NCBI RefSeq assembly: GCF_004366355.1
Contig: NZ_SODV01000002.1
Coordinates: 722,768-786,767, forward strand
Origin: Dinghuibacter silviterrae
GTDB taxonomy: Bacteria; Bacteroidota; Bacteroidia; Chitinophagales; Chitinophagaceae
Direction: 5' to 3'
DNA length: 64,000 nt
Each line of letters starts with the position of its first letter. The stretch's first letter is position 1. Under the pieces are notes generated by a model, which had not been told where the DNA came from, did no database searches, and saw nothing but the letters and a program-made list of their open reading frames with translations. A program made the position numbers and the translations under genes. Shown one piece after another: positions 1 through 64,000 of this stretch.

Positions 1-160
1 GCATCAGCCAGCCAATCTCCATAAATGCCGCCACCGTTTTCGCCACTTTTTCGGGCACTTGTTTTGGCACCGGCATGTAGTGGAAGAACTTGTCCAGGCC
101 GGCGTTGATAAACATCAGGCCTGCCAGCAGGCAAAGGATAAAAAGGATGATACGTTTCAT
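1..160 (-). CDS. DoxX-like membrane protein (partial)
   Basis: Only the first 53 codons are inside the window; the gene continues past the left edge. The start MKRIILFILCLLAGLMF is one hydrophobic helix, followed by INAGLDKFFHYMPVPKQVPE, which resembles the N-terminus of DoxX/DoxD-like membrane proteins, where a G-x-x-K-F motif follows helix 1. DoxX-like proteins are small four-helix inner-membrane proteins of mostly unknown role, sometimes linked to redox stress. The start codon is the ATG at 158-160, 32 bases downstream of a good -7 promoter element. Family assignment rests on a short stretch. Confidence 0.6.
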   Translation of the reverse strand, partial: MKRIILFILCLLAGLMFINAGLDKFFHYMPVPKQVPEKVAKTVAAFMEIGWLM

Positions 161-191
161 TGGTGTTGTTTTGTGGTAAACGGATAGGTTT

Positions 192-216
192 CAAATATAT
201 GGGTAACCAATCGGTT
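192..216 (-). promoter_or_regulatory. Promoter of the DoxX-like gene with a palindromic operator candidate
   Basis: On the minus strand 192-199 reads TATATTTG, an exact match to the Bacteroidota -7 element TAnnTTTG. Just upstream (205-216) is the near-palindrome AACCGATTGGTT (10 of 12 positions symmetric), placed between the expected -33 and -7 elements, where a repressor would block transcription. Such short palindromes are common for TetR-type repressors, but no TetR gene is visible here. Confidence 0.5.
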
Positions 217-331
217 TCGAAAAACTATTTTTTCGGGCTGCCCGAGCTCTTTTGTTGGTGAACGATAGGTTATTTCTTAAATGAAAATTGTTTTTATAGA
301 CATGAAATAGCATGTCGGGTTGTTGACTATT

Positions 332-406
332 TTGGTCACTTATTTTATAAAAAAAGGTAACAAATATTGATTTAAATTGTCACTTATTTTTGTAAATTGG
401 TGACAA
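332..406 (+). promoter_or_regulatory. Tandem operator palindromes of the AbiE-type locus
   Basis: Two related copies lie 44 bp apart. The second (377-406) is a perfect inverted repeat, TTGTCAC...GTGACAA, with a 16-base spacer; the first (332-363) is imperfect, TTGGTCAC...GGTAACAA. Both contain TCACTTATTTT in the left half. AbiEi-type antitoxins are known to repress their own operon by binding inverted repeats in the promoter, so these are the natural candidate sites. The second palindrome covers the -7 element and ends on the first base of the antitoxin ATG. Confidence 0.7.
385..392 (+). promoter_or_regulatory. -7 promoter element of the toxin-antitoxin operon
   Basis: TATTTTTG matches TAnnTTTG exactly and lies inside the second operator palindrome. 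The expected transcription start is about 397-399, giving a leader of fewer than ten bases before the ATG at 406. A -33 element is weak (TTG at 367-369 is too close). Confidence 0.55.
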
Positions 407-1008
407 TGGAGAATGTACAAAAAAATATAAAATATTCATTATCAAAGAAAAAGAATGGGAGTTTGATATTTCCCTCTGATTTTAGAGGCATGGGTAGTGA
501 AGCGGCTATTAAAAAGGCGCTCTCACGTTTGACGGTGCAGGGGATACTGAAAAGGGCGGCGCATGGGATTTATTATAAGCCCAAAATAGATCCGGTCCTG
601 GGGGAACTACATCCTGGAGCGGAAGAGATAGCGACTATGTTGGCGAAGAAGGAGAAGATACGGATTCGACCTGCAGGCGCGTATGCATTGAATAAGCTCG
701 GACTGAGTACACAGGTACCCACCCGACTGGTATTTATAACGGATGGGCCTCCCCGCCAGCTGAATATAGGTAAGATGAAGATCAGGTTCAAGGCAACATC
801 GCACAAAAAGTTAGCTACCATCGGACAGATCAGCGCGCTAGTGATTCAGGCATTGGAAGAGTTGGATATAAACCATATTGACGTTGATACGGCGGCCCGG
901 ATAAAGAAGCTGTTGTTAATGGAAGATGCTAAGAAGTTGAAACATGACCTTGGGCTGGCGCCGGTACGGGTATATAATTATATTGTTAAACTGTTAAAGG
1001 AAAAATAG
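406..1008 (+). CDS. AbiEi-type antitoxin / DUF6088 transcriptional regulator
   Basis: A 200-residue protein with an N-terminal winged-helix region (IFPSDFRGMGSEAAIKKALS then LTVQGILKRAAHGIYYKPK, about residues 20-60) and a C-terminal domain typical of the DUF6088/AbiEi antitoxin family of type IV toxin-antitoxin systems. The antitoxin normally represses the operon through promoter palindromes and counteracts the nucleotidyltransferase toxin without binding it. An in-frame TTG lies nine bases upstream, but the ATG at 406 is preferred because it sits just after the promoter. The stop is two bases before the toxin ATG, so the two genes form one operon. The upstream sequence is AT-rich compared with the rest of the window, as is common for accessory defence genes. 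Confidence 0.8.
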   Translation: MENVQKNIKYSLSKKKNGSLIFPSDFRGMGSEAAIKKALSRLTVQGILKRAAHGIYYKPKIDPVLGELHPGAEEIATMLAKKEKIRIRPAGAYALNKLGLSTQVPTRLVFITDGPPRQLNIGKMKIRFKATSHKKLATIGQISALVIQALEELDINHIDVDTAARIKKLLLMEDAKKLKHDLGLAPVRVYNYIVKLLKEK

Positions 1009-1010
1009 AT

Positions 1011-2027
1011 ATGACGGGCTGGCTTGCACTTTCAAATGAGCAGAGACGGGCAACCTTGGAGCAAGCGTGGCGTAAAAGCGGGATTGGTCCTAAAGCGATC
1101 GAGAAAGACTGGTGGGTTACGCTGGCGTTAAAGGCTTTGTTTGAAGGACCGTATAGGAAGTACATGATATTTAAGGGCGGCACGTCATTAAGTAAGAGCT
1201 GGAACCTGATCGAGCGATTCTCGGAGGATATAGATATCGCCCTGGATGCGAAGGCATTCGATATGGAGCACAAAGCGGCTCCGACGAAAGGTGATATTGA
1301 AAGGCTAAAGCGCAGGGGCTGCGCTTTCACCAGTATGGAGTTAAAAGCCGCGTTAGAGGGACAATTGACGAAAATGGGCGTACCGGAAGGCATGATAAGC
1401 ATTACGGCTGCAGAGGTCAATGAAAAGATGCCGGATAAGGACCCACAGGTATTGATGGTAGGGTATCCACCTTTGTACGAGGCGAACCCTTATTTGAGGG
1501 ATGAAGTACGAGTAGAGGTCAGTGTCCGGTCATTGAAGGAACCTTATACGCAAAGAGGCATTCAATCTATTTTATATACCTGGTTCCCGAATGAGGTATA
1601 TGCGGAAATCCCGCTGGAGATTGCCGTGGTGGATCCGAGAAAGACTTGCCTTGAAAAAGCCTTCCTATTGCATGAGGAGTTTATGAAGCCGGATTTGAAT
1701 AAAATCCGGATCGAGCGAATGTCCAGGCATCTGTATGATTTGTACCGGTTGGATCGATCGGGGGTATCAGATAAAGCGTTGGCCGATAATGAATTATATG
1801 CGGCTATTATCGAACATAGAAAGCAATACAGCAGACTGAAGCATGTCCGGTATGAGACCTTGGAGCGGGCTACTATTTCTTTTTGTCCGCCTGGGGCGTT
1901 GTGGAAGGTATACCAGGAAGATTACGCAAAGATGCAGGATCAAATGATCTATGGAAATTCGGTGTCATTTGAGGAGTTGATGGAGGGATTGGAAGTGCTT
2001 CAAGCAAAATTCAGAGGAAATAGTTAG
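1011..2027 (+). CDS. AbiEii/AbiGii-family nucleotidyltransferase toxin
   Basis: A 338-residue protein of the AbiEii/AbiGii family (DUF1814, DNA-polymerase-beta-like nucleotidyltransferase fold). The nucleotide-binding loop is KGGTSLSK (residues 55-62) and the acidic metal-binding motif is SEDIDIA (71-77, with D73 and D75), the spacing expected for the fold. Family members transfer nucleotides to cellular targets such as tRNA 3' ends and cause growth arrest or abortive infection of phage. It follows the antitoxin gene with a two-base gap, so it is co-transcribed and probably coupled. The catalytic motifs are intact, so the toxin is presumably functional. The molecular target cannot be read from sequence. 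Confidence 0.88.
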   Translation: MTGWLALSNEQRRATLEQAWRKSGIGPKAIEKDWWVTLALKALFEGPYRKYMIFKGGTSLSKSWNLIERFSEDIDIALDAKAFDMEHKAAPTKGDIERLKRRGCAFTSMELKAALEGQLTKMGVPEGMISITAAEVNEKMPDKDPQVLMVGYPPLYEANPYLRDEVRVEVSVRSLKEPYTQRGIQSILYTWFPNEVYAEIPLEIAVVDPRKTCLEKAFLLHEEFMKPDLNKIRIERMSRHLYDLYRLDRSGVSDKALADNELYAAIIEHRKQYSRLKHVRYETLERATISFCPPGALWKVYQEDYAKMQDQMIYGNSVSFEELMEGLEVLQAKFRGNS

Positions 2028-2164
2028 CAGGTTTGTCGAAGGTGTGAAGGAGATTCAACTGAATCCTTGCCAAACAGAGATTTTGTTACATGGCCAAGTG
2101 ATTCTGTTACTTTTATTCCTCCAGCCCTAAAGACCTTTGTCCCATAATTTAAACCCAATAAGTT

Positions 2165-3175
2165 ATGGACAAATTAAAACAAACACGCCTTGGCAGCGAA
2201 GGCCTCGTCGTCCCGGCCATCGGCCTGGGCTGTATGGGCATGACCCCGGGCTTCGGATTCGAAGAACTTTACGGAAAGACGGATGAAAAAGAAGCGATCG
2301 CCACCATTCACCGTTCGCTCGAATTAGGCGGCAACTTTTTGGACACGGCCGATGCGTATGGGCCCTTTCTCAATGAGCAGTTGATTGCGAAAGCGATGGG
2401 TGGCAACCGTAGCCAATACATCATAGCCACCAAATTCGGTATCGAAGTGAATGATGAGGGTGCATACACCGGTTTGGTCAACGGTAAAGCGAATTACGTA
2501 CGAAAGGCAGTAGAAAGATCGCTGAAAAATCTGCAGACCGACTACATCGACTTGTATTACCTGCACCGTTTGGACAAAACCACTCCGGTAGAGGAAACAG
2601 TTGCCGCCCTGGCTGAGCTGGTGAAAGAGGGAAAGGTAAGGTACATCGGTCTTTCGGAAGTATCTTCTGCCACCATCCGAAAGGCGCATAAAGTCCACCC
2701 CTTGACGGCAGTGCAGACCGAGTATTCGCTGTTTGAAAGAAGCCTTGAGGAAGACGGAATCTACGATACGCTGAACCAACTTGGCATTGGACTCGTGGCG
2801 TATTCTCCATTGGGGAGGGGCTTTTTGTCGGGTCAGTTCAGGTCCCCGGATGATTATTCCGCAAGTGATTTCAGGCGACATATACCCAAGACCTCGGGCG
2901 ACCAGTTTTACAAAAACCTTGAATTGCTAAAAGAAATCGAAGCCATGGCTGCTGAAAAGGGTATTACCAGCACCCAACTCGCTCTTGCCTGGGTAATGGC
3001 CAAGGGGGCAGTACCTATCCCCGGCACCAAACGCGTAAAATACGTAGAAAGCAATATTGCTGCTACGAAAATTGAGTTGACGCCCAAAGACATGGACCAC
3101 CTGGAAAGCATCATTCCACTGGGGGCCCAAACGGGCGCCCGTTATGGTGAAGCGGGAATGCAGCAGGTTGATTAA
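2165..3175 (+). CDS. Aldo/keto reductase
   Basis: A 336-residue NADPH-dependent oxidoreductase with a TIM-barrel fold. It begins KLKQTRLGSEGLVVPAIGLG and shows the family tetrad context: D-T-A-D-A-Y-G (catalytic Tyr), I-A-T-K-F-G (Lys) and L-Y-Y-L-H-R (His). The C-terminal PIPGTKRVKYVESNI is the usual cofactor phosphate region. It resembles YakC/AKR13-type enzymes that reduce small aldehydes and ketones; the substrate is unknown. The gene is followed nine bases later by an AraC regulator on the same strand, which may control it. A related enzyme is encoded at 40003-41007. No exact promoter element was found; GACCTTTG at 2132-2139 is one base off. Confidence 0.92.
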   Translation: MDKLKQTRLGSEGLVVPAIGLGCMGMTPGFGFEELYGKTDEKEAIATIHRSLELGGNFLDTADAYGPFLNEQLIAKAMGGNRSQYIIATKFGIEVNDEGAYTGLVNGKANYVRKAVERSLKNLQTDYIDLYYLHRLDKTTPVEETVAALAELVKEGKVRYIGLSEVSSATIRKAHKVHPLTAVQTEYSLFERSLEEDGIYDTLNQLGIGLVAYSPLGRGFLSGQFRSPDDYSASDFRRHIPKTSGDQFYKNLELLKEIEAMAAEKGITSTQLALAWVMAKGAVPIPGTKRVKYVESNIAATKIELTPKDMDHLESIIPLGAQTGARYGEAGMQQVD

Positions 3176-3184
3176 TTTTAAGTG

Positions 3185-4090
3185 ATGAAAAAGAAGTCGC
3201 CATCGCCTACGATTGTGTCCATTTCGGCCTTGCATCAAATGATGGATTTGAAAAAGCCGACGCATCCCCTGGTAAGCGTCATCGACCTTCGGGAAGTATA
3301 TGGCCGTGCGGAAAAGATTGAACAATCATTGGCATATAATTTTTATTCCATTGCCATCAAGAAGAATTTTGAGGGGAAATTGCGCTACGGGCAACAATAC
3401 TATGATTTTGATGAAGGCGTAATGGTATTTATTGCGCCCCAGCAGGTCATGCATTTCGATGTATCTACGCTGCCACAGGTGGAAGGCCAGATGCTGATCG
3501 TACACCCCGATTTCTTTAAGAATTATCCACTGGCGACAACGATCAGGTCCTATGGGTTTTTCTCTTATGCGACCAATGAGGCCTTGCACTTGTCCGAAGT
3601 TGAGGAGCAGTTGATCACCAATATGATGACCAATATACATCGGGAGATCGTTTCCTCCATTGATGCCTTTACCCAGGACCTGATTGTCTCGCACATTGAC
3701 CTGTTATTGAAATATTGCAACCGGTTTTATCACCGGCAGTTTATCACCCGGAAGGTGGTGAATGACGATTTGTTGATAAAGCTGGAGGATCAGTTGAATG
3801 CCTATTTCAATGAGAAAAGAGGGTTGCCTACCGTCCAGTATCTGGCTTCGCAATTGAACGTGTCCCCCAACTATCTGAGCGATATGTTGCGCGCGCTTAC
3901 CGGGCAGAGCACACAGCAACATATCCAAAGCAGGGTCATTGAACGGGCGAAAGAGATGCTGTCGACAACGGATCTATCCGTCAGTGAAATTGCTTATGCC
4001 TTGGGGTTTGATTACCCGCAGTCGTTTCATAGGCTGTTTAAGAACCTTACGAAGACCTCGCCTTTGGAATATAGGAATTCATTCAATTAA
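3185..4090 (+). CDS. AraC-family transcriptional regulator
   Basis: A 301-residue regulator. The N-terminal 190 residues form a cupin-like sensing domain (FIAPQQVMHFD within a barrel region). The C-terminal 100 residues hold two helix-turn-helix motifs, LPTVQYLASQLNVSPNYLSD and LSVSEIAYALGFDYPQSFHR, ending in the signature FHRLFKNLTKTSPLEYRNS. A GTG codon directly precedes the ATG; ATG at 3185 is taken as the start. It lies nine bases after the aldo/keto reductase and probably shares its transcript, so regulator and enzyme may respond to the same compound. Confidence 0.9.
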   Translation: MKKKSPSPTIVSISALHQMMDLKKPTHPLVSVIDLREVYGRAEKIEQSLAYNFYSIAIKKNFEGKLRYGQQYYDFDEGVMVFIAPQQVMHFDVSTLPQVEGQMLIVHPDFFKNYPLATTIRSYGFFSYATNEALHLSEVEEQLITNMMTNIHREIVSSIDAFTQDLIVSHIDLLLKYCNRFYHRQFITRKVVNDDLLIKLEDQLNAYFNEKRGLPTVQYLASQLNVSPNYLSDMLRALTGQSTQQHIQSRVIERAKEMLSTTDLSVSEIAYALGFDYPQSFHRLFKNLTKTSPLEYRNSFN

Positions 4091-4115
4091 GTGCCATATA
4101 TGCCGTTGTAAACAT

Positions 4116-4140
4116 AGCCCGCGGTAAAAGCTGCGGGCTT
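4116..4140. terminator. Bidirectional terminator between convergent genes
   Basis: AGCCCGC (4117-4123) pairs with GCGGGCT (4133-4139) around a ten-base loop and is followed by a short T-rich stretch (TTTAGCTTT). It lies between the AraC gene and the convergent patatin gene and touches the patatin stop codon. Confidence 0.6.
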
Positions 4141-4898
4141 TAGCTTTGTTCATTCGCTTCCAGCATTTGCTTTGCAAATTGGTAGCCAATATCCCGAATG
4201 ACGGGTAGTGATTTTACATTCAGGACGGTAAAATCTTTCAGATCCGGCGGTTCCAGGAATACGTCGCACAGAGGGATAGTCTCCAGGATCATTTCCCTTA
4301 ACGTCAGGTGAATCGCTCTATCACTTTGAGCGATAACAGAAGCGGCAGGGTCGTACGGGACCAGTGGGTTGACGAAAACCCCTATGATGGGGAAAGCATA
4401 TTTCTTCAGCGGTTCTACATTAAAATTACAAGAGAGCCCGCCATCCACGTAGGGGATACCTTCAATCATCATCGGAGGAAAGACGATGGGTATGGAAGCC
4501 GACGCGATTACCACATCCAGGATAGGGCCGGTCGTGAAGGTGGCTCCCCGGCCGGTTGCATAATTGGTGGCGTTTGCGAAAAAAGGGGTGGGCAGCTCTT
4601 CGATTCGTTTGGTGCGGAGGTTGTTCCTGACCAGGTCCTTCAGGAAGTTGACGTTGACAAGCCCTTGTTGTTTTAGATGGTGTCTGTTCACCGGCAACCT
4701 TTTGATATGCGTAAGGATCAGTTCTCCTATTTCCGCCGGATGAAACCCGTCTGCGATAAAAGCCCCGATGATGGCGCCTGCGCTGGTGCCGCTGATCGCC
4801 TCAATTTTATACCCTTTTTCATACAGGTATTGCAGGACGCCCAGGTGGGCCATTCCCCGGGCGCCGCCGCCGGATAAGCATAGTGATGTGGATGGCAT
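4140..4898 (-). CDS. Patatin-like phospholipase
   Basis: A 252-residue serine hydrolase of the patatin/RssA family. The oxyanion loop is GGGARG (residues 10-15), the nucleophile elbow is GTSAG with Ser39, and the second member of the catalytic dyad is Asp152 in DGG. These enzymes hydrolyse acyl ester bonds of membrane lipids. The protein has no signal peptide and is close to a bare catalytic domain, like the short cytoplasmic members. An in-frame TTG seven codons upstream is possible, but the ATG at 4898 gives the usual short N-terminus. The substrate is unknown. Confidence 0.88.
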   Translation of the reverse strand: MPSTSLCLSGGGARGMAHLGVLQYLYEKGYKIEAISGTSAGAIIGAFIADGFHPAEIGELILTHIKRLPVNRHHLKQQGLVNVNFLKDLVRNNLRTKRIEELPTPFFANATNYATGRGATFTTGPILDVVIASASIPIVFPPMMIEGIPYVDGGLSCNFNVEPLKKYAFPIIGVFVNPLVPYDPAASVIAQSDRAIHLTLREMILETIPLCDVFLEPPDLKDFTVLNVKSLPVIRDIGYQFAKQMLEANEQS

Positions 4899-4954
4899 AA
4901 GGTTGCTGGTATGTCTCAAGTTAATGAAATTGCCCCGGGCAGGAACAATTAGGC

Positions 4955-5150
4955 GCGGAAGATGAGATTACCTCCGGCACCTTCGGTGCCTCCGGTGATC
5001 TCCGAAGGGGAGGCTTACAGTCCCCGTCCCTGCCCGGCCGCTGCGCGGCCTAAGTTTTGTCATTTATTGCGCGTCCGCGAGCAAGCTCGCTCCCGCTCCA
5101 TAAACGACAAAACCCCGAGCCTTTGGCTCGGGGCAGGGACTTGAGTCCTG
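4955..5150. repeat. Palindrome cluster downstream of tRNA-Leu, bounded by a copy of the tRNA 3' end
   Basis: This gene-free stretch holds GCGGAAGATGAGATT (4955-4969), identical to the tRNA-Leu 3' segment at 5152-5166. Between the copies are hairpins GGCACC/GGTGCC (4976-4990), GGCCG/CGGCC (5036-5050) and GCGAGC/GCTCGC (5077-5090); a 14-bp near-perfect inverted repeat (5054-5067 with 5100-5113); an outer 10-bp perfect inverted repeat GTCCCTGCCC/GGGCAGGGAC (5026-5035 with 5131-5140); and the tRNA terminator. No coding sequence is credible. Confidence 0.75.
5109..5133 (-). terminator. Rho-independent terminator of tRNA-Leu
   Basis: On the minus strand CCCCGAGCC (from 5133) pairs perfectly with GGCTCGGGG (to 5113) around AAA and is followed by TTTT (5112-5109). 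It lies 18 bases beyond the tRNA 3' end. Confidence 0.88.
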
Positions 5151-5234
5151 TGCGGAAGATGAGATTCGAACTCACACGCCAGTTACGGCGCTACCACCTC
5201 AAAGTAGTGCGTCTACCAGTTTCGCCACCTCCGC
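5151..5234 (-). tRNA. tRNA-Leu (anticodon GAG)
   Basis: Minus-strand sequence folds as a class II tRNA of 84 nt. The acceptor arm GCGGAGG pairs with TCTTCCGC allowing a wobble; the D arm is GCGAAACTGGTAGACGC; the anticodon stem CTACT/GGTAG encloses TTGAGGT with anticodon GAG; a long variable arm GCGCCGTAACTGGCGT follows; and the T loop has GTTCGAATC. The discriminator is A and CCA is not encoded. It reads CUC and CUU codons. Own promoter and terminator are present, so it is a single-gene unit. Confidence 0.95.
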
Positions 5235-5243
5235 AAGGGGCTG

Positions 5244-5251
5244 CAAATATA
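5244..5251 (-). promoter_or_regulatory. -7 promoter element of tRNA-Leu
   Basis: TATATTTG on the minus strand matches TAnnTTTG and lies nine bases before the mature tRNA 5' end, leaving only a very short 5' leader. Confidence 0.6.
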
Positions 5252-5263
5252 GGAAATTTATTT

Positions 5264-5686
5264 TTACGAAAACCATTTTCTGTCAAAAGACCACCGGCCA
5301 CCGCCTTTCAGCAGCAAATAGCAGGTGCCGAGGAGCATACACCAGTCAGTCCGGGCGGCGTGGAGCATGGCCCAGAGACCGTGGGAGATCAAGATGGGCA
5401 TTTGTATGGCGACCAGAGAGAAAATGGTGATAATAAGTAAAGGCACTACCGCCAGGCGGGTGAAAAGACCCGCGAGAATAAGGATCGCGCAAACGATCTG
5501 CAAGACCGCATCAAGACCCGCAGAAAAGTAGGGAAGTGGAAACCCAATCGAATGAAAATGCCCCCCGCCGAGGTCTGCGGGGTAGACAAATTTCTGGATG
5601 CCTTCGGAAAGGTAGATGCCTCCGACCATCAAGCGGATAAACAAGACGGAACCAGTCTCTTCTGTTGCCAATATCCTTCGGATCAT
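5264..5686 (-). CDS. DoxX family membrane protein
   Basis: A 140-residue DoxX protein. It has four predicted membrane segments (about residues 14-30, 53-77, 80-100 and 112-128) and the family pattern G-I-Y-L-S-E-G-I-Q-K-F near residue 27 with P-L-P-Y-F downstream. It sits in the inner membrane; some relatives act with thiol or superoxide stress systems, most are uncharacterised. It is divergent from the gntP operon (80 bases apart) and lies upstream of the tRNA-Leu promoter. Confidence 0.85.
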   Translation of the reverse strand: MIRRILATEETGSVLFIRLMVGGIYLSEGIQKFVYPADLGGGHFHSIGFPLPYFSAGLDAVLQIVCAILILAGLFTRLAVVPLLIITIFSLVAIQMPILISHGLWAMLHAARTDWCMLLGTCYLLLKGGGRWSFDRKWFS

Positions 5687-5766
5687 GGGGTAAGCGGTAA
5701 GCGTAAAATGGGGAAAAGGTATAAAACAAAAATGATATTGGCGAAAATTATTGTAGCTTTCAAGGT

Positions 5767-7092
5767 ATGCCCTTAATCCTTTGTGTCATAGGCATTTTGT
5801 GCCTGATTCTGCTGATGGTTTGGTGTAAACTGGACGCATTTATCTCGTTTATCGTAGTGAGCGTGGGGCTGGGGTTGGCGTACGGATTGGACATTAAGGG
5901 AATCGCGGGGGCGATCCAAAAAGGGATCGGAAGTATCCTGGGCACGCTGGTGATCATCTTGGGCTTTGGGGCGATGTTGGGGCGGTTGGTGGCGGACAGC
6001 GGGGCGGCGCAGCAGATCATGGATTCGATGATCCGGGTGTCGGGACGGAAAGGGCTTTTGTGGGCGATGGCGCTGGCAGGGTTGGTGATCGGTATTCCCT
6101 TATTCTATACGGCGGGGTTTGTGGTGGTGATGCCGCTGATCGCAGCGGTGGGGGCGTCGACGGGGCTCCCGTTGGTGCATGTGGGTATGCCGATGTTGTC
6201 GGCCTTGTCGGTGGCGCATGGGTTTCTGCCGCCGCATCCTTCTCCCACGGCGATCACGCACATGTTACACGCGGACCTGGGCCGGACACTGTTATATGGA
6301 TTGATGGCGGCCGTCCCGGCGATCGTGATTGCGGGGCCTTTGTTTGCGCAGACGCTTAAAAAGTATACGGCCCGGCCGGATCCGGCCTTGCTCCGGTCGA
6401 GGGTATTGCCCAAAGAGGAGCTGCCGGGGTTGGGGGTGAGTTTGCTGACGGCCTTGTTGCCGTTGGTGTTGCTCACGGCCACGACGGTGTTGGAGGCGGT
6501 GGCGCCGAAACAGGAGGGGACCATAAAGGATATAATAACCTTTATCGGCGATCCGAACATCGCCATGCTGATCAGCGTATTGGTGGCGGTTTACGTCCTG
6601 GGGCTCCGTCGCGGTAAACGGATGACGGAGGTGATGAAGTCCCTGGAAGACGCCTTTAAGGGCGTGGCGCCGGTGTTGATGGTGATCGCGGGGTCTGGGG
6701 TGTTTGCGGAAGTGATGAAGGAGGGGGGCGCGGACGACTATATCGCGGGGGTTCTGAGCCATGCGCCCTTGTCCCCGCTGGTGTTGGGCTGGGGGATAGC
6801 GGCGATGATCCGGGTCAGTGTGGGGTCGGCAACGGTGGCGGGGCTGACGGCAGCGGCGATCATCTTACCTTTGATGGGGCAACACCCGGAGTTGCACCCG
6901 GAATTGATGGTTTTGTCGATCGGCGCAGGGAGCCTTTTTTGTTCGCACGTGAATGACGGTGGCTTTTGGCTGTTCAAACAATATTTTAATCTAAGCGTAC
7001 GGGAAACGTTCCTCACCTGGTCGGTGATGGAAACGATCGTATCGCTGGTGGGGCTCGGGATGGTTTTGATTCTTAACCAAATTATAGGATGA
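5767..7092 (+). CDS. GntP-family proton symporter
   Basis: A 441-residue inner-membrane carrier of the gluconate:H+ symporter (GntP) family with about 12 hydrophobic segments. Diagnostic stretches include GTLVIILGFGAMLGRLVADS (about residues 59-78), the loop HGFLPPHPSPTAI (about 156-168) and SVGSATVAGLTAAA near residue 350. GntP carriers import gluconate, fructuronate or D-serine (DsdX). It is the first gene of a three-gene operon with a RidA protein (gap four bases) and a D-serine dehydratase/D-threonine aldolase homologue, so a D-hydroxy-amino acid such as D-serine is a better guess than gluconate. TAGCTTTC at 5754-5761 is one base off the -7 consensus and would leave almost no leader. Confidence 0.9.
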   Translation: MPLILCVIGILCLILLMVWCKLDAFISFIVVSVGLGLAYGLDIKGIAGAIQKGIGSILGTLVIILGFGAMLGRLVADSGAAQQIMDSMIRVSGRKGLLWAMALAGLVIGIPLFYTAGFVVVMPLIAAVGASTGLPLVHVGMPMLSALSVAHGFLPPHPSPTAITHMLHADLGRTLLYGLMAAVPAIVIAGPLFAQTLKKYTARPDPALLRSRVLPKEELPGLGVSLLTALLPLVLLTATTVLEAVAPKQEGTIKDIITFIGDPNIAMLISVLVAVYVLGLRRGKRMTEVMKSLEDAFKGVAPVLMVIAGSGVFAEVMKEGGADDYIAGVLSHAPLSPLVLGWGIAAMIRVSVGSATVAGLTAAAIILPLMGQHPELHPELMVLSIGAGSLFCSHVNDGGFWLFKQYFNLSVRETFLTWSVMETIVSLVGLGMVLILNQIIG

Positions 7093-7096
7093 ATTT

Positions 7097-7558
7097 ATGA
7101 CGCCTCAGGAAAGTTTTACCAAGAAAGGATGGGTATTGCCGCCGGCACCAAAACCCGCGGGAGTGTATAAACCCTTGCTGGTCGTGGACCGGCTGGTGTA
7201 TGTATCGGGGCATGGCCCCGACCGGGAAGACGGTTCGTTGATCATCGGAAAAGCAGGTGCGGAACTGGACAAGGATGAAGCAAAGCTGGCGGCAAGACAG
7301 GTCGGGCTGACGATCTTGTCGACCCTTATCGCTCACCTTGGCTCGCTGGACAAAATCAAGCGTGTGGTCAAGGTGTTGGGGATGGTGAACGCGGTGCCGC
7401 ATTTCCAACATCACCCTTATGTGGTCAACGGTTGTAGCGAGCTGTTCGCGGAGGTCTGGGGACCGGACCTTGGCGTAGGGGTACGGAGCGCGGTTGGGAT
7501 GGGGTCCTTACCGGATAACATTACGGTGGAGATCGAAGCAATTTTTGAATTGGCATAG
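7097..7558 (+). CDS. RidA family enamine/imine deaminase
   Basis: A 153-residue YjgF/YER057c/UK114 (RidA) protein. It contains the strand LVVDRLVYVSGHGP and a late Arg in GVRSAVGMGSLPDNITVEIE, the position of the family's carboxylate-binding arginine. RidA proteins hydrolyse reactive enamines such as 2-aminoacrylate, released by PLP-dependent dehydratases, to keto acids and ammonia. It lies between the GntP carrier and a PLP enzyme of the D-serine dehydratase fold, which fits that clean-up role. It is longer than the roughly 130-residue archetype and belongs to the YjgF-like subgroup with an extended N-terminus. A hairpin GGGCC-GAA-GGCCC (7560-7572) follows the stop. Confidence 0.9.
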   Translation: MTPQESFTKKGWVLPPAPKPAGVYKPLLVVDRLVYVSGHGPDREDGSLIIGKAGAELDKDEAKLAARQVGLTILSTLIAHLGSLDKIKRVVKVLGMVNAVPHFQHHPYVVNGCSELFAEVWGPDLGVGVRSAVGMGSLPDNITVEIEAIFELA

Positions 7559-7588
7559 CGGGCCGAAGGCCCAAAATTTGCAAAGTCT

Positions 7589-8695
7589 ATGGAAAACTGG
7601 TTTGTGCTGGCGCACCCGGACAAGATCGACACGCCGGCCTTATTGGTCTACCGGGACCGGGTAGCCCGGAACATTGACCTGATGGTTAAAACGGCGGGGG
7701 ATGCGTCCCGGCTGATCCCGCATGTCAAGACGCACAAGATGCGGGAGGTGGTCGAGATGCAACTGGACAAGGGCATCCGGCGATTCAAGTGTGCCACCAT
7801 TGCGGAGGCGGAAATGCTGGCCCTGGCGGGCGCTTCTGCGGTCCTGGTGGCGTACCAGTTGAACGGACCGAAAATCGACCGTTACCTGGAGCTGGTGGGC
7901 AAATATCCGCGGATCGTCTGGTCGTCCATCGTGGACAATATCGACTCGGCACGGGCGCTGGCGGGAAAAGCGCAACAAAGAAATGTACACGCTTCGGTCT
8001 TCCTGGATATAGACAGCGGAATGCACCGTACGGGGATCCCGCCGGAGGACGCACTGGAACTCGCCCGGGACATAAAAAGTATAAAAAACCTGCGTCTGCT
8101 GGGGTTGCACGCTTACGACGGCCATATAAGGGACACAGACTTCGCGACACGCACGGAGCGGGCGGAAGCCGCCATGCGCCCTGTACGCGAGCTGGCCAGA
8201 AAAATGACAGCCGAAGGGTTTGACGAGCCCCTGATCATTGCCGGCGGGACGCCCACGTTTACGGTGCACGCCAAACACAAAGACCTTTGGTGCAGCCCGG
8301 GGACCTGTGTGTTTTCGGACCATGGGTATGGGTCTCAGTTAAAGGAGCAGCATTTTCAACCCGCCGTGGTTTTGATGACGCGGGTAGTGTCCCGGCCGGG
8401 ACCCGGTTTGGTCACGACGGACCTGGGGCATAAGTCAGTGGCGGCGGAAAACCCGATCGACAAGAGGATCTTTTTTCTAAACCTCGAAGGATATGAGGTG
8501 GTGTCTCAAAGCGAAGAACACCTGGTGATCAGGGTTCCCGAGGGGCGGGAGCCGGAAATCGGCGCCGTTTTGTATGGGCTGCCGTATCACGTTTGTCCGT
8601 CGGTGGCCCTGCATGACGAGGCCATTATCATCGTGGACGGGGAGGAAGTGGACGTATGGCCCGTATTGGCGAGGCGGAGGAGCATTGGCGTGTAG
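7589..8695 (+). CDS. D-serine dehydratase / D-threonine aldolase family PLP enzyme
   Basis: A 368-residue fold-type III PLP enzyme. The N-terminal alanine-racemase-like barrel carries the Schiff-base lysine in PHVKTHK (Lys47). The C-terminal beta domain ends with YHVCPSVALHDE, giving His334 and Cys336. In the eukaryotic-type zinc D-serine dehydratase the metal is held by a His-x-Cys pair, whereas characterised D-threonine aldolase uses His-x-Asp; on recalled family knowledge this favours dehydratase chemistry, D-serine to pyruvate via 2-aminoacrylate. That product would need the RidA protein encoded just upstream, and the GntP carrier could supply substrate. The gene starts 30 bases after ridA, behind a small hairpin. 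D-threonine aldolase activity remains possible. Confidence 0.85.
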   Translation: MENWFVLAHPDKIDTPALLVYRDRVARNIDLMVKTAGDASRLIPHVKTHKMREVVEMQLDKGIRRFKCATIAEAEMLALAGASAVLVAYQLNGPKIDRYLELVGKYPRIVWSSIVDNIDSARALAGKAQQRNVHASVFLDIDSGMHRTGIPPEDALELARDIKSIKNLRLLGLHAYDGHIRDTDFATRTERAEAAMRPVRELARKMTAEGFDEPLIIAGGTPTFTVHAKHKDLWCSPGTCVFSDHGYGSQLKEQHFQPAVVLMTRVVSRPGPGLVTTDLGHKSVAAENPIDKRIFFLNLEGYEVVSQSEEHLVIRVPEGREPEIGAVLYGLPYHVCPSVALHDEAIIIVDGEEVDVWPVLARRRSIGV

Positions 8696-8723
8696 CCGGC
8701 CCCTCCGCCTGCCGGGGTTTTAT
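8695..8723. terminator. Possible terminator between convergent genes
   Basis: GCCGGC at 8695-8700 can pair with GCCGG at 8711-8715, followed by GGTTTTATTTC. The stem is weak. It lies in the short gap between the D-amino-acid enzyme and the convergent icd gene. Confidence 0.35.
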
Positions 8724-9952
8724 TTCAGTTTCTTTTTCAGGTTCTGATCCAGCGCATCGAGGAACTCCTCGGTATAGAGGTAGTGTGTCCCGTGCTCGAC
8801 CTTGTTCCCATGGATACAAACCGCGAGGTCTTTGGTCATCTTCCCGCTCTCCACGGTTTCCACGCACACGGCTTCCAGCGCTTCGGCGAAGTGGATGAGG
8901 TTCTGGTTGCCGTCGAGCTTGCCACGGAAGGCCAGGCCACGCGTCCAGGCGTAGATGGAGGCGATGGGGTTGGTGGACGTCGGTTTCCCTTTTTGGTGGT
9001 CGCGGTAGTGACGGGTCACGGTGCCGTGGGCGGCCTCGGCTTCCATCGTGCTGCCGTCCGGAGTGATCAACACCGAGGTCATCAGACCGAGCGAGCCAAA
9101 GCCCTGGGCAACGGTGTCGCTTTGTACGTCCCCGTCGTAGTTTTTACAAGCCCATACGAAATTGCCATGCCATTTCAGCGCGCTGGCGACCATGTCGTCG
9201 ATGAGCCGGTGCTCGTAGGTGAGGCCGTGCTTTTCGAATTCGGCCTTGAATTCCTTTTCATAGATCTCTTCAAAGATGTCTTTGAAACGGCCGTCGTATT
9301 TTTTGAGGATGGTATTCTTGGTGCTGAAGTACAGCGGCCATTTCTTCTGGAGGGCCATGTTGAAACAGGCGTGTGCAAAACCGCGGATGGATTCCTCGGT
9401 GTTGTACATGGTAAGGGCGACGCCATCTCCCTTGAAGTTAAAGACTTCGTAGGACTGGGGCGCGCTGCCGTCTTCGGGAGTGAAGGTAACGGTGAGCTTG
9501 CCCTTGCCCTTGGTGAGGAAGTCGGTGGCGCGGTATTGGTCCCCGAAGGCATGACGGCCGATACAGATGGGCGCGGTCCAGTTGGGGACGAGCCGGGGGA
9601 TGTTGTTGATGACGATGGGTTCGCGGAAAACGGTACCGTCGAGGATGTTGCGGATGGTGCCGTTGGGGCTTTTCCACATTTGCTTCAGGTTGAATTCCTT
9701 TACACGGGCCTCGTCGGGGGTGATGGTGGCGCATTTGATGCCCACGCCGTATTGTTTGATGGCATTGGCAGCGTCCACGGTGACCTGGTCGTTCGTCTCG
9801 TCACGGTATTCCATGCCCAGGTCAAAGTACTTGATATCGATATCCAGATATGGGAGGATCAGCTTGTCTTTGATCGATTTCCAAATGATGCGGGTCATTT
9901 CGTCCCCATCCAGTTCAACGACGGGGTTCTTTACTGTGATTTTTTTTGCCAT
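8720..9952 (-). CDS. icd: NADP-dependent isocitrate dehydrogenase
   Basis: A 410-residue homodimeric, eukaryotic-type (subfamily II) isocitrate dehydrogenase. It begins [20 protein letters not shown] and contains the substrate loop [20 protein letters not shown] (about residues 92-111), the metal-binding region with D-D-M-V-A and NYDGDVQSD, and the NADP-binding [20 protein letters not shown] segment near 310. It converts isocitrate to 2-oxoglutarate and CO2 in the citric acid cycle, making NADPH. Length and motifs are complete. It is monocistronic, with its ATG preceded by an AT-rich 64-base gap shared with the divergent lipoprotein gene. Confidence 0.97.
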
Positions 9953-10016
9953 AGTGTTAAACTAGATTTTAATTCTGTACGTATTTACTTGTAATCGGGC
10001 AGCTAAATTAACGAAT

Positions 10017-10781
10017 ATGGGGCATAAAGGAATTAGAAAAGTTGGCTTGGCCGTCCTTTTGCTGGGCGGCCAGCTTGTCATGGCCTGCGGCAAGAACCCG
10101 GGGTATGCGACAGGGTGGGTGCCCGTGCCGCCCGCGGACACGGCGGCGCAAACCCAGCCCGGGGACACGGCAGCGCGCCCCAAGACTTCCGACAGTACCT
10201 ACCTCGCCCTGGGCGACTCTTATACGATCGGACAGTCGGTGGGCATCCAGGACCGTTATCCCAATCAGGCAGCGGCGCTCCTGGCGACAATGGGAGACAC
10301 CATCGCTGCCCCGGAGATCATTGCGACGACGGGTTGGACCACGGGAGACTTATTAAACGACCTGGCGGGCTATCCCCCGAAACGCCCCGGCTACGGGCAT
10401 GTAACATTGCTCATCGGCGTGAACAATCAATACCAGGGCCGCTCGCTGTCGGAGTATCAAACCCAGTTTGCAGCGCTTTTGCAAAAATCCATCCATTGGG
10501 CAGGAGACAATCCCAAACACGTCATCGTCCTTTCGATCCCCGACTACGGGGACTCTTTTTACGGACAATCCCAGCCCGATCCGGCGGCTATTTCGGCAGC
10601 GATCGACACCTTCAACGCGGCGAACTTGCAGATCAGCACGCAGTACGGTGTGCAATACCTGGACATCACGGGGTATACCCGCCAGGCGAAGGGCGACAGC
10701 TCGCTTTTTGCGCCGGACGGATTGCACTATTCCGGTAAGGAAATGGCCCTTTGGGCCCGGGCTTTGGTCAAGTTGTGGTGA
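10017..10781 (+). CDS. SGNH/GDSL hydrolase lipoprotein
   Basis: A 254-residue exported esterase-like protein. The signal peptide ends in the lipobox LVMAC, so Cys24 should be lipidated. After a low-complexity linker rich in Pro, Thr and Ala comes the GDSL domain: block I LALGDSYTIG (nucleophile Ser68), block III IGVNNQYQG and block V APDGLHYSG with the catalytic Asp and His. Such enzymes deacylate lipids or carbohydrate esters in the cell envelope. The substrate is unknown. Its stop codon directly abuts the stop of the convergent metal transporter, with no spacer. Confidence 0.88.
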   Translation: MGHKGIRKVGLAVLLLGGQLVMACGKNPGYATGWVPVPPADTAAQTQPGDTAARPKTSDSTYLALGDSYTIGQSVGIQDRYPNQAAALLATMGDTIAAPEIIATTGWTTGDLLNDLAGYPPKRPGYGHVTLLIGVNNQYQGRSLSEYQTQFAALLQKSIHWAGDNPKHVIVLSIPDYGDSFYGQSQPDPAAISAAIDTFNAANLQISTQYGVQYLDITGYTRQAKGDSSLFAPDGLHYSGKEMALWARALVKLW

Positions 10782-12644
10782 TCACACATTCACCACAAAA
10801 ACCGGAATAGACAGCCCGTGCCGGACCGAATCGATGGTCTCCCCATGGATAAAATCCTGCAACCCGGTATGCCGGTGGGCGCCCATCACCAACATGTCGG
10901 CCTTATTCTCGCGCACCAGGCGCAGGATCTCCCGGATGCGGTTGCGATAGCCCAGCAACCCTTTTGCCTGGAAACCCTTTTCCTGCAGGAAGTCTACGTA
11001 TACGGCTAACCGGCGTTCGTCCTCTTTGCTTTCCTCGTCGAAGGTGTGCGACCCCAGCATGCGGGCAGACGCGCTTTCGACGATATGAATGAGGACAAAC
11101 TCCGTACCCGCCGAAGCCTGTCCCAGGGCGTGGTTGATGATCCGGAGGTCGGACGAACTGAATTCCAGCGCGATGGCAATGGTTTTGTAGTGCGGAATGT
11201 CCAGCCGGAGCTCCGTTTGGATGTCCCCGTGGATGCGCGGCGGGGCCAGCTTTTTATAGCGCAGCCGGAGGGGCAGGTAAAAAGTATACGCCAGCAGGCC
11301 GATATATCCCGCGATCCCTGCGATGATCAAGGCTTTCCAGACCGGGGATGCCCCCTGCTGGAAGTAGTCCCGGACGAGCCCGAAGACCATGTCGAGGTTC
11401 AGGTATAAAAGTATGCCGGCAACCGCCCACGCGAGGACCTGGGTACGGCGCCGAATGGCAAAGGTCCCCATGGTTTTTTTGTCGCTGACGAAGTGGATCA
11501 GCGGTATCACCGCAAACCCCAGTTGAAGGCTAAGGATCACCTGGCTCAGGACGATCAACTGGTTAACTTCCTGATCCCCGTAGATCCAGAGCACAATCAG
11601 GGCGGGTATGATGGCCAGCAGCCGCGTCAGCAGCCGTCTCAGCCAGGGGTTGATCCGGAGCCGGAGGTAGCCTTCCATGACGATCTGTCCGGCCAGGGTA
11701 CCCGTGATGGTGGAGCTTTGACCGGAGCAAATCAGGGCAATGGCAAAAAGCAGGGGCGCCAGCCGGTTACCCAAAAGGGGGTTGAGCAACTTATAGGCCG
11801 TCTGTATCTCTCCCACGTCGGTCCGCCCGGTTTTGAAAAAGGCGGTGGCGGCCAGCACCAGGATGGCGGCATTGACAAGGAACGCAAGGTTGAGCGCGAT
11901 GGCGCTGTCCCAGTTGTTCCACCGCAGCGCCTGTTTGATGCCGCCCAGGTCCCGTGGGAACTTCCGTGTCTGGACGAGCGCCGAATGTAAGTAAAGGTTG
12001 TGGGGCATGACAGTGGCGCCGATGATGCCGACCGCGATGTACAAGGCTTCGGTATTCGGCAGGCGGGGGACAAAACCGCTCACCACCTCACCCAGGTGCG
12101 GACGAACCATCAGGATCTCGATGAGAAAAGACGCACCGATGATTGCGATCAGCGCCAGGATAAAGGCTTCCAGCTTACGCATTCCGAGCCGTTGCAGCAG
12201 CAGGAAAAGAAAGGTATCCAGGACCGTTAGCCCGACCCCGCCCAGGAGGGGCAGACCGGTCAGGAGGTTGATACCGATGGCCATCCCCAACACCTCTGCG
12301 AGGTCACAGGCGGCGATGGCGACTTCCGCCAGGATATACAGGATGAAGTTGACCGTGCGGGGATACAGTTCCCGGTTGGCCTGGGCAAGGTCACGCCCCC
12401 GGACAACCCCCAGACGCGCGCTGAGGGCCTGCAGCAGGAGGGCGATGATGTTGCTCAACAGGAGAACCCAGATCAGCGTGTAGCCGAACTTACTACCCCC
12501 CGCCAGGTCCGTGGCCCAGTTCCCCGGGTCCATATAGCCTACACTGACCAGGTAGGCCGGCCCAAAGAAGGCGAAAATCCGCTTGACGGAAACACTGGCA
12601 TGTACGTTCCCCAATGAGCTATCCTCGTGTATTTTATTGATCAT
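10782..12644 (-). CDS. mntH: Nramp divalent metal transporter fused to a UspA domain
   Basis: A 620-residue fusion. Residues 20-430 form an Nramp carrier with DPGN (39-42) in helix 1 and GATVMPHNLYLHS in helix 6, the metal-binding motifs of Mn2+/Fe2+ symporters. Residues from about 475 form a universal-stress-protein domain: YKTIAIALEF at its start and MGAHRHTG...HGETIDSV near its end, resembling the G-x2-G-x9-G ATP-binding motif. The ATG at 12644 overlaps the end of the upstream regulator gene by 11 bases, implying translational coupling. The regulator is MntR-like, so manganese import is the likely job, with the cytosolic tail possibly sensing nucleotide or energy state. The two-domain form is known in Bacteroidota. 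Confidence 0.9.
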   Translation of the reverse strand: MINKIHEDSSLGNVHASVSVKRIFAFFGPAYLVSVGYMDPGNWATDLAGGSKFGYTLIWVLLLSNIIALLLQALSARLGVVRGRDLAQANRELYPRTVNFILYILAEVAIAACDLAEVLGMAIGINLLTGLPLLGGVGLTVLDTFLFLLLQRLGMRKLEAFILALIAIIGASFLIEILMVRPHLGEVVSGFVPRLPNTEALYIAVGIIGATVMPHNLYLHSALVQTRKFPRDLGGIKQALRWNNWDSAIALNLAFLVNAAILVLAATAFFKTGRTDVGEIQTAYKLLNPLLGNRLAPLLFAIALICSGQSSTITGTLAGQIVMEGYLRLRINPWLRRLLTRLLAIIPALIVLWIYGDQEVNQLIVLSQVILSLQLGFAVIPLIHFVSDKKTMGTFAIRRRTQVLAWAVAGILLYLNLDMVFGLVRDYFQQGASPVWKALIIAGIAGYIGLLAYTFYLPLRLRYKKLAPPRIHGDIQTELRLDIPHYKTIAIALEFSSSDLRIINHALGQASAGTEFVLIHIVESASARMLGSHTFDEESKEDERRLAVYVDFLQEKGFQAKGLLGYRNRIREILRLVRENKADMLVMGAHRHTGLQDFIHGETIDSVRHGLSIPVFVVNV

Positions 12645-13296
12645 AAACAACAAACAGGTTTTGCGCCATGGTACGGCTAATGACGAACAAGGGTTTATTA
12701 CGGATTTTGACTTCGGCAGACCCGTCGAAGTCGAAACGGCGTTTTACTTCCAGGCGGGTCCCCAGCCGGATGTGCAGGTGTTCCAGCATTTCCAGCATTT
12801 CGGAGGATTGGTTGCCCACGCTACAGACCTCGGCGGGCATGTTTAGGGGTAGGAGGGCGAGGCTGATTTTTGGCTGCACCTTCATCCGTCCCTGGGCATC
12901 CGGGATCGGGTCCCCGTGCGGATCGGTGTCCGGAAACCCGAGGTAGGTGTCCAGCCGTTCAATGAGCCGCTGGTCGGACACGTGCTCCAGTTGCTCGGCG
13001 ATGTCATGGACCTCGTTCCAGCCCATTCCTAATTTTTCCACCAGGAAATACTCCCACAACCGGTGTCTCCGGACGATGCCCAACGCCGTTTTCCGGCCTT
13101 CCGCGCTCAGCTTGAATTCCTGGTAAGGCTCATAGTGCAGGAGTTTTTTCTGTTTCAGCTTCTTCAGCATGTCCGTCACCGACGCCGGCTTCGTCCGCAA
13201 GTCCTGGGCCACCGCATTGGTGTTGACCTGCCCCGTCTCCTGCTGGAGCCTGAATATGGACTTGAGGTAGTCTTCTTCCGCTTTGGATAGGGTCAT
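12634..13296 (-). CDS. mntR: DtxR/MntR-family metal-dependent repressor
   Basis: A 220-residue regulator. The N-terminal winged helix (SKAEEDYLKSIFRLQQETG, then TNAVAQDLRTKPASVTDMLK) is typical of the family. The middle holds the dimerisation and metal-binding helices, including HDIAEQLEHVSDQRLIERLD. The last 75 residues look like the SH3/FeoA-like extension of the longer DtxR members. It controls the overlapping Nramp gene, so it probably represses Mn2+ (or Fe2+) uptake when metal is bound. The ATG at 13296 is chosen over an upstream TTG. A perfect palindrome lies 14 bases upstream. Confidence 0.9.
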   Translation of the reverse strand: MTLSKAEEDYLKSIFRLQQETGQVNTNAVAQDLRTKPASVTDMLKKLKQKKLLHYEPYQEFKLSAEGRKTALGIVRRHRLWEYFLVEKLGMGWNEVHDIAEQLEHVSDQRLIERLDTYLGFPDTDPHGDPIPDAQGRMKVQPKISLALLPLNMPAEVCSVGNQSSEMLEMLEHLHIRLGTRLEVKRRFDFDGSAEVKIRNKPLFVISRTMAQNLFVVYDQ

Positions 13297-13309
13297 AGTC
13301 AACAAATAA

Positions 13310-13325
13310 TTTAGACGAATCTAAA
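13310..13325 (-). promoter_or_regulatory. Candidate MntR operator
   Basis: TTTAGACGAATCTAAA has perfect six-base arms (TTTAGA/TCTAAA) and lies 14 bases upstream of the regulator start. DtxR-family repressors bind AT-rich palindromes of this type in their own promoters. The surrounding 13300-13380 is very AT-rich and holds the divergent promoters of this operon and of the lipoprotein gene. Confidence 0.65.
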
Positions 13326-13416
13326 AAATTTATTTGACATACAAAAATAACCCCTTATTTGTACTACAGGCCTTTTTTTAGAATCTGCTTATCTTAGTGC
13401 CCCCAATAAACCAACT

Positions 13417-14382
13417 ATGCGCGTTCGATCCCTTGTTTGCCTGGTGGCTCTGTTAGTGATGGCCGGATGTGGTGGCGGCAAAAAGAAGTTGGCGCCCGGG
13501 GAAGTCCCCGTGACGGTGGAGGACTTCCTGAAGCCCTTTCCCCAGATAAAAGTGCCCTACATATTTAGCGATTCCACCCTGGTCAGGCGATCCCCCGATT
13601 CCCTGAGGCTGCGTGTGTCCTCCTGGAAACAGCTCATCCCCGACAGTGTCTATGACGAAAACTTCGGGGGACAAACCGGTCTCCGGTTGTATGCCGTGGG
13701 CAAGATACAGGACAAGGAACGCAGGACCTATGTACTGGTCAAGGCCATCAGCGGCCAGGGGCGTACCGGTTATCTTTTTTATTTTGACAAGGCCAACAAG
13801 TTCGGGGGCGGGATGCGCCTGGTTGAAGCGGACGACGATACACACACGCGTTCGTATGGCAAACTGGACAACCGCATGAATGTCGCCCTGGTCATGGAAA
13901 CCCGCAAACCAGGCGGCTTTACGGCGGTTCGCGAAAGCATCTACGGGCTGTCCGACGAAGGGGGCTTCGCCCTTGTCATGACCAATTCCAACGAGGAATC
14001 GGCCGACCGGAAAGTGTACAACCCGATCGATACGCTGCCGCGGCGTTTCCGCCTCTCCGGGGACTACGGGGCCGGCAAGAACAACATCGTGTCCCTCCGG
14101 GATGGTGTGACGCCCAGGGAATATAGGTTTTTTATACACTTTATCAACGAAGAAGGGGAGACCCCCTGCAAGGGTGAACTGAAGGGGATAGCCGAAGTCA
14201 CAGGGGACAACAAGCTGAAATATTCGGACCGTGGCGGCCCCTGCGGGATCGAGTTCCACATCGATGGAAATGAGCTCTCCATCAGGGAAGTAGGAGGGTG
14301 TGGCGCCTACCGGGACGTGAGTTGTTTCTTTGAAGGAAACTACATTAAGAAAAAGTCACCTAAATCTAAAAAGAAAAAATAA
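13417..14382 (+). CDS. Lipoprotein of unknown function
   Basis: A 321-residue protein with signal peptide and lipobox VMAGC (Cys18), followed by GGGKKK. It should be anchored in the outer or inner membrane. The body is rich in beta-type sequence (for example GLRLYAVGKIQ, RTYVLVKAIS and TGYLFYFDKANK) and the C-terminus is very basic (KKKSPKSKKKK). I recognise no domain. The gene lies between the divergent mntR promoter and the glucan phosphorylase homologue, 39 bases upstream of the latter. TATCTTAG at 13390-13397 is a one-mismatch -7 element. Confidence 0.7.
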   Translation: MRVRSLVCLVALLVMAGCGGGKKKLAPGEVPVTVEDFLKPFPQIKVPYIFSDSTLVRRSPDSLRLRVSSWKQLIPDSVYDENFGGQTGLRLYAVGKIQDKERRTYVLVKAISGQGRTGYLFYFDKANKFGGGMRLVEADDDTHTRSYGKLDNRMNVALVMETRKPGGFTAVRESIYGLSDEGGFALVMTNSNEESADRKVYNPIDTLPRRFRLSGDYGAGKNNIVSLRDGVTPREYRFFIHFINEEGETPCKGELKGIAEVTGDNKLKYSDRGGPCGIEFHIDGNELSIREVGGCGAYRDVSCFFEGNYIKKKSPKSKKKK

Positions 14383-14421
14383 CCGTTATATTGCAGCAAT
14401 AGTCTAAAAAGTTTTCGCATT

Positions 14422-16077
14422 ATGAGTTTTTCGAATTTCAGGGTGCCTTATTCCATCGATGAACGCTACAGTAAGAAGATCGCCTATTTTTCCATGGAGT
14501 TTGCTGTTCACCAGCCCCTGAAGATTTATAGCGGTGGTTTGGGTTTCCTGGCAGGCTCTCATCTGCGCGCAGCTTATGACCTGCGTCAGAACATGATTGC
14601 CGTCGGGATCTTGTGGAAGTATGGATATTATGACCAGGCTCGTAACCAGGACCAGACGCTGCAGGTGCAGTGGAACGAAAAATTGTACAGTTTCCTGGAG
14701 GACACGGGGATCAAATTCCAGATCCTCATCCATGACGCCCCTGTTTGGGTAAAGGTGTGGTACCTCAACCCGGAAACCTTTCAGTCGGCCCCGCTTTTCC
14801 TGTTGAGCACCGACGTTCCCGAAAACGACTATGTTTCCCAGACCATCACCCACCGGCTGTACGACGCCAATGTAGCCACCAAGGTCGCCCAGTTTATCCT
14901 GTTGGGGATCGGCGGCGCCAAGTTGATCGACGAGCTGGGTTTTAATCCAGACCTGTATCACCTGAACGAAGCCCATGGGGTATCCTCCGTGTTCTATCTC
15001 TATAAGAAGTTCGGAAGCAAGGAAGAAGTCCGGAAGCGTCTTGTGTTCACGACCCATACCCCCGAAGAAGCCGGGAACGAAAAACACGACCTCCAGCTTT
15101 GTTATAAAATGACCTATTTCAACGGCCTGCCCCTGGACGAGGTCCGCACGCTTTGCGGCATCCAGGGGGACGAACCGTTCAACCATTCCCTGGTGGCCCT
15201 GCGTTTCGCACACCTGGCCAACGGGGTGTCCCAACTGCACGGGGAAGTCGCGCGGCACATGTGGAGCAAGTACCAAGGCATCTGCCCGATCATTGCCATC
15301 ACCAACGCCCAAAGCTGGCGGTATTGGGCCGACAAACAGCTCTATCGTTTTTCGGATGAAGGCGCCGACGACCGTTTCGACGACCGCAAACGCCACCTGA
15401 AAAAACGCGCGTTCGAACTTGTCGCCGACCAGACCGGCAAGTGGTTTAACCCGGACGCGCTGACCATCGTATGGGCCCGCCGTTTTGCAGGGTACAAACG
15501 CGCCGAATTGCTGACCAGGGACCTGAGGCGTTTCGAGGCGATGATGAACCACCCCAAGCACCCCGTCCAGTTTATCTGGGCTGGAAAGCCCTACCCGGTG
15601 GACTATCCCGCCATCAGCGACTTCAATAACCTCGTCCATCTCAGCAAGCAATACAAAAACATGGCCGTATGCATCGGGTACGAGCTGACGGTGAGCAAGC
15701 GTCTTAAACAAGCCGCCGACATCTGGCTCAACAACCCGCGCGTCCCCCGGGAAGCGTCCGGCACCAGCGGCATGACCGCGGCCATGAACGGCGCCGTCAA
15801 CCTGTCGACGAACGACGGCTGGATACCTGAGTTTATCAATTCCGGCAACAACGGGTTTGTCGTCCCTCCCGCGGACTACACCAATATGAACGTACACGAC
15901 CAGGACGAATACGACCTGGAACAACTGTACCAGATCCTGGAGCAGCAGATCCTCCCGCTCTACTACGAGCAAAAGGACACCTGGCGCCAGATCATCAAAA
16001 ACGGGATGAACGACGTGCGTTTCCAGTTTGACGCGAGCCGCATGGCCCACGAGTACTACGAGAAACTCTATGCATAA
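14422..16077 (+). CDS. Alpha-glucan phosphorylase homologue (short GT35-type) without the PLP lysine
   Basis: A 551-residue protein related to the compact alpha-glucan phosphorylases, far shorter than the roughly 800 residues of GlgP/MalP. Recognisable parts are KIAYFSMEFAVHQPLKIYSG at the N-terminus, LNEAHGVSSVF, TTHTPEEAGNEKHD, and EASGTSGMTAAMNGAVNLST (445-464). In GT35 enzymes the last motif reads G-T-x-x-M-K and its lysine holds the essential PLP; here that position is Thr452 (codon ACC, 15775-15777). The protein may therefore not be a PLP phosphorylase but a glycosyltransferase-like or glucan-binding derivative. Downstream thioesterase and MFS genes follow at 27 and 15 bases, suggesting one transcript. 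Confidence 0.85.
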   Translation: MSFSNFRVPYSIDERYSKKIAYFSMEFAVHQPLKIYSGGLGFLAGSHLRAAYDLRQNMIAVGILWKYGYYDQARNQDQTLQVQWNEKLYSFLEDTGIKFQILIHDAPVWVKVWYLNPETFQSAPLFLLSTDVPENDYVSQTITHRLYDANVATKVAQFILLGIGGAKLIDELGFNPDLYHLNEAHGVSSVFYLYKKFGSKEEVRKRLVFTTHTPEEAGNEKHDLQLCYKMTYFNGLPLDEVRTLCGIQGDEPFNHSLVALRFAHLANGVSQLHGEVARHMWSKYQGICPIIAITNAQSWRYWADKQLYRFSDEGADDRFDDRKRHLKKRAFELVADQTGKWFNPDALTIVWARRFAGYKRAELLTRDLRRFEAMMNHPKHPVQFIWAGKPYPVDYPAISDFNNLVHLSKQYKNMAVCIGYELTVSKRLKQAADIWLNNPRVPREASGTSGMTAAMNGAVNLSTNDGWIPEFINSGNNGFVVPPADYTNMNVHDQDEYDLEQLYQILEQQILPLYYEQKDTWRQIIKNGMNDVRFQFDASRMAHEYYEKLYA

Positions 16078-16104
16078 CCGGCCCCCCGGGCCACAAACCG
16101 CGCT

Positions 16105-16548
16105 ATGGACAGTTATATCCAACCGGTGGAAGTCCGATGGTCCGATCTCGATCCGAATTTTCACCTTCGCCACTCGGTATATTACGACTGGGGCGCTTAC
16201 GCGCGTCTTTCCTACCTGGGCACGTCGGGGATCACCCCTCTCTTCCTGCTTGAACACAACATAGGCCCCATCCTTTTCCGGGAAGAATGCGTGTTCAAGC
16301 GGGAGATCGTCTTTGGGGACCAGGTCACGCTGAGCGTCCAGTTGACGCGTAGCCGCCGCGACGCCTCCCGCTGGTCGATCCGCCACGAGGTCATCAAAAA
16401 CGGGGACACCCTGTCGGCCGTGGTCACCGTGGACGGAGCCTGGTTGGATACCGTCAAACGAAAGCTGGCGGTGCCGCCCCAAGAGATATTGGAATTGTAC
16501 CAGTACTTCCCCAAGTCCCCCGAGTTCTACTGGGAGGAGGTCCCATAA
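16105..16548 (+). CDS. Acyl-CoA thioesterase (4HBT hotdog fold)
   Basis: A 147-residue hotdog protein. The N-terminal VEVRWSDLDPNFHLRHSVYY matches the 4-hydroxybenzoyl-CoA thioesterase signature, with Asp in S-D-L-D as the usual catalytic position and an H-x-x-Y near it. It should hydrolyse acyl-CoA thioesters in the cytoplasm; acyl specificity is unknown. It lies 27 bases after the phosphorylase homologue and 15 before an MFS gene on the same strand, with no functional link obvious from sequence. Confidence 0.85.
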   Translation: MDSYIQPVEVRWSDLDPNFHLRHSVYYDWGAYARLSYLGTSGITPLFLLEHNIGPILFREECVFKREIVFGDQVTLSVQLTRSRRDASRWSIRHEVIKNGDTLSAVVTVDGAWLDTVKRKLAVPPQEILELYQYFPKSPEFYWEEVP

Positions 16549-16563
16549 ACGGGCCCACAAGCC

Positions 16564-17796
16564 ATGTTCCGCCAAATCTTACGTCAATACCAAAACGCCT
16601 ACAGCGGCCTCTCGCGTCCCATCTGGATCCAGGCCACGATCATGCTCATCAACCGGAGCGGGACGATGGTCATCCCTTTTCTGACCGTCTACCTGACGAG
16701 CGCCCTTCACTTTACCATCCCCCAGGCCGGGATCGTCCTCTCCGTTTTTGGAGCGGGTGCCATCTTGGGTGTCTATCTGGGCGGAAAGCTTACCGATTCG
16801 ATCGGCTTTTTCCCCGTCCAGTTCTGGAGCCTTTTTTCCAACGGGCTTTTGTTCCTGGGGCTTTGTTACCTCCGCGGTTTCTGGACGATTTGCGGGTGCG
16901 TGTTCCTGCTGGCGACGATCGGCGAGTCCTTTAGGCCCGCCAATGCCGCGGCCACCGCTTATTACAGCAAGGCCGACAACCGGACCCGTTCTTACTCGCT
17001 CAACAGGCTCGCGGTCAACCTGGGTTTTGCCGTCGGTCCCGCCGTGGGCGGTCTGCTCGCGGGAATCAGCTATACCTGGCTGTTTTGGACCGACGGGTTG
17101 ACCTGTATCGCGGCGGCCCTGGCGCTCCGCTGGTCACTAAAACCCGCGGAAGGTAAAGGGCCAACAAAAGAAAAAGCCACGGATGGCCCCGTGCAGTCCC
17201 CCTACAGGGACAAGACGTTTGTCCGTTTCGTATTTTACGTCTGGGTCTTTGCGCTCTCTTTTTTCCAACTTTTTTCCGTCATTCCGTTATACTACCAGCG
17301 CAACCTTCACCTCACGAGCAGCCAGATCGGCCTGGTGTTGTCGATGAACGGCCTGATCATCGCCCTTGTCGAGATGGTCCTGGTCTACCGCCTCGAAAAC
17401 CGCCGGCCTGACACTGTATACATTGGCTATGGCGCCCTGCTCAACGCCTCGGCCTTTGTCGTTTTAGGCGTGTGCGGCCCCTACGGCTGGGTGGCCGTGG
17501 CCTCCATGCTCCTGTTTACGGTCGGGGAAATGATGTCGATGCCCTTTATGAATGCTTACTGGATCAGCCGCTCCACCCCCCAAAGCCGCGGACAATACGC
17601 CGCGTTTTACGGGATGGCTTTTTCCGCCGCCCAGGTCGTCGGCCCCTCGCTGGGCGCGCAAATCGCCGGTCTCTGGGGGTTCCAGTGGTTGTGGGGGATA
17701 CTCGTGGGGGTGGGGATACTCAACTTCTGGGGCTTCCGGCGCTTGGGCTGGCGGCCGCAAAAGGCGGCGCCGGACCGCGCCGCCGCCGCGCGCTAG
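16564..17796 (+). CDS. MFS transporter
   Basis: A 410-residue major facilitator protein with about 12 membrane segments. The typical loop 2-3 motif is present as GGKLTDSIGFFPVQ (about residues 73-86), and the N-terminal half ends with a charged central loop near residue 200 (KPAEGKGPTKEKATD). It resembles the drug-efflux-like YdeE/MdtH group. The substrate is unknown. Its stop codon overlaps that of the convergent histidine kinase by four bases (CTAG). Confidence 0.88.
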   Translation: MFRQILRQYQNAYSGLSRPIWIQATIMLINRSGTMVIPFLTVYLTSALHFTIPQAGIVLSVFGAGAILGVYLGGKLTDSIGFFPVQFWSLFSNGLLFLGLCYLRGFWTICGCVFLLATIGESFRPANAAATAYYSKADNRTRSYSLNRLAVNLGFAVGPAVGGLLAGISYTWLFWTDGLTCIAAALALRWSLKPAEGKGPTKEKATDGPVQSPYRDKTFVRFVFYVWVFALSFFQLFSVIPLYYQRNLHLTSSQIGLVLSMNGLIIALVEMVLVYRLENRRPDTVYIGYGALLNASAFVVLGVCGPYGWVAVASMLLFTVGEMMSMPFMNAYWISRSTPQSRGQYAAFYGMAFSAAQVVGPSLGAQIAGLWGFQWLWGILVGVGILNFWGFRRLGWRPQKAAPDRAAAAR

Positions 17797-18950
17797 CGCT
17801 TCAGCACAATGCGGAACGCCGTCCCCTTCCCCGGTTCGCTCCACTTGACATTGAGCGTACCGTGATGGTATTGTTCGATGATCCGGCGCGAAAGCGACAA
17901 CCCCAGCCCCCAGCCGCGTTTTTTGGTGGTGAACCCCGGTTTGAAAACCTTTTGGAGGTTTTTCCCCTGGATGCCTTTGCCGCTGTCGGTGACGTCGACG
18001 GTGACGTAGGTGGGATGGTTGTGGACGTCGATGACGATCAGGCCCTTGCCTTCCATGGCGTCGAGCGCGTTTTTCATGAGGTTTTCCATGACCCAGTCGA
18101 ACAGGGGGCCGGAGAGGTCGATCAGCACGGGCTGGGCGCCGTGGACATTGAGGTGGAACTGGACCTTCCCGCTGGCGCGTTTGCGCATGTATTCGATCAT
18201 CTGCTGGACCTGGGCCAGCAGGTCGCGTTGTTCTAACTTGGGGGCACTCCCGATCTTACTAAAACGGTCGGACACAAGCCGGAGCCGGGCGACGTCCCGC
18301 TCCAGGTCGGGTAGGATAGAAGCGTTGTCGTGTCCTTCTTTGAGCAGCTCTACCCAGGCTTCCAGCGAGGACACCGGGGTGCCGAGCTGGTGGGCGGTTT
18401 CCTTGGCCATGCCCGCCCATACCTGGTTTTGGGTGGATTTGTAGCGGGTATTCATCGCCGTGATGATGACGATGAGGAAAAGCGCGATGATGGTCAGCTG
18501 GACGATGGGGTAGTAGCGGATCTCCTTTTGGAGGAGGGATTCGCCGTAGTACACCTTGTTGTAGATATAGGGCTTTTTACTTTGTTCCCAGATGATGGGG
18601 TCGTGCTGGGTTTTGAACAGCTTCAGTTCCTTTTTCAGAAAGCCTTTGTCCTGGAGGACCCGGGTGCTGTCGAGGTTGCGCCAGTCCACGATCGAGTCCT
18701 GCTCGTCGGTGGCGATGAGGGGGATGTCAATGTTATGGGAGGAAATGCTGCTGGCCAGGTTGAGCGCCTCGCGTTCGTTGGTGGCGGCCAGGACACGGTT
18801 GGCCTCCACCCATTGTTCGACCTTTTGCTTTTCCGCCTCCGCCAGCTTCCGGCTCAGGTAGTCGGAATAGATGATGCTGCCGGTGACGATACCGATGGCA
18901 ATGACGCTAAGGAGGGTTCGCCAGTTGAATAAAGCCCTTATCATGGGCAT
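17793..18950 (-). CDS. Orphan sensor histidine kinase
   Basis: A 385-residue membrane kinase. There are two membrane segments (about residues 12-28 and 148-165) around a periplasmic sensing loop of about 120 residues. The phosphoacceptor box is AKETAHQLGTPVSSLEAW with His187. The ATPase part has NLMKNALDAMEGKG (N box), DSGKGI (G1) and GWGLGLSLSRRI (G2), all intact. No response regulator is adjacent. The ATG at 18950 (or 18944) is used because longer frames would run into the divergent glycosyltransferase; only 34 bases separate the two starts. Confidence 0.9.
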   Translation of the reverse strand: MPMIRALFNWRTLLSVIAIGIVTGSIIYSDYLSRKLAEAEKQKVEQWVEANRVLAATNEREALNLASSISSHNIDIPLIATDEQDSIVDWRNLDSTRVLQDKGFLKKELKLFKTQHDPIIWEQSKKPYIYNKVYYGESLLQKEIRYYPIVQLTIIALFLIVIITAMNTRYKSTQNQVWAGMAKETAHQLGTPVSSLEAWVELLKEGHDNASILPDLERDVARLRLVSDRFSKIGSAPKLEQRDLLAQVQQMIEYMRKRASGKVQFHLNVHGAQPVLIDLSGPLFDWVMENLMKNALDAMEGKGLIVIDVHNHPTYVTVDVTDSGKGIQGKNLQKVFKPGFTTKKRGWGLGLSLSRRIIEQYHHGTLNVKWSEPGKGTAFRIVLKR

Positions 18951-18970
18951 AAAAATAGCGAAGCATCCTG

Positions 18971-18978
18971 TATTTTTG
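18971..18978 (+). promoter_or_regulatory. -7 promoter element of the glycosyltransferase gene
   Basis: TATTTTTG matches TAnnTTTG; six bases (CCCCCC) then the ATG at 18985. Transcription would start at or next to the ATG, so the mRNA should be leaderless or nearly so. Confidence 0.6.
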
Positions 18979-18984
18979 CCCCCC

Positions 18985-20028
18985 ATGTCCACCATCGCAA
19001 TAGTGATCCTCAACTGGAACGGCCGATCGTACCTTGAACAGTTTCTGCCGGGCGTCCTGGCGTCAGCCGGGGCCGCGGTAGAGGTGATCCTGGCGGACAA
19101 CGCCTCCACGGACGATTCCGTCTCCTTCGTAGAAAAAACCTTCCCCACGGTCAAGGTTATCCGCAACAGCACCAACGGCGGCTATGCCCTCGGCTATAAC
19201 GAAGCCCTGGCAAAGGTGTCCGCCGACTACTACGTCCTCCTGAACTCGGACGTGGAAGTGACCCCCGGATGGCTGGAGCCCCTGAAAGCACTGATGGACG
19301 GGGACCCGGGCATCGGCGCCTGCCAACCCAAAATCCTGGCTTACCACGACCGGCAAAGCTTTGAGTATGCCGGGGCGGCGGGGGGCTGGATGGACGTGTT
19401 GGGATACCCCTTTGCGCGGGGGCGCATCTTTGAAACCTGCGAAATCGACCACGGGCAGTACGACAGCGTGGCGCCCATTTCCTGGGCGTCGGGCGCGGCC
19501 CTGTTCATCCGTGCCAGGGTTTTTCACGAAACGGGGGGGCTGGATCCGTATTTTTTTGCCCACCAGGAAGAGATCGACCTATGCTGGAGGCTTCAGGCCG
19601 CGGGGTACCGGTTGTTTGCCTGCCCGGCCTCGGTTGTGTACCATGTAGGCGGAGGGACCCTGCCCAAGGGCAACCGGCGGAAGGTCATGCTCAACTACCG
19701 CAACAACCTGCTCCTGCTCCTGAAGAACATGCCTTACGGCCGTCTTTGCTGGGTTTTCCCGCTGCGCTACCTGTTGGACATCGTGGCGGCTTACCGGGAG
19801 CTCGCCCACGGCAACGTGGTCTACTGGAAGGCCATTCTCCAGGCCCACGCCCAGGTCTGGTGTTGGCTTTTCTCCCGTTCCAAACCCGGCGCCTGGCCCC
19901 CAAAAAGGATCATGCCCCCCGACGGGATGTACGCCGGGAGCGTGGTTTGGGAGTACTTTGTCCGGGGGGTCAAAACCTTTGATGAGATTATGGAAAAAGA
20001 CCTATCTTCGCCCAGCAAAAGCCAGTAA
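18985..20028 (+). CDS. Family 2 glycosyltransferase
   Basis: A 347-residue GT2 enzyme of the rhamnosyltransferase-like WbbL type. It starts STIAIVILNWNGRSYLEQFL; NASTDDSV and LLNSDVEV hold the nucleotide-sugar and DxD-type residues; HQEEIDLCWRLQAAGYRLFA carries the ED acceptor-side motif. The C-terminal region has hydrophobic stretches suggesting membrane association. It transfers a sugar to a cell-surface glycan or lipid carrier; neither is known. The ATG at 18985 gives the canonical N-terminus. A small membrane protein follows four bases after the stop. Confidence 0.92.
   Translation: MSTIAIVILNWNGRSYLEQFLPGVLASAGAAVEVILADNASTDDSVSFVEKTFPTVKVIRNSTNGGYALGYNEALAKVSADYYVLLNSDVEVTPGWLEPLKALMDGDPGIGACQPKILAYHDRQSFEYAGAAGGWMDVLGYPFARGRIFETCEIDHGQYDSVAPISWASGAALFIRARVFHETGGLDPYFFAHQEEIDLCWRLQAAGYRLFACPASVVYHVGGGTLPKGNRRKVMLNYRNNLLLLLKNMPYGRLCWVFPLRYLLDIVAAYRELAHGNVVYWKAILQAHAQVWCWLFSRSKPGAWPPKRIMPPDGMYAGSVVWEYFVRGVKTFDEIMEKDLSSPSKSQ
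20003..20010 (+). promoter_or_regulatory. Possible -7 element inside the glycosyltransferase 3' end
   Basis: TATCTTCG, one mismatch from TAnnTTTG, lies 22 bases before the ATG of the small membrane protein. The same variant TATCTTCG occurs just upstream of the gene starting at 31360. Confidence 0.35.
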
Positions 20029-20032
20029 AAAT

Positions 20033-20248
20033 ATGTCACAGGAACACGTTACTGAAGTTATCGAAACCAAGCAGAAAGACTTCGCCTACAGTTGGGTAAG
20101 CTCTTCCCGCTTTTTGTTCTATGTCCAGGTCGCCCTTATCCTCGCCCTTGTCCTTGGCGGCAGTTATGCGTTGTATACCCACGCTTATGCCGGTAAGCCG
20201 GAAGTAGAAATCCCGGGCAACACCCTGTACAATCCTGTATACAAATAA
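20033..20248 (+). CDS. Small single-span membrane protein
   Basis: A 71-residue protein beginning SQEHVTEVIETKQKDFAY. One hydrophobic helix (about residues 27-47, FLFYVQVALILALVLGGSYAL) is followed by a short outside tail ending IPGNTLYNPVYK. I do not recognise a family. It starts four bases after the glycosyltransferase stop and is followed 27 bases later by a strong terminator, so it is the last gene of that transcript. The tail could contact a glycan-assembly partner, but this is only a guess. Confidence 0.65.
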   Translation: MSQEHVTEVIETKQKDFAYSWVSSSRFLFYVQVALILALVLGGSYALYTHAYAGKPEVEIPGNTLYNPVYK

Positions 20249-20275
20249 GCAACATCGTGCACATCGATACAATAG

Positions 20276-20306
20276 GCCCGGAGTGAACCTCCGGGCTTTT
20301 ATTTTT
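20276..20306 (+). terminator. Rho-independent terminator
   Basis: GCCCGGAG (20276-20283) pairs perfectly with CTCCGGGC (20289-20296) around a five-base loop and is followed by TTTTATTTTTT. Confidence 0.92.
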
Positions 20307-20351
20307 TCACAAAAGGGTAAAAAACTATTAGTTGAGAGCGGGGCCCTCCGC

Positions 20352-20359
20352 TAGATTTG
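20352..20359 (+). promoter_or_regulatory. -7 promoter element of the symporter gene
   Basis: TAGATTTG matches TAnnTTTG. A TTG at 20332-20334 is a possible -33 element (17-base spacing). The ATG at 20380 is 20 bases downstream. Confidence 0.6.
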
Positions 20360-20379
20360 ACAAAGAATTGCCTGCTTAT

Positions 20380-22206
20380 ATGAGATTGCAACTGGTGGAC
20401 GTTCTGATCATCCTGGTGTACCTGACTGCGGTTATCCTTCTTGGTCTGATCCTAAGAAAAAGAGCGCGGACGAGCAAAACAGCGTATATGCTGGCCGGGA
20501 AAAAGCTCCCCTGGTATATGCTGGGCATGTCCAATGCCTCTGACATGTTCGATATTTCCGGGACCATGTGGATGGTGACCCTTTCCTTCGTGTACGGGCT
20601 CAAAAGCATCTGGATCCCTTGGTTATGGCCCGTTTTTAATCAGATATTCCTTATGATGTATTTGTCGGTCTGGCTGCGCCGTTCGGGAGTAACGACGGGC
20701 GCGGAATGGATCGGTACGCGGTTCGGCATGGGAAGGGGTGTTCGCTCTTCCCATACGATCGTGGTGGTGTTTGCGTTGCTGAGCTGTCTTGGGTTTATGG
20801 CTTATGGTTTTGTCGGTTTGGGGAAATTTGTCGAGATCTTTATCCCCTTCAAGGTCATCGCGCCTTACGTGCCTTTCCGTGTGCCACCGGCGTATGTGCC
20901 GCACTTTTACGGTATCGTCTTTACTTCTTTTGCTGTCTTTTACGCCATCCTCGGGGGGATGACCAGCATCGTCATCGGAGACGTCCTCAAATACGTCATC
21001 ATGGGGGTGGCCGCGATCGTTATCGCGGTCATCGCGATGAAGAACCTGGCGGGTCATGTCCTGAACGTGCCCGAGGGCTGGTTCAACCCCTTTTTCCATA
21101 CACACCTTGACGACCTCGACTGGACGGGGAAAATTGCCGAGGTCAACGCCAAGATCAAAAGCGACGGGTACTCCCTGTTTGGGATTTTCTTTTCCCTCAT
21201 GTTGTTTAAGGGCATACTCGCCAGCCTGGCGGGGCCGGCACCCAATTACGATATGCAAAAGATTTTGTCCACCCGGTCTCCGAAGGACGCCGCCAAAATG
21301 AGCGGCCTCGTTTCCGTGTTGCTGTTGCCGATCCGGTATGCCATGATCATCGGCTTTGTGGTCCTGGCCTTGTTGCACTACAACCAACTGGACCTTCATT
21401 CGGCTGCGGGCATCGACTTCGAGAAGATCCTCCCCTCCGCCATCATGAACTTCGTACCGGTGGGTCTTATGGGGTTGCTGCTGGCCGGGCTCCTGGCGGC
21501 GTTCATGGGTACTTTTGCCGGAACCCTCAACGCGGCCCAGGCCTATATCGTCAACGACATCTACCTGAAATACGTGGAGCCGGACGCCAGCAACAAAACC
21601 ATCAGCCGGATGAACTACGCCAGCGGGCTGGTCGTTGCGCTGACGGGCATCATCCTGGGGCTTTTTGTACAAGACGTCAACAGCATCCTCCAATGGATCG
21701 TGTCGGCCCTGTATGGGGGCTATGTCGCGGCCAACGTCCTGAAGTGGCACTGGTGGCGGTTCAACGCCAGCGGCTTCTTTTGGGGTATGCTGGCGGGCAT
21801 CATCCCCGCGTTGATCCTGCCGTATATTTTCCCGGATACGGTCAGCCTGTATTATTTTCCCCTCCTTTTCCTCCTTTCCTTAGGCGGCTGTATTGCCGGG
21901 ACGCTCCTGACCCCGCCCACGGAAACCGAAACCCTCAAGACATTCTACAAGACCGTCAGGCCGTGGGGTATATGGGGTCCCATCCACCAGCTGGTCGTGG
22001 CGGAGGACCCGGACTTCAAAGCCAACAAGCGCTTTGGCATGGACATGTTCAACGTGGCACTCGGGATTGTCGGACAGTTGTGTCTGACGATCCTGCCGAT
22101 GTACATTGTGCTGATGATGAAGGGACCGCTCGCGATTACCGTCGGCATATTGATCGTGATCGCGCTTATCCTGAAGAAAACCTGGTACGACAAGCTCGAA
22201 GACTAA
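20380..22206 (+). CDS. Sodium:solute symporter (SSS family)
   Basis: A 608-residue inner-membrane carrier with about 13-14 hydrophobic helices. Family features include KTAYMLAGKKLPWYMLGMSN (about residues 30-49), GAEWIGTRFGMGRG and AFMGTFAGTLNAAQAYIVND (about 381-400), the last carrying the conserved sodium-site serine/threonine region. SSS carriers import sugars, amino acids or organic anions with Na+. The nearby AraC regulator and AGE-family epimerase suggest a sugar or disaccharide. An in-frame TTG 48 bases upstream precedes the promoter element, so the ATG at 20380 is preferred. The stop overlaps the convergent regulator by four bases. Confidence 0.9.
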   Translation: MRLQLVDVLIILVYLTAVILLGLILRKRARTSKTAYMLAGKKLPWYMLGMSNASDMFDISGTMWMVTLSFVYGLKSIWIPWLWPVFNQIFLMMYLSVWLRRSGVTTGAEWIGTRFGMGRGVRSSHTIVVVFALLSCLGFMAYGFVGLGKFVEIFIPFKVIAPYVPFRVPPAYVPHFYGIVFTSFAVFYAILGGMTSIVIGDVLKYVIMGVAAIVIAVIAMKNLAGHVLNVPEGWFNPFFHTHLDDLDWTGKIAEVNAKIKSDGYSLFGIFFSLMLFKGILASLAGPAPNYDMQKILSTRSPKDAAKMSGLVSVLLLPIRYAMIIGFVVLALLHYNQLDLHSAAGIDFEKILPSAIMNFVPVGLMGLLLAGLLAAFMGTFAGTLNAAQAYIVNDIYLKYVEPDASNKTISRMNYASGLVVALTGIILGLFVQDVNSILQWIVSALYGGYVAANVLKWHWWRFNASGFFWGMLAGIIPALILPYIFPDTVSLYYFPLLFLLSLGGCIAGTLLTPPTETETLKTFYKTVRPWGIWGPIHQLVVAEDPDFKANKRFGMDMFNVALGIVGQLCLTILPMYIVLMMKGPLAITVGILIVIALILKKTWYDKLED

Positions 22207-23078
22207 ATGAATATCCGGCTCCCGGAGAAATTCTCCCGAAACTCCTTCGGTGTGCAAGACTTCTTTTTCTTGAAGATCCTATTGAAGTTGGAGATATTGT
22301 TAAATCCGCAGTCATAAGCGATCTCCGCAATACTGTGGGTACTCTCGATGAGCATCCGCGACGCATTCCCCAGGCGGATTTCGTTGAGGCTGTTGATAAA
22401 TGTACTCCCTGTACGCTTTTTGACAAAACGGCTGAAGGAGGCTTCCGGCATATTGGCGATCTTGGCCACATCCGCCAGCGTGATGGGTTTGCTGTAGTTG
22501 TCGTTCATGTACTGGAAGACCTTTTCGATCCGCCGGCTGTTGAAGTGAAGGGTGCCGCTGTTGAAAGAGGCGTCCGAAAGCGTGCGTATGTTCCGGGAAG
22601 TAGACAGGTCGTGGAGGATGGAAAAAAGCTCCAGCACAGAATCGAACCCCGCCTTCCGGTTTAACCCCAGGATGCGGTCTTTGAGCCGTTCGATGGTGTC
22701 GCGGGCAAAAAGTACGCCCCTTTGTCCGTGTTCGAGCATGGTCCGGATAAAGCTGAGCTGGTTCTTCCGGAGGAAACGGTCGTCCAACAGGTCCTTGTGA
22801 AACTGGATGGTGACTTCGGTGATTTCTTTGCCTTCGCTTTGGTGGGTGAACCAGGCGTGGGAGAGGTTGGGGCCCACCAGAACCAGTTCCAGGTCGTCTA
22901 TGACCTCAATATGATCTCCGACAATCCTTTTGGCGCCCTTTGCGTTGAGAATCAGGTTAAGCTCGTATTCTTCGTGGTAGTGCAAGGGAAAATCAAAACG
23001 TGTCTTCACCCTGGAAAAAATCATAAAGCAATCGTTCTGGGTCAGGGGGGTGATTTCCCTGATGATGTTCGCATTCAT
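22203..23078 (-). CDS. AraC-family transcriptional regulator
   Basis: A 291-residue regulator. The N-terminal cupin sensing domain includes FDFPLHYHEEYELNLIL and LELVLVGPNLSHAWF. The C-terminal DNA-binding domain has ITLADVAKIANMPEASFSRF and HSIAEIAYDCGFNNISNFNR ending in FKKKKSCTPKEFRENF. It is a close paralogue of the regulator at 47911-48795, with the same HYHEE and LVLVGPN motifs. It is divergent from the AGE epimerase and convergent with the symporter, and the shared 210-base promoter region holds repeated TTGGAC half-sites. It probably activates the transporter/epimerase unit in response to a sugar. Confidence 0.92.
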   Translation of the reverse strand: MNANIIREITPLTQNDCFMIFSRVKTRFDFPLHYHEEYELNLILNAKGAKRIVGDHIEVIDDLELVLVGPNLSHAWFTHQSEGKEITEVTIQFHKDLLDDRFLRKNQLSFIRTMLEHGQRGVLFARDTIERLKDRILGLNRKAGFDSVLELFSILHDLSTSRNIRTLSDASFNSGTLHFNSRRIEKVFQYMNDNYSKPITLADVAKIANMPEASFSRFVKKRTGSTFINSLNEIRLGNASRMLIESTHSIAEIAYDCGFNNISNFNRIFKKKKSCTPKEFRENFSGSRIFI

Positions 23079-23156
23079 GCATTTAAATTACGGACTTCCA
23101 GGCATTTTCCCAAGGGGAAGTGTCAAATTTGGGTTGAAAATAGTTAAAAAAGTACT

Positions 23157-23193
23157 ATTGGACTACTCCTCCGAAGTCCAAATCCATTGGACC
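23157..23193. promoter_or_regulatory. Repeated TTGGAC half-sites, candidate AraC-type operator
   Basis: TTGGAC occurs at 23158-23163 and 23187-23192 as direct repeats 29 bp apart, and inverted as GTCCAA at 23176-23181; TTGGACT...AGTCCAA forms an inverted repeat with a ten-base spacer. The cluster is about 60 bp upstream of the epimerase -33 region, a usual place for an activator, and between the two divergent genes. Confidence 0.55.
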
Positions 23194-23276
23194 TTCTAAA
23201 AGTGTTCTTCTGACAATTATTAGTATGGTCGCTATAAAGTGTTAAAATAGTATTGGTCAGAATGGGTATAGGTACT

Positions 23277-23284
23277 TAGTTTTG
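23277..23284 (+). promoter_or_regulatory. -7 promoter element of the epimerase gene
   Basis: TAGTTTTG matches TAnnTTTG, with TTGG at 23253-23256 as a plausible -33 element about 20 bases upstream. The ATG at 23289 follows after four bases, so the transcript should be leaderless. Confidence 0.6.
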
Positions 23285-23288
23285 GGTA

Positions 23289-24473
23289 ATGACCAATATC
23301 CTCGATTTTTCAAAGGCGCTGATGAACATCCTGGACTTCTGGATGGACCATACGATCGACCCGGCCGGCGGTTTTTACGGGCAAATACATGCCAACAATG
23401 AGGTGGAGCCGGGGGCCCCCAAGGGGTCTGTGTTGAACGCACGCATTCTCTGGACTTTTGCCGCGGCATATAAGCAGGACCCCCAAACCGCCTACCTTCA
23501 AACCGCCACCCGGGCTTTTGACTACATACGGGCGCACTTCATCGACCGCGAATACGGCGGTGTCTACTGGACGGTGGATGCGAAAGGAAAACCCCTTGAT
23601 ACCAAAAAACAGGTCTACGCCTTAGCCTTTACGATATACGGTCTGACGGAATACGCGGCCGCCACGGGTTCAAAAGAAGCGCTGGACGAGGCGATCCGTT
23701 TGTACCGGGATATAGAGACGCACAGTTTCGATCCGACCAGGGGCGGCTACCTGGAGGCCTTTGCCCGAGACTGGTCGGCGTTGGGTGATATGCGGCTCAG
23801 CGCCAAGGACGCCAACGAAAAAAAGACGATGAATACCCACCTCCACATCCTGGAAGCGTACACGAACCTGTATAGGGTGTGGAAGGACGACGGGCTCCGG
23901 GTACAGACCGGCCGCCTGATCACGGACTTTCTTCACTACATGATCAACCCGCGCACCCATCACCTGGTGCTTTTTCTGGACGAGGACTGGACACCGCGGT
24001 CGGATACCATTTCCTTCGGGCACGACATCGAAGCCTCCTGGTTGTTGCTGGAAGCGGCGGAGGTGATCGGGAGCAACGATGCCTTTTTGCGAAGGGCCGC
24101 CCTGGACATGGTAGACGCCGCCTGCAAAGGCCTGGCCCCCGACGGTGCGCTCTATTACGAATATGAACCCTCCCGCGGGCATTGGCGCAAGGAAAAACAC
24201 TGGTGGGTCCAGGCGGAAGCCATGGCCGGTCTTGTCCATGCGTGGCAGATCAGCGGTGACGCCGTCTACCTGGAGCGCTTCGAACGCGTCTGGAATTTTA
24301 TCGATCGCCGCATCATCGATCACGAGGGTGGAGAATGGGTGTGGGGGCTGCACGAGGACAATAGCCTGATGCAGGGAGAAGACAAAGCAGGCCTTTGGAA
24401 ATGCCCCTACCACAACAGCCGTGCCCTGCTGGAGGTGAGCCGCCGACTAGATTGTTTCAAGGTGACTAAATAA
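23289..24473 (+). CDS. AGE-family epimerase (cellobiose 2-epimerase-like)
   Basis: A 394-residue (alpha/alpha)6-barrel protein of the N-acylglucosamine 2-epimerase/cellobiose 2-epimerase family. Typical segments are IDPAGGFYGQIHANNEV, GSVLNARILWTFAAAYK, FGHDIEASWLLLEAAEV, KEKHWWVQAEAMAGLVHAW and a late GEWVWGLHED. Length and the Trp-rich active-site pattern favour a disaccharide 2-epimerase, which converts mannosyl-glucose or cellobiose between glucose- and mannose-reducing ends in mannan breakdown. It is cytoplasmic (no signal peptide). Next to a divergent AraC regulator and near a sodium symporter, it probably processes an imported disaccharide. N-acylglucosamine epimerase activity is the alternative. 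Confidence 0.87.
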   Translation: MTNILDFSKALMNILDFWMDHTIDPAGGFYGQIHANNEVEPGAPKGSVLNARILWTFAAAYKQDPQTAYLQTATRAFDYIRAHFIDREYGGVYWTVDAKGKPLDTKKQVYALAFTIYGLTEYAAATGSKEALDEAIRLYRDIETHSFDPTRGGYLEAFARDWSALGDMRLSAKDANEKKTMNTHLHILEAYTNLYRVWKDDGLRVQTGRLITDFLHYMINPRTHHLVLFLDEDWTPRSDTISFGHDIEASWLLLEAAEVIGSNDAFLRRAALDMVDAACKGLAPDGALYYEYEPSRGHWRKEKHWWVQAEAMAGLVHAWQISGDAVYLERFERVWNFIDRRIIDHEGGEWVWGLHEDNSLMQGEDKAGLWKCPYHNSRALLEVSRRLDCFKVTK

Positions 24474-24595
24474 GTTTTTGCCCCATGTGAAATCCCCTGA
24501 TAGCCACTTTTTTGAGCGAAAACTAAATTTTTTGAACTATTTTCCGTATGTGGTTTCCATCGGCCACACAATATATTCTGAAAATGTAGACTTTA

Positions 24596-24883
24596 ATGCT
24601 CAGGCTTGTAAGCCAGCCTTCTATGGATAAAGAACAGAAACTCATACTGCAAAAGAAATTGGGGGCTCGATTGCAACAACTAAGGGAAAGCCAAAAACTA
24701 GCGCTTCGTGAGCTATCCTACCGTTGTAATCTGGACCACAGCAAGATCGGGAAGATCGAAAAGGGTAGAATGAACATCACACTCAACACACTGTTTGAGT
24801 TGTCAGACGCCCTCCAGGTTCATCCCCGCGACTTGTTCGAGTTCGATGTAGAGCCGGTGGTAGCTGTTGCCGTTGCTGAATAA
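24596..24883 (+). CDS. XRE-family helix-turn-helix regulator
   Basis: A 95-residue protein that is mostly one HTH_3 domain: LGARLQQLRESQKLALRELS, CNLDHSKIGKIEKGRMNITL, then LFELSDALQVHPRDLFEF. It binds DNA as a small repressor or activator; no partner is apparent. Either the ATG at 24596 or one nine codons later could start it. Its stop is one base from the stop of the convergent formylglycine-generating enzyme gene. The upstream 120 bases are AT-rich; no exact -7 element was found. Confidence 0.88.
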   Translation: MLRLVSQPSMDKEQKLILQKKLGARLQQLRESQKLALRELSYRCNLDHSKIGKIEKGRMNITLNTLFELSDALQVHPRDLFEFDVEPVVAVAVAE

Positions 24884-24884
24884 G

Positions 24885-26033
24885 CTACCTCGACGATACA
24901 CACCTGAACCCGGTGTGTTCCAATCCCGTGTCCGGAGAGGTTTTCATCCGGGAGGATACCCGGTATCCTTTACAATAGGTTGCGTTGCAAAGAAAGGACC
25001 CCCCGCGCACGACCTTCTTCGGTACACCCGGTTCCATGGGATCGTTGCCTGTAGCGGGTCCCCGAGGATTGACGACAATGCTGCCCGCCTCCGCGGCGTA
25101 GGTTCCTTCGTCATACCAGTCGCTGCACCACTCCCACACATTACCCACCATGTCGAAAAGGCCGTACCCGTTGGGTGCGAATCTGCCCACGGGTGACAAA
25201 CCGTAAAAGCCATCCCATCGTGTATTGAGGTTGGGAAAATGTCCTTGCCAGGTATTGGCTTTCGGCTTCCCTGTGCTGACGTCTTCTCGCCCCCACGGAA
25301 AAGGTTGTCCTTTTAACCCACCCCTTGCCGCGTATTCCCATTCCGCTTCCGTGGGCAAACGCTTCCCCGCCCAGCGCGCGTAGGCGGCGGCGTCCTCCCA
25401 ACTGACCTGGACGACGGGATAGTTGTCCTTGCCTTTGATGTCCGTACGCGGCCCACCGGGATGTTTCCAGTTCGCGCCCTTTGTCCACGTCCACCACTGG
25501 CTGACGTCGTCCAAAGGCACCGCGTGATCCGGTGGCGTAAACACCAACGACCCCGCCACCAGCACGCTGTCCGGTGGTTTTGGCGTACCCGGCGGGACTT
25601 GTTTTTGGAGTTCATTCCAGTCCGGTTTGATCTCCGCCGTGGTCACATAGTGCGTGGCCTCCACGAATTTTCTAAACTCGGCATTGGTGACCTCCGTGGC
25701 GTCTATCCAAAAGCTATCGAGCCGCACCGCGTGTGCCGGGTATTCGTCGGGGCGGCCGTCCTGGTCGGCTGCGCCCATGAGGTAGGTACCGGCGGGGATG
25801 AGGAGCATGCCGGTGTGGGAGACATGGCCGGGCGGCTCCACTTGCATTGTCGCAGCCACCGCAGTGGTTGCCACCGGCCGCGCCGGCAAGTTGCTCGCGC
25901 ACGAAAGCGCCTTGCCCTGGGCGGCCCGCACAGCGGTGTCACCCGCGCGCGCCGCGGCCCCACTCGTGGGCGCCCCCTGGCAACCCCAAAGGGCGAGTGT
26001 CAATAACCCTAGTAATTTGGTAGACTGATCCAT
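24885..26033 (-). CDS. Formylglycine-generating enzyme, lipoprotein form
   Basis: A 382-residue SUMF1/FGE-sulfatase protein. The signal peptide ends in lipobox LALWGC (Cys18), followed by an Ala/Gly-rich linker. The catalytic domain begins GMLLIPAGTYLMGAADQDGR and ends with GGSFLCNATYCKGYR, where Cys349 and Cys354 match the copper-binding active-site pair Cys336/Cys341 of human FGE, and EHTGFRC. It oxidises the motif cysteine of type I sulfatases to formylglycine, using oxygen. It is the last gene of an operon with two such sulfatases, an obvious substrate pair. Lipid anchoring places it outside the cytoplasm. Many FGE-fold proteins lack the cysteines; this one keeps them. Confidence 0.93.
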   Translation of the reverse strand: MDQSTKLLGLLTLALWGCQGAPTSGAAARAGDTAVRAAQGKALSCASNLPARPVATTAVAATMQVEPPGHVSHTGMLLIPAGTYLMGAADQDGRPDEYPAHAVRLDSFWIDATEVTNAEFRKFVEATHYVTTAEIKPDWNELQKQVPPGTPKPPDSVLVAGSLVFTPPDHAVPLDDVSQWWTWTKGANWKHPGGPRTDIKGKDNYPVVQVSWEDAAAYARWAGKRLPTEAEWEYAARGGLKGQPFPWGREDVSTGKPKANTWQGHFPNLNTRWDGFYGLSPVGRFAPNGYGLFDMVGNVWEWCSDWYDEGTYAAEAGSIVVNPRGPATGNDPMEPGVPKKVVRGGSFLCNATYCKGYRVSSRMKTSPDTGLEHTGFRCVSSR

Positions 26034-26054
26034 AGCGCAAATATGCGAAAAAAT

Positions 26055-27491
26055 TTACGGAATCGTCGCCGGCGCCCGGCAACCGCTGCACGGCGTGTGG
26101 GTCAGGTCGTCCCCTAAGTCCGCGCGGTATTTATCGACCAGCGCCTGGAGCTCCCGGACGATATCGGGATGCTCCGACTGTACGTCGAGGGTTTCCCCCG
26201 GGTCGGTGCTGAGGTCGTACAACGCCATGGGGACGTCTATGTCCGGCTGTTTACCGGGATACCCGTCGCGGCCGGGCATGTTCAGTTTATAGGTCCGGCT
26301 CCGGTGGGGGACCACGAGTTTCCACTGCCCTTGGCGGACGCCTTCCAGGCTGTTCGTGTGGTAATAATACACGAGCTCATCCCTGGGGTGGGCCGTGGGG
26401 TCACCTTTGAGCAGTGCGTAGATATCTACGCCGTCGATACGGTTCGCCGGCAATGAGCAACCGGCGATGCGCGCCAGCGTCGGCAACACATCCAGGGTAG
26501 CGGCTATCCGGTTACAGACGGTTCCCGCGGGGATGACGTCCGGCCAGCGCATGAGGCAAGGTTCGCGCTGACCACCTTCCCAACTGGTACCCTTTCCTTC
26601 GCGCAAACCCCCGGTGTTGCCGGCGTGGTTCCCATAAGCCAGCCAGGGTCCGTTATCGCTGGTGAAAATGACCAGCGTATTCCGGTCCACGCCCGCCTCT
26701 TTCAGGGTGCGCATGATCTCACCGACCGACCAGTCCACTTCCAGCATCACGTCCGCAAAAAGACCCTGGCCGCTCTTGCCCCGGAAGGCCGCGGACGCCG
26801 CGATCGGTACGTGGACCATCGAATGGGCCAGGTAGAGGAAGAAGGGGTGGTCTTTGTTGTCCCGGATAAACCGGCACGCTCTTCGGGTATAGATCCCCGT
26901 TAGTTCGCCCTGGTCGTCAAGGTTCCGGATATACCGGATGGTCGAGTCTCCTTCGATCAGGGGAAGGGGCGGGCATTTGTACCGCCAGTCCGCCGTGTCC
27001 GTCATGGGTTTCCCATTATAATCTACGGGCCACATGTCGTTGGAGTAGGGAAGTCCGAGGTATTCGTCAAAGCCGTAATGGATGGGGAAAAAGGGCGCTT
27101 TGCTGCCGAGGTGCCACTTCCCGATCATACCCGTATGATACCCCGCCGATTTGAGCATGGAGGCGAGCGTCTCTTCTTTTGGATTGAGGGCGATGCGGGT
27201 CCAGGGTCCAAAGGCCCCGGAAATCCCCAGGCGGTTGGGATAGCAACCCGTCAGAAGGGCCGCCCGCGAGGCCGTGCACACCGCCTGGGCGGCATAGAAG
27301 TTTGTAAACCGCATCCCTTCCGCCGCAAGACGGTTGATGTTGGGCGTGTGGTACAGGAGGCCGTTGTAACATTCGGGGTCTCCGTATCCCATGTCGTCCA
27401 TAAAGATGATGACGATGTTTGGGTGCTTGCCCTGGCCCCTGGCCCCTAAGCACAGGCAGGCGAGGAGGGTGGATAAAAGTAAACGGGTCAT
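26055..27491 (-). CDS. Type I sulfatase (Cys-type)
   Basis: A 478-residue secreted sulfatase. The signal peptide MTRLLLSTLLACLCLGARG is followed by HPNIVIIFMDDMGYGDPE, whose D-D pair binds Ca2+, and the modification motif CTASRAALLTG with Cys72 as the residue converted to formylglycine. Further family landmarks are GKWHLGS and VIFTSDNGPWLAYGNHAG. It removes sulfate esters from sulfated carbohydrates; the specific glycan is unknown. The ATG at 27491 gives a clean signal peptide ten bases after the upstream sulfatase stop; an ATG at 27512 overlapping that stop is the alternative. The formylglycine-generating enzyme gene follows 21 bases later. Confidence 0.93.
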   Translation of the reverse strand: MTRLLLSTLLACLCLGARGQGKHPNIVIIFMDDMGYGDPECYNGLLYHTPNINRLAAEGMRFTNFYAAQAVCTASRAALLTGCYPNRLGISGAFGPWTRIALNPKEETLASMLKSAGYHTGMIGKWHLGSKAPFFPIHYGFDEYLGLPYSNDMWPVDYNGKPMTDTADWRYKCPPLPLIEGDSTIRYIRNLDDQGELTGIYTRRACRFIRDNKDHPFFLYLAHSMVHVPIAASAAFRGKSGQGLFADVMLEVDWSVGEIMRTLKEAGVDRNTLVIFTSDNGPWLAYGNHAGNTGGLREGKGTSWEGGQREPCLMRWPDVIPAGTVCNRIAATLDVLPTLARIAGCSLPANRIDGVDIYALLKGDPTAHPRDELVYYYHTNSLEGVRQGQWKLVVPHRSRTYKLNMPGRDGYPGKQPDIDVPMALYDLSTDPGETLDVQSEHPDIVRELQALVDKYRADLGDDLTHTPCSGCRAPATIP

Positions 27492-27501
27492 ATTGGTTGT
27501 A

Positions 27502-28935
27502 TTAATGCTCATATCCGAAGGGGAAAAGAGAAGAGGGGATGTGCGCGCTGTCCATGATGGCGGCCAACGTCCGCGCGACATCGGGATGGCCGGCTGCCAC
27601 GTTATGTTGTTCCGACGGATCCTTTTCCAGATCATAGAGTTCTACCGGCCCGCCAGGCCCCTTGTCCACGTGCAGCCGCACGGCCTTCCAGCGTCCCTGA
27701 CGCACGGCCTGGTGTCCGCCATCTTCGTGGAACTCCCAGTAAAGCCAGGGATGCTCGGGTTGCGTGCCGCTACCGGTCAGCGCGGGCACGATCGATAGGC
27801 CATCCGGGCCCGGCAGGCCGGGCGCTCCCGCCAGCGCGGCGAACGTGGGCTGCATATCCCAAAAGGCGCCGATAAAGGTACTCCGGCTGGCGGCCGGGAT
27901 CTGTCCCGGCCAGCGGGCGATAAAAGGTTCCCGGATGCCCCCTTCATACAGGTCTCGTTTGACCCCGCGGAGGCCACCCGCGCTATTGAAGAAGGCAGGG
28001 TCGTTCCCGCCCTCTACATGGGGACCGTTGTCGCTGGTAAAGATGACGAGGGTATTCGAATCCAACCCTTTTTCCCTCAATTTCACCATGATCTGCCCTA
28101 CATACCGGTCCAGGCGGGTGACCATGGCCGCGTACGTGGCGTGTGGGTAGGGTTGGGAAGAATACCCGCCCACCGTGGAGTCATCGCCCTTATACGGTTT
28201 TTCAGGGAACCGTCCTACGTAGGACTCGAAAATGCTGTCGTCCGGCACGACGAGTTCCGCGTGGGGGAGGGTATACGCCGCGTAAAGGAAAAAAGGCCGC
28301 CCTCCGGCGTGATCGCCCCCGCCCGCCTGCCTGTCGATAAACGACAGCAAACGCTTTTGGATAAGGTCCGGCGCATAGACACCCTCCAGGGGCACCCGGC
28401 GGTCGTTGTCCCAAAGGTGTGTTGGATAGTAACGGTGTGATTCCAACTGGGAGTTGTAGCCGTAGAAGACGTCGAAGCCCTGCCGCAGGGGATCGCCGGT
28501 ACTTCCCACCGGTCCCAACCCCCACTTGCCAAACGCCCCGGTGGTATACCCGGCCTTTTTCAGCACTGCAGCCAGGGTGACCGCCGAACCGGGGAGGGGT
28601 TCCTGTCCCTCGGGTTTCACCTCCTTGTTCCCCCGGATATAGGCGTGACCGGTATGCAAACCGGTCATCAGGGAGCACCGGGAGGGCGCGCAGACAGATG
28701 TCCCGGCGTACATCTGGGTAAAGACCCTGCCGGAGGCGGCCAGGGCGTCGATGCTCGGGGTGCGGATCAGCCGCTGGCCGTAAGGGCCCGTGTCGCCGTA
28801 TCCCAGGTCGTCCGCCAGGATGAAGATGATGTTCGGCCGCGCCGGAAGGGCGATAGCCGTCGTCTGAGCCCGCGCCGCCCCCGACGCAACCGCGAAGACG
28901 CCGGTCAGCAAAGTAACCATCGATAGGTGTCGCAT
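27502..28935 (-). CDS. Type I sulfatase (Cys-type)
   Basis: A 477-residue secreted sulfatase and first gene of the sulfatase operon. After a signal peptide (MRHLSMVTLLTGVFAVASG) comes RPNIIFILADDLGYGDTGPY and the canonical CAPSRCSLMTG motif with Cys82. GKWGLGPVGSTGDPLRQGFD and IFTSDNGPHVEGG are further conserved blocks. It resembles arylsulfatase A-type enzymes. It differs clearly from its neighbour, so the two probably attack different sulfate positions of one glycan. The start is 82 bases from the divergent helicase start; TATATTCG on the minus strand (28942-28949) is a one-mismatch -7 element. Confidence 0.93.
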   Translation of the reverse strand: MRHLSMVTLLTGVFAVASGAARAQTTAIALPARPNIIFILADDLGYGDTGPYGQRLIRTPSIDALAASGRVFTQMYAGTSVCAPSRCSLMTGLHTGHAYIRGNKEVKPEGQEPLPGSAVTLAAVLKKAGYTTGAFGKWGLGPVGSTGDPLRQGFDVFYGYNSQLESHRYYPTHLWDNDRRVPLEGVYAPDLIQKRLLSFIDRQAGGGDHAGGRPFFLYAAYTLPHAELVVPDDSIFESYVGRFPEKPYKGDDSTVGGYSSQPYPHATYAAMVTRLDRYVGQIMVKLREKGLDSNTLVIFTSDNGPHVEGGNDPAFFNSAGGLRGVKRDLYEGGIREPFIARWPGQIPAASRSTFIGAFWDMQPTFAALAGAPGLPGPDGLSIVPALTGSGTQPEHPWLYWEFHEDGGHQAVRQGRWKAVRLHVDKGPGGPVELYDLEKDPSEQHNVAAGHPDVARTLAAIMDSAHIPSSLFPFGYEH

Positions 28936-28978
28936 ACCCCGCGAATATAAGAAAAGAGCCAATTTGGCAGATACGGCG

Positions 28979-28986
28979 TATCTTTG
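28979..28986 (+). promoter_or_regulatory. -7 promoter element of the helicase gene
   Basis: TATCTTTG matches TAnnTTTG exactly. It lies 30 bases before the proposed start codon and inside the gap shared with the divergent sulfatase operon. Confidence 0.6.
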
Positions 28987-29016
28987 CATCAATTTTATCA
29001 TTTAACGACCTATACT

Positions 29017-30534
29017 TTGGAGTTTATAGATTTTGGCTTTGACGATGATTTGATGGATGGGATTGATTCGATGGGATACGTAACAGCCACCCCTGTGCAG
29101 GAGCAAGTCATCCCGCCCATTCTTGATGGCAGGGACATCATCGCTTCCGCCCAGACGGGGACCGGTAAGACCGCCGCCTTTCTTTTGCCTATCGTTCATA
29201 AGCTACTGACCCTCCCGCACGATCCGCACCAGGTAAACGCCATGGTGATTGTGCCCACGCGGGAGCTCGCCATCCAGATTGCCCAGATCCTTGAAGGCAT
29301 CCTGTATTATACCGACATCTCCTCCATTGCCGTCTATGGCGGCAGCGACGGGAACCTTTTCAGCATCGAGAAAAAGGCCCTGTCCACCGGGGTAGACATC
29401 CTGATCTGTACACCCGGCCGTATGCTGACCCACCTCAAGATGGGATACGTCAAAACAGCCGGTGTCAAATACCTTGTCCTGGACGAGGCAGACCGTATGC
29501 TGGACATGGGTTTTCACGAAGACATCGTCCAGATCATTTCTTACCTGCCCGAGCAGCGTCAGAACCTTCTTTTCTCTGCGACCATGCCTCCGAAGATCAG
29601 GGACCTGGCCCGGAGGATCCTCCACGATCCGCTGGAGGTCAATATCGCGATCTCCAAACCGCCGGAAAAGATCGTCCAGGAAGCCTTTGTGGTCTACGAG
29701 GCCCAAAAGGCGCCGCTGGTCAAGCACGTCCTGCGGCTAAAGGAATTCAACAGCGTTTTGGTGTTTTGCTCCCGTATCCAGAACGTCAAGGCGTTGTACC
29801 GCGAACTCAAACGCGCCAATTTTTCAGTCGGGGAAATCCACTCCGAACTCGAACAAAGCCAGCGGGAGGAATCCCTCTCCCAGTTCAGGGCCAAACGCAT
29901 CAAGATCCTCGTGGCCACGGACATCCTGAGCCGCGGCATCGACATAGACGACATCGACCTCGTCATCAACTATGACGTCCCCAACGACGGTGAGGACTAT
30001 GTCCACCGGATCGGGCGTACCGCCAGGGCGGCCGCAGACGGCACCGCCTATACTTTTGTGACCGAACAGGAACAAAGGAAGTTTGCGCGCATCGAGCAAC
30101 TGCTCGGCAAAGAAGTGACCAAGGCGGTGGTACCGGAGGAATTCGGGGCCACGCCGGCCTACAATCCGAAGAGCCGCGGGGGCAGTGGCGGCGCGGGCCG
30201 TGGAAAAGGCGGCAAAGGCGGGGGACGCAAGGGCGGCCGGCCCCAGGGCCATGGCGGCGGCAAACCCCAGGGGCAGCACAGCGGTCGTCCCCAAGGCCAG
30301 CAGAGTGGTCACGGCGGCGGTCGTCCGCAAGGCCACGGCGGCAACGGCCAGCATCGTGGCGGCAAGCCCCAGCACAACGGCCAGGGCGGCGGACCCCGGC
30401 CACAGGGCCAGCACGCGGGCGGCGCGAACCAGGGTCACGCGAACGGCGCGCATCAGGGCCACTCCGGCGGCGCTACTCATCCAGGAGCCGCAGGTAAGGC
30501 TGAATCCTCCAGTCCTTCCCCCTCCATTTCATAA
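29017..30534 (+). CDS. DEAD-box RNA helicase with Gly/Gln/His-rich tail
   Basis: About 505 residues. Two RecA-like domains carry the Q motif (TATPVQEQVIP), Walker A AQTGTGKT, motif II LDEADRMLDMG, motif III FSATMP and motif VI HRIGRTARA. From about residue 385 the protein is a low-complexity tail of G, Q, H, R and P with repeats such as RPQGHGG and KPQGQH, the disordered RNA-binding tail seen in cold-shock and ribosome-assembly helicases. No ATG precedes the Q-motif region suitably; TTG at 29017 is taken as the start, and ATG at about 29053 is an alternative. The last 62 bases overlap the convergent gene. Confidence 0.9.
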   Translation: MEFIDFGFDDDLMDGIDSMGYVTATPVQEQVIPPILDGRDIIASAQTGTGKTAAFLLPIVHKLLTLPHDPHQVNAMVIVPTRELAIQIAQILEGILYYTDISSIAVYGGSDGNLFSIEKKALSTGVDILICTPGRMLTHLKMGYVKTAGVKYLVLDEADRMLDMGFHEDIVQIISYLPEQRQNLLFSATMPPKIRDLARRILHDPLEVNIAISKPPEKIVQEAFVVYEAQKAPLVKHVLRLKEFNSVLVFCSRIQNVKALYRELKRANFSVGEIHSELEQSQREESLSQFRAKRIKILVATDILSRGIDIDDIDLVINYDVPNDGEDYVHRIGRTARAAADGTAYTFVTEQEQRKFARIEQLLGKEVTKAVVPEEFGATPAYNPKSRGGSGGAGRGKGGKGGGRKGGRPQGHGGGKPQGQHSGRPQGQQSGHGGGRPQGHGGNGQHRGGKPQHNGQGGGPRPQGQHAGGANQGHANGAHQGHSGGATHPGAAGKAESSSPSPSIS

Positions 30535-31360
30535 ACCGGCGTTGTAAGGAAGAGATCCGCTCATACGCCATCTTGTCCGGGTGAATGATCTCCGGCAGGA
30601 TCAGCGCGCTTTTCTCCAGCAGGACCGCAAGCGACGCGGACGCATACTTGGTAAAGAAGTGATCCAGGATCACGCGGTATTCTTTCAGGTTCCAGTAGTG
30701 GAACAGGAAGGGGGTGGCGGGGTGGATGTGCAATCCGTGTTTCTGAAAGGTATATCCAAAAGCAAATTGTTCGACGGTGTGGCGGCGGAACTTTGGGTGG
30801 AGCTTGTCCGTCAGCGACAATACTTCTTCCAGCAGCGGGGCGAACACCGTATCAAAACCGATCGTACCCGCGTTCCACATATCCATGGTCAGGGCATCCA
30901 ACATACCGGGCATGCGTTTTAAAAAAGCCCGCCATTTCTTGATGTGTACATTCGTCAGCGAACCGATGGACCCTTCGCAGTTGTGCATGACCACCCCGGA
31001 AGAGGTGAGCGTGTCGAACAGGCCGTCGAGGGGCTGCAGACAATACGTGTCGCAATCCAGGTACAGCAGCTTCCCCGAGTAACGGATGGTCAGGTCCAGG
31101 AGCATTTCAATTTTTGGCCGGAAAACAAAGTCGATTTCCCCCCTCCAGGCACGGACCTGTTCGGTGGTGATGGGGTGTATATGGAGTGTCAACCGGTCCT
31201 GGAATAAAACAAACTCCCCCGGGGTGTCGGTATAGATGATCACCTCCGGGGGAGCGGTTTTTACAGCATCGTATACGGCAATCAGGCGGAGTAAGGCGTA
31301 TTTGCACTCATGGAAAATGTCCCGTTTGCCGTAGGCGATAAAAAAGAGATACTTCGTCAT
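30473..31360 (-). CDS. Glycosyltransferase-like protein (GT-A fold)
   Basis: A 295-residue cytoplasmic protein. KYLFFIAYGKRDIFHECKYA opens the domain, FRPKIEMLLDLTIRYSGKLL precedes YLDCDTYCLQPLDGLF, where D-C-D is a likely DxD motif binding Mn2+ and a nucleotide sugar. NAGTIGFDT and HTVEQFAFGYTF resemble acceptor-side motifs of GT8/GT32-like enzymes. The sugar and acceptor are unknown. The C-terminus is basic (RRFMKWRGKDWRIQPY) and its last 62 bases are antisense to the helicase tail. A TATCTTCG element (31367-31374) lies seven bases upstream of the ATG. Confidence 0.7.
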   Translation of the reverse strand: MTKYLFFIAYGKRDIFHECKYALLRLIAVYDAVKTAPPEVIIYTDTPGEFVLFQDRLTLHIHPITTEQVRAWRGEIDFVFRPKIEMLLDLTIRYSGKLLYLDCDTYCLQPLDGLFDTLTSSGVVMHNCEGSIGSLTNVHIKKWRAFLKRMPGMLDALTMDMWNAGTIGFDTVFAPLLEEVLSLTDKLHPKFRRHTVEQFAFGYTFQKHGLHIHPATPFLFHYWNLKEYRVILDHFFTKYASASLAVLLEKSALILPEIIHPDKMAYERISSLQRRFMKWRGKDWRIQPYLRLLDE

Positions 31361-31384
31361 GGGGGACGAAGATAGGAAAACTGC

Positions 31385-34207
31385 CTAGAAGCTAAAGCCG
31401 ACCTTCCCAAACATCCTCAGCCCGTCAAAGCCCATTTGCACGGCGTCCCAGGGGCCGCCGGTCTCCCCGTCATACCCGGAGTAGTGGGCCCCTGGTACGG
31501 CACCAAGATCCGGGTGCACGTTGAAGAGGTTATCCACGCCGATGTTGGCATTGATGTGTTTGGTGAACCGGTAGCCGAGATACAGGTCCGTGACCAGCTT
31601 GCCGTTGTAGTTGAACTGCTCCAGCACATTGGTGTTGGGGTCTTTGTCCAGGCTGACCGTGGGTGGGAAGGTGCCGGATTGGTTGGAATACCCGTAGCCC
31701 AGCAGGACGATCTTGCCGAAGTAGGTAAGGTGCGTGCCTACGCTGAATTTATTGCAATTGTACTCCAGGTTGAGGTCCAGTTTTTCGGGAGGAGCGGAGG
31801 CCTTGACGAAATCCTGTTCGCGGTCGCTGAAAAAGGTCTGTTCGTGGTTGTAATCGATGGCCAGGGCGGCGGGGATGTTGATCTTGTCGATGTTCAGGTG
31901 GTTCACGTTCCCCGCAAAAAGGACCTTGATGTTCTCACGCCGGTTGAGGCGCAACGTATAGTCTGCCACCACGTCCAGGCCGAAGTTGGTCGTGTTGACC
32001 GCGTTGGCAAAGAACTGGGCGTCGTTGACCCCCAAGGCGTTGAGGGCCGCTGCAATGGCGTGGATGGACGTGTCGAACTCTCCGGTGAGCACCACCCGGT
32101 TCATGATCTTGACGACGTAGCCGTCTACGGTGAATGTCAGGCCGGGCATGGCCTTCCAGGAAAAACCAAGACTGGCGTTAAAGGACTTTTCCTGTTTGAG
32201 TTTGGGAATACCCGCGGCCTCGGTGATGGGGTTGTCGTTGGGACAGATCTTGACGACGCTGATGGAACCCGCCTGGACGTTGGTCTCCGTATTGCTGAAA
32301 TAAATCTGTTGCAGGGAAGGCGCGCGGAAACCGGTGGACACCGATCCCCTTACATTGAAAGTCGGCGTGATCTTGTACCGCGAGGAGAGTTTATACGTAT
32401 TAACGAATCCGAAATCGTTATAGTTCTCCAGCCGCACGGCGCCATCCAACAGCCATTTTTTTGTTACATCCAGCTCCGCTTCCGCATAGCCCGCAATGTT
32501 CGACCGGTTGGCTTTTACCACGTCGGCGGGTTGGAAACCCGGGAAGCCCTGGGAACCGGCGGCCTTGCCCGCGGCATAGCTGGTATAGGACGCCTCTTCG
32601 CCTTTATAGATGCTGTATTGTTCATAGCGGTATTCCGCTCCGAAGCTAAACGTCAAACCGGAGGCTACGTGGGCATAAGTTTTGGAAAAGTCGGCGTTGG
32701 TCGTGTTCTGCAAGAGGTAAAAGCCACCGTCGTTAAAAGTGTTCCGGTTGGCTCCCGCAGCGCCTAAGGAAGCGTTGAAGGTCTTTATACCGTGATAGTG
32801 GAAATTGTTGCCACCGGTGTTGTTGCTGAAATCCCAGTCCATGCCGCCCGGGAACGTACCCCTAACGCCAACGGCCAGGGAGCCGTCGGTGATGTGTACG
32901 CCTTCCTGGGGATTGAAGTACACGTCGTTGGCAGAGGTGATGGTGTTGGGGTTTGTATCCACCGGGGCGCTGGGGTCCACCAGGCGCATGATACCCGGCA
33001 CATAGATCAGGTCGCCGTTCGCATCCGTAGGAAAGCGGCCCGGGCTGCCGGAGAAGTTCCGGCTATAGGCGTAGACGTTGGAGTATTTATAGTTGTAACC
33101 ACCAAACGCATAGAAGGTGGATTTCTTGCTGGGTCCGAGCGGCACTTCCGAATTCAGCATCACGCCGCCCGAGGTGACGGAGCCGTCTCCGTTGGCGCGT
33201 CGCCCGGTGTTGATCGTAAGGGCTTTCGGGTTGGTCCAGACGTTGGTATCCCGCACCTGGCGGAAGGTCTTGCCCTGGATCATCAGGTTACCCGACATGT
33301 CCAGGAAGCCGCCGTTCTTACCAAGGGGAATACCATAGTGCAGGCCGACCGTACCCGTCTGTCCGTCGACCCATTTGCCCGTCACATACTGGCTGGGCTG
33401 GATCGCGTGGAGGGCGTTGAACTGGTGATCGTAATACCCCGACCAGCCCGCCGAAGCGGTAAACTTGCCCACGTCCCGTTTGAGGATGATGTTGATCACC
33501 CCGGCGATGGCGTCCGAACCGTACTGTGCGGAGGCCCCGTCCCTCAGGATCTCCACCCGGTCGATGGCTGCCGTGGGGATGGCGTTCAGGTCCGTTCCCG
33601 AATTGCCCCGGCCGCGCGTGCCGAAAAGCGCCACGAAAGCGGTCTGGTGTCTCCGCTTGCCGTTGATGAGGACCAGCGTTTGGTCCGGCCCCAGGCCCCG
33701 GAGCGTGGCCAGGTCGATGGCATCCGCCCCGTCTCCGCCGCTTTGCTTATTGTAGTTGAAGGAAGGCACCGACATATTGAGTTGCGACGTCATGTCCGGT
33801 TTGGCCGTTGTGCTCGCCACGGACCCAATGTTGATGACGTCCACGGGCGTGCTTGATTCCGTGCTGACCCGCGGCCGTCTCGAACCGACCATGACAACCT
33901 GGGCAACCTCCGAAACGGAAGGGGTCAGCCGGATCTCCATCAGTCCCTCGGCAACGGGGACCTCGACGGCGGCATACCCTACACTGCTGACCTGGAGCAC
34001 AGCCCCCGCCGGGGCCGAGAGGCTAAAAAAACCGTCCGCGTTGGTGGTGGTACCCCGGCCCGTACTTTTGAGACGGATCGCCGCCCCGTCCACCGGTTGG
34101 CCGGTGGTGGCGTCCGTCACCTTACCTTTGATAACATGTGTCTGAGCGTTAGCGCTGAAATAGATAGTTAAAAATAACAATGTGAGATAATCCCGAAGTA
34201 TCCTCAT
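31385..34207 (-). CDS. TonB-dependent receptor
   Basis: A 940-residue outer-membrane receptor. A signal peptide (about residues 1-21, ending SANAQ) is followed by a carboxypeptidase-like regulatory domain (IKGKVTDATTGQPVDGAAIR, about 26-105), then the plug with LRGLGPDQTLVLINGKRRH and VEILRDGASAQYGSDAIAGV, and a 22-strand beta barrel ending in GLRMFGKVGFSF with the usual terminal Phe. No SusD gene is adjacent and the plug is of the general TonB-receptor rather than SusC type. The ligand is unknown; siderophores, cobalamin or small oligomers are options. It is divergent from a small helical protein gene, with 52 bases between starts. Confidence 0.93.
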   Translation of the reverse strand: MRILRDYLTLLFLTIYFSANAQTHVIKGKVTDATTGQPVDGAAIRLKSTGRGTTTNADGFFSLSAPAGAVLQVSSVGYAAVEVPVAEGLMEIRLTPSVSEVAQVVMVGSRRPRVSTESSTPVDVINIGSVASTTAKPDMTSQLNMSVPSFNYNKQSGGDGADAIDLATLRGLGPDQTLVLINGKRRHQTAFVALFGTRGRGNSGTDLNAIPTAAIDRVEILRDGASAQYGSDAIAGVINIILKRDVGKFTASAGWSGYYDHQFNALHAIQPSQYVTGKWVDGQTGTVGLHYGIPLGKNGGFLDMSGNLMIQGKTFRQVRDTNVWTNPKALTINTGRRANGDGSVTSGGVMLNSEVPLGPSKKSTFYAFGGYNYKYSNVYAYSRNFSGSPGRFPTDANGDLIYVPGIMRLVDPSAPVDTNPNTITSANDVYFNPQEGVHITDGSLAVGVRGTFPGGMDWDFSNNTGGNNFHYHGIKTFNASLGAAGANRNTFNDGGFYLLQNTTNADFSKTYAHVASGLTFSFGAEYRYEQYSIYKGEEASYTSYAAGKAAGSQGFPGFQPADVVKANRSNIAGYAEAELDVTKKWLLDGAVRLENYNDFGFVNTYKLSSRYKITPTFNVRGSVSTGFRAPSLQQIYFSNTETNVQAGSISVVKICPNDNPITEAAGIPKLKQEKSFNASLGFSWKAMPGLTFTVDGYVVKIMNRVVLTGEFDTSIHAIAAALNALGVNDAQFFANAVNTTNFGLDVVADYTLRLNRRENIKVLFAGNVNHLNIDKINIPAALAIDYNHEQTFFSDREQDFVKASAPPEKLDLNLEYNCNKFSVGTHLTYFGKIVLLGYGYSNQSGTFPPTVSLDKDPNTNVLEQFNYNGKLVTDLYLGYRFTKHINANIGVDNLFNVHPDLGAVPGAHYSGYDGETGGPWDAVQMGFDGLRMFGKVGFSF

Positions 34208-34212
34208 ACGTA

Positions 34213-34220
34213 TAGATTTG
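34213..34220 (+). promoter_or_regulatory. -7 promoter element of the small helical protein gene
   Basis: TAGATTTG matches TAnnTTTG. The expected leader of about 35 bases contains two tiny hairpins, GTATCT/AGATAC (34221-34237) and ATTGTT/AACAAT (34243-34256), the second ending just before the ATG. Confidence 0.5.
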
Positions 34221-34259
34221 GTATCTCAATAAGATACATATAATTGTTAAAACAATAAA

Positions 34260-34733
34260 ATGAATGCGGCGACGATTCACGATCTGAAAAAAGAGCTGGC
34301 GACCTTGCCCCCGGCCGAATTGGTGGAGGCTTGTCTCCGGCTTGCCAAATACAAAAAGGAGAATAAAGAGTTACTCACCTTCCTGTTGTTCGAGGCACAC
34401 GACCTCACGGGCTATATGGAGGGCGCAAAGGTGGAGATCAGGGAACAGCTCAAGGAAGTCAACACACAACCCTACCTGATGAAAAAGACCTTGAGAAAGG
34501 TGTTGCGGACGACCAACAAGCACATCCGGTATGCCGCCAGTAAAGAGGTTGAGGTCGAGTTGCTGCTTTTCTTTTGCAAACAAATCAGGGCTGACAAAAT
34601 TCCGATCCACCGGAGCACCCAGATGGTCAACCTTTTTGCGCAGCAGCTCAAAAAGATCCGCAAGGCCCTGGAAGGGCTCCACGAGGACCTGCAATACGAC
34701 TATGAGCGCCAGCTACGTATCCTGGAAGAGTGA
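34260..34733 (+). CDS. Helical protein of unknown function
   Basis: A 157-residue, almost entirely alpha-helical, charged protein with no signal peptide. Stretches such as TIHDLKKELATLPPAELVEA, ELLTFLLFEAHDLTGYMEGA and NLFAQQLKKIRKALEGLHED suggest a helical bundle. Similar small proteins occur in Bacteroidota without assigned function, as far as I recall. It starts 52 bases from the divergent TonB receptor and is followed 22 bases later by a membrane protein gene on the same strand. Confidence 0.7.
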   Translation: MNAATIHDLKKELATLPPAELVEACLRLAKYKKENKELLTFLLFEAHDLTGYMEGAKVEIREQLKEVNTQPYLMKKTLRKVLRTTNKHIRYAASKEVEVELLLFFCKQIRADKIPIHRSTQMVNLFAQQLKKIRKALEGLHEDLQYDYERQLRILEE

Positions 34734-34755
34734 GTAATTTTTCTTACTTTCAGCT

Positions 34756-35412
34756 ATGCTTGAATCCTATTCGTTGCCTGCCGTCCTCTGCCGGATCCTG
34801 CTCGCGATCGCAGGTTGGGTGACACTGATCCTTCAATTCTTCCTGATCCGTTCGGCCGGAGAAGCGATGGGTCAGACGCTGGGCATGACCACGGGCAACT
34901 TTTTTAGCTATTTTACCATACTCACCAACCTTCTCGTAGCCTTTAGCCTGAGCGTAGCCCTCTTTTATACCCGGTCGGGCATGGGTGCATTTTTCTCCAG
35001 GGCTTCCGTGCAAACCGCGATCGCCGGTTGTATGCTGGTCGTGGGGGGTGTTTATCATCTCGTCTTAGCCAAACTTTGGAACCCCCACGGGAGCCAGTGG
35101 GCGGCCGACGTCCTCCTGCATACCGTGCTCCCGCTCTTTTACCTGGTGTATTGGATCCTCTTCGTTCCCAAGGGTAACCTGGGGTTAAGCGCTCCTTTGC
35201 CCTGGCTGTTGTATCCCCTGGTATACCTGCTCTATACCCTTGGCAGGGGGGCACTTCTTGGCTGGTATCCCTATCCCTTTTTGAACGCCGGCGACCTCGG
35301 GTATGCCATGGTTCTCGGGAACAGCGCCGTTCTTTTGGGCGTATTTCTCGTTCTTTTTTATGTCCTTACCCTGGCAGACCGGGCGATGGGCAGCAAAATG
35401 CACAAGCCCTAA
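34756..35412 (+). CDS. Pr6Pr family membrane protein
   Basis: A 218-residue integral membrane protein with six predicted helices (about residues 12-32, 43-64, 79-99, 112-134, 147-164 and 180-205). The pattern TTGNFFSYFTILTNLLVAFS and HTVLPLFYLVYWILFVPKG, with a histidine in each half, is that of the Pr6Pr/FAR-17a-AIG1 superfamily, whose eukaryotic members hydrolyse fatty-acid esters using Thr and His. The bacterial function is unknown. The stop overlaps the convergent response-regulator stop by four bases. Confidence 0.78.
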   Translation: MLESYSLPAVLCRILLAIAGWVTLILQFFLIRSAGEAMGQTLGMTTGNFFSYFTILTNLLVAFSLSVALFYTRSGMGAFFSRASVQTAIAGCMLVVGGVYHLVLAKLWNPHGSQWAADVLLHTVLPLFYLVYWILFVPKGNLGLSAPLPWLLYPLVYLLYTLGRGALLGWYPYPFLNAGDLGYAMVLGNSAVLLGVFLVLFYVLTLADRAMGSKMHKP

Positions 35413-36128
35413 AACAGCTTGTTCTGTATCACCCCCATGAAGGCGTCCCGGTACTTCTCGCTGATCGGGATCTGTTTGGTGCCGATATAGACGTGGTTGT
35501 CCTGTATCTTCTGTAGCTGACGCAGGTTTATGATAAAAGAATTGTGTACCCGTACGAAGGGCAGCGACAGTTGGTCGTCGATATCCTTCAACCGCCGGTA
35601 GATGAGCATTTGCTCCTTTCCGGTCACCAGGCGCACGTACTCCTTTTCTCCCTCGAAGTACAGGATGTCGTCCAGCAAAATCCTGCGCAGTTCCTTCCCC
35701 GACTTGACAAAGAAATAGTCACCCGGTGTGGGTGTTCCGCCCGTGGCCACGGTTTCCCCCGGCCGGTGGGTGGTGAAATACTCTTCCACCTTTTGCTGGG
35801 CCGCCAGGAAGCGTTTGAGCGTAATGGGTTTGAGCAGGTAGTCGATGGTGGGGAAATTGTAACTGTCCAGGGCGTATTCCGAATAGGCGGTCGTAAAAAC
35901 GATCCGGGTGTCCGGCGGCAACAGCGCCGCCAGCTCCATCCCGCTGAGCTGGGGCATATTGATGTCAAGGAAAACGAAGTCCGCGTGTTGCTGTTTCAGG
36001 ACCGTCATGGCTTCCAGGGCGTCATAGCATTTGTGGCAAAGGGTCCATCCCGTGGCCTGGCGGATAAACATCTCCAGGAGGTCCACCGCGTTGGGTTCGT
36101 CGTCGATAATGATACAGCTTAGTTGCAT
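35409..36128 (-). CDS. LytTR response regulator
   Basis: A 239-residue regulator. The receiver domain has the acidic pocket D9-D10 and phosphoacceptor Asp55 (FLDINMPQLSG), with TTAYSEYALDSY and the Lys of LLKPITLKRF. The LytTR DNA-binding domain occupies about residues 135-239 (GDYFFVKSGKELRRILLDDI, RVHNSFIINLRQL). It pairs with the upstream LytS-type kinase, whose gene overlaps it by ten bases. Targets cannot be inferred; family members often control envelope or polysaccharide genes. Confidence 0.93.
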   Translation of the reverse strand: MQLSCIIIDDEPNAVDLLEMFIRQATGWTLCHKCYDALEAMTVLKQQHADFVFLDINMPQLSGMELAALLPPDTRIVFTTAYSEYALDSYNFPTIDYLLKPITLKRFLAAQQKVEEYFTTHRPGETVATGGTPTPGDYFFVKSGKELRRILLDDILYFEGEKEYVRLVTGKEQMLIYRRLKDIDDQLSLPFVRVHNSFIINLRQLQKIQDNHVYIGTKQIPISEKYRDAFMGVIQNKLF

Positions 36129-37144
36129 GGTACAGGTATCGATAAGAAAGCTACAAAATAAAGCCCTTCTACGTGTGTGTCCAATTCGAAATCCTCCCCG
36201 AACAAAATCCGCAGGCGCTCCCTCAGGTTCTTGATGCCAAAGCCGCTGCCGGGGGCCGTACCCGGTGGCCGGTGGAGCTTATTCCGGGTCCGGAAGCGGA
36301 GACGGTTTTGGTCGCCCGACAAGACCAGGTCCACCGAATTGAGCGGGCTCGTTTTGTCGATCCCGTGTTTAAAAATATTCTCGACAAAGGTCATCAGCAA
36401 CATCGGGGGTACCCTCGTTTCCGGGTCGCACTCTTTGGTGAACCGGATGTGCACCCCGTAGCGGATGCGGATTTGTTCCAGGGCCATATAATTTTCCAGG
36501 AAACGGATTTCCGTGGACAACTGGACGTATTGTTTGGGGCTTTCGTCCACGAAATACCGCATGATCTCCGACAAGCGTTCGATGAGTAGCGCGGTCCGGG
36601 GCGACTCCCGGTAAGATTCATAATAAATGTTGTTGAGCGTGTTGAAAAGGAAGTGCGGTTGTACCTGGGATTTCAACAGGTTGAGCTCTGCCTGGCTTTT
36701 TTGCAGCAGGATCTCCTGGGCTTGTTTTTTCAAACCGAAATAAGCCAGCGCGATCCGGAAAACCAGGCTGAGGATGTAAATAAAAATATTGGAAAGGATA
36801 CAGCTGTAGATTGTATTCATCAGCATCTCGTCATGCTGGACGGCAAAATAAGTGTTGTACACCCACCAGTATACAAAACCCCGGATGACCCCCAGGCCGA
36901 GGATAAGGGCCGCGACGCAGATGAAATACCAGGTCCTCCTACCGGTGACGTATAACCGGGGGAAAAGGACAAGGATGTTGGTATAGATCAGGGTGGCATA
37001 AAACAGACAGTGCAGTACCGCGTAGGTACCCGACTGCCGCCAGCCGTCTTCAGAGACATAGGTGACGAAAATGATCAGGCAAACGAAGATCCATATCAGC
37101 CATTGCAGCGTTCTCGTAGAGGCCCGTTCAAAAAAAGGTTTCAT
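36119..37144 (-). CDS. LytS/YpdA-type sensor histidine kinase
   Basis: A 341-residue kinase of the His_kinase (PF06580) type. Four membrane helices (about residues 14-30, 43-61, 72-95 and 113-136) make a small integral sensor. The phosphoacceptor box is LKSQVQPHFLFNTLNN with His164. The ATPase domain has PPMLLMTFVENIFKHG (N box) and GSGFGIKNLRERL (G box). It overlaps the LytTR regulator gene by ten bases, indicating a coupled two-component pair. It is divergent from the secreted protein gene at 37303. Confidence 0.92.
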   Translation of the reverse strand: MKPFFERASTRTLQWLIWIFVCLIIFVTYVSEDGWRQSGTYAVLHCLFYATLIYTNILVLFPRLYVTGRRTWYFICVAALILGLGVIRGFVYWWVYNTYFAVQHDEMLMNTIYSCILSNIFIYILSLVFRIALAYFGLKKQAQEILLQKSQAELNLLKSQVQPHFLFNTLNNIYYESYRESPRTALLIERLSEIMRYFVDESPKQYVQLSTEIRFLENYMALEQIRIRYGVHIRFTKECDPETRVPPMLLMTFVENIFKHGIDKTSPLNSVDLVLSGDQNRLRFRTRNKLHRPPGTAPGSGFGIKNLRERLRILFGEDFELDTHVEGLYFVAFLSIPVPCN

Positions 37145-37302
37145 CGACCTAAAAGTACAATCCTTTTTGGGCTTTGGATAACAGCGTCCATAGAGCCCTT
37201 CAACGGCTGACCGTAATCTTTCAACGCTTTGCCCGGTTTAAAATTTCCCGCCGGCCATTGAATCGTGTTGCCGGGGGGCTACGCGCGCGCCAACTTTGTG
37301 CT

Positions 37303-38085
37303 ATGACGCTTCTTGCAAAACTTCGCCCGTTGGCCATGGTGCTCCTCGTTGCGGCGCCGGCCGCGGCGCGCGCACAGCACGTCGACACCGTTAAACACCT
37401 GTCTACCGCTTATTTGAAGCCTGGTCTCCGGCAGTACTTCATCTATATGCAGGATACCGCCAGCAAAAAGACCCTCGTATTCTGGTACTGGCTCCGCCGC
37501 GTCGACCTGGAAACCAGGGACGGGGTGCCCGTTTTCCATATCAGTCAGCACTGGTACGGCCAGGACACGGCCATGTACCGTGAGGTATACTCTGTGAACA
37601 AGGTTGCTGACTTTGCCCCCGTCTATCACGAAGAGATCAAAAGGGGAAAGGTCTTTGCCTATAACTGGGACGATCAGGGGATCAAGGGCGCCGATACCGT
37701 ATGGGGCAACACCGCTCACGATTTTTCCCTGGCCTTCACCCGGCCGAACCTTAACTGGAACCTCGACATCGAGACCTTTGAAATGCTTCCGCTGGCCGAA
37801 GGGCGAGCCTTTGCCATCAACTTCTACGACGCCGGCCTCGACCCACCCCAATATGTCGTATACAGCGTCAAGGGAAGCGAAGTCATCCAAACCCTCGGCG
37901 GCGCCGAGGTCGACTGCTGGAAGCTCGTGACCGAGGGTCACGTCAAGGATATGCACTACACCGAAACTTACTGGATCAGCAAAAAGAAACATGAGTTCCT
38001 CAAAGAGGAGGACCACTATGGCGCGAGCTTCCGTCTTAAAATCCTCATGCCCGTGGCGACCCCGGATCCTTTGAGCCATACGTAG
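37303..38085 (+). CDS. Secreted protein of unknown function (DUF3108-like)
   Basis: A 260-residue protein with a signal peptide (TLLAKLRPLAMVLLVAAPAA then ARAQ) and a beta-rich mature part with many aromatic residues (LVFWYWLRRVDLETRDG, FHISQHWYGQDTAMYREV and ETYWISKKKHEFLKEEDHYG). The last pattern, where a strand reports how a property changes along a repeated sheet, resembles DUF3108-type periplasmic proteins; this is a tentative match. CAACTTTG at 37293-37300, one base off the -7 consensus, lies just before the ATG at 37303. A terminator follows at 38117. Confidence 0.62.
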   Translation: MTLLAKLRPLAMVLLVAAPAAARAQHVDTVKHLSTAYLKPGLRQYFIYMQDTASKKTLVFWYWLRRVDLETRDGVPVFHISQHWYGQDTAMYREVYSVNKVADFAPVYHEEIKRGKVFAYNWDDQGIKGADTVWGNTAHDFSLAFTRPNLNWNLDIETFEMLPLAEGRAFAINFYDAGLDPPQYVVYSVKGSEVIQTLGGAEVDCWKLVTEGHVKDMHYTETYWISKKKHEFLKEEDHYGASFRLKILMPVATPDPLSHT

Positions 38086-38116
38086 CCCCGAACGTATTAT
38101 GCCATGAAAAATACGC

Positions 38117-38146
38117 GCCCGGTGCCCACGTGGTACCGGGCTTTTT
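38117..38146 (+). terminator. Rho-independent terminator
   Basis: GCCCGGT (38117-38123) pairs with ACCGGGC (38135-38141) and is followed by TTTTT. It ends the transcript of the secreted protein gene. Confidence 0.85.
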
Positions 38147-38169
38147 CGCGCCGGGCCATCCGCCGCCAG

Positions 38170-38223
38170 CGGGCTTTAGCCCGCGCGGTCCGCAGCGCCT
38201 GCGCGCTTTAGCTTACGCGGTCC
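38170..38223. repeat. Imperfect 32-bp tandem repeat at the 3' end of the DUF3052 gene
   Basis: CGGGCTTTAGCCCGCGCGGTCC (given as two parts, 38170-38180 and 38181-38191) is repeated with five changes at 38202-38223, a 32-bp period. The first copy contains the hairpin GCGGGC/GCCCGC; the second contains the stop codon of the DUF3052 gene. Confidence 0.5.
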
Positions 38224-38603
38224 TTCAGCCGGAACACAAACTTCAGCCCCGACCAATCCTCATCGACCGCGCAGACCTTGACGTCCACCAGCCCTATGCC
38301 CAGCCCCGCTTCGCGGACGAGCGTCTCGTTCAGCTCCGTGGGTTTGCCCGCGGCCTTTTTATACCAGGAGATCCAAAGCATCCCGTTCATGGCGAGGGCC
38401 TTTTTGCAGACGGGCAATAGCTCTTCCAATTCTGTGCGGGCATTCGTGAACAGGTGGATAAAATCAAGTTCGATGGCGTCGCGGGGCGCCTCCTGCGGCA
38501 TCAGCGCCTTATAGAACGCCGGAGGATGGAAGAGCCGGACCTGAAAACCTTCCTTCAGACCGAGTTTTTTGAGGAGGGGCGTGTTGGAGTAACCGGCGGG
38601 CAT
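38208..38603 (-). CDS. DUF3052 family protein
   Basis: A 131-residue cytoplasmic protein. The start MPAGYSNTPLLKKLGLKEGF is typical of DUF3052, a domain of unknown function with a Rossmann-like core; LDFIHLFTNARTELEELLPV and GMLWISWYKKAAGKPTELNE complete the domain. No catalytic residue can be proposed. It is divergent from the class-V aminotransferase gene, 37 bases away, and its 3' end lies in a small tandem repeat. Confidence 0.8.
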   Translation of the reverse strand: MPAGYSNTPLLKKLGLKEGFQVRLFHPPAFYKALMPQEAPRDAIELDFIHLFTNARTELEELLPVCKKALAMNGMLWISWYKKAAGKPTELNETLVREAGLGIGLVDVKVCAVDEDWSGLKFVFRLKDRVS

Positions 38604-38640
38604 TTATTTTTCCAGAAAGATACAGTACTTTACTACTGAT

Positions 38641-39903
38641 ATGCACAAACGGACCTTTGTAAAAGGCATGGCACTGGGACTGCCCCTCACCGGCGACGCT
38701 TTGAGCCGCTGGGTCTCCCGTTTCGAGCACCGGACGCCCGAGGCCCTGGCCTCCGAAGAAGACTTCTGGAAGGGGATCCGGGTAGACTACCGGCTGACCC
38801 CCGATTATATCAACCTGGAAAACGGGTACTACAATATCATCCCGGAGGAAACACTCGAAGCGCTCGTCCGCCACATCCGGGACATCAACTACCAGGGGTC
38901 GCACTATATGCGGACCGTCCAGTTCGACAACAAACGGGCCATGGCCGAACGGGTGGCGAACCTGACCGGCTGTTCACCCGAGGAGCTCGTGATCACCCGC
39001 AATACGACCGAATCCCTGGATATGATCATCGGGGGTATCCACTGGCAGGCAGGGGATGAGGCCGTTATGGCCGAGCAGGACTATGGTTCCATGCTCCGGA
39101 TGTTCCGCCAGGTCGCCGATCGTTACGGCGTCGTGAACAAGATCGTGTCCGTGCCAAACCTTCCGGCTTCGGACGACGAAATCGTGTCGCTGTATGCAAA
39201 CGCCCTAACCCCAAAGACCCGCCTCCTCATGGTCTCCCACATGATCAACATCACCGGCCAGATCCTGCCGGTACGCAAGATCTGCGACATGGCCAGGGCC
39301 AGGGGCGTAGCGGTCATGGTGGACGGGGCCCACACGGTCGCCCACCTGAAATTCGCCATACCGGACCTCGGTTGTGACTATTTCGGGAGCAGCCTGCACA
39401 AATGGCTGGCCGCTCCCCTGGGAACCGGTTTGTTATATGTCCGGAAGGACCGTATCCCCGGCGTCTGGCCCCTGTTACCCGAACCTGACCCCACGATCAC
39501 GGGCATCGGTACCCTGAACCATACCGGTACCTTGCCGGTATATACGGACCTTTCTGTCGGAGCAGCCATTGACTACTATCTCCGGCTCGGCGCCGACCGG
39601 AAAGAAGCCCGGCTGCGTTATCTCCAGCAATACTGGACGGTTAAGGTGAGAAACCTCCCCGGGGTCGAGGTGAATACGCCCGCCGACCCCGCCCGCGCGT
39701 GCGGCATCGCCAACGTGGGGATCAAGGGGATGAAACCCGCGGACCTGGCCGATACGCTGATGAAGCGGTATAAGATTTACACGGTCGCTATTGATGGGGC
39801 GGGGGTCCACGGTTGCCGGATCACACCCAACGTATTCACGCTGCCGTCGGAGCTCGATGTGCTCGTCGCGGCGCTGTCGGAGCTGGGGGCGCGTGCTGTT
39901 TGA
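38641..39903 (+). CDS. Class-V aminotransferase fold PLP enzyme (isopenicillin-N-epimerase-like)
   Basis: A 420-residue PLP enzyme. The core includes YINLENGYYNIIPEETLEAL, ITRNTTESLDMIIGG, VMVDGAHTVAHL with the PLP-binding Asp, and SSLHKWLAAPLGTG with the Schiff-base Lys. Relatives act as cysteine desulfurases, epimerases or C-S lyases. The N-terminus HKRTFVKGMALGLPL resembles a Tat signal with Lys-Arg instead of Arg-Arg, so export of a folded enzyme is possible but unproven. It lies about 100 bases upstream of an aldo/keto reductase with its own promoter. The substrate is unknown. Confidence 0.87.
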   Translation: MHKRTFVKGMALGLPLTGDALSRWVSRFEHRTPEALASEEDFWKGIRVDYRLTPDYINLENGYYNIIPEETLEALVRHIRDINYQGSHYMRTVQFDNKRAMAERVANLTGCSPEELVITRNTTESLDMIIGGIHWQAGDEAVMAEQDYGSMLRMFRQVADRYGVVNKIVSVPNLPASDDEIVSLYANALTPKTRLLMVSHMINITGQILPVRKICDMARARGVAVMVDGAHTVAHLKFAIPDLGCDYFGSSLHKWLAAPLGTGLLYVRKDRIPGVWPLLPEPDPTITGIGTLNHTGTLPVYTDLSVGAAIDYYLRLGADRKEARLRYLQQYWTVKVRNLPGVEVNTPADPARACGIANVGIKGMKPADLADTLMKRYKIYTVAIDGAGVHGCRITPNVFTLPSELDVLVAALSELGARAV

Positions 39904-39974
39904 CGGGGACCTCGCTGTTTGATTTGCGCAAGGTTTCGTTTGAAATGGACAAAGCGCCCCGGCGCGCCGCCCCG

Positions 39975-39982
39975 TATCTTTG
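39975..39982 (+). promoter_or_regulatory. -7 promoter element of the second aldo/keto reductase
   Basis: TATCTTTG matches TAnnTTTG and lies 20 bases before the ATG at 40003, identical to the element upstream of the helicase. Confidence 0.62.
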
Positions 39983-40002
39983 CCCTACCAAATCGTTCCG
40001 TT

Positions 40003-41007
40003 ATGAAGTATAGAACTCTGGGAAAAACAGGAGAAAAGCTTTCCGCCCTCGGCCTCGGTTGCATGGGTATGAACCACGGCTATGGCGTTGCCGACGAAAA
40101 GGAGTCCATCGCCACCCTTCACCGCGCCCTCGAACTCGGCATCAATTTCTGGGATACCGCCGACATCTACGCCGACGGCGCCAACGAGGAGCTCGTCTCC
40201 AAGGTCCTGGTGCCCAACCGGGACAAGATCTTTATCGCGACCAAGTTTGGATTTCGCAAGATCGTGGCCGGTGACAAATCTTTTCCCGGCCAGCCGGGCA
40301 CCATCTTCGACGGGTCACCCGCTTATATGAAAACAGCCGTTGAGGCCAACCTGAAGCGGTTACGCGTCGACGTGATCGATCTTTATTATGCCCACCGCGT
40401 CGATCCAAACGTTCCCATCGAAGAGATGGTGGGGGCCATGGCCGACCTCGTGCGGGAAGGCAAGGTCCGCTACCTCGGATTGTCCGAGGCGTCCGCGGCC
40501 TCGCTGCGCAAAGCATGCGCTGTCCATCCCATCGCCGCCCTGCAGTCCGAATATTCGATCCTGACCCGGGACCTCGAAGCCGATATCCTGCCTGCTTGCC
40601 GGGAACTGGGGATCAGCCTCGTCCCCTTTAGCCCCCTGTCCCGGGGTCTGATCACCAACACCCTGGACGTCAGCGGTCTGGGCGAGGGCGACTTCCGCAA
40701 AACCCTGCCCCGCTTCCAGGAGGAGGTCCGCGTCAACAACGAAAACCTGGCCAAGGGTTTTGCCGGGCTGGCCGCCGCCAGAGGCTGTACCGCCGCCCAA
40801 CTGGCGCTGGCCTGGGTACTTGCCCAGGGGGAAGACATCATCCCTATACCCGGCACAAAGCGCCGCAAATACCTGGAAGAAAATGCCGCCTCCGCAGACC
40901 TCGTGCTCAGCCCGGCAGACCTCAAGGCCGTCGACGACCTCCTCGCCGCTTATCCCAATACCGGTAATCGGTATGGAGAAGGGGCTATGAAGCTCGTCAA
41001 CAACTGA
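40003..41007 (+). CDS. Aldo/keto reductase
   Basis: A 334-residue NADPH-dependent reductase, about the same length as and clearly similar to the enzyme at 2165-3175. It begins [20 protein letters not shown]; the tetrad context is [10 protein letters not shown] (Tyr), IATKFGF (Lys) and LYYAHRVD (His), with [14 protein letters not shown] at the cofactor site. The substrate is unknown. The ATG at 40003 gives the canonical start and follows a good promoter element; a longer frame begins inside the promoter. A nuclease gene with its own promoter follows after 38 bases. Confidence 0.93.
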
Positions 41008-41018
41008 AAACCCTATCC

Positions 41019-41026
41019 TATATTTG
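41019..41026 (+). promoter_or_regulatory. -7 promoter element of the nuclease gene
   Basis: TATATTTG matches TAnnTTTG, 19 bases upstream of the ATG at 41046. Confidence 0.6.
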
Positions 41027-41045
41027 CCCCACTTCATCCATCGAC

Positions 41046-42179
41046 ATGAAAAAAGCCATTTTCATTCTGGCGCTTTCCTGCGCGCTGTTGTCCTGGGGCG
41101 TCACCGGTCACCGTACGTGCGGCCGCATCGCCGAGAACCACCTGACCCCCGCCGCCCGGGCCGCCATCCATGACATCTTAGGTGACGAGTCCATCGCCGA
41201 CGCCAGCACCTGGGCCGACGAGGTCCGTTCCGTGCCCGAGTTCAAAAACAACGGCCCCTGGCACTACATCGACCTGCCCCTGGGGTTGAGCTTTGACGAC
41301 TTTTCCACCCAGGTCAAGGGCATGACCCAGCCCAACGCCTACTGGGCCGTGTGCAAACTGGAAAACGACCTTGTTTCCCCCCATACCTCCATTGAACAAA
41401 AGGCCGTGGCCCTCAAATACATCATCCACATCGTCGAAGACCTCCACCAGCCCATGCACGTCAGCCGCGCCGAAGACAAGGGTGGCAACACCATCCAGCT
41501 CAACTACGACGGCCAGGGGACAAACCTCCACGCCCTCTGGGACTCCAAACTCATCGACCACGGCGGGCTCAACGACGAACAACTCGCCGCCCAATACGAC
41601 CATATCCCCTCCGCCACCATCAAGGAATGGCAACACGCCTCCATGATCCAATGGATGTGGGAAAGCTACCAGATCACCGCGCGTCTGTATACCGAGGTCG
41701 ACCAGATGAAAAACCGCACCGTCCCCGACGCCTACTACGACGCCCATATACCCATCGTCAAGGAAAGGATACAGATGGCGGGGATCCGCCTGGCGGGGTT
41801 GCTCAATCAAATCTTTAGCGGGCACTTTGTGGCGCCGGCAGTGCCGGCGGTATCTGTTGCGGCGCCCGCCGCCGCTCCTGCCTCGGCCGCTTCGGCCACT
41901 GCCCCCGCCGTCGTGTCGGCCGCTTCCGGCCCCTATTGCGACAAAGTCTACGGCGGCCGCTACTTCGACAACTCCGGTATGACCCTCCTCAACCTCGGCG
42001 GCGAATATCCCAACCAAAAGATGACCGTCGTCATCCGCGGGGAGGACCGCTCCAAGTTCAAGGACGCCCCCGAAACGTTTTATATGGGAAAACAGATCTG
42101 CGTCACCGGCAAACAGGAAATGTACAAGGGCCGGCCGGAGATCGTGGTTACGGACCCTTCTCAGATTACGGTGCAATAA
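41046..42179 (+). CDS. S1/P1-type nuclease with C-terminal OB-like domain
   Basis: A 377-residue secreted nuclease. The signal peptide ends so that the mature chain begins at Trp17 (WGVTGHRTCG); in P1 nuclease this Trp and nearby His bind zinc. The zinc ligands continue in HYIDLP, HIVEDLHQPMHVSRAEDKGG and NLHALWDSKLI. The catalytic part ends near residue 260. An Ala/Pro/Ser-rich linker (about 262-297) leads to an 80-residue tail with QKMTVVIRGEDRSKF and ICVTGKQEMYKGRPEIVVTD, which looks like the OB-fold found after some nucleases. It degrades single-stranded DNA and RNA for nutrient or phosphate recovery. The OB domain may hold the substrate. Confidence 0.92.
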   Translation: MKKAIFILALSCALLSWGVTGHRTCGRIAENHLTPAARAAIHDILGDESIADASTWADEVRSVPEFKNNGPWHYIDLPLGLSFDDFSTQVKGMTQPNAYWAVCKLENDLVSPHTSIEQKAVALKYIIHIVEDLHQPMHVSRAEDKGGNTIQLNYDGQGTNLHALWDSKLIDHGGLNDEQLAAQYDHIPSATIKEWQHASMIQWMWESYQITARLYTEVDQMKNRTVPDAYYDAHIPIVKERIQMAGIRLAGLLNQIFSGHFVAPAVPAVSVAAPAAAPASAASATAPAVVSAASGPYCDKVYGGRYFDNSGMTLLNLGGEYPNQKMTVVIRGEDRSKFKDAPETFYMGKQICVTGKQEMYKGRPEIVVTDPSQITVQ

Positions 42180-42190
42180 AAAAATACCCT

Positions 42191-43012
42191 ATGCGACCTT
42201 CCTTCCTGATGCTCCTTTTGTTCGCGGCCGTACCCGCGCTTTCCCAAGTTTCTCTCCGGTGGAAGCTCCAGCCAGGGGAGGTGCTCACGTATAAGGCCGA
42301 TATGAAAGAGCTCGACACCAACCAGGCCCGGGCAAATTTTGGCAGGATCTTATTTGGCAAAGACAGCGGAGGCACCAGATATCTCTTTGACACCGTTTTA
42401 AAGAACCTGCAAAAAGAAGTGGTCAACGCAGGGCTGATCGTCAACCTCTCGGAAAAAAAGAGCGGCCTGATCGGTATCGCCATGAAGTTCGATTTGAAAA
42501 AGCAAACAGAGGATACCACAAGCCTCCTGCAAATGATGGGCCGTGGCGTGATGCTCCGCGGGGCCATCAACGAGGACGGGACCATCCAAAGTTTTTATGT
42601 CAAAAACGACCAGCGGAACCTGATTGCCCTTTTATTCGAACTGCCCGGTAAACCCATACAGGTAGGGGACAGTTGGCCCCTGGACGTACACCTCATCTCC
42701 ATGGACCAGAATTTCAGTTGCGATTCCTCCTTTAGAAAAAACAAGGTCACCCTGGTTGACCTGAAAAAGTCGGGGGACGACACCATTGCCGTTATCCAAT
42801 ACGACCTGGTTGAATACGTATCAGGCGGCTTCGAATCCCCCTTTTCCGCCAACAGCAGCACCCCGACCTTCATGCGCATGACCCACAAGGCCCAGGCCGA
42901 ATTTTCCGTCAACCGGGGACGCTGGCTTTCCTACGATGGGCTCATGACTATGCAGGCAGGGGGAATTATGGAGAGTAATATTGTGAAGGAGATGCGGCTG
43001 GTGGCGCAATAA
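42191..43012 (+). CDS. Secreted protein of unknown function (DUF6263-like)
   Basis: A 273-residue exported protein. After a signal peptide (RPSFLMLLLFAAVPALSQ) comes SLRWKLQPGEVLTYKADMKE, and later DTTSLLQMMGRGVMLRGAIN and PGKPIQVGDSWPLDVHLIS. The opening resembles DUF6263-type periplasmic proteins, a tentative match. It starts 11 bases after the nuclease stop and probably shares its transcript. The stop is one base from that of the convergent hicB gene. Confidence 0.65.
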   Translation: MRPSFLMLLLFAAVPALSQVSLRWKLQPGEVLTYKADMKELDTNQARANFGRILFGKDSGGTRYLFDTVLKNLQKEVVNAGLIVNLSEKKSGLIGIAMKFDLKKQTEDTTSLLQMMGRGVMLRGAINEDGTIQSFYVKNDQRNLIALLFELPGKPIQVGDSWPLDVHLISMDQNFSCDSSFRKNKVTLVDLKKSGDDTIAVIQYDLVEYVSGGFESPFSANSSTPTFMRMTHKAQAEFSVNRGRWLSYDGLMTMQAGGIMESNIVKEMRLVAQ

Positions 43013-43013
43013 A

Positions 43014-43382
43014 TTAGCGGCCGTACAACCCTTTGCCCAGGTCCTCCTGGTGCATTAACGCGAAATGGATGGCGGTCTTGACGAAGTCGTTCAGGGAAAC
43101 ATTGTTATGCGCGGCATACACCGCTGCCGCCTTATGCAGCTCCGTTGAGATCCGGACGTTAAAGGTGCCCTTATAAGTTTTATTGGGTTCTTTCCCCAAT
43201 TCCTTGCAGGTTTCTATATAGTCGTCTACCGCCTCGTGAAAAGCCTTTTTGAGTTCTTTTACCGAAGCTCCTTCAAAGTTTACGAGGTCGTCAATACCAA
43301 GGATCTTTCCGTAGAACACCTCGTCTTCCGAACTGAAGTGCACAGATGCGTAGTAACCTTCGTATTGTAAAATGTCATTCAT
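43014..43382 (-). CDS. hicB: HicB-family antitoxin
   Basis: A 122-residue antitoxin. The N-terminal HicB fold (YEGYYASVHFSSEDEVFYGK, then GASVKELKKAFHEAVDDYIE) binds the toxin. The C-terminal ribbon-helix-helix part (FNVRISTELHKAAAVYAAHN, then VSLNDFVKTAIHFAL) binds DNA. The gene overlaps hicA by eight bases. The matching palindrome lies upstream of hicA at 43717-43739. It neutralises the RNase toxin and represses the operon. Confidence 0.92.
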   Translation of the reverse strand: MNDILQYEGYYASVHFSSEDEVFYGKILGIDDLVNFEGASVKELKKAFHEAVDDYIETCKELGKEPNKTYKGTFNVRISTELHKAAAVYAAHNNVSLNDFVKTAIHFALMHQEDLGKGLYGR

Positions 43383-43632
43383 TTTTCTTCTTTTCTTGCA
43401 AGTGTTCGATCACCTGTTTTAACGCGTATTCTTTAACGATATTGCCGGGGTGCGGCTTGTGGAGGATAATGACGTTTTTTTGGCCATCCACAAATTTGCG
43501 CCTGGAGCCGCCGGTTTTGCCTTTTTTGAGTTCGACATAGCCATAATAGGCTAAGACTTTAATGAGTTCGTCCCAGGTGAAGTCCTTGGGAAGAGATAGC
43601 AGTCGGTGTACCAATTTCTCCGCTTGTGACAT
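43375..43632 (-). CDS. hicA: HicA-family mRNA interferase toxin
   Basis: An 85-residue toxin with a double-stranded-RNA-binding-like fold: FTWDELIKVLAYYGYVELKK, GKTGGSRRKFVDG and VIILHKPHPGNIVKEYALKQ. In classical HicA the catalytic His is in a G-S-x-H or G-S-H motif; here that place is GGSRRKF, a variant subfamily in which the His of HKPHP remains. It cleaves mRNA when HicB is lost. The ATG at 43632 gives the normal length; a longer upstream reading frame with no ATG is disregarded. Confidence 0.9.
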   Translation of the reverse strand: MSQAEKLVHRLLSLPKDFTWDELIKVLAYYGYVELKKGKTGGSRRKFVDGQKNVIILHKPHPGNIVKEYALKQVIEHLQEKKKNE

Positions 43633-43716
43633 ACTCTTGCCGTGTTTGGGTTCAAATAGCGATACATAGTGCGAGTATTTTAGGAGGAATTTACGTTGCA
43701 GAGTGTTGCGAGCACT

Positions 43717-43744
43717 TTGCAACTACATTCCAGTTGCAAAAATA
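43717..43744 (-). promoter_or_regulatory. hicAB promoter and operator
   Basis: TTGCAACT (43717-43724) and AGTTGCAA (43732-43739) form a perfect inverted repeat. On the minus strand TATTTTTG (43744-43737) matches the -7 element and overlaps its upstream arm. A further GTTGCA at 43695-43700 is another half-site. The ribbon-helix-helix domain of HicB is the expected ligand. The leader to hicA is about 100 bases. Confidence 0.72.
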
Positions 43745-43860
43745 CGACTTCCGATGAAATTTCCAAACCCGAACACCCACCGTATCAAAACCGTACACCG
43801 CTACACCCAAACTCCTAATCAATTAGTTGATCCTCCGGAACTTAAATAACTGGCACACCC

Positions 43861-43894
43861 TTAGGGGGTTATATCGATCAAAATCACCCCCTAA
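43861..43894 (+). promoter_or_regulatory. 34-bp inverted repeat at the serine hydrolase start codon
   Basis: TTAGGGGGT (43861-43869) and ACCCCCTAA (43886-43894) are perfect inverted copies around a 16-base AT-rich spacer. The last base is the A of the ATG at 43894. In mRNA it could fold into a hairpin blocking initiation; as DNA it could bind a dimeric repressor. Nothing nearby is an obvious binder. Confidence 0.7.
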
Positions 43895-45348
43895 TGCTAA
43901 AGTATAGCCTTCTTCTGCTAAGTATCATTGCGACCGTCGCAACCGCCCAGGTCACCCCCATGGACACGATCGTCCAACACGCCGCCGCCGACTATGCGCA
44001 AAAGCCGTGGGCGAGCCTTTCGATCGGCGTGATCAAGGACGGACAAGTACATACCTACAACTATGGCGCGACGGGGACTACCCTTTACGAGCTCGGTTCC
44101 ATCACCAAGACTTTTACCTCGCTTTTGCTGGCGCAAGCCGTCGTTGACAAAAAGATAAAGCTGACGGACGATATCCGGCTTTACCTGAAAGAAAAATACC
44201 CCAACCTGGAATACAAAGGGCAACCGATCCAGTTGATCCATCTGGCCAACCTCACTTCCCACCTTCCGAACAATATACCGGACTTTACGGAGGCGGTAAA
44301 AAAAGTGCCGCCCGACTCTATGTACTATGCGGTCATAAAAATCAATGAAGGCTATGGCCGGGAAGATTTCCTGAGGGACCTCCACCAGGTGCAGCTGGAC
44401 ACCTTTCCGGGGTTGATTCCGCAGCACTCCAACGCGGCGGCGCAGTTGATGGGTTTTATCCTGGAAAATATCTATGGGGACTCCTATGAGCACCTGGTGG
44501 AAAAATACATACTGAACCCGCTGCAGATGACGCATACCTATGTCGACATACCTGCCGACCAGGCGGGGCTTCTGGCAAAATGTTATAACGATAACGGCAC
44601 ACCCATGCCGTACATCGCACTCAACTCGGGTCCGGCTGCGGGGATAAAGTCTTGCATAGAGGACATGACGCGTTATATGGCGTACCAGCTCGAAGAAAAA
44701 GAGGCGGTGGTCCGCCTCTCCCACCAGGTGGCCTGGGGGAACATCCAACAGCTTGCGGTGGGGTTGAATTGGATCTTAAATACCAATTTCGACGGCCAAA
44801 GAAAGGTGAGCCATGACGGAACCACCTTTGGTTTTACCAGTTGTTCCATATTGTATCCCGAACGGCACTTCGGCGTGGTCATCATGGCGAACGAAATGGG
44901 CCATACCAGTCAGGGGATGTTGTATGGGATGGCGGATAAAATATACAACGAGAGCTTTTACACCGCGGCCGAACGAGCCTCGGACGGCTTTGGTTTCTCG
45001 TCCTCCATCAACCTCTTGCTAAAGGGGCTGCAAAAACGGGGTTTCGCCAGCGCGATAGACGTTGCCCGCGACCTTTCCAAAAGCCACCCGGGTTTTGCCC
45101 TGGACGACAACGAGCTCAATAACTGGGCGTATTCGTTGCTGCAAAAGGGGAAGCTGAAGGAGTCCCTGGAGATTTTCAAGCTCAATACTTCCCTGCACCC
45201 GGATAGCTGGAATGACTATGACAGTGAGGCGGAAGGGTACGAGGACACCGGGGACACGGCCAATGCCATCAAATTTTACAAACGGTCGCTGGAGCTTAAC
45301 CCGAACAACACCAATGCAGCGGAGCACCTGAAGAAGCTGCAACCTTGA
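43894..45348 (+). CDS. Serine beta-lactamase-fold hydrolase with C-terminal TPR region
   Basis: A 484-residue exported protein (signal peptide [18 protein letters not shown]). The class C beta-lactamase/penicillin-binding domain has SxxK as SITK (Ser69, Lys72), the second motif as HSNAAAQ (Tyr replaced by His) and the third as HDGTTFG. It ends near residue 355. The last 110 residues contain tetratricopeptide-like helices ([40 protein letters not shown]). It is probably an esterase, peptidase or D-amino-acid-peptide hydrolase rather than an antibiotic resistance enzyme. A perfect inverted repeat ends on its start codon. Confidence 0.88.
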
Positions 45349-45355
45349 TAATTCG

Positions 45356-45363
45356 TACCTTTG
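45356..45363 (+). promoter_or_regulatory. -7 promoter element of msrA
   Basis: TACCTTTG matches TAnnTTTG, 11 bases before the ATG at 45375. Confidence 0.58.
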
Positions 45364-45374
45364 GGGCAAAAACA

Positions 45375-45872
45375 ATGACCACCGAAAAAGCTATTCTCGC
45401 AGGCGGTTGTTTTTGGGGAGTGGAAGAGCTCATCCGTCAGCTTCCGGGCGTGATCTCCACCACGGTAGGCTATACGGGTGGGGACGTGCCCAACGCCACT
45501 TACCGCAACCATGGTACCCATGCCGAGGCCATCGAGATCCTATTCGATCCTGCGAAAATCACCTATCGAAAGTTGCTTGAATTCTTTTTCCAGATACACG
45601 ACCCCACTACCGTGAACCGCCAGGGTAACGACGTGGGGACCTCTTATCGTTCGGCCATTTTTTATGAAAATGCGCAGCAAAAGGACATTGCGGAAAAGCT
45701 GATTGCCGAACTCAACGCGGCGCGTATGTATCCCGGCCCCATCGTGACCGAGGTCGTTCCCGCGACGGACTTTTGGGTGGCGGAAGAATATCACCAGGAT
45801 TACCTGCAGAAGTACCCGAACGGGTATACCTGTCACTACATACGACCGAGCTGGGCGCTGAAACAGGCATAA
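45375..45872 (+). CDS. msrA: Peptide-methionine (S)-S-oxide reductase
   Basis: A 165-residue MsrA. The active-site motif GGCFWG holds the nucleophile Cys12; [19 protein letters not shown] and [20 protein letters not shown] are conserved. A second cysteine in YTCHYIRP near the C-terminus may help recycling. The protein is cytoplasmic and repairs oxidised methionine. The ATG at 45375 lies just after a promoter element; an upstream in-frame ATT-rich stretch is not used. A strong terminator follows the stop. Confidence 0.96.
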
Positions 45873-45874
45873 AA

Positions 45875-45911
45875 AAACGGAGAAATCGATTGCACCACGA
45901 TTTCTCCGTTT
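45875..45911 (+). terminator. Rho-independent terminator of msrA
   Basis: AAACGGAGAAATCG (45875-45888) pairs perfectly with CGATTTCTCCGTTT (45898-45911) around a nine-base loop, two bases after the msrA stop. The next 220 bases (to 46132) hold no gene I can support, only the AT-rich leader of the cyclophilin gene. Confidence 0.9.
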
Positions 45912-46132
45912 ACCTTAACCTTCCTTGGAATAAAGCCTACCAATGGGCTTGACTAGGATACGGATTCTTAAATGTCATCATGAGGGTATTGGATTCCTGT
46001 AGCGATACAAATATGCGTTGTCCCCGGGATCCGTGGAATAGGATATTGTTTGATATTTGGATAGTATGGAACAAGACACACTGTAGTATAAACTCGACTC
46101 CTCACTTTAAATTACTGTCATTTAGACATTTT

Positions 46133-46717
46133 ATGCGTATTCTTCTTTGTGGTCTTTTTCTTTGCGGACTCCTGTCCTGCCGGTCTTCCGATCCTAACAA
46201 GCCCCATATCCTGATCCAGACCCAGGCGGGGGACATCGAGGTCGAGCTCTATCCCCTCCAGGCGCCGAAAACCGTCAAGGCGTTCCTGTCCTATGTCGAT
46301 TCGGGGCTGTATAAGAATGGGTCATTCTATCGCGTACTCAGCGAGGATAACCAGCCGTCGGGTTCGGGCGCTGTCAAGATGATCCAAGGGGGCATCTGGC
46401 TGACCAATCACGCGAAGGCCGTATCGCTTCCCGGGTTGCCGGATGAACCGACACGGCAGACACATATCCTGCACACAGACGGGGTGATCTCCCTGGCGCG
46501 CACCGGGCCCGGTACGGCGACCACGGAGTTCTTTATTTGCCTGGGCAACCAGCCGGGGTATGACTATGGGGGAGAAAACAGTCCCGATAGCCTGGGGTAC
46601 ACCGCCTTCGGCAAAGTCGTCAAGGGGATGGACGTGGTAAAGGCCATCTATAGCGATCCGGAGAACGGGCAGTCGTTGTATCCAACGGTGCCGATAATGA
46701 GCATCACAAGACTTTAA
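46133..46717 (+). CDS. Cyclophilin-type peptidyl-prolyl isomerase, lipoprotein
   Basis: A 194-residue lipoprotein (lipobox LLSC, Cys16) with a cyclophilin domain: ILIQTQAGDIEVELYPLQAP, NGSFYRVL, MIQGGIWL and ATTEFFICLGNQPGYD. The usual F-x-x-x-F and Q-x-G core is kept. It isomerises Xaa-Pro bonds of proteins in the cell envelope. The ATG at 46133 gives a proper signal peptide; longer frames upstream lie in the gene-free leader. The alpha/beta hydrolase gene follows after 52 bases. Confidence 0.92.
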   Translation: MRILLCGLFLCGLLSCRSSDPNKPHILIQTQAGDIEVELYPLQAPKTVKAFLSYVDSGLYKNGSFYRVLSEDNQPSGSGAVKMIQGGIWLTNHAKAVSLPGLPDEPTRQTHILHTDGVISLARTGPGTATTEFFICLGNQPGYDYGGENSPDSLGYTAFGKVVKGMDVVKAIYSDPENGQSLYPTVPIMSITRL

Positions 46718-46769
46718 GATAACCCTAACAAAGGGTTCTCTATTTTGGGCGTTATCAAAATGATGCCTG

Positions 46770-47954
46770 ATGAATATTGTCCTTGCTGCCTTCTCACTAT
46801 TGACCTTATGCGGACCCGCGGGCGCCGTATGCACACCTGCCGGCCAAACGGGCGGAGATACCGGAGCATATACCGCCGGTTTCAAAACGCTCCGGCTAAG
46901 AGACACCACCAGGATTTACAGCACGAATTCGGACAGAGGGAGTGAATTGCATTTCCGGCCGATCGATATAGACATCTGGTACCCGGCAAAAGCAAACTCC
47001 GCGGACACTTCCATGTCGGTCCGGAACGTCTTCCGGCTGTTGGAAGAAAGGGCCAACTATTACACCGGCACCAAGTTTGGTAATGGCCTCGGGGGGCAGA
47101 TCGCCCAGCTTTTCTGCGACCATTTGCACTGCTCCGATTCGGCAAGGGTGTTGAATGCCAAGACCCGCAGTTTTGCCGGTGCCGCGCCTGCGACCGGCAG
47201 ATTCCCTTTGGTGGTCTATCTCTCCGCCTTTAACGGGATGAGCTATGAGAACTTCCCTTTTTTCGAGGCGTTGGCGCAGCATGGCTTGGTGGTCGTGGCG
47301 GTGAGCTCCATCGGGGCGAAATATCCCGGGGAAATGACGATGCGCAGGGTGGACTTGATGGCGCAGGTACAGGATGCCCTTAACGCTATCGATGTACTGA
47401 AACAAAACCCGGAAGTCGATCCCACCCGTATTGGCGTCGTGGGGTATAGCTGGGGCGGCCTTGCCGGGACCATCCTGGCCGGTAAGCTGTCCGCTGCAAA
47501 GTGCGTCGTATCCTTTGATGGATCGGAGTTCCACCATTATGGCCCGGCGAAGGAAGAAAACAGGAATTTCGACAGTATAAGGTATCACGCTGATTTTGCA
47601 GGAATGAAGCTGGCTGTACCCTATCTCCGGCTGGAAAGTACCCTCCCGGACGAGGACGACAAACCCGAACCCTTTGACTCGGTGTATGATTTCAAAGAAA
47701 AACTGTCCGGTCTCATCCGGATATTTGCCGTCGATTCTTCCCGGCATGAGAATTTTGGATGCCTGCCCTTTGTGGTAAAGGCCTCGGGGCAACATTGCGG
47801 GACGGAGGATCCTTATCCGGTTATTATAGGTTTTACCCTGTCTTTCCTGGAAGATCAACTGGCGGGGAAACACCAGTTCGAGGCGGAAAAAAAGCGTGAC
47901 GCCGGTAAAATCACACAAAAATCCGCCTATTCGGCGTCCCATGCTTCTCCCTAA
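46770..47954 (+). CDS. Secreted alpha/beta hydrolase (platelet-activating-factor-acetylhydrolase-like)
   Basis: A 394-residue exported enzyme (signal peptide NIVLAAFSLLTLCGPAGA). PIDIDIWYPAKANSADTSMS is a start typical of dienelactone-hydrolase/PAF-acetylhydrolase-like enzymes; RFPLVVYLSAFNGMSYENFP is the oxyanion region and VVGYSWGGLAG the nucleophile elbow with Ser. The catalytic Asp and His must lie in the C-terminal third (IFAVDSSRHENFG is a candidate). It hydrolyses an ester of unknown nature. The last 44 bases overlap the convergent AraC regulator gene. Confidence 0.82.
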   Translation: MNIVLAAFSLLTLCGPAGAVCTPAGQTGGDTGAYTAGFKTLRLRDTTRIYSTNSDRGSELHFRPIDIDIWYPAKANSADTSMSVRNVFRLLEERANYYTGTKFGNGLGGQIAQLFCDHLHCSDSARVLNAKTRSFAGAAPATGRFPLVVYLSAFNGMSYENFPFFEALAQHGLVVVAVSSIGAKYPGEMTMRRVDLMAQVQDALNAIDVLKQNPEVDPTRIGVVGYSWGGLAGTILAGKLSAAKCVVSFDGSEFHHYGPAKEENRNFDSIRYHADFAGMKLAVPYLRLESTLPDEDDKPEPFDSVYDFKEKLSGLIRIFAVDSSRHENFGCLPFVVKASGQHCGTEDPYPVIIGFTLSFLEDQLAGKHQFEAEKKRDAGKITQKSAYSASHASP

Positions 47955-48795
47955 ACTCCGTCGGTACGATCCCTTTCCGTTTTTTGAAGATCCGGTTGAA
48001 GTTGGTGATGCTGGTAAAACCGCAGCCCGCGGCCACTTCGGAGATGGAGGTGGTCGTGTCGATGAGCATCATGGAGGCATGACCGATGCGGATGTCGTTG
48101 AGGTAGTCCACGAAGGTGATACCGGTCTTGGCCTTGAAGAACCGGCTAAAGGCGGTCTCGGACATATCTACAAGGTCGGCGGCCTCAGCAAGGCGGACCG
48201 TCCGGCCAAAGTGTTCGTTGATAAAGTCCACGACCTTTTCCACCCGCTGTACGTCCGCATAGATCATGTCTGAATTGTAATTAACGTCGTCCGACAGGGT
48301 CCTGGAATCGGGGGAGATGGAGAGTTCGTGGAGGATGCCCATGAGCTCCATGACGGAATCAAACCCTTCCTTACCGGGCAGCGTTTTGAGCCTGGGTGCG
48401 AGCCGTTCGATGGTTCTCCGGGAAAAGGAGATCCCTTTCAGGGAACGCTCGAACATCATCCGGACGAAATTCAGTTGGTTCCGCTTCAGGAAGGTTTCGT
48501 GGAAGAGGTCCCTGTGGAATTGGATGGTGATCTCCAGGATCTGTTCGCTGGTGCATTTGTGGGTGAACCAGGCATGGGGGATGTTGGGCCCGACCAGGAC
48601 GAGCTCCAGGTCGTTGATTTCTTCCATGCTGCTGCCCACGATCCTTCGCACGCCGGGGGCGCTTTCGATAAAGTTCAGTTCGAATTCCTCATGGTAGTGC
48701 ACCGGGAAATTGAATTCCGTCTTATACCTGGAAAAGATGGAAAAACAATCGGCCTTCGTCAGGGGAGGGCTTTCTTTCAGTATAGGTCTTGACAT
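47911..48795 (-). CDS. AraC-family transcriptional regulator
   Basis: A 294-residue regulator paralogous to that at 22203-23078. The cupin part has FNFPVHYHEEFELNFIESAP and LELVLVGPNIPHAWF; the DNA-binding part has VRLAEAADLVDMSETAFSRF and TSISEVAAGCGFTSITNFNR and ends FKKRKGIVPTEFREKHG. The ATG at 48795 is preferred to a GTG six bases upstream. It follows the Lgt homologue by seven bases on the same strand, and its 3' end is antisense to the alpha/beta hydrolase. Targets are unknown; the sugar locus or the polysaccharide locus nearby are candidates. Confidence 0.9.
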   Translation of the reverse strand: MSRPILKESPPLTKADCFSIFSRYKTEFNFPVHYHEEFELNFIESAPGVRRIVGSSMEEINDLELVLVGPNIPHAWFTHKCTSEQILEITIQFHRDLFHETFLKRNQLNFVRMMFERSLKGISFSRRTIERLAPRLKTLPGKEGFDSVMELMGILHELSISPDSRTLSDDVNYNSDMIYADVQRVEKVVDFINEHFGRTVRLAEAADLVDMSETAFSRFFKAKTGITFVDYLNDIRIGHASMMLIDTTTSISEVAAGCGFTSITNFNRIFKKRKGIVPTEFREKHGTPNRRIFV

Positions 48796-48802
48796 ACTCA
48801 CT

Positions 48803-49672
48803 TCACGTCTTAATCGGCACTATTTTGGCATTAGAGCCGGACTTCAAAGCATAAAAGTACATAAAAATTGATAGTCCAATATATAACAATGATATGTATT
48901 GTGCCTGGCTCAAACCTAAGAAAGCATAACGGGGGGTTACGCGGATGAATTCAATGAGGAACCGTTCCGTCCCCACGAGGAAAGCAAAAAGCGCGAAGAG
49001 GAGCCCGGGCCGGGTGATCCGGCGCCGCAAAAACCACAGCCATGCAAAAAGCAGCAGGCATGCAATCGCCTCGTAAAGCGAGGTAGGGTACACCGGTTCG
49101 ACCAGCTCCGTACAATAGGCGCCGCCGCATCCGGGTATATACGCCCCTTCGTGGATCACATTGTGGGGGTAACGGCAGCCCCAGGCCCAGGCAGGCAGCC
49201 AGTACGGAGCGGGTGCGGTATGAACGGTTCCCCAGTCTCCGTCTCCCGACAAGTGACACCCGATCCTTCCCAAACCATAGGCCAGCATCATCCCGGGGCT
49301 GCCTATGTCGGCGGCAACGGCGAAAGGGATACCCTTGAAACGCGTGATGACAAGGTACGTCAGGGAGCCGAAGATCAGCCCGCCGTAATAGTTCAACCCA
49401 TTGTAGTGGAACCCGTGCGGGTCTTCGATCATGGCCAGCAACACGGCTCCCGCGAAACCGAGGACCCCGCAACAAAGGAGCAGGGTATCCATAAGACGGT
49501 GCACGGAAAGCGGGGGAATTCCGCCCATGGCCATTTTCCGCTTGAATTCCCGCGTAAATACCCAGTAGGCCGCCCAAAAGGAGAGGGCCACCACAAACCC
49601 GAACGTGGGCACCGGTAAGTTGACGTCGAGGCCCGTCAGGTCATGGATCAGGTAGGAGAGCGTGGGATACAT
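48803..49672 (-). CDS. Prolipoprotein diacylglyceryl transferase family protein (divergent)
   Basis: A 289-residue integral membrane protein with about seven helices and the overall Lgt layout. The Lgt signature is altered: GRIGCHLSGDGDWG instead of G-R-x-x-N-F-x-N-x-E, so Arg is kept but the Asn and Glu are replaced; the HGG motif reads NYYGGLIFG, with Tyr for the catalytic His. The late motif ERFLIEFIR is conserved. Lgt attaches diacylglycerol to lipoprotein cysteines. This gene may encode a clade-specific active form or a paralogue of altered function. It precedes the AraC gene by seven bases. The ATG at 49672 is used. Confidence 0.8.
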   Translation of the reverse strand: MYPTLSYLIHDLTGLDVNLPVPTFGFVVALSFWAAYWVFTREFKRKMAMGGIPPLSVHRLMDTLLLCCGVLGFAGAVLLAMIEDPHGFHYNGLNYYGGLIFGSLTYLVITRFKGIPFAVAADIGSPGMMLAYGLGRIGCHLSGDGDWGTVHTAPAPYWLPAWAWGCRYPHNVIHEGAYIPGCGGAYCTELVEPVYPTSLYEAIACLLLFAWLWFLRRRITRPGLLFALFAFLVGTERFLIEFIRVTPRYAFLGLSQAQYISLLYIGLSIFMYFYALKSGSNAKIVPIKT

Positions 49673-49719
49673 ACGAGCCAATATAAGACCAAATTTGCTC
49701 CATCCGGTTGTTAAACAGC

Positions 49720-50103
49720 TTAAAGCTGCGTCAGGGGAACAATGCCTTGGTAAATGGTGGTCGGGGATATACTCGCCGGGATAATGGCGCTGGTCGACCC
49801 CGTATAGTATATCGTTCCGAGGGATTCGTTGAGCGTACCCGCCGGCCAGTCGAGCACATCGCCTTGAAGCGGTCCGCCGGTGACGGTGATGGTACAGGCG
49901 ACCGGCGCAGGGATGTTCGTGGCGACACCGGTGTTGAGGTCCATTTGCCAGAAGCCGACGGTGACGTCATAATAGTCGGGGGTACCGGTGGCTACGGCTG
50001 TATAAGCGAACACGTATTCATAGGTGTCGGCTTTGGCAGAAGATCGGGCGAATGCCGGGGCCAGCAAAAAGAGGCCCAGCAATAGATAGATGGTTTTTTT
50101 CAT
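49720..50103 (-). CDS. Small secreted protein of unknown function
   Basis: A 127-residue protein with a signal peptide (KKTIYLLLGLFLLAPAFA) and a short mature domain rich in Thr, Val, Tyr and Gly (YEYVFAYTAVATGTPDYYDV, TVGFWQMDLNTGVATNIP). A beta sandwich is likely. No family is recognised. It is divergent from the polysaccharide utilisation locus and 47 bases upstream of the Lgt homologue start, so the two may share a transcript. Confidence 0.65.
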   Translation of the reverse strand: MKKTIYLLLGLFLLAPAFARSSAKADTYEYVFAYTAVATGTPDYYDVTVGFWQMDLNTGVATNIPAPVACTITVTGGPLQGDVLDWPAGTLNESLGTIYYTGSTSAIIPASISPTTIYQGIVPLTQL

Positions 50104-50212
50104 ACTGAGGGTTTTGATGTAATGAAATGGCCGGATGGAGCAAATAAGGACTAGTGAATAGCACTATTTTGCTAAATTTAAAAGATAAATTGTCAAAAAA
50201 GTACAAAATTTG

Positions 50213-50243
50213 TTTGCTTAAACGATTTTTAATCCTACTTTTA
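50213..50243 (+). promoter_or_regulatory. Promoter candidate of the polysaccharide utilisation locus
   Basis: TTTG at 50213-50216 (-33) and TACTTTTA at 50236-50243 (-7, last base off) have the expected 19-base spacing. The leader to the ATG at 50400 would be about 150 bases. The whole gene-free stretch 50104-50399 contains no other gene; a second GTTTGCTT copy lies at 50252-50259. Confidence 0.45.
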
Positions 50244-50399
50244 TCCCGGTTAGTTTGCTTGTACACTAAAACAATTGCTGCATATATGAAGGGATTTTTC
50301 CAGCCTCATTCGTCTGCATAGTTCCTCCCTCTCTGACCTTTTATCTATTGACCGGTACGACGGCAAGAACTGCCCGGCCGGAACAGAACCTTTTTTTCT

Positions 50400-52136
50400 A
50401 TGAGAAAAAATATTGCACTTCCTGCGGTGCTTGCTGTGTGCATTTCTATGGGGGCCTGTAAAAAGAACGGCTACCTGAGCTCCACGGTGACCTCCAACCT
50501 GGATTCCAACGCGGTCTTCCAGGACAGTACCTACGCGATGGAGTTCCTCAACAATCTTTATGTCAACATCGGTTTCGCCACCGACCCCATGCGCTTCAAC
50601 GGCGGCTCTTATGCGGCCGGACTGGAGTCTGCCTGTGATGAGGCGGAGGGTCCGAATGCTTCCAGCTCCAACGGCTTTACGATGTTCGCCCTCGGGACGG
50701 TCACGCCCACGGTGGTACCCACCGATGCCTGGGGCACCTCCTACGGGATGATCCGCGCGGCCAACCAATACCTGCGGCACCTGGGCATCATCCCCTTCAA
50801 TGCCCAACTGAAAGCGGAAACCAAAGGGGAAGCCCGCTTCCTGAGGGCATGGTATTATTTTATCCTGCTCGAACACTATGGCGGCATACCCTTGATCGGG
50901 GACACCGTTTACGCCGACGCCACCCAGATCAGCGCGGTACGGAGCAGCTTCAGGGCCTGTGTCAACTATATCGCCTCCGAGTGCGATTCTGCCGCGGTGG
51001 CGCTGCCGCTCACGCAATCGGGCTCGAATTATGGCCGGGCCAGCAAGGGCGCCTGCCTGGCGCTCAAGTCGCGGTTGTACCTGTACGCTGCCAGCCCGCT
51101 GTTCCAAAACGGCGGTATCGGTCAGGGGACGGCGTTAGACTCGATCGTTGCCTACCCGGATGCCGACCCCAGCCGTTGGGTACTGGCGGCAAACGCAGCC
51201 CAGGCGGTGATCACTACGGGCGCCTATAGCCTTTTCGTGGACAGTATCCCCGGGAAGCTGGGGTATGGGTTTATGTCCATCTTCCTGCAACGCTACAACA
51301 CCGAGTATATCCTGGCGCACATGATGGATCCCAACCGCTACCTGGAGCACCTTTGGGACGCTCCCTCGCGGGGCGGTTCGGGTGGTCCGCATCCCTACCA
51401 GGAACTGCTGGATGCCTTTCCTATGAGCAACGGCCTGGCCATCACCGACCCGAATTCGGGTTACGATCCGAGCCAGCCTTACCAGAACCGCGATCCGCGG
51501 ATGGGGTACACCTACATGCACGACAGTACGCTCCGCCCCCAGGTGGGCACCAACGCACCGTCTCCCCTGGAGATATACCTCAACGCCAACGTCAGCCCGC
51601 CGGTGGCGTCCAGCCAGGACGCCGTCTACCAGGGAACACCCACCGGTTACTATATCAACAAGATGATCGATACGGGGGTGATCCAAATCAACATCCCGAC
51701 ATCCAGCCGCGTCCTGCCGCTGATCCGTTATGCGGAGATCCTGCTCAACTATGCCGAGGCGACCAATGAGTCCCAGGGCCCGGTGACCACGGTCTACCAG
51801 GCGGTGGAAGCCATCCGTCAGCGGGCGGGGCTCAGGCCGTATCAACTCCCCACGAACCTCAGCCAGGCGGACATGCGCAAGGCCATCCAGAACGAGCGCC
51901 GGATCGAACTGGCTTTCGAGGGTAACCGGTTCTTCGACGTCCGGAGGTGGATGATCGCCGACTCGACCGACAACCAGATGATGCACGGCATGGAAATAGA
52001 CCGCAGCAGTTCGGGTACGGTGTACAAGGAATTCAACGTCCGTCAGCACCACTTTTCCAAGGCCATGTACCTCTGGCCGCTCCCCCTGTCGGAGATCGCA
52101 AAACTGCCCCAGTTGCAACAAAACCCCCTTTACTAA
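50400..52136 (+). CDS. SusD-family outer-membrane glycan-binding lipoprotein
   Basis: A 578-residue SusD/RagB protein. The lipobox MGAC (Cys20) is followed by KKNGYLSS. Typical parts are KGEARFLRAWYYFILLEHYG, GRASKGACLALKSRLYLYAA, YAEILLNYAEATNE and NERRIELAFEGNRFFDVRRW. It captures oligosaccharides on the cell surface and acts as a lid on a SusC channel. It is first in the locus, without a SusC gene upstream, and is followed by DUF5004- and DUF4961-like genes, an order different from the usual SusC-SusD pair. Confidence 0.95.
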   Translation: MRKNIALPAVLAVCISMGACKKNGYLSSTVTSNLDSNAVFQDSTYAMEFLNNLYVNIGFATDPMRFNGGSYAAGLESACDEAEGPNASSSNGFTMFALGTVTPTVVPTDAWGTSYGMIRAANQYLRHLGIIPFNAQLKAETKGEARFLRAWYYFILLEHYGGIPLIGDTVYADATQISAVRSSFRACVNYIASECDSAAVALPLTQSGSNYGRASKGACLALKSRLYLYAASPLFQNGGIGQGTALDSIVAYPDADPSRWVLAANAAQAVITTGAYSLFVDSIPGKLGYGFMSIFLQRYNTEYILAHMMDPNRYLEHLWDAPSRGGSGGPHPYQELLDAFPMSNGLAITDPNSGYDPSQPYQNRDPRMGYTYMHDSTLRPQVGTNAPSPLEIYLNANVSPPVASSQDAVYQGTPTGYYINKMIDTGVIQINIPTSSRVLPLIRYAEILLNYAEATNESQGPVTTVYQAVEAIRQRAGLRPYQLPTNLSQADMRKAIQNERRIELAFEGNRFFDVRRWMIADSTDNQMMHGMEIDRSSSGTVYKEFNVRQHHFSKAMYLWPLPLSEIAKLPQLQQNPLY

Positions 52137-52153
52137 GCGCTCAACTTGCCGAT

Positions 52154-52579
52154 ATGAACAAAATCCTCAAAGCCGCCCTGCTCGTCATGATGGCGGCCGC
52201 CTGTAAGGTCGAGAGCAACCTCAAGGCGCCGGTGGAACCGGTCAAGAAAATCACCGGTACCTGGCAGATCGTGGATGCGACCGAGAACGGGACGGACCTG
52301 ATGCAGTGGTTCGATTTCACCAAATTCCGGATCACTTTTGCGGACAGTACCTATACGCTCGACAGCCTGCTGCCCTTCATGGTCTCCGCGAACGGGAAGT
52401 GGAAGGTCGACGACCCTCAATATCCGTTTTCGATCACGCTTACGCCCACGGACAGCGCCGCGGTTGTTTCTCCGCTGAGCTTCCCCGTGGTAGGCGGCGT
52501 CCGGAACATGATCCTTACGTTCAGCCCGGGCTGCAACAAGAATTCGTATCAATACACCCTTCAACCGGTCACCCAATAA
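52154..52579 (+). CDS. DUF5004-like lipoprotein
   Basis: A 141-residue lipoprotein (lipobox AAAC, Cys17). KKITGTWQIVDATENGTDLM, FRITFADSTYTLDS and NGKWKVDDPQYPFSITLTPT form a lipocalin-like pattern resembling DUF5004 proteins, which accompany SusCD genes in some Bacteroidota; the match is from memory. Surface glycan binding or assembly support is inferred from context. It starts 17 bases after the SusD stop and 11 bases before the next gene. Confidence 0.72.
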   Translation: MNKILKAALLVMMAAACKVESNLKAPVEPVKKITGTWQIVDATENGTDLMQWFDFTKFRITFADSTYTLDSLLPFMVSANGKWKVDDPQYPFSITLTPTDSAAVVSPLSFPVVGGVRNMILTFSPGCNKNSYQYTLQPVTQ

Positions 52580-52590
52580 ACCGCTTCACC

Positions 52591-53598
52591 ATGACACTCA
52601 AGCTTAGCCGAAAGCGCTGGAACCTTTTGTGGAAGATAGGCGGTACGGTAGCCGTCCTCGTCATCGTCGCCTGTTCCGTCACGATCGACAGCGTAACCCA
52701 GCCCGCCAGCGTCAACGGGGGCGGCGTCCTGAACGTCACCCTTAACGCCACCATCATCACCAACTCCAATCCCACCGCCAACCTGATGGTGGCCTTCCTG
52801 GCGCCCAAGGTCTGGAACGCCGCCGCGAACGCGAAGTTGACCTTTACCAGCAACATCTCCAACGGACCGCAGGGCATGTCGCCCATACCCACGACGACGC
52901 CCGCACCCAACGGGAACGGTCTGAGCTGGCAAACGGACCTGATGAATACGATCGGGCACGCGGGCAACCTGATCCCGGAATATGAATGGGTGGCCTTCTA
53001 TTCAGACCAGCAGTACCCCACCTCGGACAACAGTACGTACACCGTCACGGTCAACATCCAGGTACCCGTCGGGGAGTCGAACCTTCTTTTCAACATGGAA
53101 TATGTCGTCGCGGAAAGCAACGACGGGTTGCACAGTACCGTATTCGCCAACTGGCCGCCTACGTCGTACTACAGCGCCTTTATCCCTACCACCCCCCTGC
53201 GGGTATTTGGACAAGGCACGCTGGTGGACTTCATCCACCCCCAGCTCTCGGTCGTGACACCCTCCACCGCCCTGGACAACGACATCATCGCGCTCCCGTT
53301 CAACGCGGGCCTCGTCAACAACGGGCTCACGAGCGCTACCAGCGTATACCTCTGCGCGACCGGCTATACCAGCAACGGTGACAGCATTACGGTCTGCCAG
53401 CAGACCAGCAAGACCCAGTTGCAACCGAATGGCACCGGGAACTGGCAGATCGATATATGGCCGAGGGGTTTCTTCAACGTCCCCGCCGGGCAAACCATAG
53501 ACAGCCTGCACTACTTCTTTACCGACGCCACCGGCGCCACCAAGGTTGGATACGCGGGGGGCTCGTCTCCTTTTACTTTCACCTTCAACTGCCAATGA
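52591..53598 (+). CDS. DUF4961-like lipoprotein
   Basis: A 335-residue exported protein. The N-terminus KRWNLLWKIGGTVAVLVIVAC ends in a possible lipobox (VIVAC). The body is Thr/Ser/Asn-rich and beta-structured (GGGVLNVTLNATIITNSNPT, YTVTVNIQVPVGESNLLFNM), like the DUF4961 proteins seen beside SusD and DUF5004 genes. An Ig-like surface protein that binds glycan is a reasonable guess. Its stop is one base before the SusC ATG, so translation is probably coupled. Confidence 0.7.
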   Translation: MTLKLSRKRWNLLWKIGGTVAVLVIVACSVTIDSVTQPASVNGGGVLNVTLNATIITNSNPTANLMVAFLAPKVWNAAANAKLTFTSNISNGPQGMSPIPTTTPAPNGNGLSWQTDLMNTIGHAGNLIPEYEWVAFYSDQQYPTSDNSTYTVTVNIQVPVGESNLLFNMEYVVAESNDGLHSTVFANWPPTSYYSAFIPTTPLRVFGQGTLVDFIHPQLSVVTPSTALDNDIIALPFNAGLVNNGLTSATSVYLCATGYTSNGDSITVCQQTSKTQLQPNGTGNWQIDIWPRGFFNVPAGQTIDSLHYFFTDATGATKVGYAGGSSPFTFTFNCQ

Positions 53599-53599
53599 T

Positions 53600-56500
53600 A
53601 TGCGCTCACCCAGATTCCCAATATGCTTGCTGATCCTTTTGCTGTCGTGCCAGGCCGTCCTGGCGGGTGGCGGCAAACCCGCGGTGAGCGGTATCGTAAC
53701 AGACAGCTATGGCCATCCGCTGGCAGGTGTGCTTGTTAGCGTCAAGGGACAAAAAACAGCTACGGTATCCGGCGAGGACGGCGCGTTCCACATCGACGCG
53801 GGCCCCGGGTCGACCCTCACCTTTCAACACCCCCGGTTTGACTTTACCCAGGTACGGGTGGGGGCTGCAAACGTCGTCGTCCGGCTCAACGAGCGTTTTC
53901 TGACGACACAACAATCACCGGGCCGGGCAGCCGAAAAAGCGGACACCGTGGAACTTCCGGCGAGCGCATCCGGTAAAATAGACGTCCTCTACGGCCAGAC
54001 CTCCAGCGAATCCTTCCTCGGCTCCATCTCGACCATAGGCGCCCACGAAGTGGGGGAGACGCCGGCCCCGTCTATCTTGTACGCACTGCCGGGACGGCTG
54101 GCCGGTCTGGATGTGAATCAGACCGCCGGTTTTTCCAGCTTCAGTACATCCGCGCTCACCTCCCAAAACATTTTCCTGGGTACGTTTGTGCCGAACAATA
54201 ACAGCGGGGCCGGCCCGACCGACAATTCGGAGTTCAACGTCACACTCCGGGGACACGGAGAGAGCATGGGACAGAACCCCATCGCCATCGTCGACGGCGT
54301 GCAACGCGAACTGTATTCCATCGATCCGCGGACGATAGAATCGATCTCTATACTCAAGGATCCCTTGTCCAACCTTTTCCTGGGCCAGAACAGCTCCCGG
54401 GGGGCGCTGATCATCACGACCAGGCAGCCGCAGTCCGGTCCCACGCACCTGGACATCACTGCGGAATCCGGCGCCCAGACGTCGCTGGGCCTGCCCGTAC
54501 CGCTGCCTGCCTATCAATACGCCTACCTCCTCAACGAGGCGCTCCTGAACGACGGTAAACCCGTTGCCTATACACAGGCGGACTTCAACGCCTACCGGAA
54601 CCATACCGATCCCTACGGCCACCCGGACGTGAACTGGTACAATACCATTATCCGGAAAAACCCACTGCTCAGCCGGATCAACCTGAACGCTTCCGGTGGT
54701 TCAAACGTGGCGCGGTATGTCATTAACGTCAGCTATATGGATCAACAGGGGATGTTCGTCACGTCCCCGGCCAATCCATACAACACCAACCTGGACCTCC
54801 AGCGGTACATCATCGACTCCAAGATCGACGTCAACGTGAATAAGAATTTCGAGGTCAGGTTGCAACTCTTTGGCCGTCTCCAGGACGGGAACCAGCCCGG
54901 CGGCAGCAACGGCAATGCCAGCCCGGCCGCCGGCGGCGGCGTCCCGAGCATCCTTGCGGGGCTCCTCAGCACGCCCAACAACGCTTACCCGGTGTATAAT
55001 CCTGACGGCTCCTTCGGGGGCAACCAATACTACACCCAGAACCTCATGGCCGAAGTCGTGGGCTCGGGTTACGAACAAAGCCACCTCCACGACGTATTGA
55101 CGAACTTGGACCTGAAGTATAAACTGGACCAGGTAACCAAAGGGCTTTGGGTGGAAGGCAGCGGAAACGTCTCCGTGGAGTCCCAAACCCTGATCAACCG
55201 AAGCCTCCAGACCCAGGTATACCAGATGAAGGGCACAGCGGGGGTGGACACCACCTACCTCGGCTTCGGCAAATCGGTGGCCCAAAGCAACCTCTACAGC
55301 CAGACGGCCTGGGCCAGGTACCGGTATTTTCGCCTGGCGGCCGGGTACGACCGGACCTTCGGCGACAATGGCATTAGCGCGGAAATCATGGCCGACCAGA
55401 AGCGCACGCTGCTCAACTACGACCTGCCTTCCCAACTGACCAACTTCAACGGCAAGGTGGCCTATAACTACAAACAAAAATACTTTGTCGAAGGTGCCGC
55501 GAGTGTCAGCGGGTACAACCGCTATGCCCCGGGACATCAGTACGGGTTTTTCTACGCCGGCGGGCTGGGCTGGGATGTCACGAAGGAACCCTTCTTCCAA
55601 CGCCTCTTCCCCTGGGTCGATCATTTCAAGATGCGCGCCACCTATGGCCTTACCGGCAACGCCAACGTAGATTATTATGGATATTATATCTGGCGGGAAC
55701 ACTACCAGAATGTGGCCGGGACCTATGCGATCGGAAGCTCCTATAGCAGCGGCCAGGTCAACGCCTGGGCGGAAGACGGCACCAACAACAGCCAGGTGTT
55801 GCCCAACAGCAACGCCACCTGGGAAAAGGCGGACAAATTCGACGGGGGCGTGGACTTGTCGTTCCTGCACAATACGCTTTTGTTCACGGGAGACTATTAC
55901 CACGAGCGCTACTTCGACGTCATGCAGCAACGGGGCGACAACATCGCGCTGATAGGGATCAGTTATCCAAACGAGAACATCGGCAAAGACCTGTACCAGG
56001 GCGCGGAGGTCTCCCTGACCTACCAGAACCACGTGGGTAACGTCAACTATTTCGCGACCGGTAACGCCTCGGTTCAACAGACCAAGGTCCTGTACATGCA
56101 GGAGCAATACGAGCAGAACGCCTGGAACGTCCGTACGGGCCGGCCGGTGGGCCAGCTCTTCGGTTATATCGTCAATGGCCTTTACCAGACGGGCCAGGCG
56201 GCGGCCACCGGCCCCAGCATCCCGGGGTATACGCCCAAGGCCGGCGACCTCCGGTACGCGGACCTGAACGGCGACGGAATCATCAACCAGTTCGACGAGG
56301 CCCCGCTTGGCAAGGGCCGCCCGTTGATCTACTACGGGCTGACGCTGGGCTTCAGTGTGCTGGGGATCGAATGCAGCGCCTTGTTCCAGGGCGTGACCAA
56401 CCGGGAGGAATACGAAGCAAACCCCTATATCTACGAAGGCTTTATCGCCCAAAACAACCAATACTCCCAGGCCTATCAGCAAGTCCTGGGACGGTGGATA

Positions 56501-56812
56501 CCGGAAAACGCGGCCGTCGCGACTTCCCCGAGGCTGACGGCCGGCGGCAATAACTATAACTACAGCCCCAATAACGTCTACTCGTCTTATTTCTTACACA
56601 ACGGCGACTTCTGGCGGCTGAAAACCCTGAGCGTCGGCTACAACCTGCCGTACCGCGTACTCAGGCGGGCGAAGATCGGCGGGATTAAGATTTTTGGCAG
56701 CGCCCAGAACTTGTTCACCCACGAAGCCTTCAAGGGGATCGATCCCGAAGTGTCCTTACCAAACTATCCCCTGCAACGGGTGCTGAACCTGGGGATCAAC
56801 CTTAAATTCTAA
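53600..56812 (+). CDS. SusC-family TonB-dependent transporter
   Basis: A 1070-residue receptor. After a signal peptide (residues 1-22, ending AVLAGG) comes a carboxypeptidase-regulatory-like domain (VSGIVTDSYGHPLAGVLVSV), a plug with PIAIVDGVQRELYSIDPRTI and ESISILKDPLSNLFLGQNSS, and a barrel with RYVINVSYMDQQGMFV and the SusC C-terminus PLQRVLNLGINLKF. The usual SusC plug motif is somewhat divergent. It imports oligosaccharides. The second SusD gene follows after five bases, so SusC-1 and SusD-2 look like a pair. The ATG at 53600 is one base after the previous stop. Confidence 0.94.
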   Translation: MRSPRFPICLLILLLSCQAVLAGGGKPAVSGIVTDSYGHPLAGVLVSVKGQKTATVSGEDGAFHIDAGPGSTLTFQHPRFDFTQVRVGAANVVVRLNERFLTTQQSPGRAAEKADTVELPASASGKIDVLYGQTSSESFLGSISTIGAHEVGETPAPSILYALPGRLAGLDVNQTAGFSSFSTSALTSQNIFLGTFVPNNNSGAGPTDNSEFNVTLRGHGESMGQNPIAIVDGVQRELYSIDPRTIESISILKDPLSNLFLGQNSSRGALIITTRQPQSGPTHLDITAESGAQTSLGLPVPLPAYQYAYLLNEALLNDGKPVAYTQADFNAYRNHTDPYGHPDVNWYNTIIRKNPLLSRINLNASGGSNVARYVINVSYMDQQGMFVTSPANPYNTNLDLQRYIIDSKIDVNVNKNFEVRLQLFGRLQDGNQPGGSNGNASPAAGGGVPSILAGLLSTPNNAYPVYNPDGSFGGNQYYTQNLMAEVVGSGYEQSHLHDVLTNLDLKYKLDQVTKGLWVEGSGNVSVESQTLINRSLQTQVYQMKGTAGVDTTYLGFGKSVAQSNLYSQTAWARYRYFRLAAGYDRTFGDNGISAEIMADQKRTLLNYDLPSQLTNFNGKVAYNYKQKYFVEGAASVSGYNRYAPGHQYGFFYAGGLGWDVTKEPFFQRLFPWVDHFKMRATYGLTGNANVDYYGYYIWREHYQNVAGTYAIGSSYSSGQVNAWAEDGTNNSQVLPNSNATWEKADKFDGGVDLSFLHNTLLFTGDYYHERYFDVMQQRGDNIALIGISYPNENIGKDLYQGAEVSLTYQNHVGNVNYFATGNASVQQTKVLYMQEQYEQNAWNVRTGRPVGQLFGYIVNGLYQTGQAAATGPSIPGYTPKAGDLRYADLNGDGIINQFDEAPLGKGRPLIYYGLTLGFSVLGIECSALFQGVTNREEYEANPYIYEGFIAQNNQYSQAYQQVLGRWIPENAAVATSPRLTAGGNNYNYSPNNVYSSYFLHNGDFWRLKTLSVGYNLPYRVLRRAKIGGIKIFGSAQNLFTHEAFKGIDPEVSLPNYPLQRVLNLGINLKF

Positions 56813-56817
56813 CGACG

Positions 56818-58551
56818 ATGCGCAACTATTGTCTTTTCCTTGGTCTGTGCGTGTGGGGGCTTTCTGCCTGCCAGAAGAACTACGAATCGGTGCCCCTGGG
56901 TCAGCAAGCGACCATAAACGACGTATTCAATACGCAGGACTCGTCCGGCCAGCAGGCGATCCTTTACCTGTCCAACTGTTACCTGGTGACGCTGCCCAAC
57001 GGGCATAACCGGGTCGGCGGGGACTACCTGGACGCCGCCTCGGACGACGCCGTCTCCAGCTCGCTTACGGTGTCGGATGTCCAGATGATTGCCACCGGGG
57101 CATATACGGCGGCTTCTCCGAACGCCGACGATGAGTGGTCCAGAAACTACAACGCCATACGGGACTGCAACGTATTTATCAACAACATTTACCGGGTGCC
57201 GCTCATCCTGCTGCTGCCGGACGGGCGGAAGGCCATCGGCGCGTTGCGCTCCGAGGCCCGGTTCCTGAGGGCGTGGTTGTATTACCAGCTGATCGAACGG
57301 TACGGGGGCGTACCCCTGGTGGGTGATACGGTGTTTTCCATCACCGACAACGTCCAGCTCCCCCGGAATTCCTTTGCCGACTGCGTCAACTATATTGTTT
57401 CGGAGTGCGACAACATCAAGGACAGTCTCCGCACGCCCCAGGAGCTCGACGCCAACAACTACGGCCGCATCACGTCAGGCATGGCCATGGCGCTGAAAGC
57501 ACAGGTGTTGCTGACGGCGGCAAGCCCCCTCTTCAACGGCGGCAACATCGACGGTGCCGACCCCCTCACCGGCTATCCCAGCTATGACGCGACCCGCTGG
57601 CAGACAGCCGCTCAGGCGGCACAGGACGTCATGAACCTTGGCTTCTATAGCCTCGTGCCTTCCTTCGAGAACGTCTTTACCACCCAGGCATACCCCATTG
57701 GCACCAATACCGAAACCATTTTCTGGGTCCAGATCGGGCCGACCACGGCGGTGGAGACCACCAATTCTCCTGTCGGTTACGGGTCCGCGGGGGGCGGTGG
57801 GGAAACCAGTCCCAGCCAGGGGTTGGTGGATGCTTACCCGATGAACAACGGCCTGGCGATCACCGACCCGGCTTCCGGCTACAATCCATTGGATCCCTAC
57901 AGCAACCGCGATCCCCGGCTGAACGCCACGATCTTCTACAACGGCCACCTTTGGCTGAACCGCAACGTGGAAACCTTTGACGGGGGGCTTGATAAACCCG
58001 GCGGCACGTCTGCCGAGACCAAGACCGGTTATTACATGCGCAAGTTCATGGGGCCCTTCGAGACCGTCAACAGCAGTCCTGCGGAATATTCCAACACGAT
58101 CCACGACTTTATCTATTGCCGTTACGCGGAAATCCTGCTGGATTTTGCCGAAGCGACCAACGAATACTCCGGTCCTTCGGCTGCGGTGTATAACGTCCTG
58201 ACGTCGCTCCGGCAGCGCGCCGGTATCGCACCGGGCACGAATAACCTGTACGGTCTGACGGCGGGTATGGACCAGGACTCCATGCGCGCGGCCATACACA
58301 ACGAACGGCGGATCGAGATGGCGTTCGAGGAACACCATTTCTGGGACATCCGCCGCTGGAAGACCGCCGCCCAGGCCTACAATGCGGCACCGCTCCAGGG
58401 CATGGACATCCAGCAGACAGCCTCCGGGCTGGTGTACAACCGGATCAATGTCTTGACAACGGCCTTTAAGGACCCGCAAATGTATTTCTACCCCATCCCC
58501 TATGGTGAAGTGGTCAAAAATCCTCAAATGAAACAAAACCCCAACTGGTAA
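56818..58551 (+). CDS. SusD-family outer-membrane glycan-binding lipoprotein
   Basis: A 577-residue SusD/RagB protein with lipobox LSAC (Cys18) then QKNYESVPLG. The helical core includes ALRSEARFLRAWLYYQLIER, GRITSGMAMALKAQVLL, YAEILLDFAEATNEYSG and NERRIEMAFEEHHFWDIRRW. Its stop shares a base with the ATG of the next SusC gene (TAATG), so the SusC downstream is translated in step with it. It binds glycan at the surface. Confidence 0.95.
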   Translation: MRNYCLFLGLCVWGLSACQKNYESVPLGQQATINDVFNTQDSSGQQAILYLSNCYLVTLPNGHNRVGGDYLDAASDDAVSSSLTVSDVQMIATGAYTAASPNADDEWSRNYNAIRDCNVFINNIYRVPLILLLPDGRKAIGALRSEARFLRAWLYYQLIERYGGVPLVGDTVFSITDNVQLPRNSFADCVNYIVSECDNIKDSLRTPQELDANNYGRITSGMAMALKAQVLLTAASPLFNGGNIDGADPLTGYPSYDATRWQTAAQAAQDVMNLGFYSLVPSFENVFTTQAYPIGTNTETIFWVQIGPTTAVETTNSPVGYGSAGGGGETSPSQGLVDAYPMNNGLAITDPASGYNPLDPYSNRDPRLNATIFYNGHLWLNRNVETFDGGLDKPGGTSAETKTGYYMRKFMGPFETVNSSPAEYSNTIHDFIYCRYAEILLDFAEATNEYSGPSAAVYNVLTSLRQRAGIAPGTNNLYGLTAGMDQDSMRAAIHNERRIEMAFEEHHFWDIRRWKTAAQAYNAAPLQGMDIQQTASGLVYNRINVLTTAFKDPQMYFYPIPYGEVVKNPQMKQNPNW

Positions 58552-61500
58552 TGAAAAAGCTGCTGCTATATGTCTTTGTCCTGGCGCTCCTCCTGGACGC
58601 CGGGGACGTCCTGGCCCAGGGCCGGATCATCACCGGTATCGTCCGGGACCAGTACGGGCCGCTGTCGGGTGCAACGGTAACCGAGGCCGGGACCCGAAAT
58701 TCCGTCCCCACGGACAACAAGGGGGAATTCCGGATTGTCCTCAGGGAGAACGTCGGGAAGCTGATCATCACCTACGTGAACTACGTCAAACAGACGATCA
58801 CGGTCAAACAAGGCACAAACGACGTCGAGGTCAAACTCGAACAAAATACGTCCAGCATGGACGAGGTCACCGTCGTGGGTTTTGGCGCGGCCAAGCCCCG
58901 CACGACGATGACCGGCGCCGTGAGCGCGATCAACGCCAAGGAGATCGAGGACGTCCCCACTTCCAGCGTACAGAATGCACTGGCCGGACGGTTGCCCGGC
59001 CTCGTCACCGTGCAGCGGTCAGGCCAGCCCGGCCGGGACGCCTCCGACTTTTACATCCGCGGGGTCTCCTCCCTCAACCCGAACGGTAACCAGCCGCTCA
59101 TCCTGGTGGACGACATCGAATACACCTACGACCAGCTGGCGCAGATCAACGTCAATGAAATCGAAAGCATCACCATCCTGAAAGACGCTTCCTCCACGGC
59201 CATCTACGGGATCAAGGGCGCCAATGGGGTGCTGTTGGTCACGACCAAGCGCGGTCTCGCGGGACGCCCCAAGTTCAATGTCCGGGGAGAGGCGGGTGCC
59301 CAATCGCCTGTCCTTGTCCCTAAGTTCCTGGATGCTTACCACTCGGCTTTATTGGTCAATGAGGCTTATGCCAATGACGGCCTCTCGCCCCAGTTCACCG
59401 CTTCCGACCTCCAGCACTTCAAGACCGGCGACGATCCCTACGGCCACCCGAACGTCAACTGGTACAAGGCCATCATGCGTCCCCATTCCGAACAGGCCAA
59501 TGCCGACCTGGACGTCTCCGGCGGCACGCACAACGTAAGGTATTTCATCACCGGGGGGGTCTTTACCCAGAATGGGACGGTGCGCAACTTTGGTACCGAG
59601 CAAGCCGGCATCAACTCTGCCGGTGTCAACAACAACTATTTCTACAACCGGTATAACGTCCGGAGCAACCTGGACATCCAGGCCACCAAAAACCTCTCGC
59701 TCCGGCTCGACCTCACCACCCGGTATATGGACATCAACCAACCCTCGAACGTAGGCGTGGTCACCGATATTTATAACTATAACGACTTCCATCCCTTTTC
59801 CGCGCCCTTTATCAACCCCAACGGCAGCTTTGCGTATGCCTACGACACACAGAGCCAGTTGCCCACGCTAAACGCGCTGCTGGCTTCCGGCGGCTACACC
59901 CGCGACCGCCGGACGGACTTCAATACGCTCCTGGGTTTCGACGAGAAGCTGGGCGACATCACCGAAGGCTTATCCCTTACCGGCAGACTGGCCTATTCCA
60001 GCCAGCAGGAAAGTGTACTGACGCTCAACCACGCGTTTGCGAACCCGCCCAGTTATCATTACAACCCCACCGACGGGTCCTATACCCTGAACACGGGCCC
60101 CAACGGCGGCGGCTATGTGGAAAGCACCTGGTCCAGCTCCGGGTATCCCGACCTGGACATCCAGAACGTCGACGCCCAGGTTTATTTTTCGTATGACCGG
60201 ACTTTCAGCCACGCCCACCACTTCAACTCCCTGCTGTTGTGGCACGAGCAGACGAACCGGGTGGATGACGATGCCGCGACCGCCCAGGTGGCCACGGTGC
60301 CTTCGAAATTCCAGGGATATTCGCTAAAGGTCGGGTACGACTTTAAACAGAAGTACCTGCTTGATTTCAACGCCGCCTACAACGGTTCGGACCGCTTCCA
60401 CGCCAGCCACCGCTACGGGTTCTTCCCCGCCGCCGGCGCGGGTTGGAACGTCGCCAAGGAGAAATTCTTCGGCGACCTGTTCCCAAAGATCAACCTGTTC
60501 AAGCTCCGGGCCACGTACGGCGTCGTCGGTTCCGACGTCGCCCTGGGCAATCAATACCTCTACCAGCAGATATACTATACCGGGTCCAACTACAGCTTTG
60601 GCGCCCAACCCCAGGGCCAGGCCACGGTGTACGAAGGACCGCTCGGGAACAACAACGTGACCTGGGAAAAATCCCGGAAGGCCGACGTGGGCCTGGACCT
60701 GAACCTCTTTGGCGACAGGCTCAGCTCGACGACGGATTACTTCCATGAGTATCGCTTCAACCAGTTGGTGACACCCGGAAACACGCCCCTTATATTAGGG
60801 ATCGGGCTCTCGCCCACCAACGTCGGTGTCACGACCAACCAGGGCTGGGAAGAAACCCTTACCTGGAGCGCGACCGCCGGTAAGGTCTTTTACAGCATCG
60901 GCGTCGTCTATTCGCACAACCGCAACAAAATCATCTATGAGGCCGAGGCCGCGCCCCGCTTTCCCTGGCTGGCCGCAACCGGTCACCAGATCAACCAGCC
61001 GTTTGGCTATGTCTTCCAGGGCTTCTATACCCAGGCCGACATCAACAACGCCAAGGTGGCCAAACCCAACACCGCCGCGCCCGTGGTGGCCGGGGACATC
61101 AAGTACAAAGACCTCAATGGCGACGGCGTCATCGACCAGAACGACGAAACGGCGATCGGGCGGCCGAACATACCCAATACCACCGTCGGGCTGCCCATTA
61201 AATTGGGCTATAAAGGCCTGAACGTAAGTATCCTGTTCCAAGGCGCCTTCCAGTACAGCCTGGGCCTTTCCGGTATCGCCATCGAACCCTTCCAGAGCCA
61301 GTGGCAGCCCATACACCAAACGGCCTGGACACCGGCTACCGCCAGCGCCGCGGAGTTCCCCCGGCTCACGACCGACGCCACGACGATCAACAGCCCGTCC
61401 AACTATATGTCGAACTTCTGGCTGATCAACGCGCACTATATCCGGATGAAAACGGTGGATATCTCCTACCAGTTCCCCAAAAAGGACCTGCCCTTCCGCC

Positions 61501-61658
61501 TGAACAACGCCCGGCTCTACCTCAGCGCTTATAACCTCCTCACCTGGAGCAACGTCTCCAAAAAATACCAGCAGGACCCCGAAGTACAGTCCAATACCGC
61601 GGGGGACGCCTACCTGACACAAAAAGTATTAAACATCGGTATACAGATTGGATTATGA
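58551..61658 (+). CDS. SusC-family TonB-dependent transporter
   Basis: A 1035-residue receptor. The signal peptide KKLLLYVFVLALLLDAGDVL ends near residue 23; the regulatory domain is ITGIVRDQYGPLSGATVTEA; the plug starts SMDEVTVVGFGAAKPRTTMT and has the SusC signature ITILKDASSTAIYGIKGANG. The barrel ends VLNIGIQIGL. No SusD gene follows, so its partner should be SusD-1 or SusD-2. It overlaps SusD-2 by one base and GH92 by four. Confidence 0.95.
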   Translation: MKKLLLYVFVLALLLDAGDVLAQGRIITGIVRDQYGPLSGATVTEAGTRNSVPTDNKGEFRIVLRENVGKLIITYVNYVKQTITVKQGTNDVEVKLEQNTSSMDEVTVVGFGAAKPRTTMTGAVSAINAKEIEDVPTSSVQNALAGRLPGLVTVQRSGQPGRDASDFYIRGVSSLNPNGNQPLILVDDIEYTYDQLAQINVNEIESITILKDASSTAIYGIKGANGVLLVTTKRGLAGRPKFNVRGEAGAQSPVLVPKFLDAYHSALLVNEAYANDGLSPQFTASDLQHFKTGDDPYGHPNVNWYKAIMRPHSEQANADLDVSGGTHNVRYFITGGVFTQNGTVRNFGTEQAGINSAGVNNNYFYNRYNVRSNLDIQATKNLSLRLDLTTRYMDINQPSNVGVVTDIYNYNDFHPFSAPFINPNGSFAYAYDTQSQLPTLNALLASGGYTRDRRTDFNTLLGFDEKLGDITEGLSLTGRLAYSSQQESVLTLNHAFANPPSYHYNPTDGSYTLNTGPNGGGYVESTWSSSGYPDLDIQNVDAQVYFSYDRTFSHAHHFNSLLLWHEQTNRVDDDAATAQVATVPSKFQGYSLKVGYDFKQKYLLDFNAAYNGSDRFHASHRYGFFPAAGAGWNVAKEKFFGDLFPKINLFKLRATYGVVGSDVALGNQYLYQQIYYTGSNYSFGAQPQGQATVYEGPLGNNNVTWEKSRKADVGLDLNLFGDRLSSTTDYFHEYRFNQLVTPGNTPLILGIGLSPTNVGVTTNQGWEETLTWSATAGKVFYSIGVVYSHNRNKIIYEAEAAPRFPWLAATGHQINQPFGYVFQGFYTQADINNAKVAKPNTAAPVVAGDIKYKDLNGDGVIDQNDETAIGRPNIPNTTVGLPIKLGYKGLNVSILFQGAFQYSLGLSGIAIEPFQSQWQPIHQTAWTPATASAAEFPRLTTDATTINSPSNYMSNFWLINAHYIRMKTVDISYQFPKKDLPFRLNNARLYLSAYNLLTWSNVSKKYQQDPEVQSNTAGDAYLTQKVLNIGIQIGL

Positions 61659-63988
61659 GATGGCTACACGTACTCTTATGGCTAACCCCATTGGCGGGCC
61701 TTGCCCAGTCGAAACAGCCCGTCGACTATGTAAACCCTTTTATCGGTGCGAGCGCCAGTGCTGAAAAGGCCGGGGCCGTTCATGGCCTTGGAAAAACATT
61801 CCCCGGCGCCACCACCCCTTTCGGCCTGGTACAGGTCAGCCCCAACACCATCACCGGTGGGGACAACGGCTCGGGGTACAGTTATGAACACAAGAGTATC
61901 GAAGGTTTTGCTTTTACTCAGCTCAGCGGGGTAGGATGGTACGGTGACCTGGGGAACTTCCTGGTGATGCCGGCGACGGGCCCCCTGAAAACAAGGGCCG
62001 GGCGGCCGGATCATATCCCGGAAGGCTATCGCTCCGGTTATGCAAAGACAACGGAGCAGGCCAGCGCGGGTTATTACTCCGTCTTGTTGACACGCTACCG
62101 GGTCCGCGCCGAAATGACGGCCGCACCCCACAGCGGCATGCTGCGCTTTACCTACAATGCCGGCGGCCCTTCCCGTATACAAATCGACCTGGCCAGGCGG
62201 GTGGGTGGGACCTCCACGCTGCAATACGTACACGTAACGGACGACCACAGCATAGAAGGCTGGATGCAATGCACGCCGGACGGCGGCGGCTGGGGTGACG
62301 GTGCGGGACATGTGTATTACACGGTGTATTTCCACGCCGAATTCAGCAAGCCCCTTCTTCATTATGGAATATGGTCCGCCGATATACCCGACAACTGGTC
62401 CCGCAAACGCGAATCCATCGAAAGCAACCTTTACCAGGAACGTGTCGGTGAAGCCGAAGTGTTGCGTGGGGTGGGGGAAAAACAGGGCAAGCACCTCGGA
62501 TTTTTCACCGAGTTTGCCGCAAAGCCGGGGGAACAGGTGCTGTTAAAGGTGGGCATATCCTTCGTTGGGGTGGCAGGCGCCCGCGCCAATTTGACGACCG
62601 AAATCCCGGACTGGGATTTTGACCGCGTTCATGCGCAAGCCCGCTTGTTGTGGAGCCGGGCCTTGGACAAGATCCGCGTCAGCGGGGGAACTTCCGCTGA
62701 AAAGGCCGTCTTCTACACCGCCCTTTACCACAGCCTCATCGATCCCCGGGTACTCTCCGATGCAGACGGAAGCTATCCCGGCGGAGACGGTCAAATACAC
62801 CATTCGCCGACTTTTTCCAAGCGGACCGTCTTTAGCGGTTGGGACGTTTTCCGGAGCCAGATGCCCCTGCAGGCCCTGATCAACCCCACCGTCGTGAGCG
62901 ACATGATCAACTCTCTTGTAGAGCTGGCCGATCAAAGCGGCAAACACTACCTCGAACGCTGGGAGCTGATGAATGCCTATACCGGTTGCATGATCGGAAA
63001 CCCGGCGGTCATCATGATCGCCGACGCTTACGCCAAGGGCATCCGGAACTTTGACGTCTCCAAAGCGTATACGTATGCTGTAAACAGTTGCGAACGTTTT
63101 GGCAACGGTGATCGCGGCTGGGCATATATCTGCGACCCCGACGACCATAGCGGGACGTCTTATGCATCTTCTCCTTTCGTGATCTCCAATACGCTGGAAG
63201 ACGCCTTTTCGGAATGGTGCCTTTCGCGCCTCGCCTCGGCGCTGGGGCATACCGATGATTCGGCCCGCTACGCCGCCCGGTCTCAGAGCTATCGCCACAT
63301 CTGGGACACCACCGTTCACTGGTTCCGCCCCCGAAAGGCCGACGGTTCCTGGGAGGCCTGGCCTGCCACCGGGCGGCTGACCCAATTCTACGGAACGGTG
63401 GAAAGCAACCCCTATCAGCAAGGCTGGTTTGTTCCCCACGACATACCCGGTATGGTGCAACTCATGGGCGGGCGGTCCAAGGTCATTGCCGACTTGCTGT
63501 ATCTCTTCCGGCATACACCCGACGGCATGTTGTGGAACGACTATTTCAATCAGGCCAACGAACCGGTCCACCACGTACCCTTCCTTTTCAATCGTCTCGG
63601 TGCTCCCTGGCTGACGCAATACTGGAGCCGCCAGGTCTGCGCCCGCGCTTACCACGACGACGTGGAAGGCCTCGTCGGAAACGAAGACGTGGGACAAATG
63701 TCCGCCTGGTATGTCCTGGCCGCCAGCGGGATTCACCCCGTATGCCCCGGCGATACGCGGTATGAAATCACGAGTCCCGTGTTCTCCCGCATCGTTTTTA
63801 CACTCGCGGGCGGTGCGACCTTCACCATCGTGGCCCGGAACAACGCTGCCAAGAACGTGTACATTCAAAGCGCCACCCTCAACGGACAACCTTATCCGTA
63901 TTGCCATATCGACCACGCGCAACTCCTCGCGGGCGGCGTGCTGGAATTACAAATGGGGCCCAGCCCCAATAAAAAATGGGGCAAATGA
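61655..63988 (+). CDS. GH92 alpha-mannosidase
   Basis: A 777-residue glycoside hydrolase family 92 enzyme. The signal peptide (RWLHVLLWLTPLAGLAQ) is followed by PVDYVNPFIG, the start signature. The N-terminal beta sandwich includes FPGATTPFGLVQVSPNT; the (alpha/alpha)6 domain includes YHSLIDPRVLSDADGSYPGG, WDVFRSQMPLQALINP, WELMNAYTGCMIGNPAVIMI and GNEDVGQMSAWYVLAASGIH (about residue 675), with the conserved acids of the Ca2+-dependent active site. GH92 enzymes trim alpha-mannose from N-glycans or yeast mannan. It overlaps both the SusC gene and the next gene by four bases (ATGA). Confidence 0.96.
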   Translation: MRWLHVLLWLTPLAGLAQSKQPVDYVNPFIGASASAEKAGAVHGLGKTFPGATTPFGLVQVSPNTITGGDNGSGYSYEHKSIEGFAFTQLSGVGWYGDLGNFLVMPATGPLKTRAGRPDHIPEGYRSGYAKTTEQASAGYYSVLLTRYRVRAEMTAAPHSGMLRFTYNAGGPSRIQIDLARRVGGTSTLQYVHVTDDHSIEGWMQCTPDGGGWGDGAGHVYYTVYFHAEFSKPLLHYGIWSADIPDNWSRKRESIESNLYQERVGEAEVLRGVGEKQGKHLGFFTEFAAKPGEQVLLKVGISFVGVAGARANLTTEIPDWDFDRVHAQARLLWSRALDKIRVSGGTSAEKAVFYTALYHSLIDPRVLSDADGSYPGGDGQIHHSPTFSKRTVFSGWDVFRSQMPLQALINPTVVSDMINSLVELADQSGKHYLERWELMNAYTGCMIGNPAVIMIADAYAKGIRNFDVSKAYTYAVNSCERFGNGDRGWAYICDPDDHSGTSYASSPFVISNTLEDAFSEWCLSRLASALGHTDDSARYAARSQSYRHIWDTTVHWFRPRKADGSWEAWPATGRLTQFYGTVESNPYQQGWFVPHDIPGMVQLMGGRSKVIADLLYLFRHTPDGMLWNDYFNQANEPVHHVPFLFNRLGAPWLTQYWSRQVCARAYHDDVEGLVGNEDVGQMSAWYVLAASGIHPVCPGDTRYEITSPVFSRIVFTLAGGATFTIVARNNAAKNVYIQSATLNGQPYPYCHIDHAQLLAGGVLELQMGPSPNKKWGK

Positions 63989-64000
63989 AATCGCTATTAT
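63985..64000 (+). CDS. Start of a further gene, cut by the window end
   Basis: An ATG at 63985 overlaps the GH92 stop in ATGA and continues MKSLL, the look of a signal peptide. Identity cannot be told from five codons; another glycoside hydrolase of the same locus is likely. Confidence 0.5.

Follow-up and report, generated by a model that had tools for sequence, protein, structure and literature searches.

One defining feature of GT35 phosphorylases is a PLP-binding lysine in an EASGTxxxK motif, the position taken in the E. coli enzyme MalP by K646 (PMC11046441). An archaeal exception has been described: a review (PMC12267944) says that the glycogen phosphorylase of Methanococcus maripaludis does not need PLP, and this reported independence of PLP is the feature in which the archaeal enzyme may resemble the proteins discussed below. 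An earlier note on the present DNA had taken it as established that PLP is essential for GT35 phosphorolysis; going by that review (PMC12267944), this may not be absolute. By sequence, the solved structures closest to our protein are 9l6i and 20yr, both of the glycogen phosphorylase from Segatella copri. The S. copri enzyme 9l6i has the fold and the sugar- and phosphate-site residues in common with it, but compared with 9l6i and the TIGR02094 phosphorylases our protein has Thr/Ser for the PLP lysine, a rebuilt pocket and a new lysine, Lys429; compared with the 850-aa TIGR02094 forms, it also lacks their extra length. Within the library that we searched, no description of these proteins as lysine-less GT35 members turned up.

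The protein is encoded in the window, by which we mean the whole 64,000-nucleotide stretch of Dinghuibacter silviterrae DNA that was analysed. Its open reading frame (14422-16077, + strand) has no internal stop and translates into 551 aa, which score 444.4 bits against TIGR02094 (curated cut-off 191.7), within that family, and 46.8 bits against the GT5 glycogen synthase model TIGR02095, below the curated cut-off of 328 and outside that family. The phosphate-site Arg and Lys, the active-site His and the EASG Glu of GT35 are all present (R354, K359, H212 and E444), but the PLP-binding lysine is not: translation confirmed the motif as E444-ASGTSGMTAAMN-G457, in which Thr452 (codon 15775-15777) aligns with K646 of E. 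coli MalP and K662 of E. coli GlgP. Judged by its sequence, the label "PLP-dependent phosphorylase" thus fails in one tested defining feature, the canonical lysine, because Thr452 replaces it. The features referred to in the text are the following.

13417..14382, + strand: open reading frame directly upstream, lipoprotein-like by eye, no Pfam match
14422..16077, + strand: TIGR02094 (GT35-like) protein of 551 aa, Thr in place of the PLP lysine (translation, HMM, alignment, AlphaFold, fold match)
14533..14544, + strand: G38-G-L-G41 loop, kept (127/127 rows)
15055..15057, + strand: His212 (position of MalP H346), kept (130/130 rows)
15304..15312, + strand: N295-A296-Q297, where TNG[VI] of phosphorylases has become TN[AS]Q
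15481..15498, + strand: stretch with R354 and K359 (MalP R535/K540), both kept (130/130 rows)
15676..15708, + strand: rebuilt segment G419-Y-E421-L-x-x-S425-x-x-x-K429
15706..15708, + strand: Lys429, which may serve as a replacement PLP lysine or bind an anion, on predicted helix 422-431
15751..15792, + strand: EASGTSGMTAAMNG motif, residues 444-457, kept apart from Thr452
15775..15777, + strand: codon of Thr452, the position of MalP K646 (translation, alignment, residue counts)

Extent and origin of the threonine/serine form

The replacement is shared by a whole clade. Among 127 distinct clade proteins (48 to 100% identical), the PLP-lysine position holds Thr in 124, Ser in 3 and Lys in none, whereas all 52 distinct TIGR02094 proteins outside the clade (hereafter Lys forms) have Lys there. 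In alignment rows, this corresponds to 130 clade rows (127 Thr and 3 Ser) and 57 other TIGR02094 rows, all Lys; not included are the window gene's three copies (L001, L084 and L085), a truncated clade row with Thr (L107), the E. coli proteins MalP and GlgP and a partial Lys row (L148). The clade proteins diverge to 48% identity, and the nearest Lys form is 41% identical. When the motif was read across 114 scanned loci, Thr was found in 112/112 motif rows, 3 of them being the window gene, and the 2 loci without the motif were the two GT5 synthase loci; a further ring of 16 loci (L115-L130, 51 to 56% identical) contained 13 with Thr and 3 with Ser (L116, L122 and L129). The contrast between Thr/Ser in 127/127 clade proteins and Lys in 52/52 proteins outside goes far beyond chance and means that Thr452 is no sequencing error. 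Together with the low dN/dS reported below, the 127/127 count leaves virtually no room for a sequencing error, a private mutation or a decaying gene. The observation from which the earlier note had started, Thr452 at the PLP-lysine position, is therefore borne out by translation, by alignment with MalP K646 and by the 127 clade proteins.

When bacterial and archaeal genomes were scanned, at least 594 relatives were confirmed and the best 80 loci were read; the clade is thus probably large. In the window's phylum, 309 of 395 genomes had a match, and the matches read at no more than 39% identity carry Lys. Sampling beyond the search of this phylum consisted of plasmid records: 54 had a match, and the 13 opened comprised 2 clade members (from Pontibacter and Runella) and 11 proteins with Lys. 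Intermediates, having Thr but lacking K429 or combining Lys with this second lysine, K429, were absent among the 127 and 52 distinct proteins. Two relatives of the window gene come from records with unexpected titles, L002 (Beijerinckiaceae, 86% identical) and L052 (Williamsia, 77% identical); these are probably mislabelled bins, the remaining titled clade loci bearing Bacteroidota names. Relatives also occur in 6 phage records, every one of them less than 60% identical, and 3 pattern matches on viral contigs yielded no confirmed relative.

Columns 296, 297, 421, 425, 429 and 452 were excluded from a 62-row tree, in which the 32 Thr/Ser rows form a single clade (SH-aLRT 100) whose stem measures 1.3 substitutions per site, and their sister is a short Lys form, L131 (support 98). 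On this tree, the Thr clade arises once, from short Lys-bearing phosphorylases, although the evidence for the deeper branching order is only moderate because the tree method was quick. In 195 genomes of L131's class, at least 151 had a match; the 29 of the best loci that were read all carry Lys452, their residue 429 being V, T or I, again with no intermediate. They added four short Lys forms, L179-L182 (families f44 and f54), which are near relatives of L131 (82 to 63% identical) with ordinary residues at the main pocket sites, yet have W65 and H222 in common with the clade.

Such short forms bear on a second argument of the earlier note, which had counted the 551-aa length against a normal phosphorylase. 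Lys-bearing TIGR02094 forms that measure 545 to 631 aa from the first Met occur both on plasmids (Alphaproteobacteria, Gammaproteobacteria, Cyanobacteria and Chlamydiota) and elsewhere in the window's phylum, in other genomes, so shortness does not mark a non-phosphorylase and that argument falls. These forms (L131 and L179-L182; L167-L172 and L175 on plasmids) have a few neighbour genes in common with the clade and differ from it in Lys452 and in ordinary pocket residues (TNG[VI] and D46). L174, tallied with them in the residue counts, is not treated as a short form because its annotated protein has 870 aa.

Selection was gauged in 14 listed pairs of closely related genes (amino-acid identity above 0.84). 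In 5 of them, dN/dS was 0.011 to 0.033, with dS of 0.69 to 3.4, so that several of the valued pairs are near saturation; the other 9, the window's own pair among them, were saturated. With its open frame and these values in 5 clade pairs, the gene is not degraded, as the earlier note had maintained. A long stem followed by conservation and low dN/dS is what one expects of a function that changed yet stayed under selection, and the loss of the lysine is old, fixed in the clade and accompanied by a rebuilt pocket. These same traits support the claim of the earlier note that this is not a normal GT35 phosphorylase.

Residues kept and replaced around the PLP site

H212, N295, R354, K359, K389 and E444 are invariant in 130/130 clade rows; N182, H185, S446, G447 and T448 are also kept in every clade row counted; and position 353 (K534 in MalP) is Arg in 124/127 and Lys in 3/127 clade proteins, with Arg in the Lys forms too. 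Other sites set the clade apart. S46, V350 and I398 are fixed or nearly fixed where Lys forms have D, mostly G and mostly K, respectively, and the clade has P390-Y391 (mostly AH in Lys forms), G419 (mostly N/D), E421 (mostly D/N), S425 (mostly G/A), F471 (mostly G/A) and F479 (mostly W). R443 is present in 117/130 clade rows, against mostly L/Y/M, and position 297 is Q in 130/130 clade rows and V/I in 57/57 Lys-form rows. A filter for clade-specific residues returned 28 sites, Thr452 included; K429, a 29th, was missed by it because Lys forms vary at this position (V/T/I/F), although Lys is found there in 130/130 clade rows and 0/57 Lys-form rows. The description of the rest of the protein as intact in the earlier note accordingly stands for EASGTSG, His212 and the GGLG loop, and does not stand for the 27 further clade-specific replacements and Lys429; E215 and H222 lie within the His region.

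To relate these sites to the cofactor, we took 16 positions to be PLP contacts of rabbit phosphorylase. Four of the 16 are among the 28 clade-specific sites (hypergeometric p 0.006) and, leaving out Thr452, 3 of 15 (p 0.03). The counterpart of S425, A653 in rabbit phosphorylase, is a PLP contact. The pocket surrounding the cofactor was replaced on one branch while the sugar- and phosphate-site residues checked stayed. The fixed loss of the Schiff-base lysine, the kept catalytic partners and the rebuilt pocket together argue for a working enzyme with altered use of a cofactor or donor.

The opposite view, a catalytically dead protein that binds glucan or regulates, could appeal to the missing lysine, without which ordinary GT35 catalysis does not work. 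Across 127 distinct proteins, however, the remaining residues checked at the catalytic and phosphate sites do not vary, and a dead protein would have no need of them; this invariance makes a pseudoenzyme look the least likely of the readings considered, and we regard it as quite improbable. The earlier note had offered two interpretations, a PLP-free glycosyltransferase and a regulatory glucan-binding protein: the departure from a normal phosphorylase holds and a glycosyltransferase is compatible with the data, but the regulatory role is disfavoured by the invariant catalytic-site residues (130/130 rows).

Whether "PLP-free" applies hinges on Lys429, which is invariant, specific to the clade and, lying on the preceding helix, could substitute for the canonical lysine. 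PLP might then be retained through this relocated lysine, or noncovalently, and the enzyme would still be a phosphorylase. The distribution of K429 (every clade row, no Lys-form row), its place four residues past S425, the counterpart of a PLP contact, and the retention of R354, K359 and K389 all fit such a move. Many sites changed on the same branch, though, seemingly more than a moved lysine needs, and we consider this reading rather unlikely.

Fold comparison and the transferase reading

The AlphaFold2 model of the window protein (mean pLDDT 94.6, pTM 0.93) is confident and predicts a GT35 catalytic-domain fold, in which K429 falls in helix 422-431 and Thr452 in helix 448-455. Its best solved match is phosphorylase 9l6i (Z 36.1, rmsd 1.9, 533 aligned residues, 33% identical), and it also matches E. 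coli glycogen synthase with ADP, 2qzs (Z 31.9, rmsd 3.0, 439 aligned residues, 16% identical). The model of the sister Lys form (mean pLDDT 87.7, pTM 0.88) gives Z 36.2 against 9l6i and Z 33.0 against glycogen synthase; as both models match phosphorylase and glycogen synthase alike, the fold comparison cannot separate the two mechanisms. The same holds for the GlgA HMM, which matches 22/28 clade members and 9/28 Lys forms but does not separate the two sets, since it gives nearly equal scores to the sister Lys form (41 bits) and the window protein (47 bits). The GT5 glycogen synthase GlgA has the GT-B fold too, and at the level of residues it resembles the window protein in G419-Y420, in S425 and in the equivalent Arg, Lys and Glu. 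Most clade-specific residues do not match glycogen synthase, the clear matches being G419 and S425, which are rare in Lys forms (2/28 and 1/28), and the TN[AS]Q of the clade is unlike both phosphorylase and glycogen synthase.

Of the readings considered, we rank a nucleotide-sugar transferase first, PLP-independent phosphorolysis second, PLP on Lys429 third and a pseudoenzyme last. Our first choice, a tentative one, is that a phosphorylase lineage became, on one branch and via a rebuilt PLP pocket, a cofactor-free, nucleotide-sugar-dependent retaining glycosyltransferase. The clade, a single-origin, lysine-less offshoot of the TIGR02094 phosphorylases, would be an active retaining GT-B enzyme with no PLP bound through the canonical Schiff base. 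The site of the PLP phosphate would instead receive the diphosphate of ADP-glucose, UDP-glucose or a nucleotide sugar with a related hexose, and the sugar would pass, with retention, to an acceptor, either an alpha-glucan or something smaller; the enzyme would use its equivalents of the Arg, Lys, Glu and His that glycogen synthases employ. In its favor we count the single change on the 62-row tree with Lys in 0/127; the long stem with conservation and low dN/dS after it; the catalytic- and phosphate-site residues kept in 130/130 rows, alongside the altered PLP contacts and the G419/S425 match; and the confident fold with its glycogen synthase match, together with the GlgC correlation described below. 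This evidence is indirect, and the nucleotide binding is putative. If the transferase reading is true, a phosphorylase would here have reverted to a transferase.

Genome context and gene neighbors

The window's own genome (4 contigs, 99.98% complete) contains no other PF00343 match. Its glycogen locus lies elsewhere, with a GlgA-type GT5, GlgC, a GH77 with CBM20, a ROK kinase and a cyclomaltodextrinase-type GH13 within 13 kb. A gene near 3.748 Mb of contig C1 (L136:8104-8922) encodes 273 aa with only the N-terminal GT5 domain PF08323 (170 bits), and PMC11046441 describes Bacteroidetes as keeping a GlgA-GT5 fragment.

In a sample of 198 genomes of the class, 36 had a PF00343 match and 17 of these the Thr/Ser form, a count that may be low, as some clade genes score near the cut-off and the other 19 genomes were read in part. 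GlgC, the enzyme that makes ADP-glucose, was found (E <1e-70) in 8/17 clade genomes and 12/181 others, one partial gene being counted (Fisher p 4e-5, kinship ignored). This is the correlation credited to the transferase reading above; the 9/17 clade genomes without GlgC count against it. No second PF00343 gene was found in the 17 clade genomes of the sample, and clade genes being their only PF00343 matches speaks for a different alternative: a phosphorylase that cleaves alpha-1,4-glucan with phosphate independently of PLP, a second phosphate or the new positive charges of K429 and (in most members) R443 replacing the phosphate of the cofactor. The kept phosphate- and sugar-site residues and the M. 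maripaludis precedent, as described in that review (PMC12267944), also agree with it. The lack of a second GT35 is weak evidence, however: with other PF00343 genes in 19/198 genomes, by our own estimate only about 1.6 would be expected.

Gene neighbors add little. A targeted neighbor scan of low sensitivity found GlgX, GlgB, GlgA, GlgC, MalQ, GH57 and phosphoglucomutase at 0/126 clade loci, phosphoketolase at 3 and type II GAPDH at 1, compared with GlgX at 3, GH57 at 1, phosphoglucomutase at 1, phosphoketolase at 2 and type II GAPDH at 3 of 28 Lys loci. Of the loci scanned, 30/126 clade loci are shorter than 5 kb, and plasmids were the chosen source of 11/28 Lys loci; several of the queries were themselves taken from those same loci. 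The scan also overlooked the annotated phosphoglucomutase of L173, whose E of 4e-14 fell short of the 1e-15 limit, and the annotated DUF1622 genes of L167 and L172. Because the loci are short and plasmid-picked and the scan insensitive, we do not count the contrast between clade and Lys loci as support. Within these bounds, the lack of a glycogen-breakdown gene at the clade loci weighs against PLP-independent phosphorolysis, whereas the phosphoketolase and type II GAPDH neighbors common to clade and Lys forms at a few loci favor it and hint at the same pathway for both, which counts against the transferase reading. On balance, we hold PLP-independent phosphorolysis to be possible but unlikely. 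The neighborhood is mostly uninformative on function; the lipoprotein-like gene and mntR/mntH-like genes (names given by eye) are neighbors in 67/139 GT35 loci compared, a set that includes Lys loci and three repeated contigs.

These results also matter for annotation. Two plasmid records annotate clade members as "glgP, alpha-glucan family phosphorylase", and clade genes thus bear the name of phosphorylase although they are devoid of the residue on which the PLP mechanism depends; reconstructions of glycogen metabolism for Chitinophagaceae and their relatives may therefore be wrong. The clade also offers a natural experiment in cofactor replacement within the GT-B fold, with one event, a sister that keeps the lysine and a short list of residues that can be swapped. 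Among minor observations, L124, L125, L128, L165, L167-L172 and L175 have at least one of phosphoketolase, type II GAPDH, DUF1622, a cation P-type ATPase and GlgX nearby; these short GT35 genes, Thr and Lys alike, perhaps belong to a roaming carbohydrate/stress cassette. In Runella rosea, a gene annotated with the broad family name "pyridoxamine 5'-phosphate oxidase family" (L166:8642-9082) starts 30 bases after the Thr-form gene.
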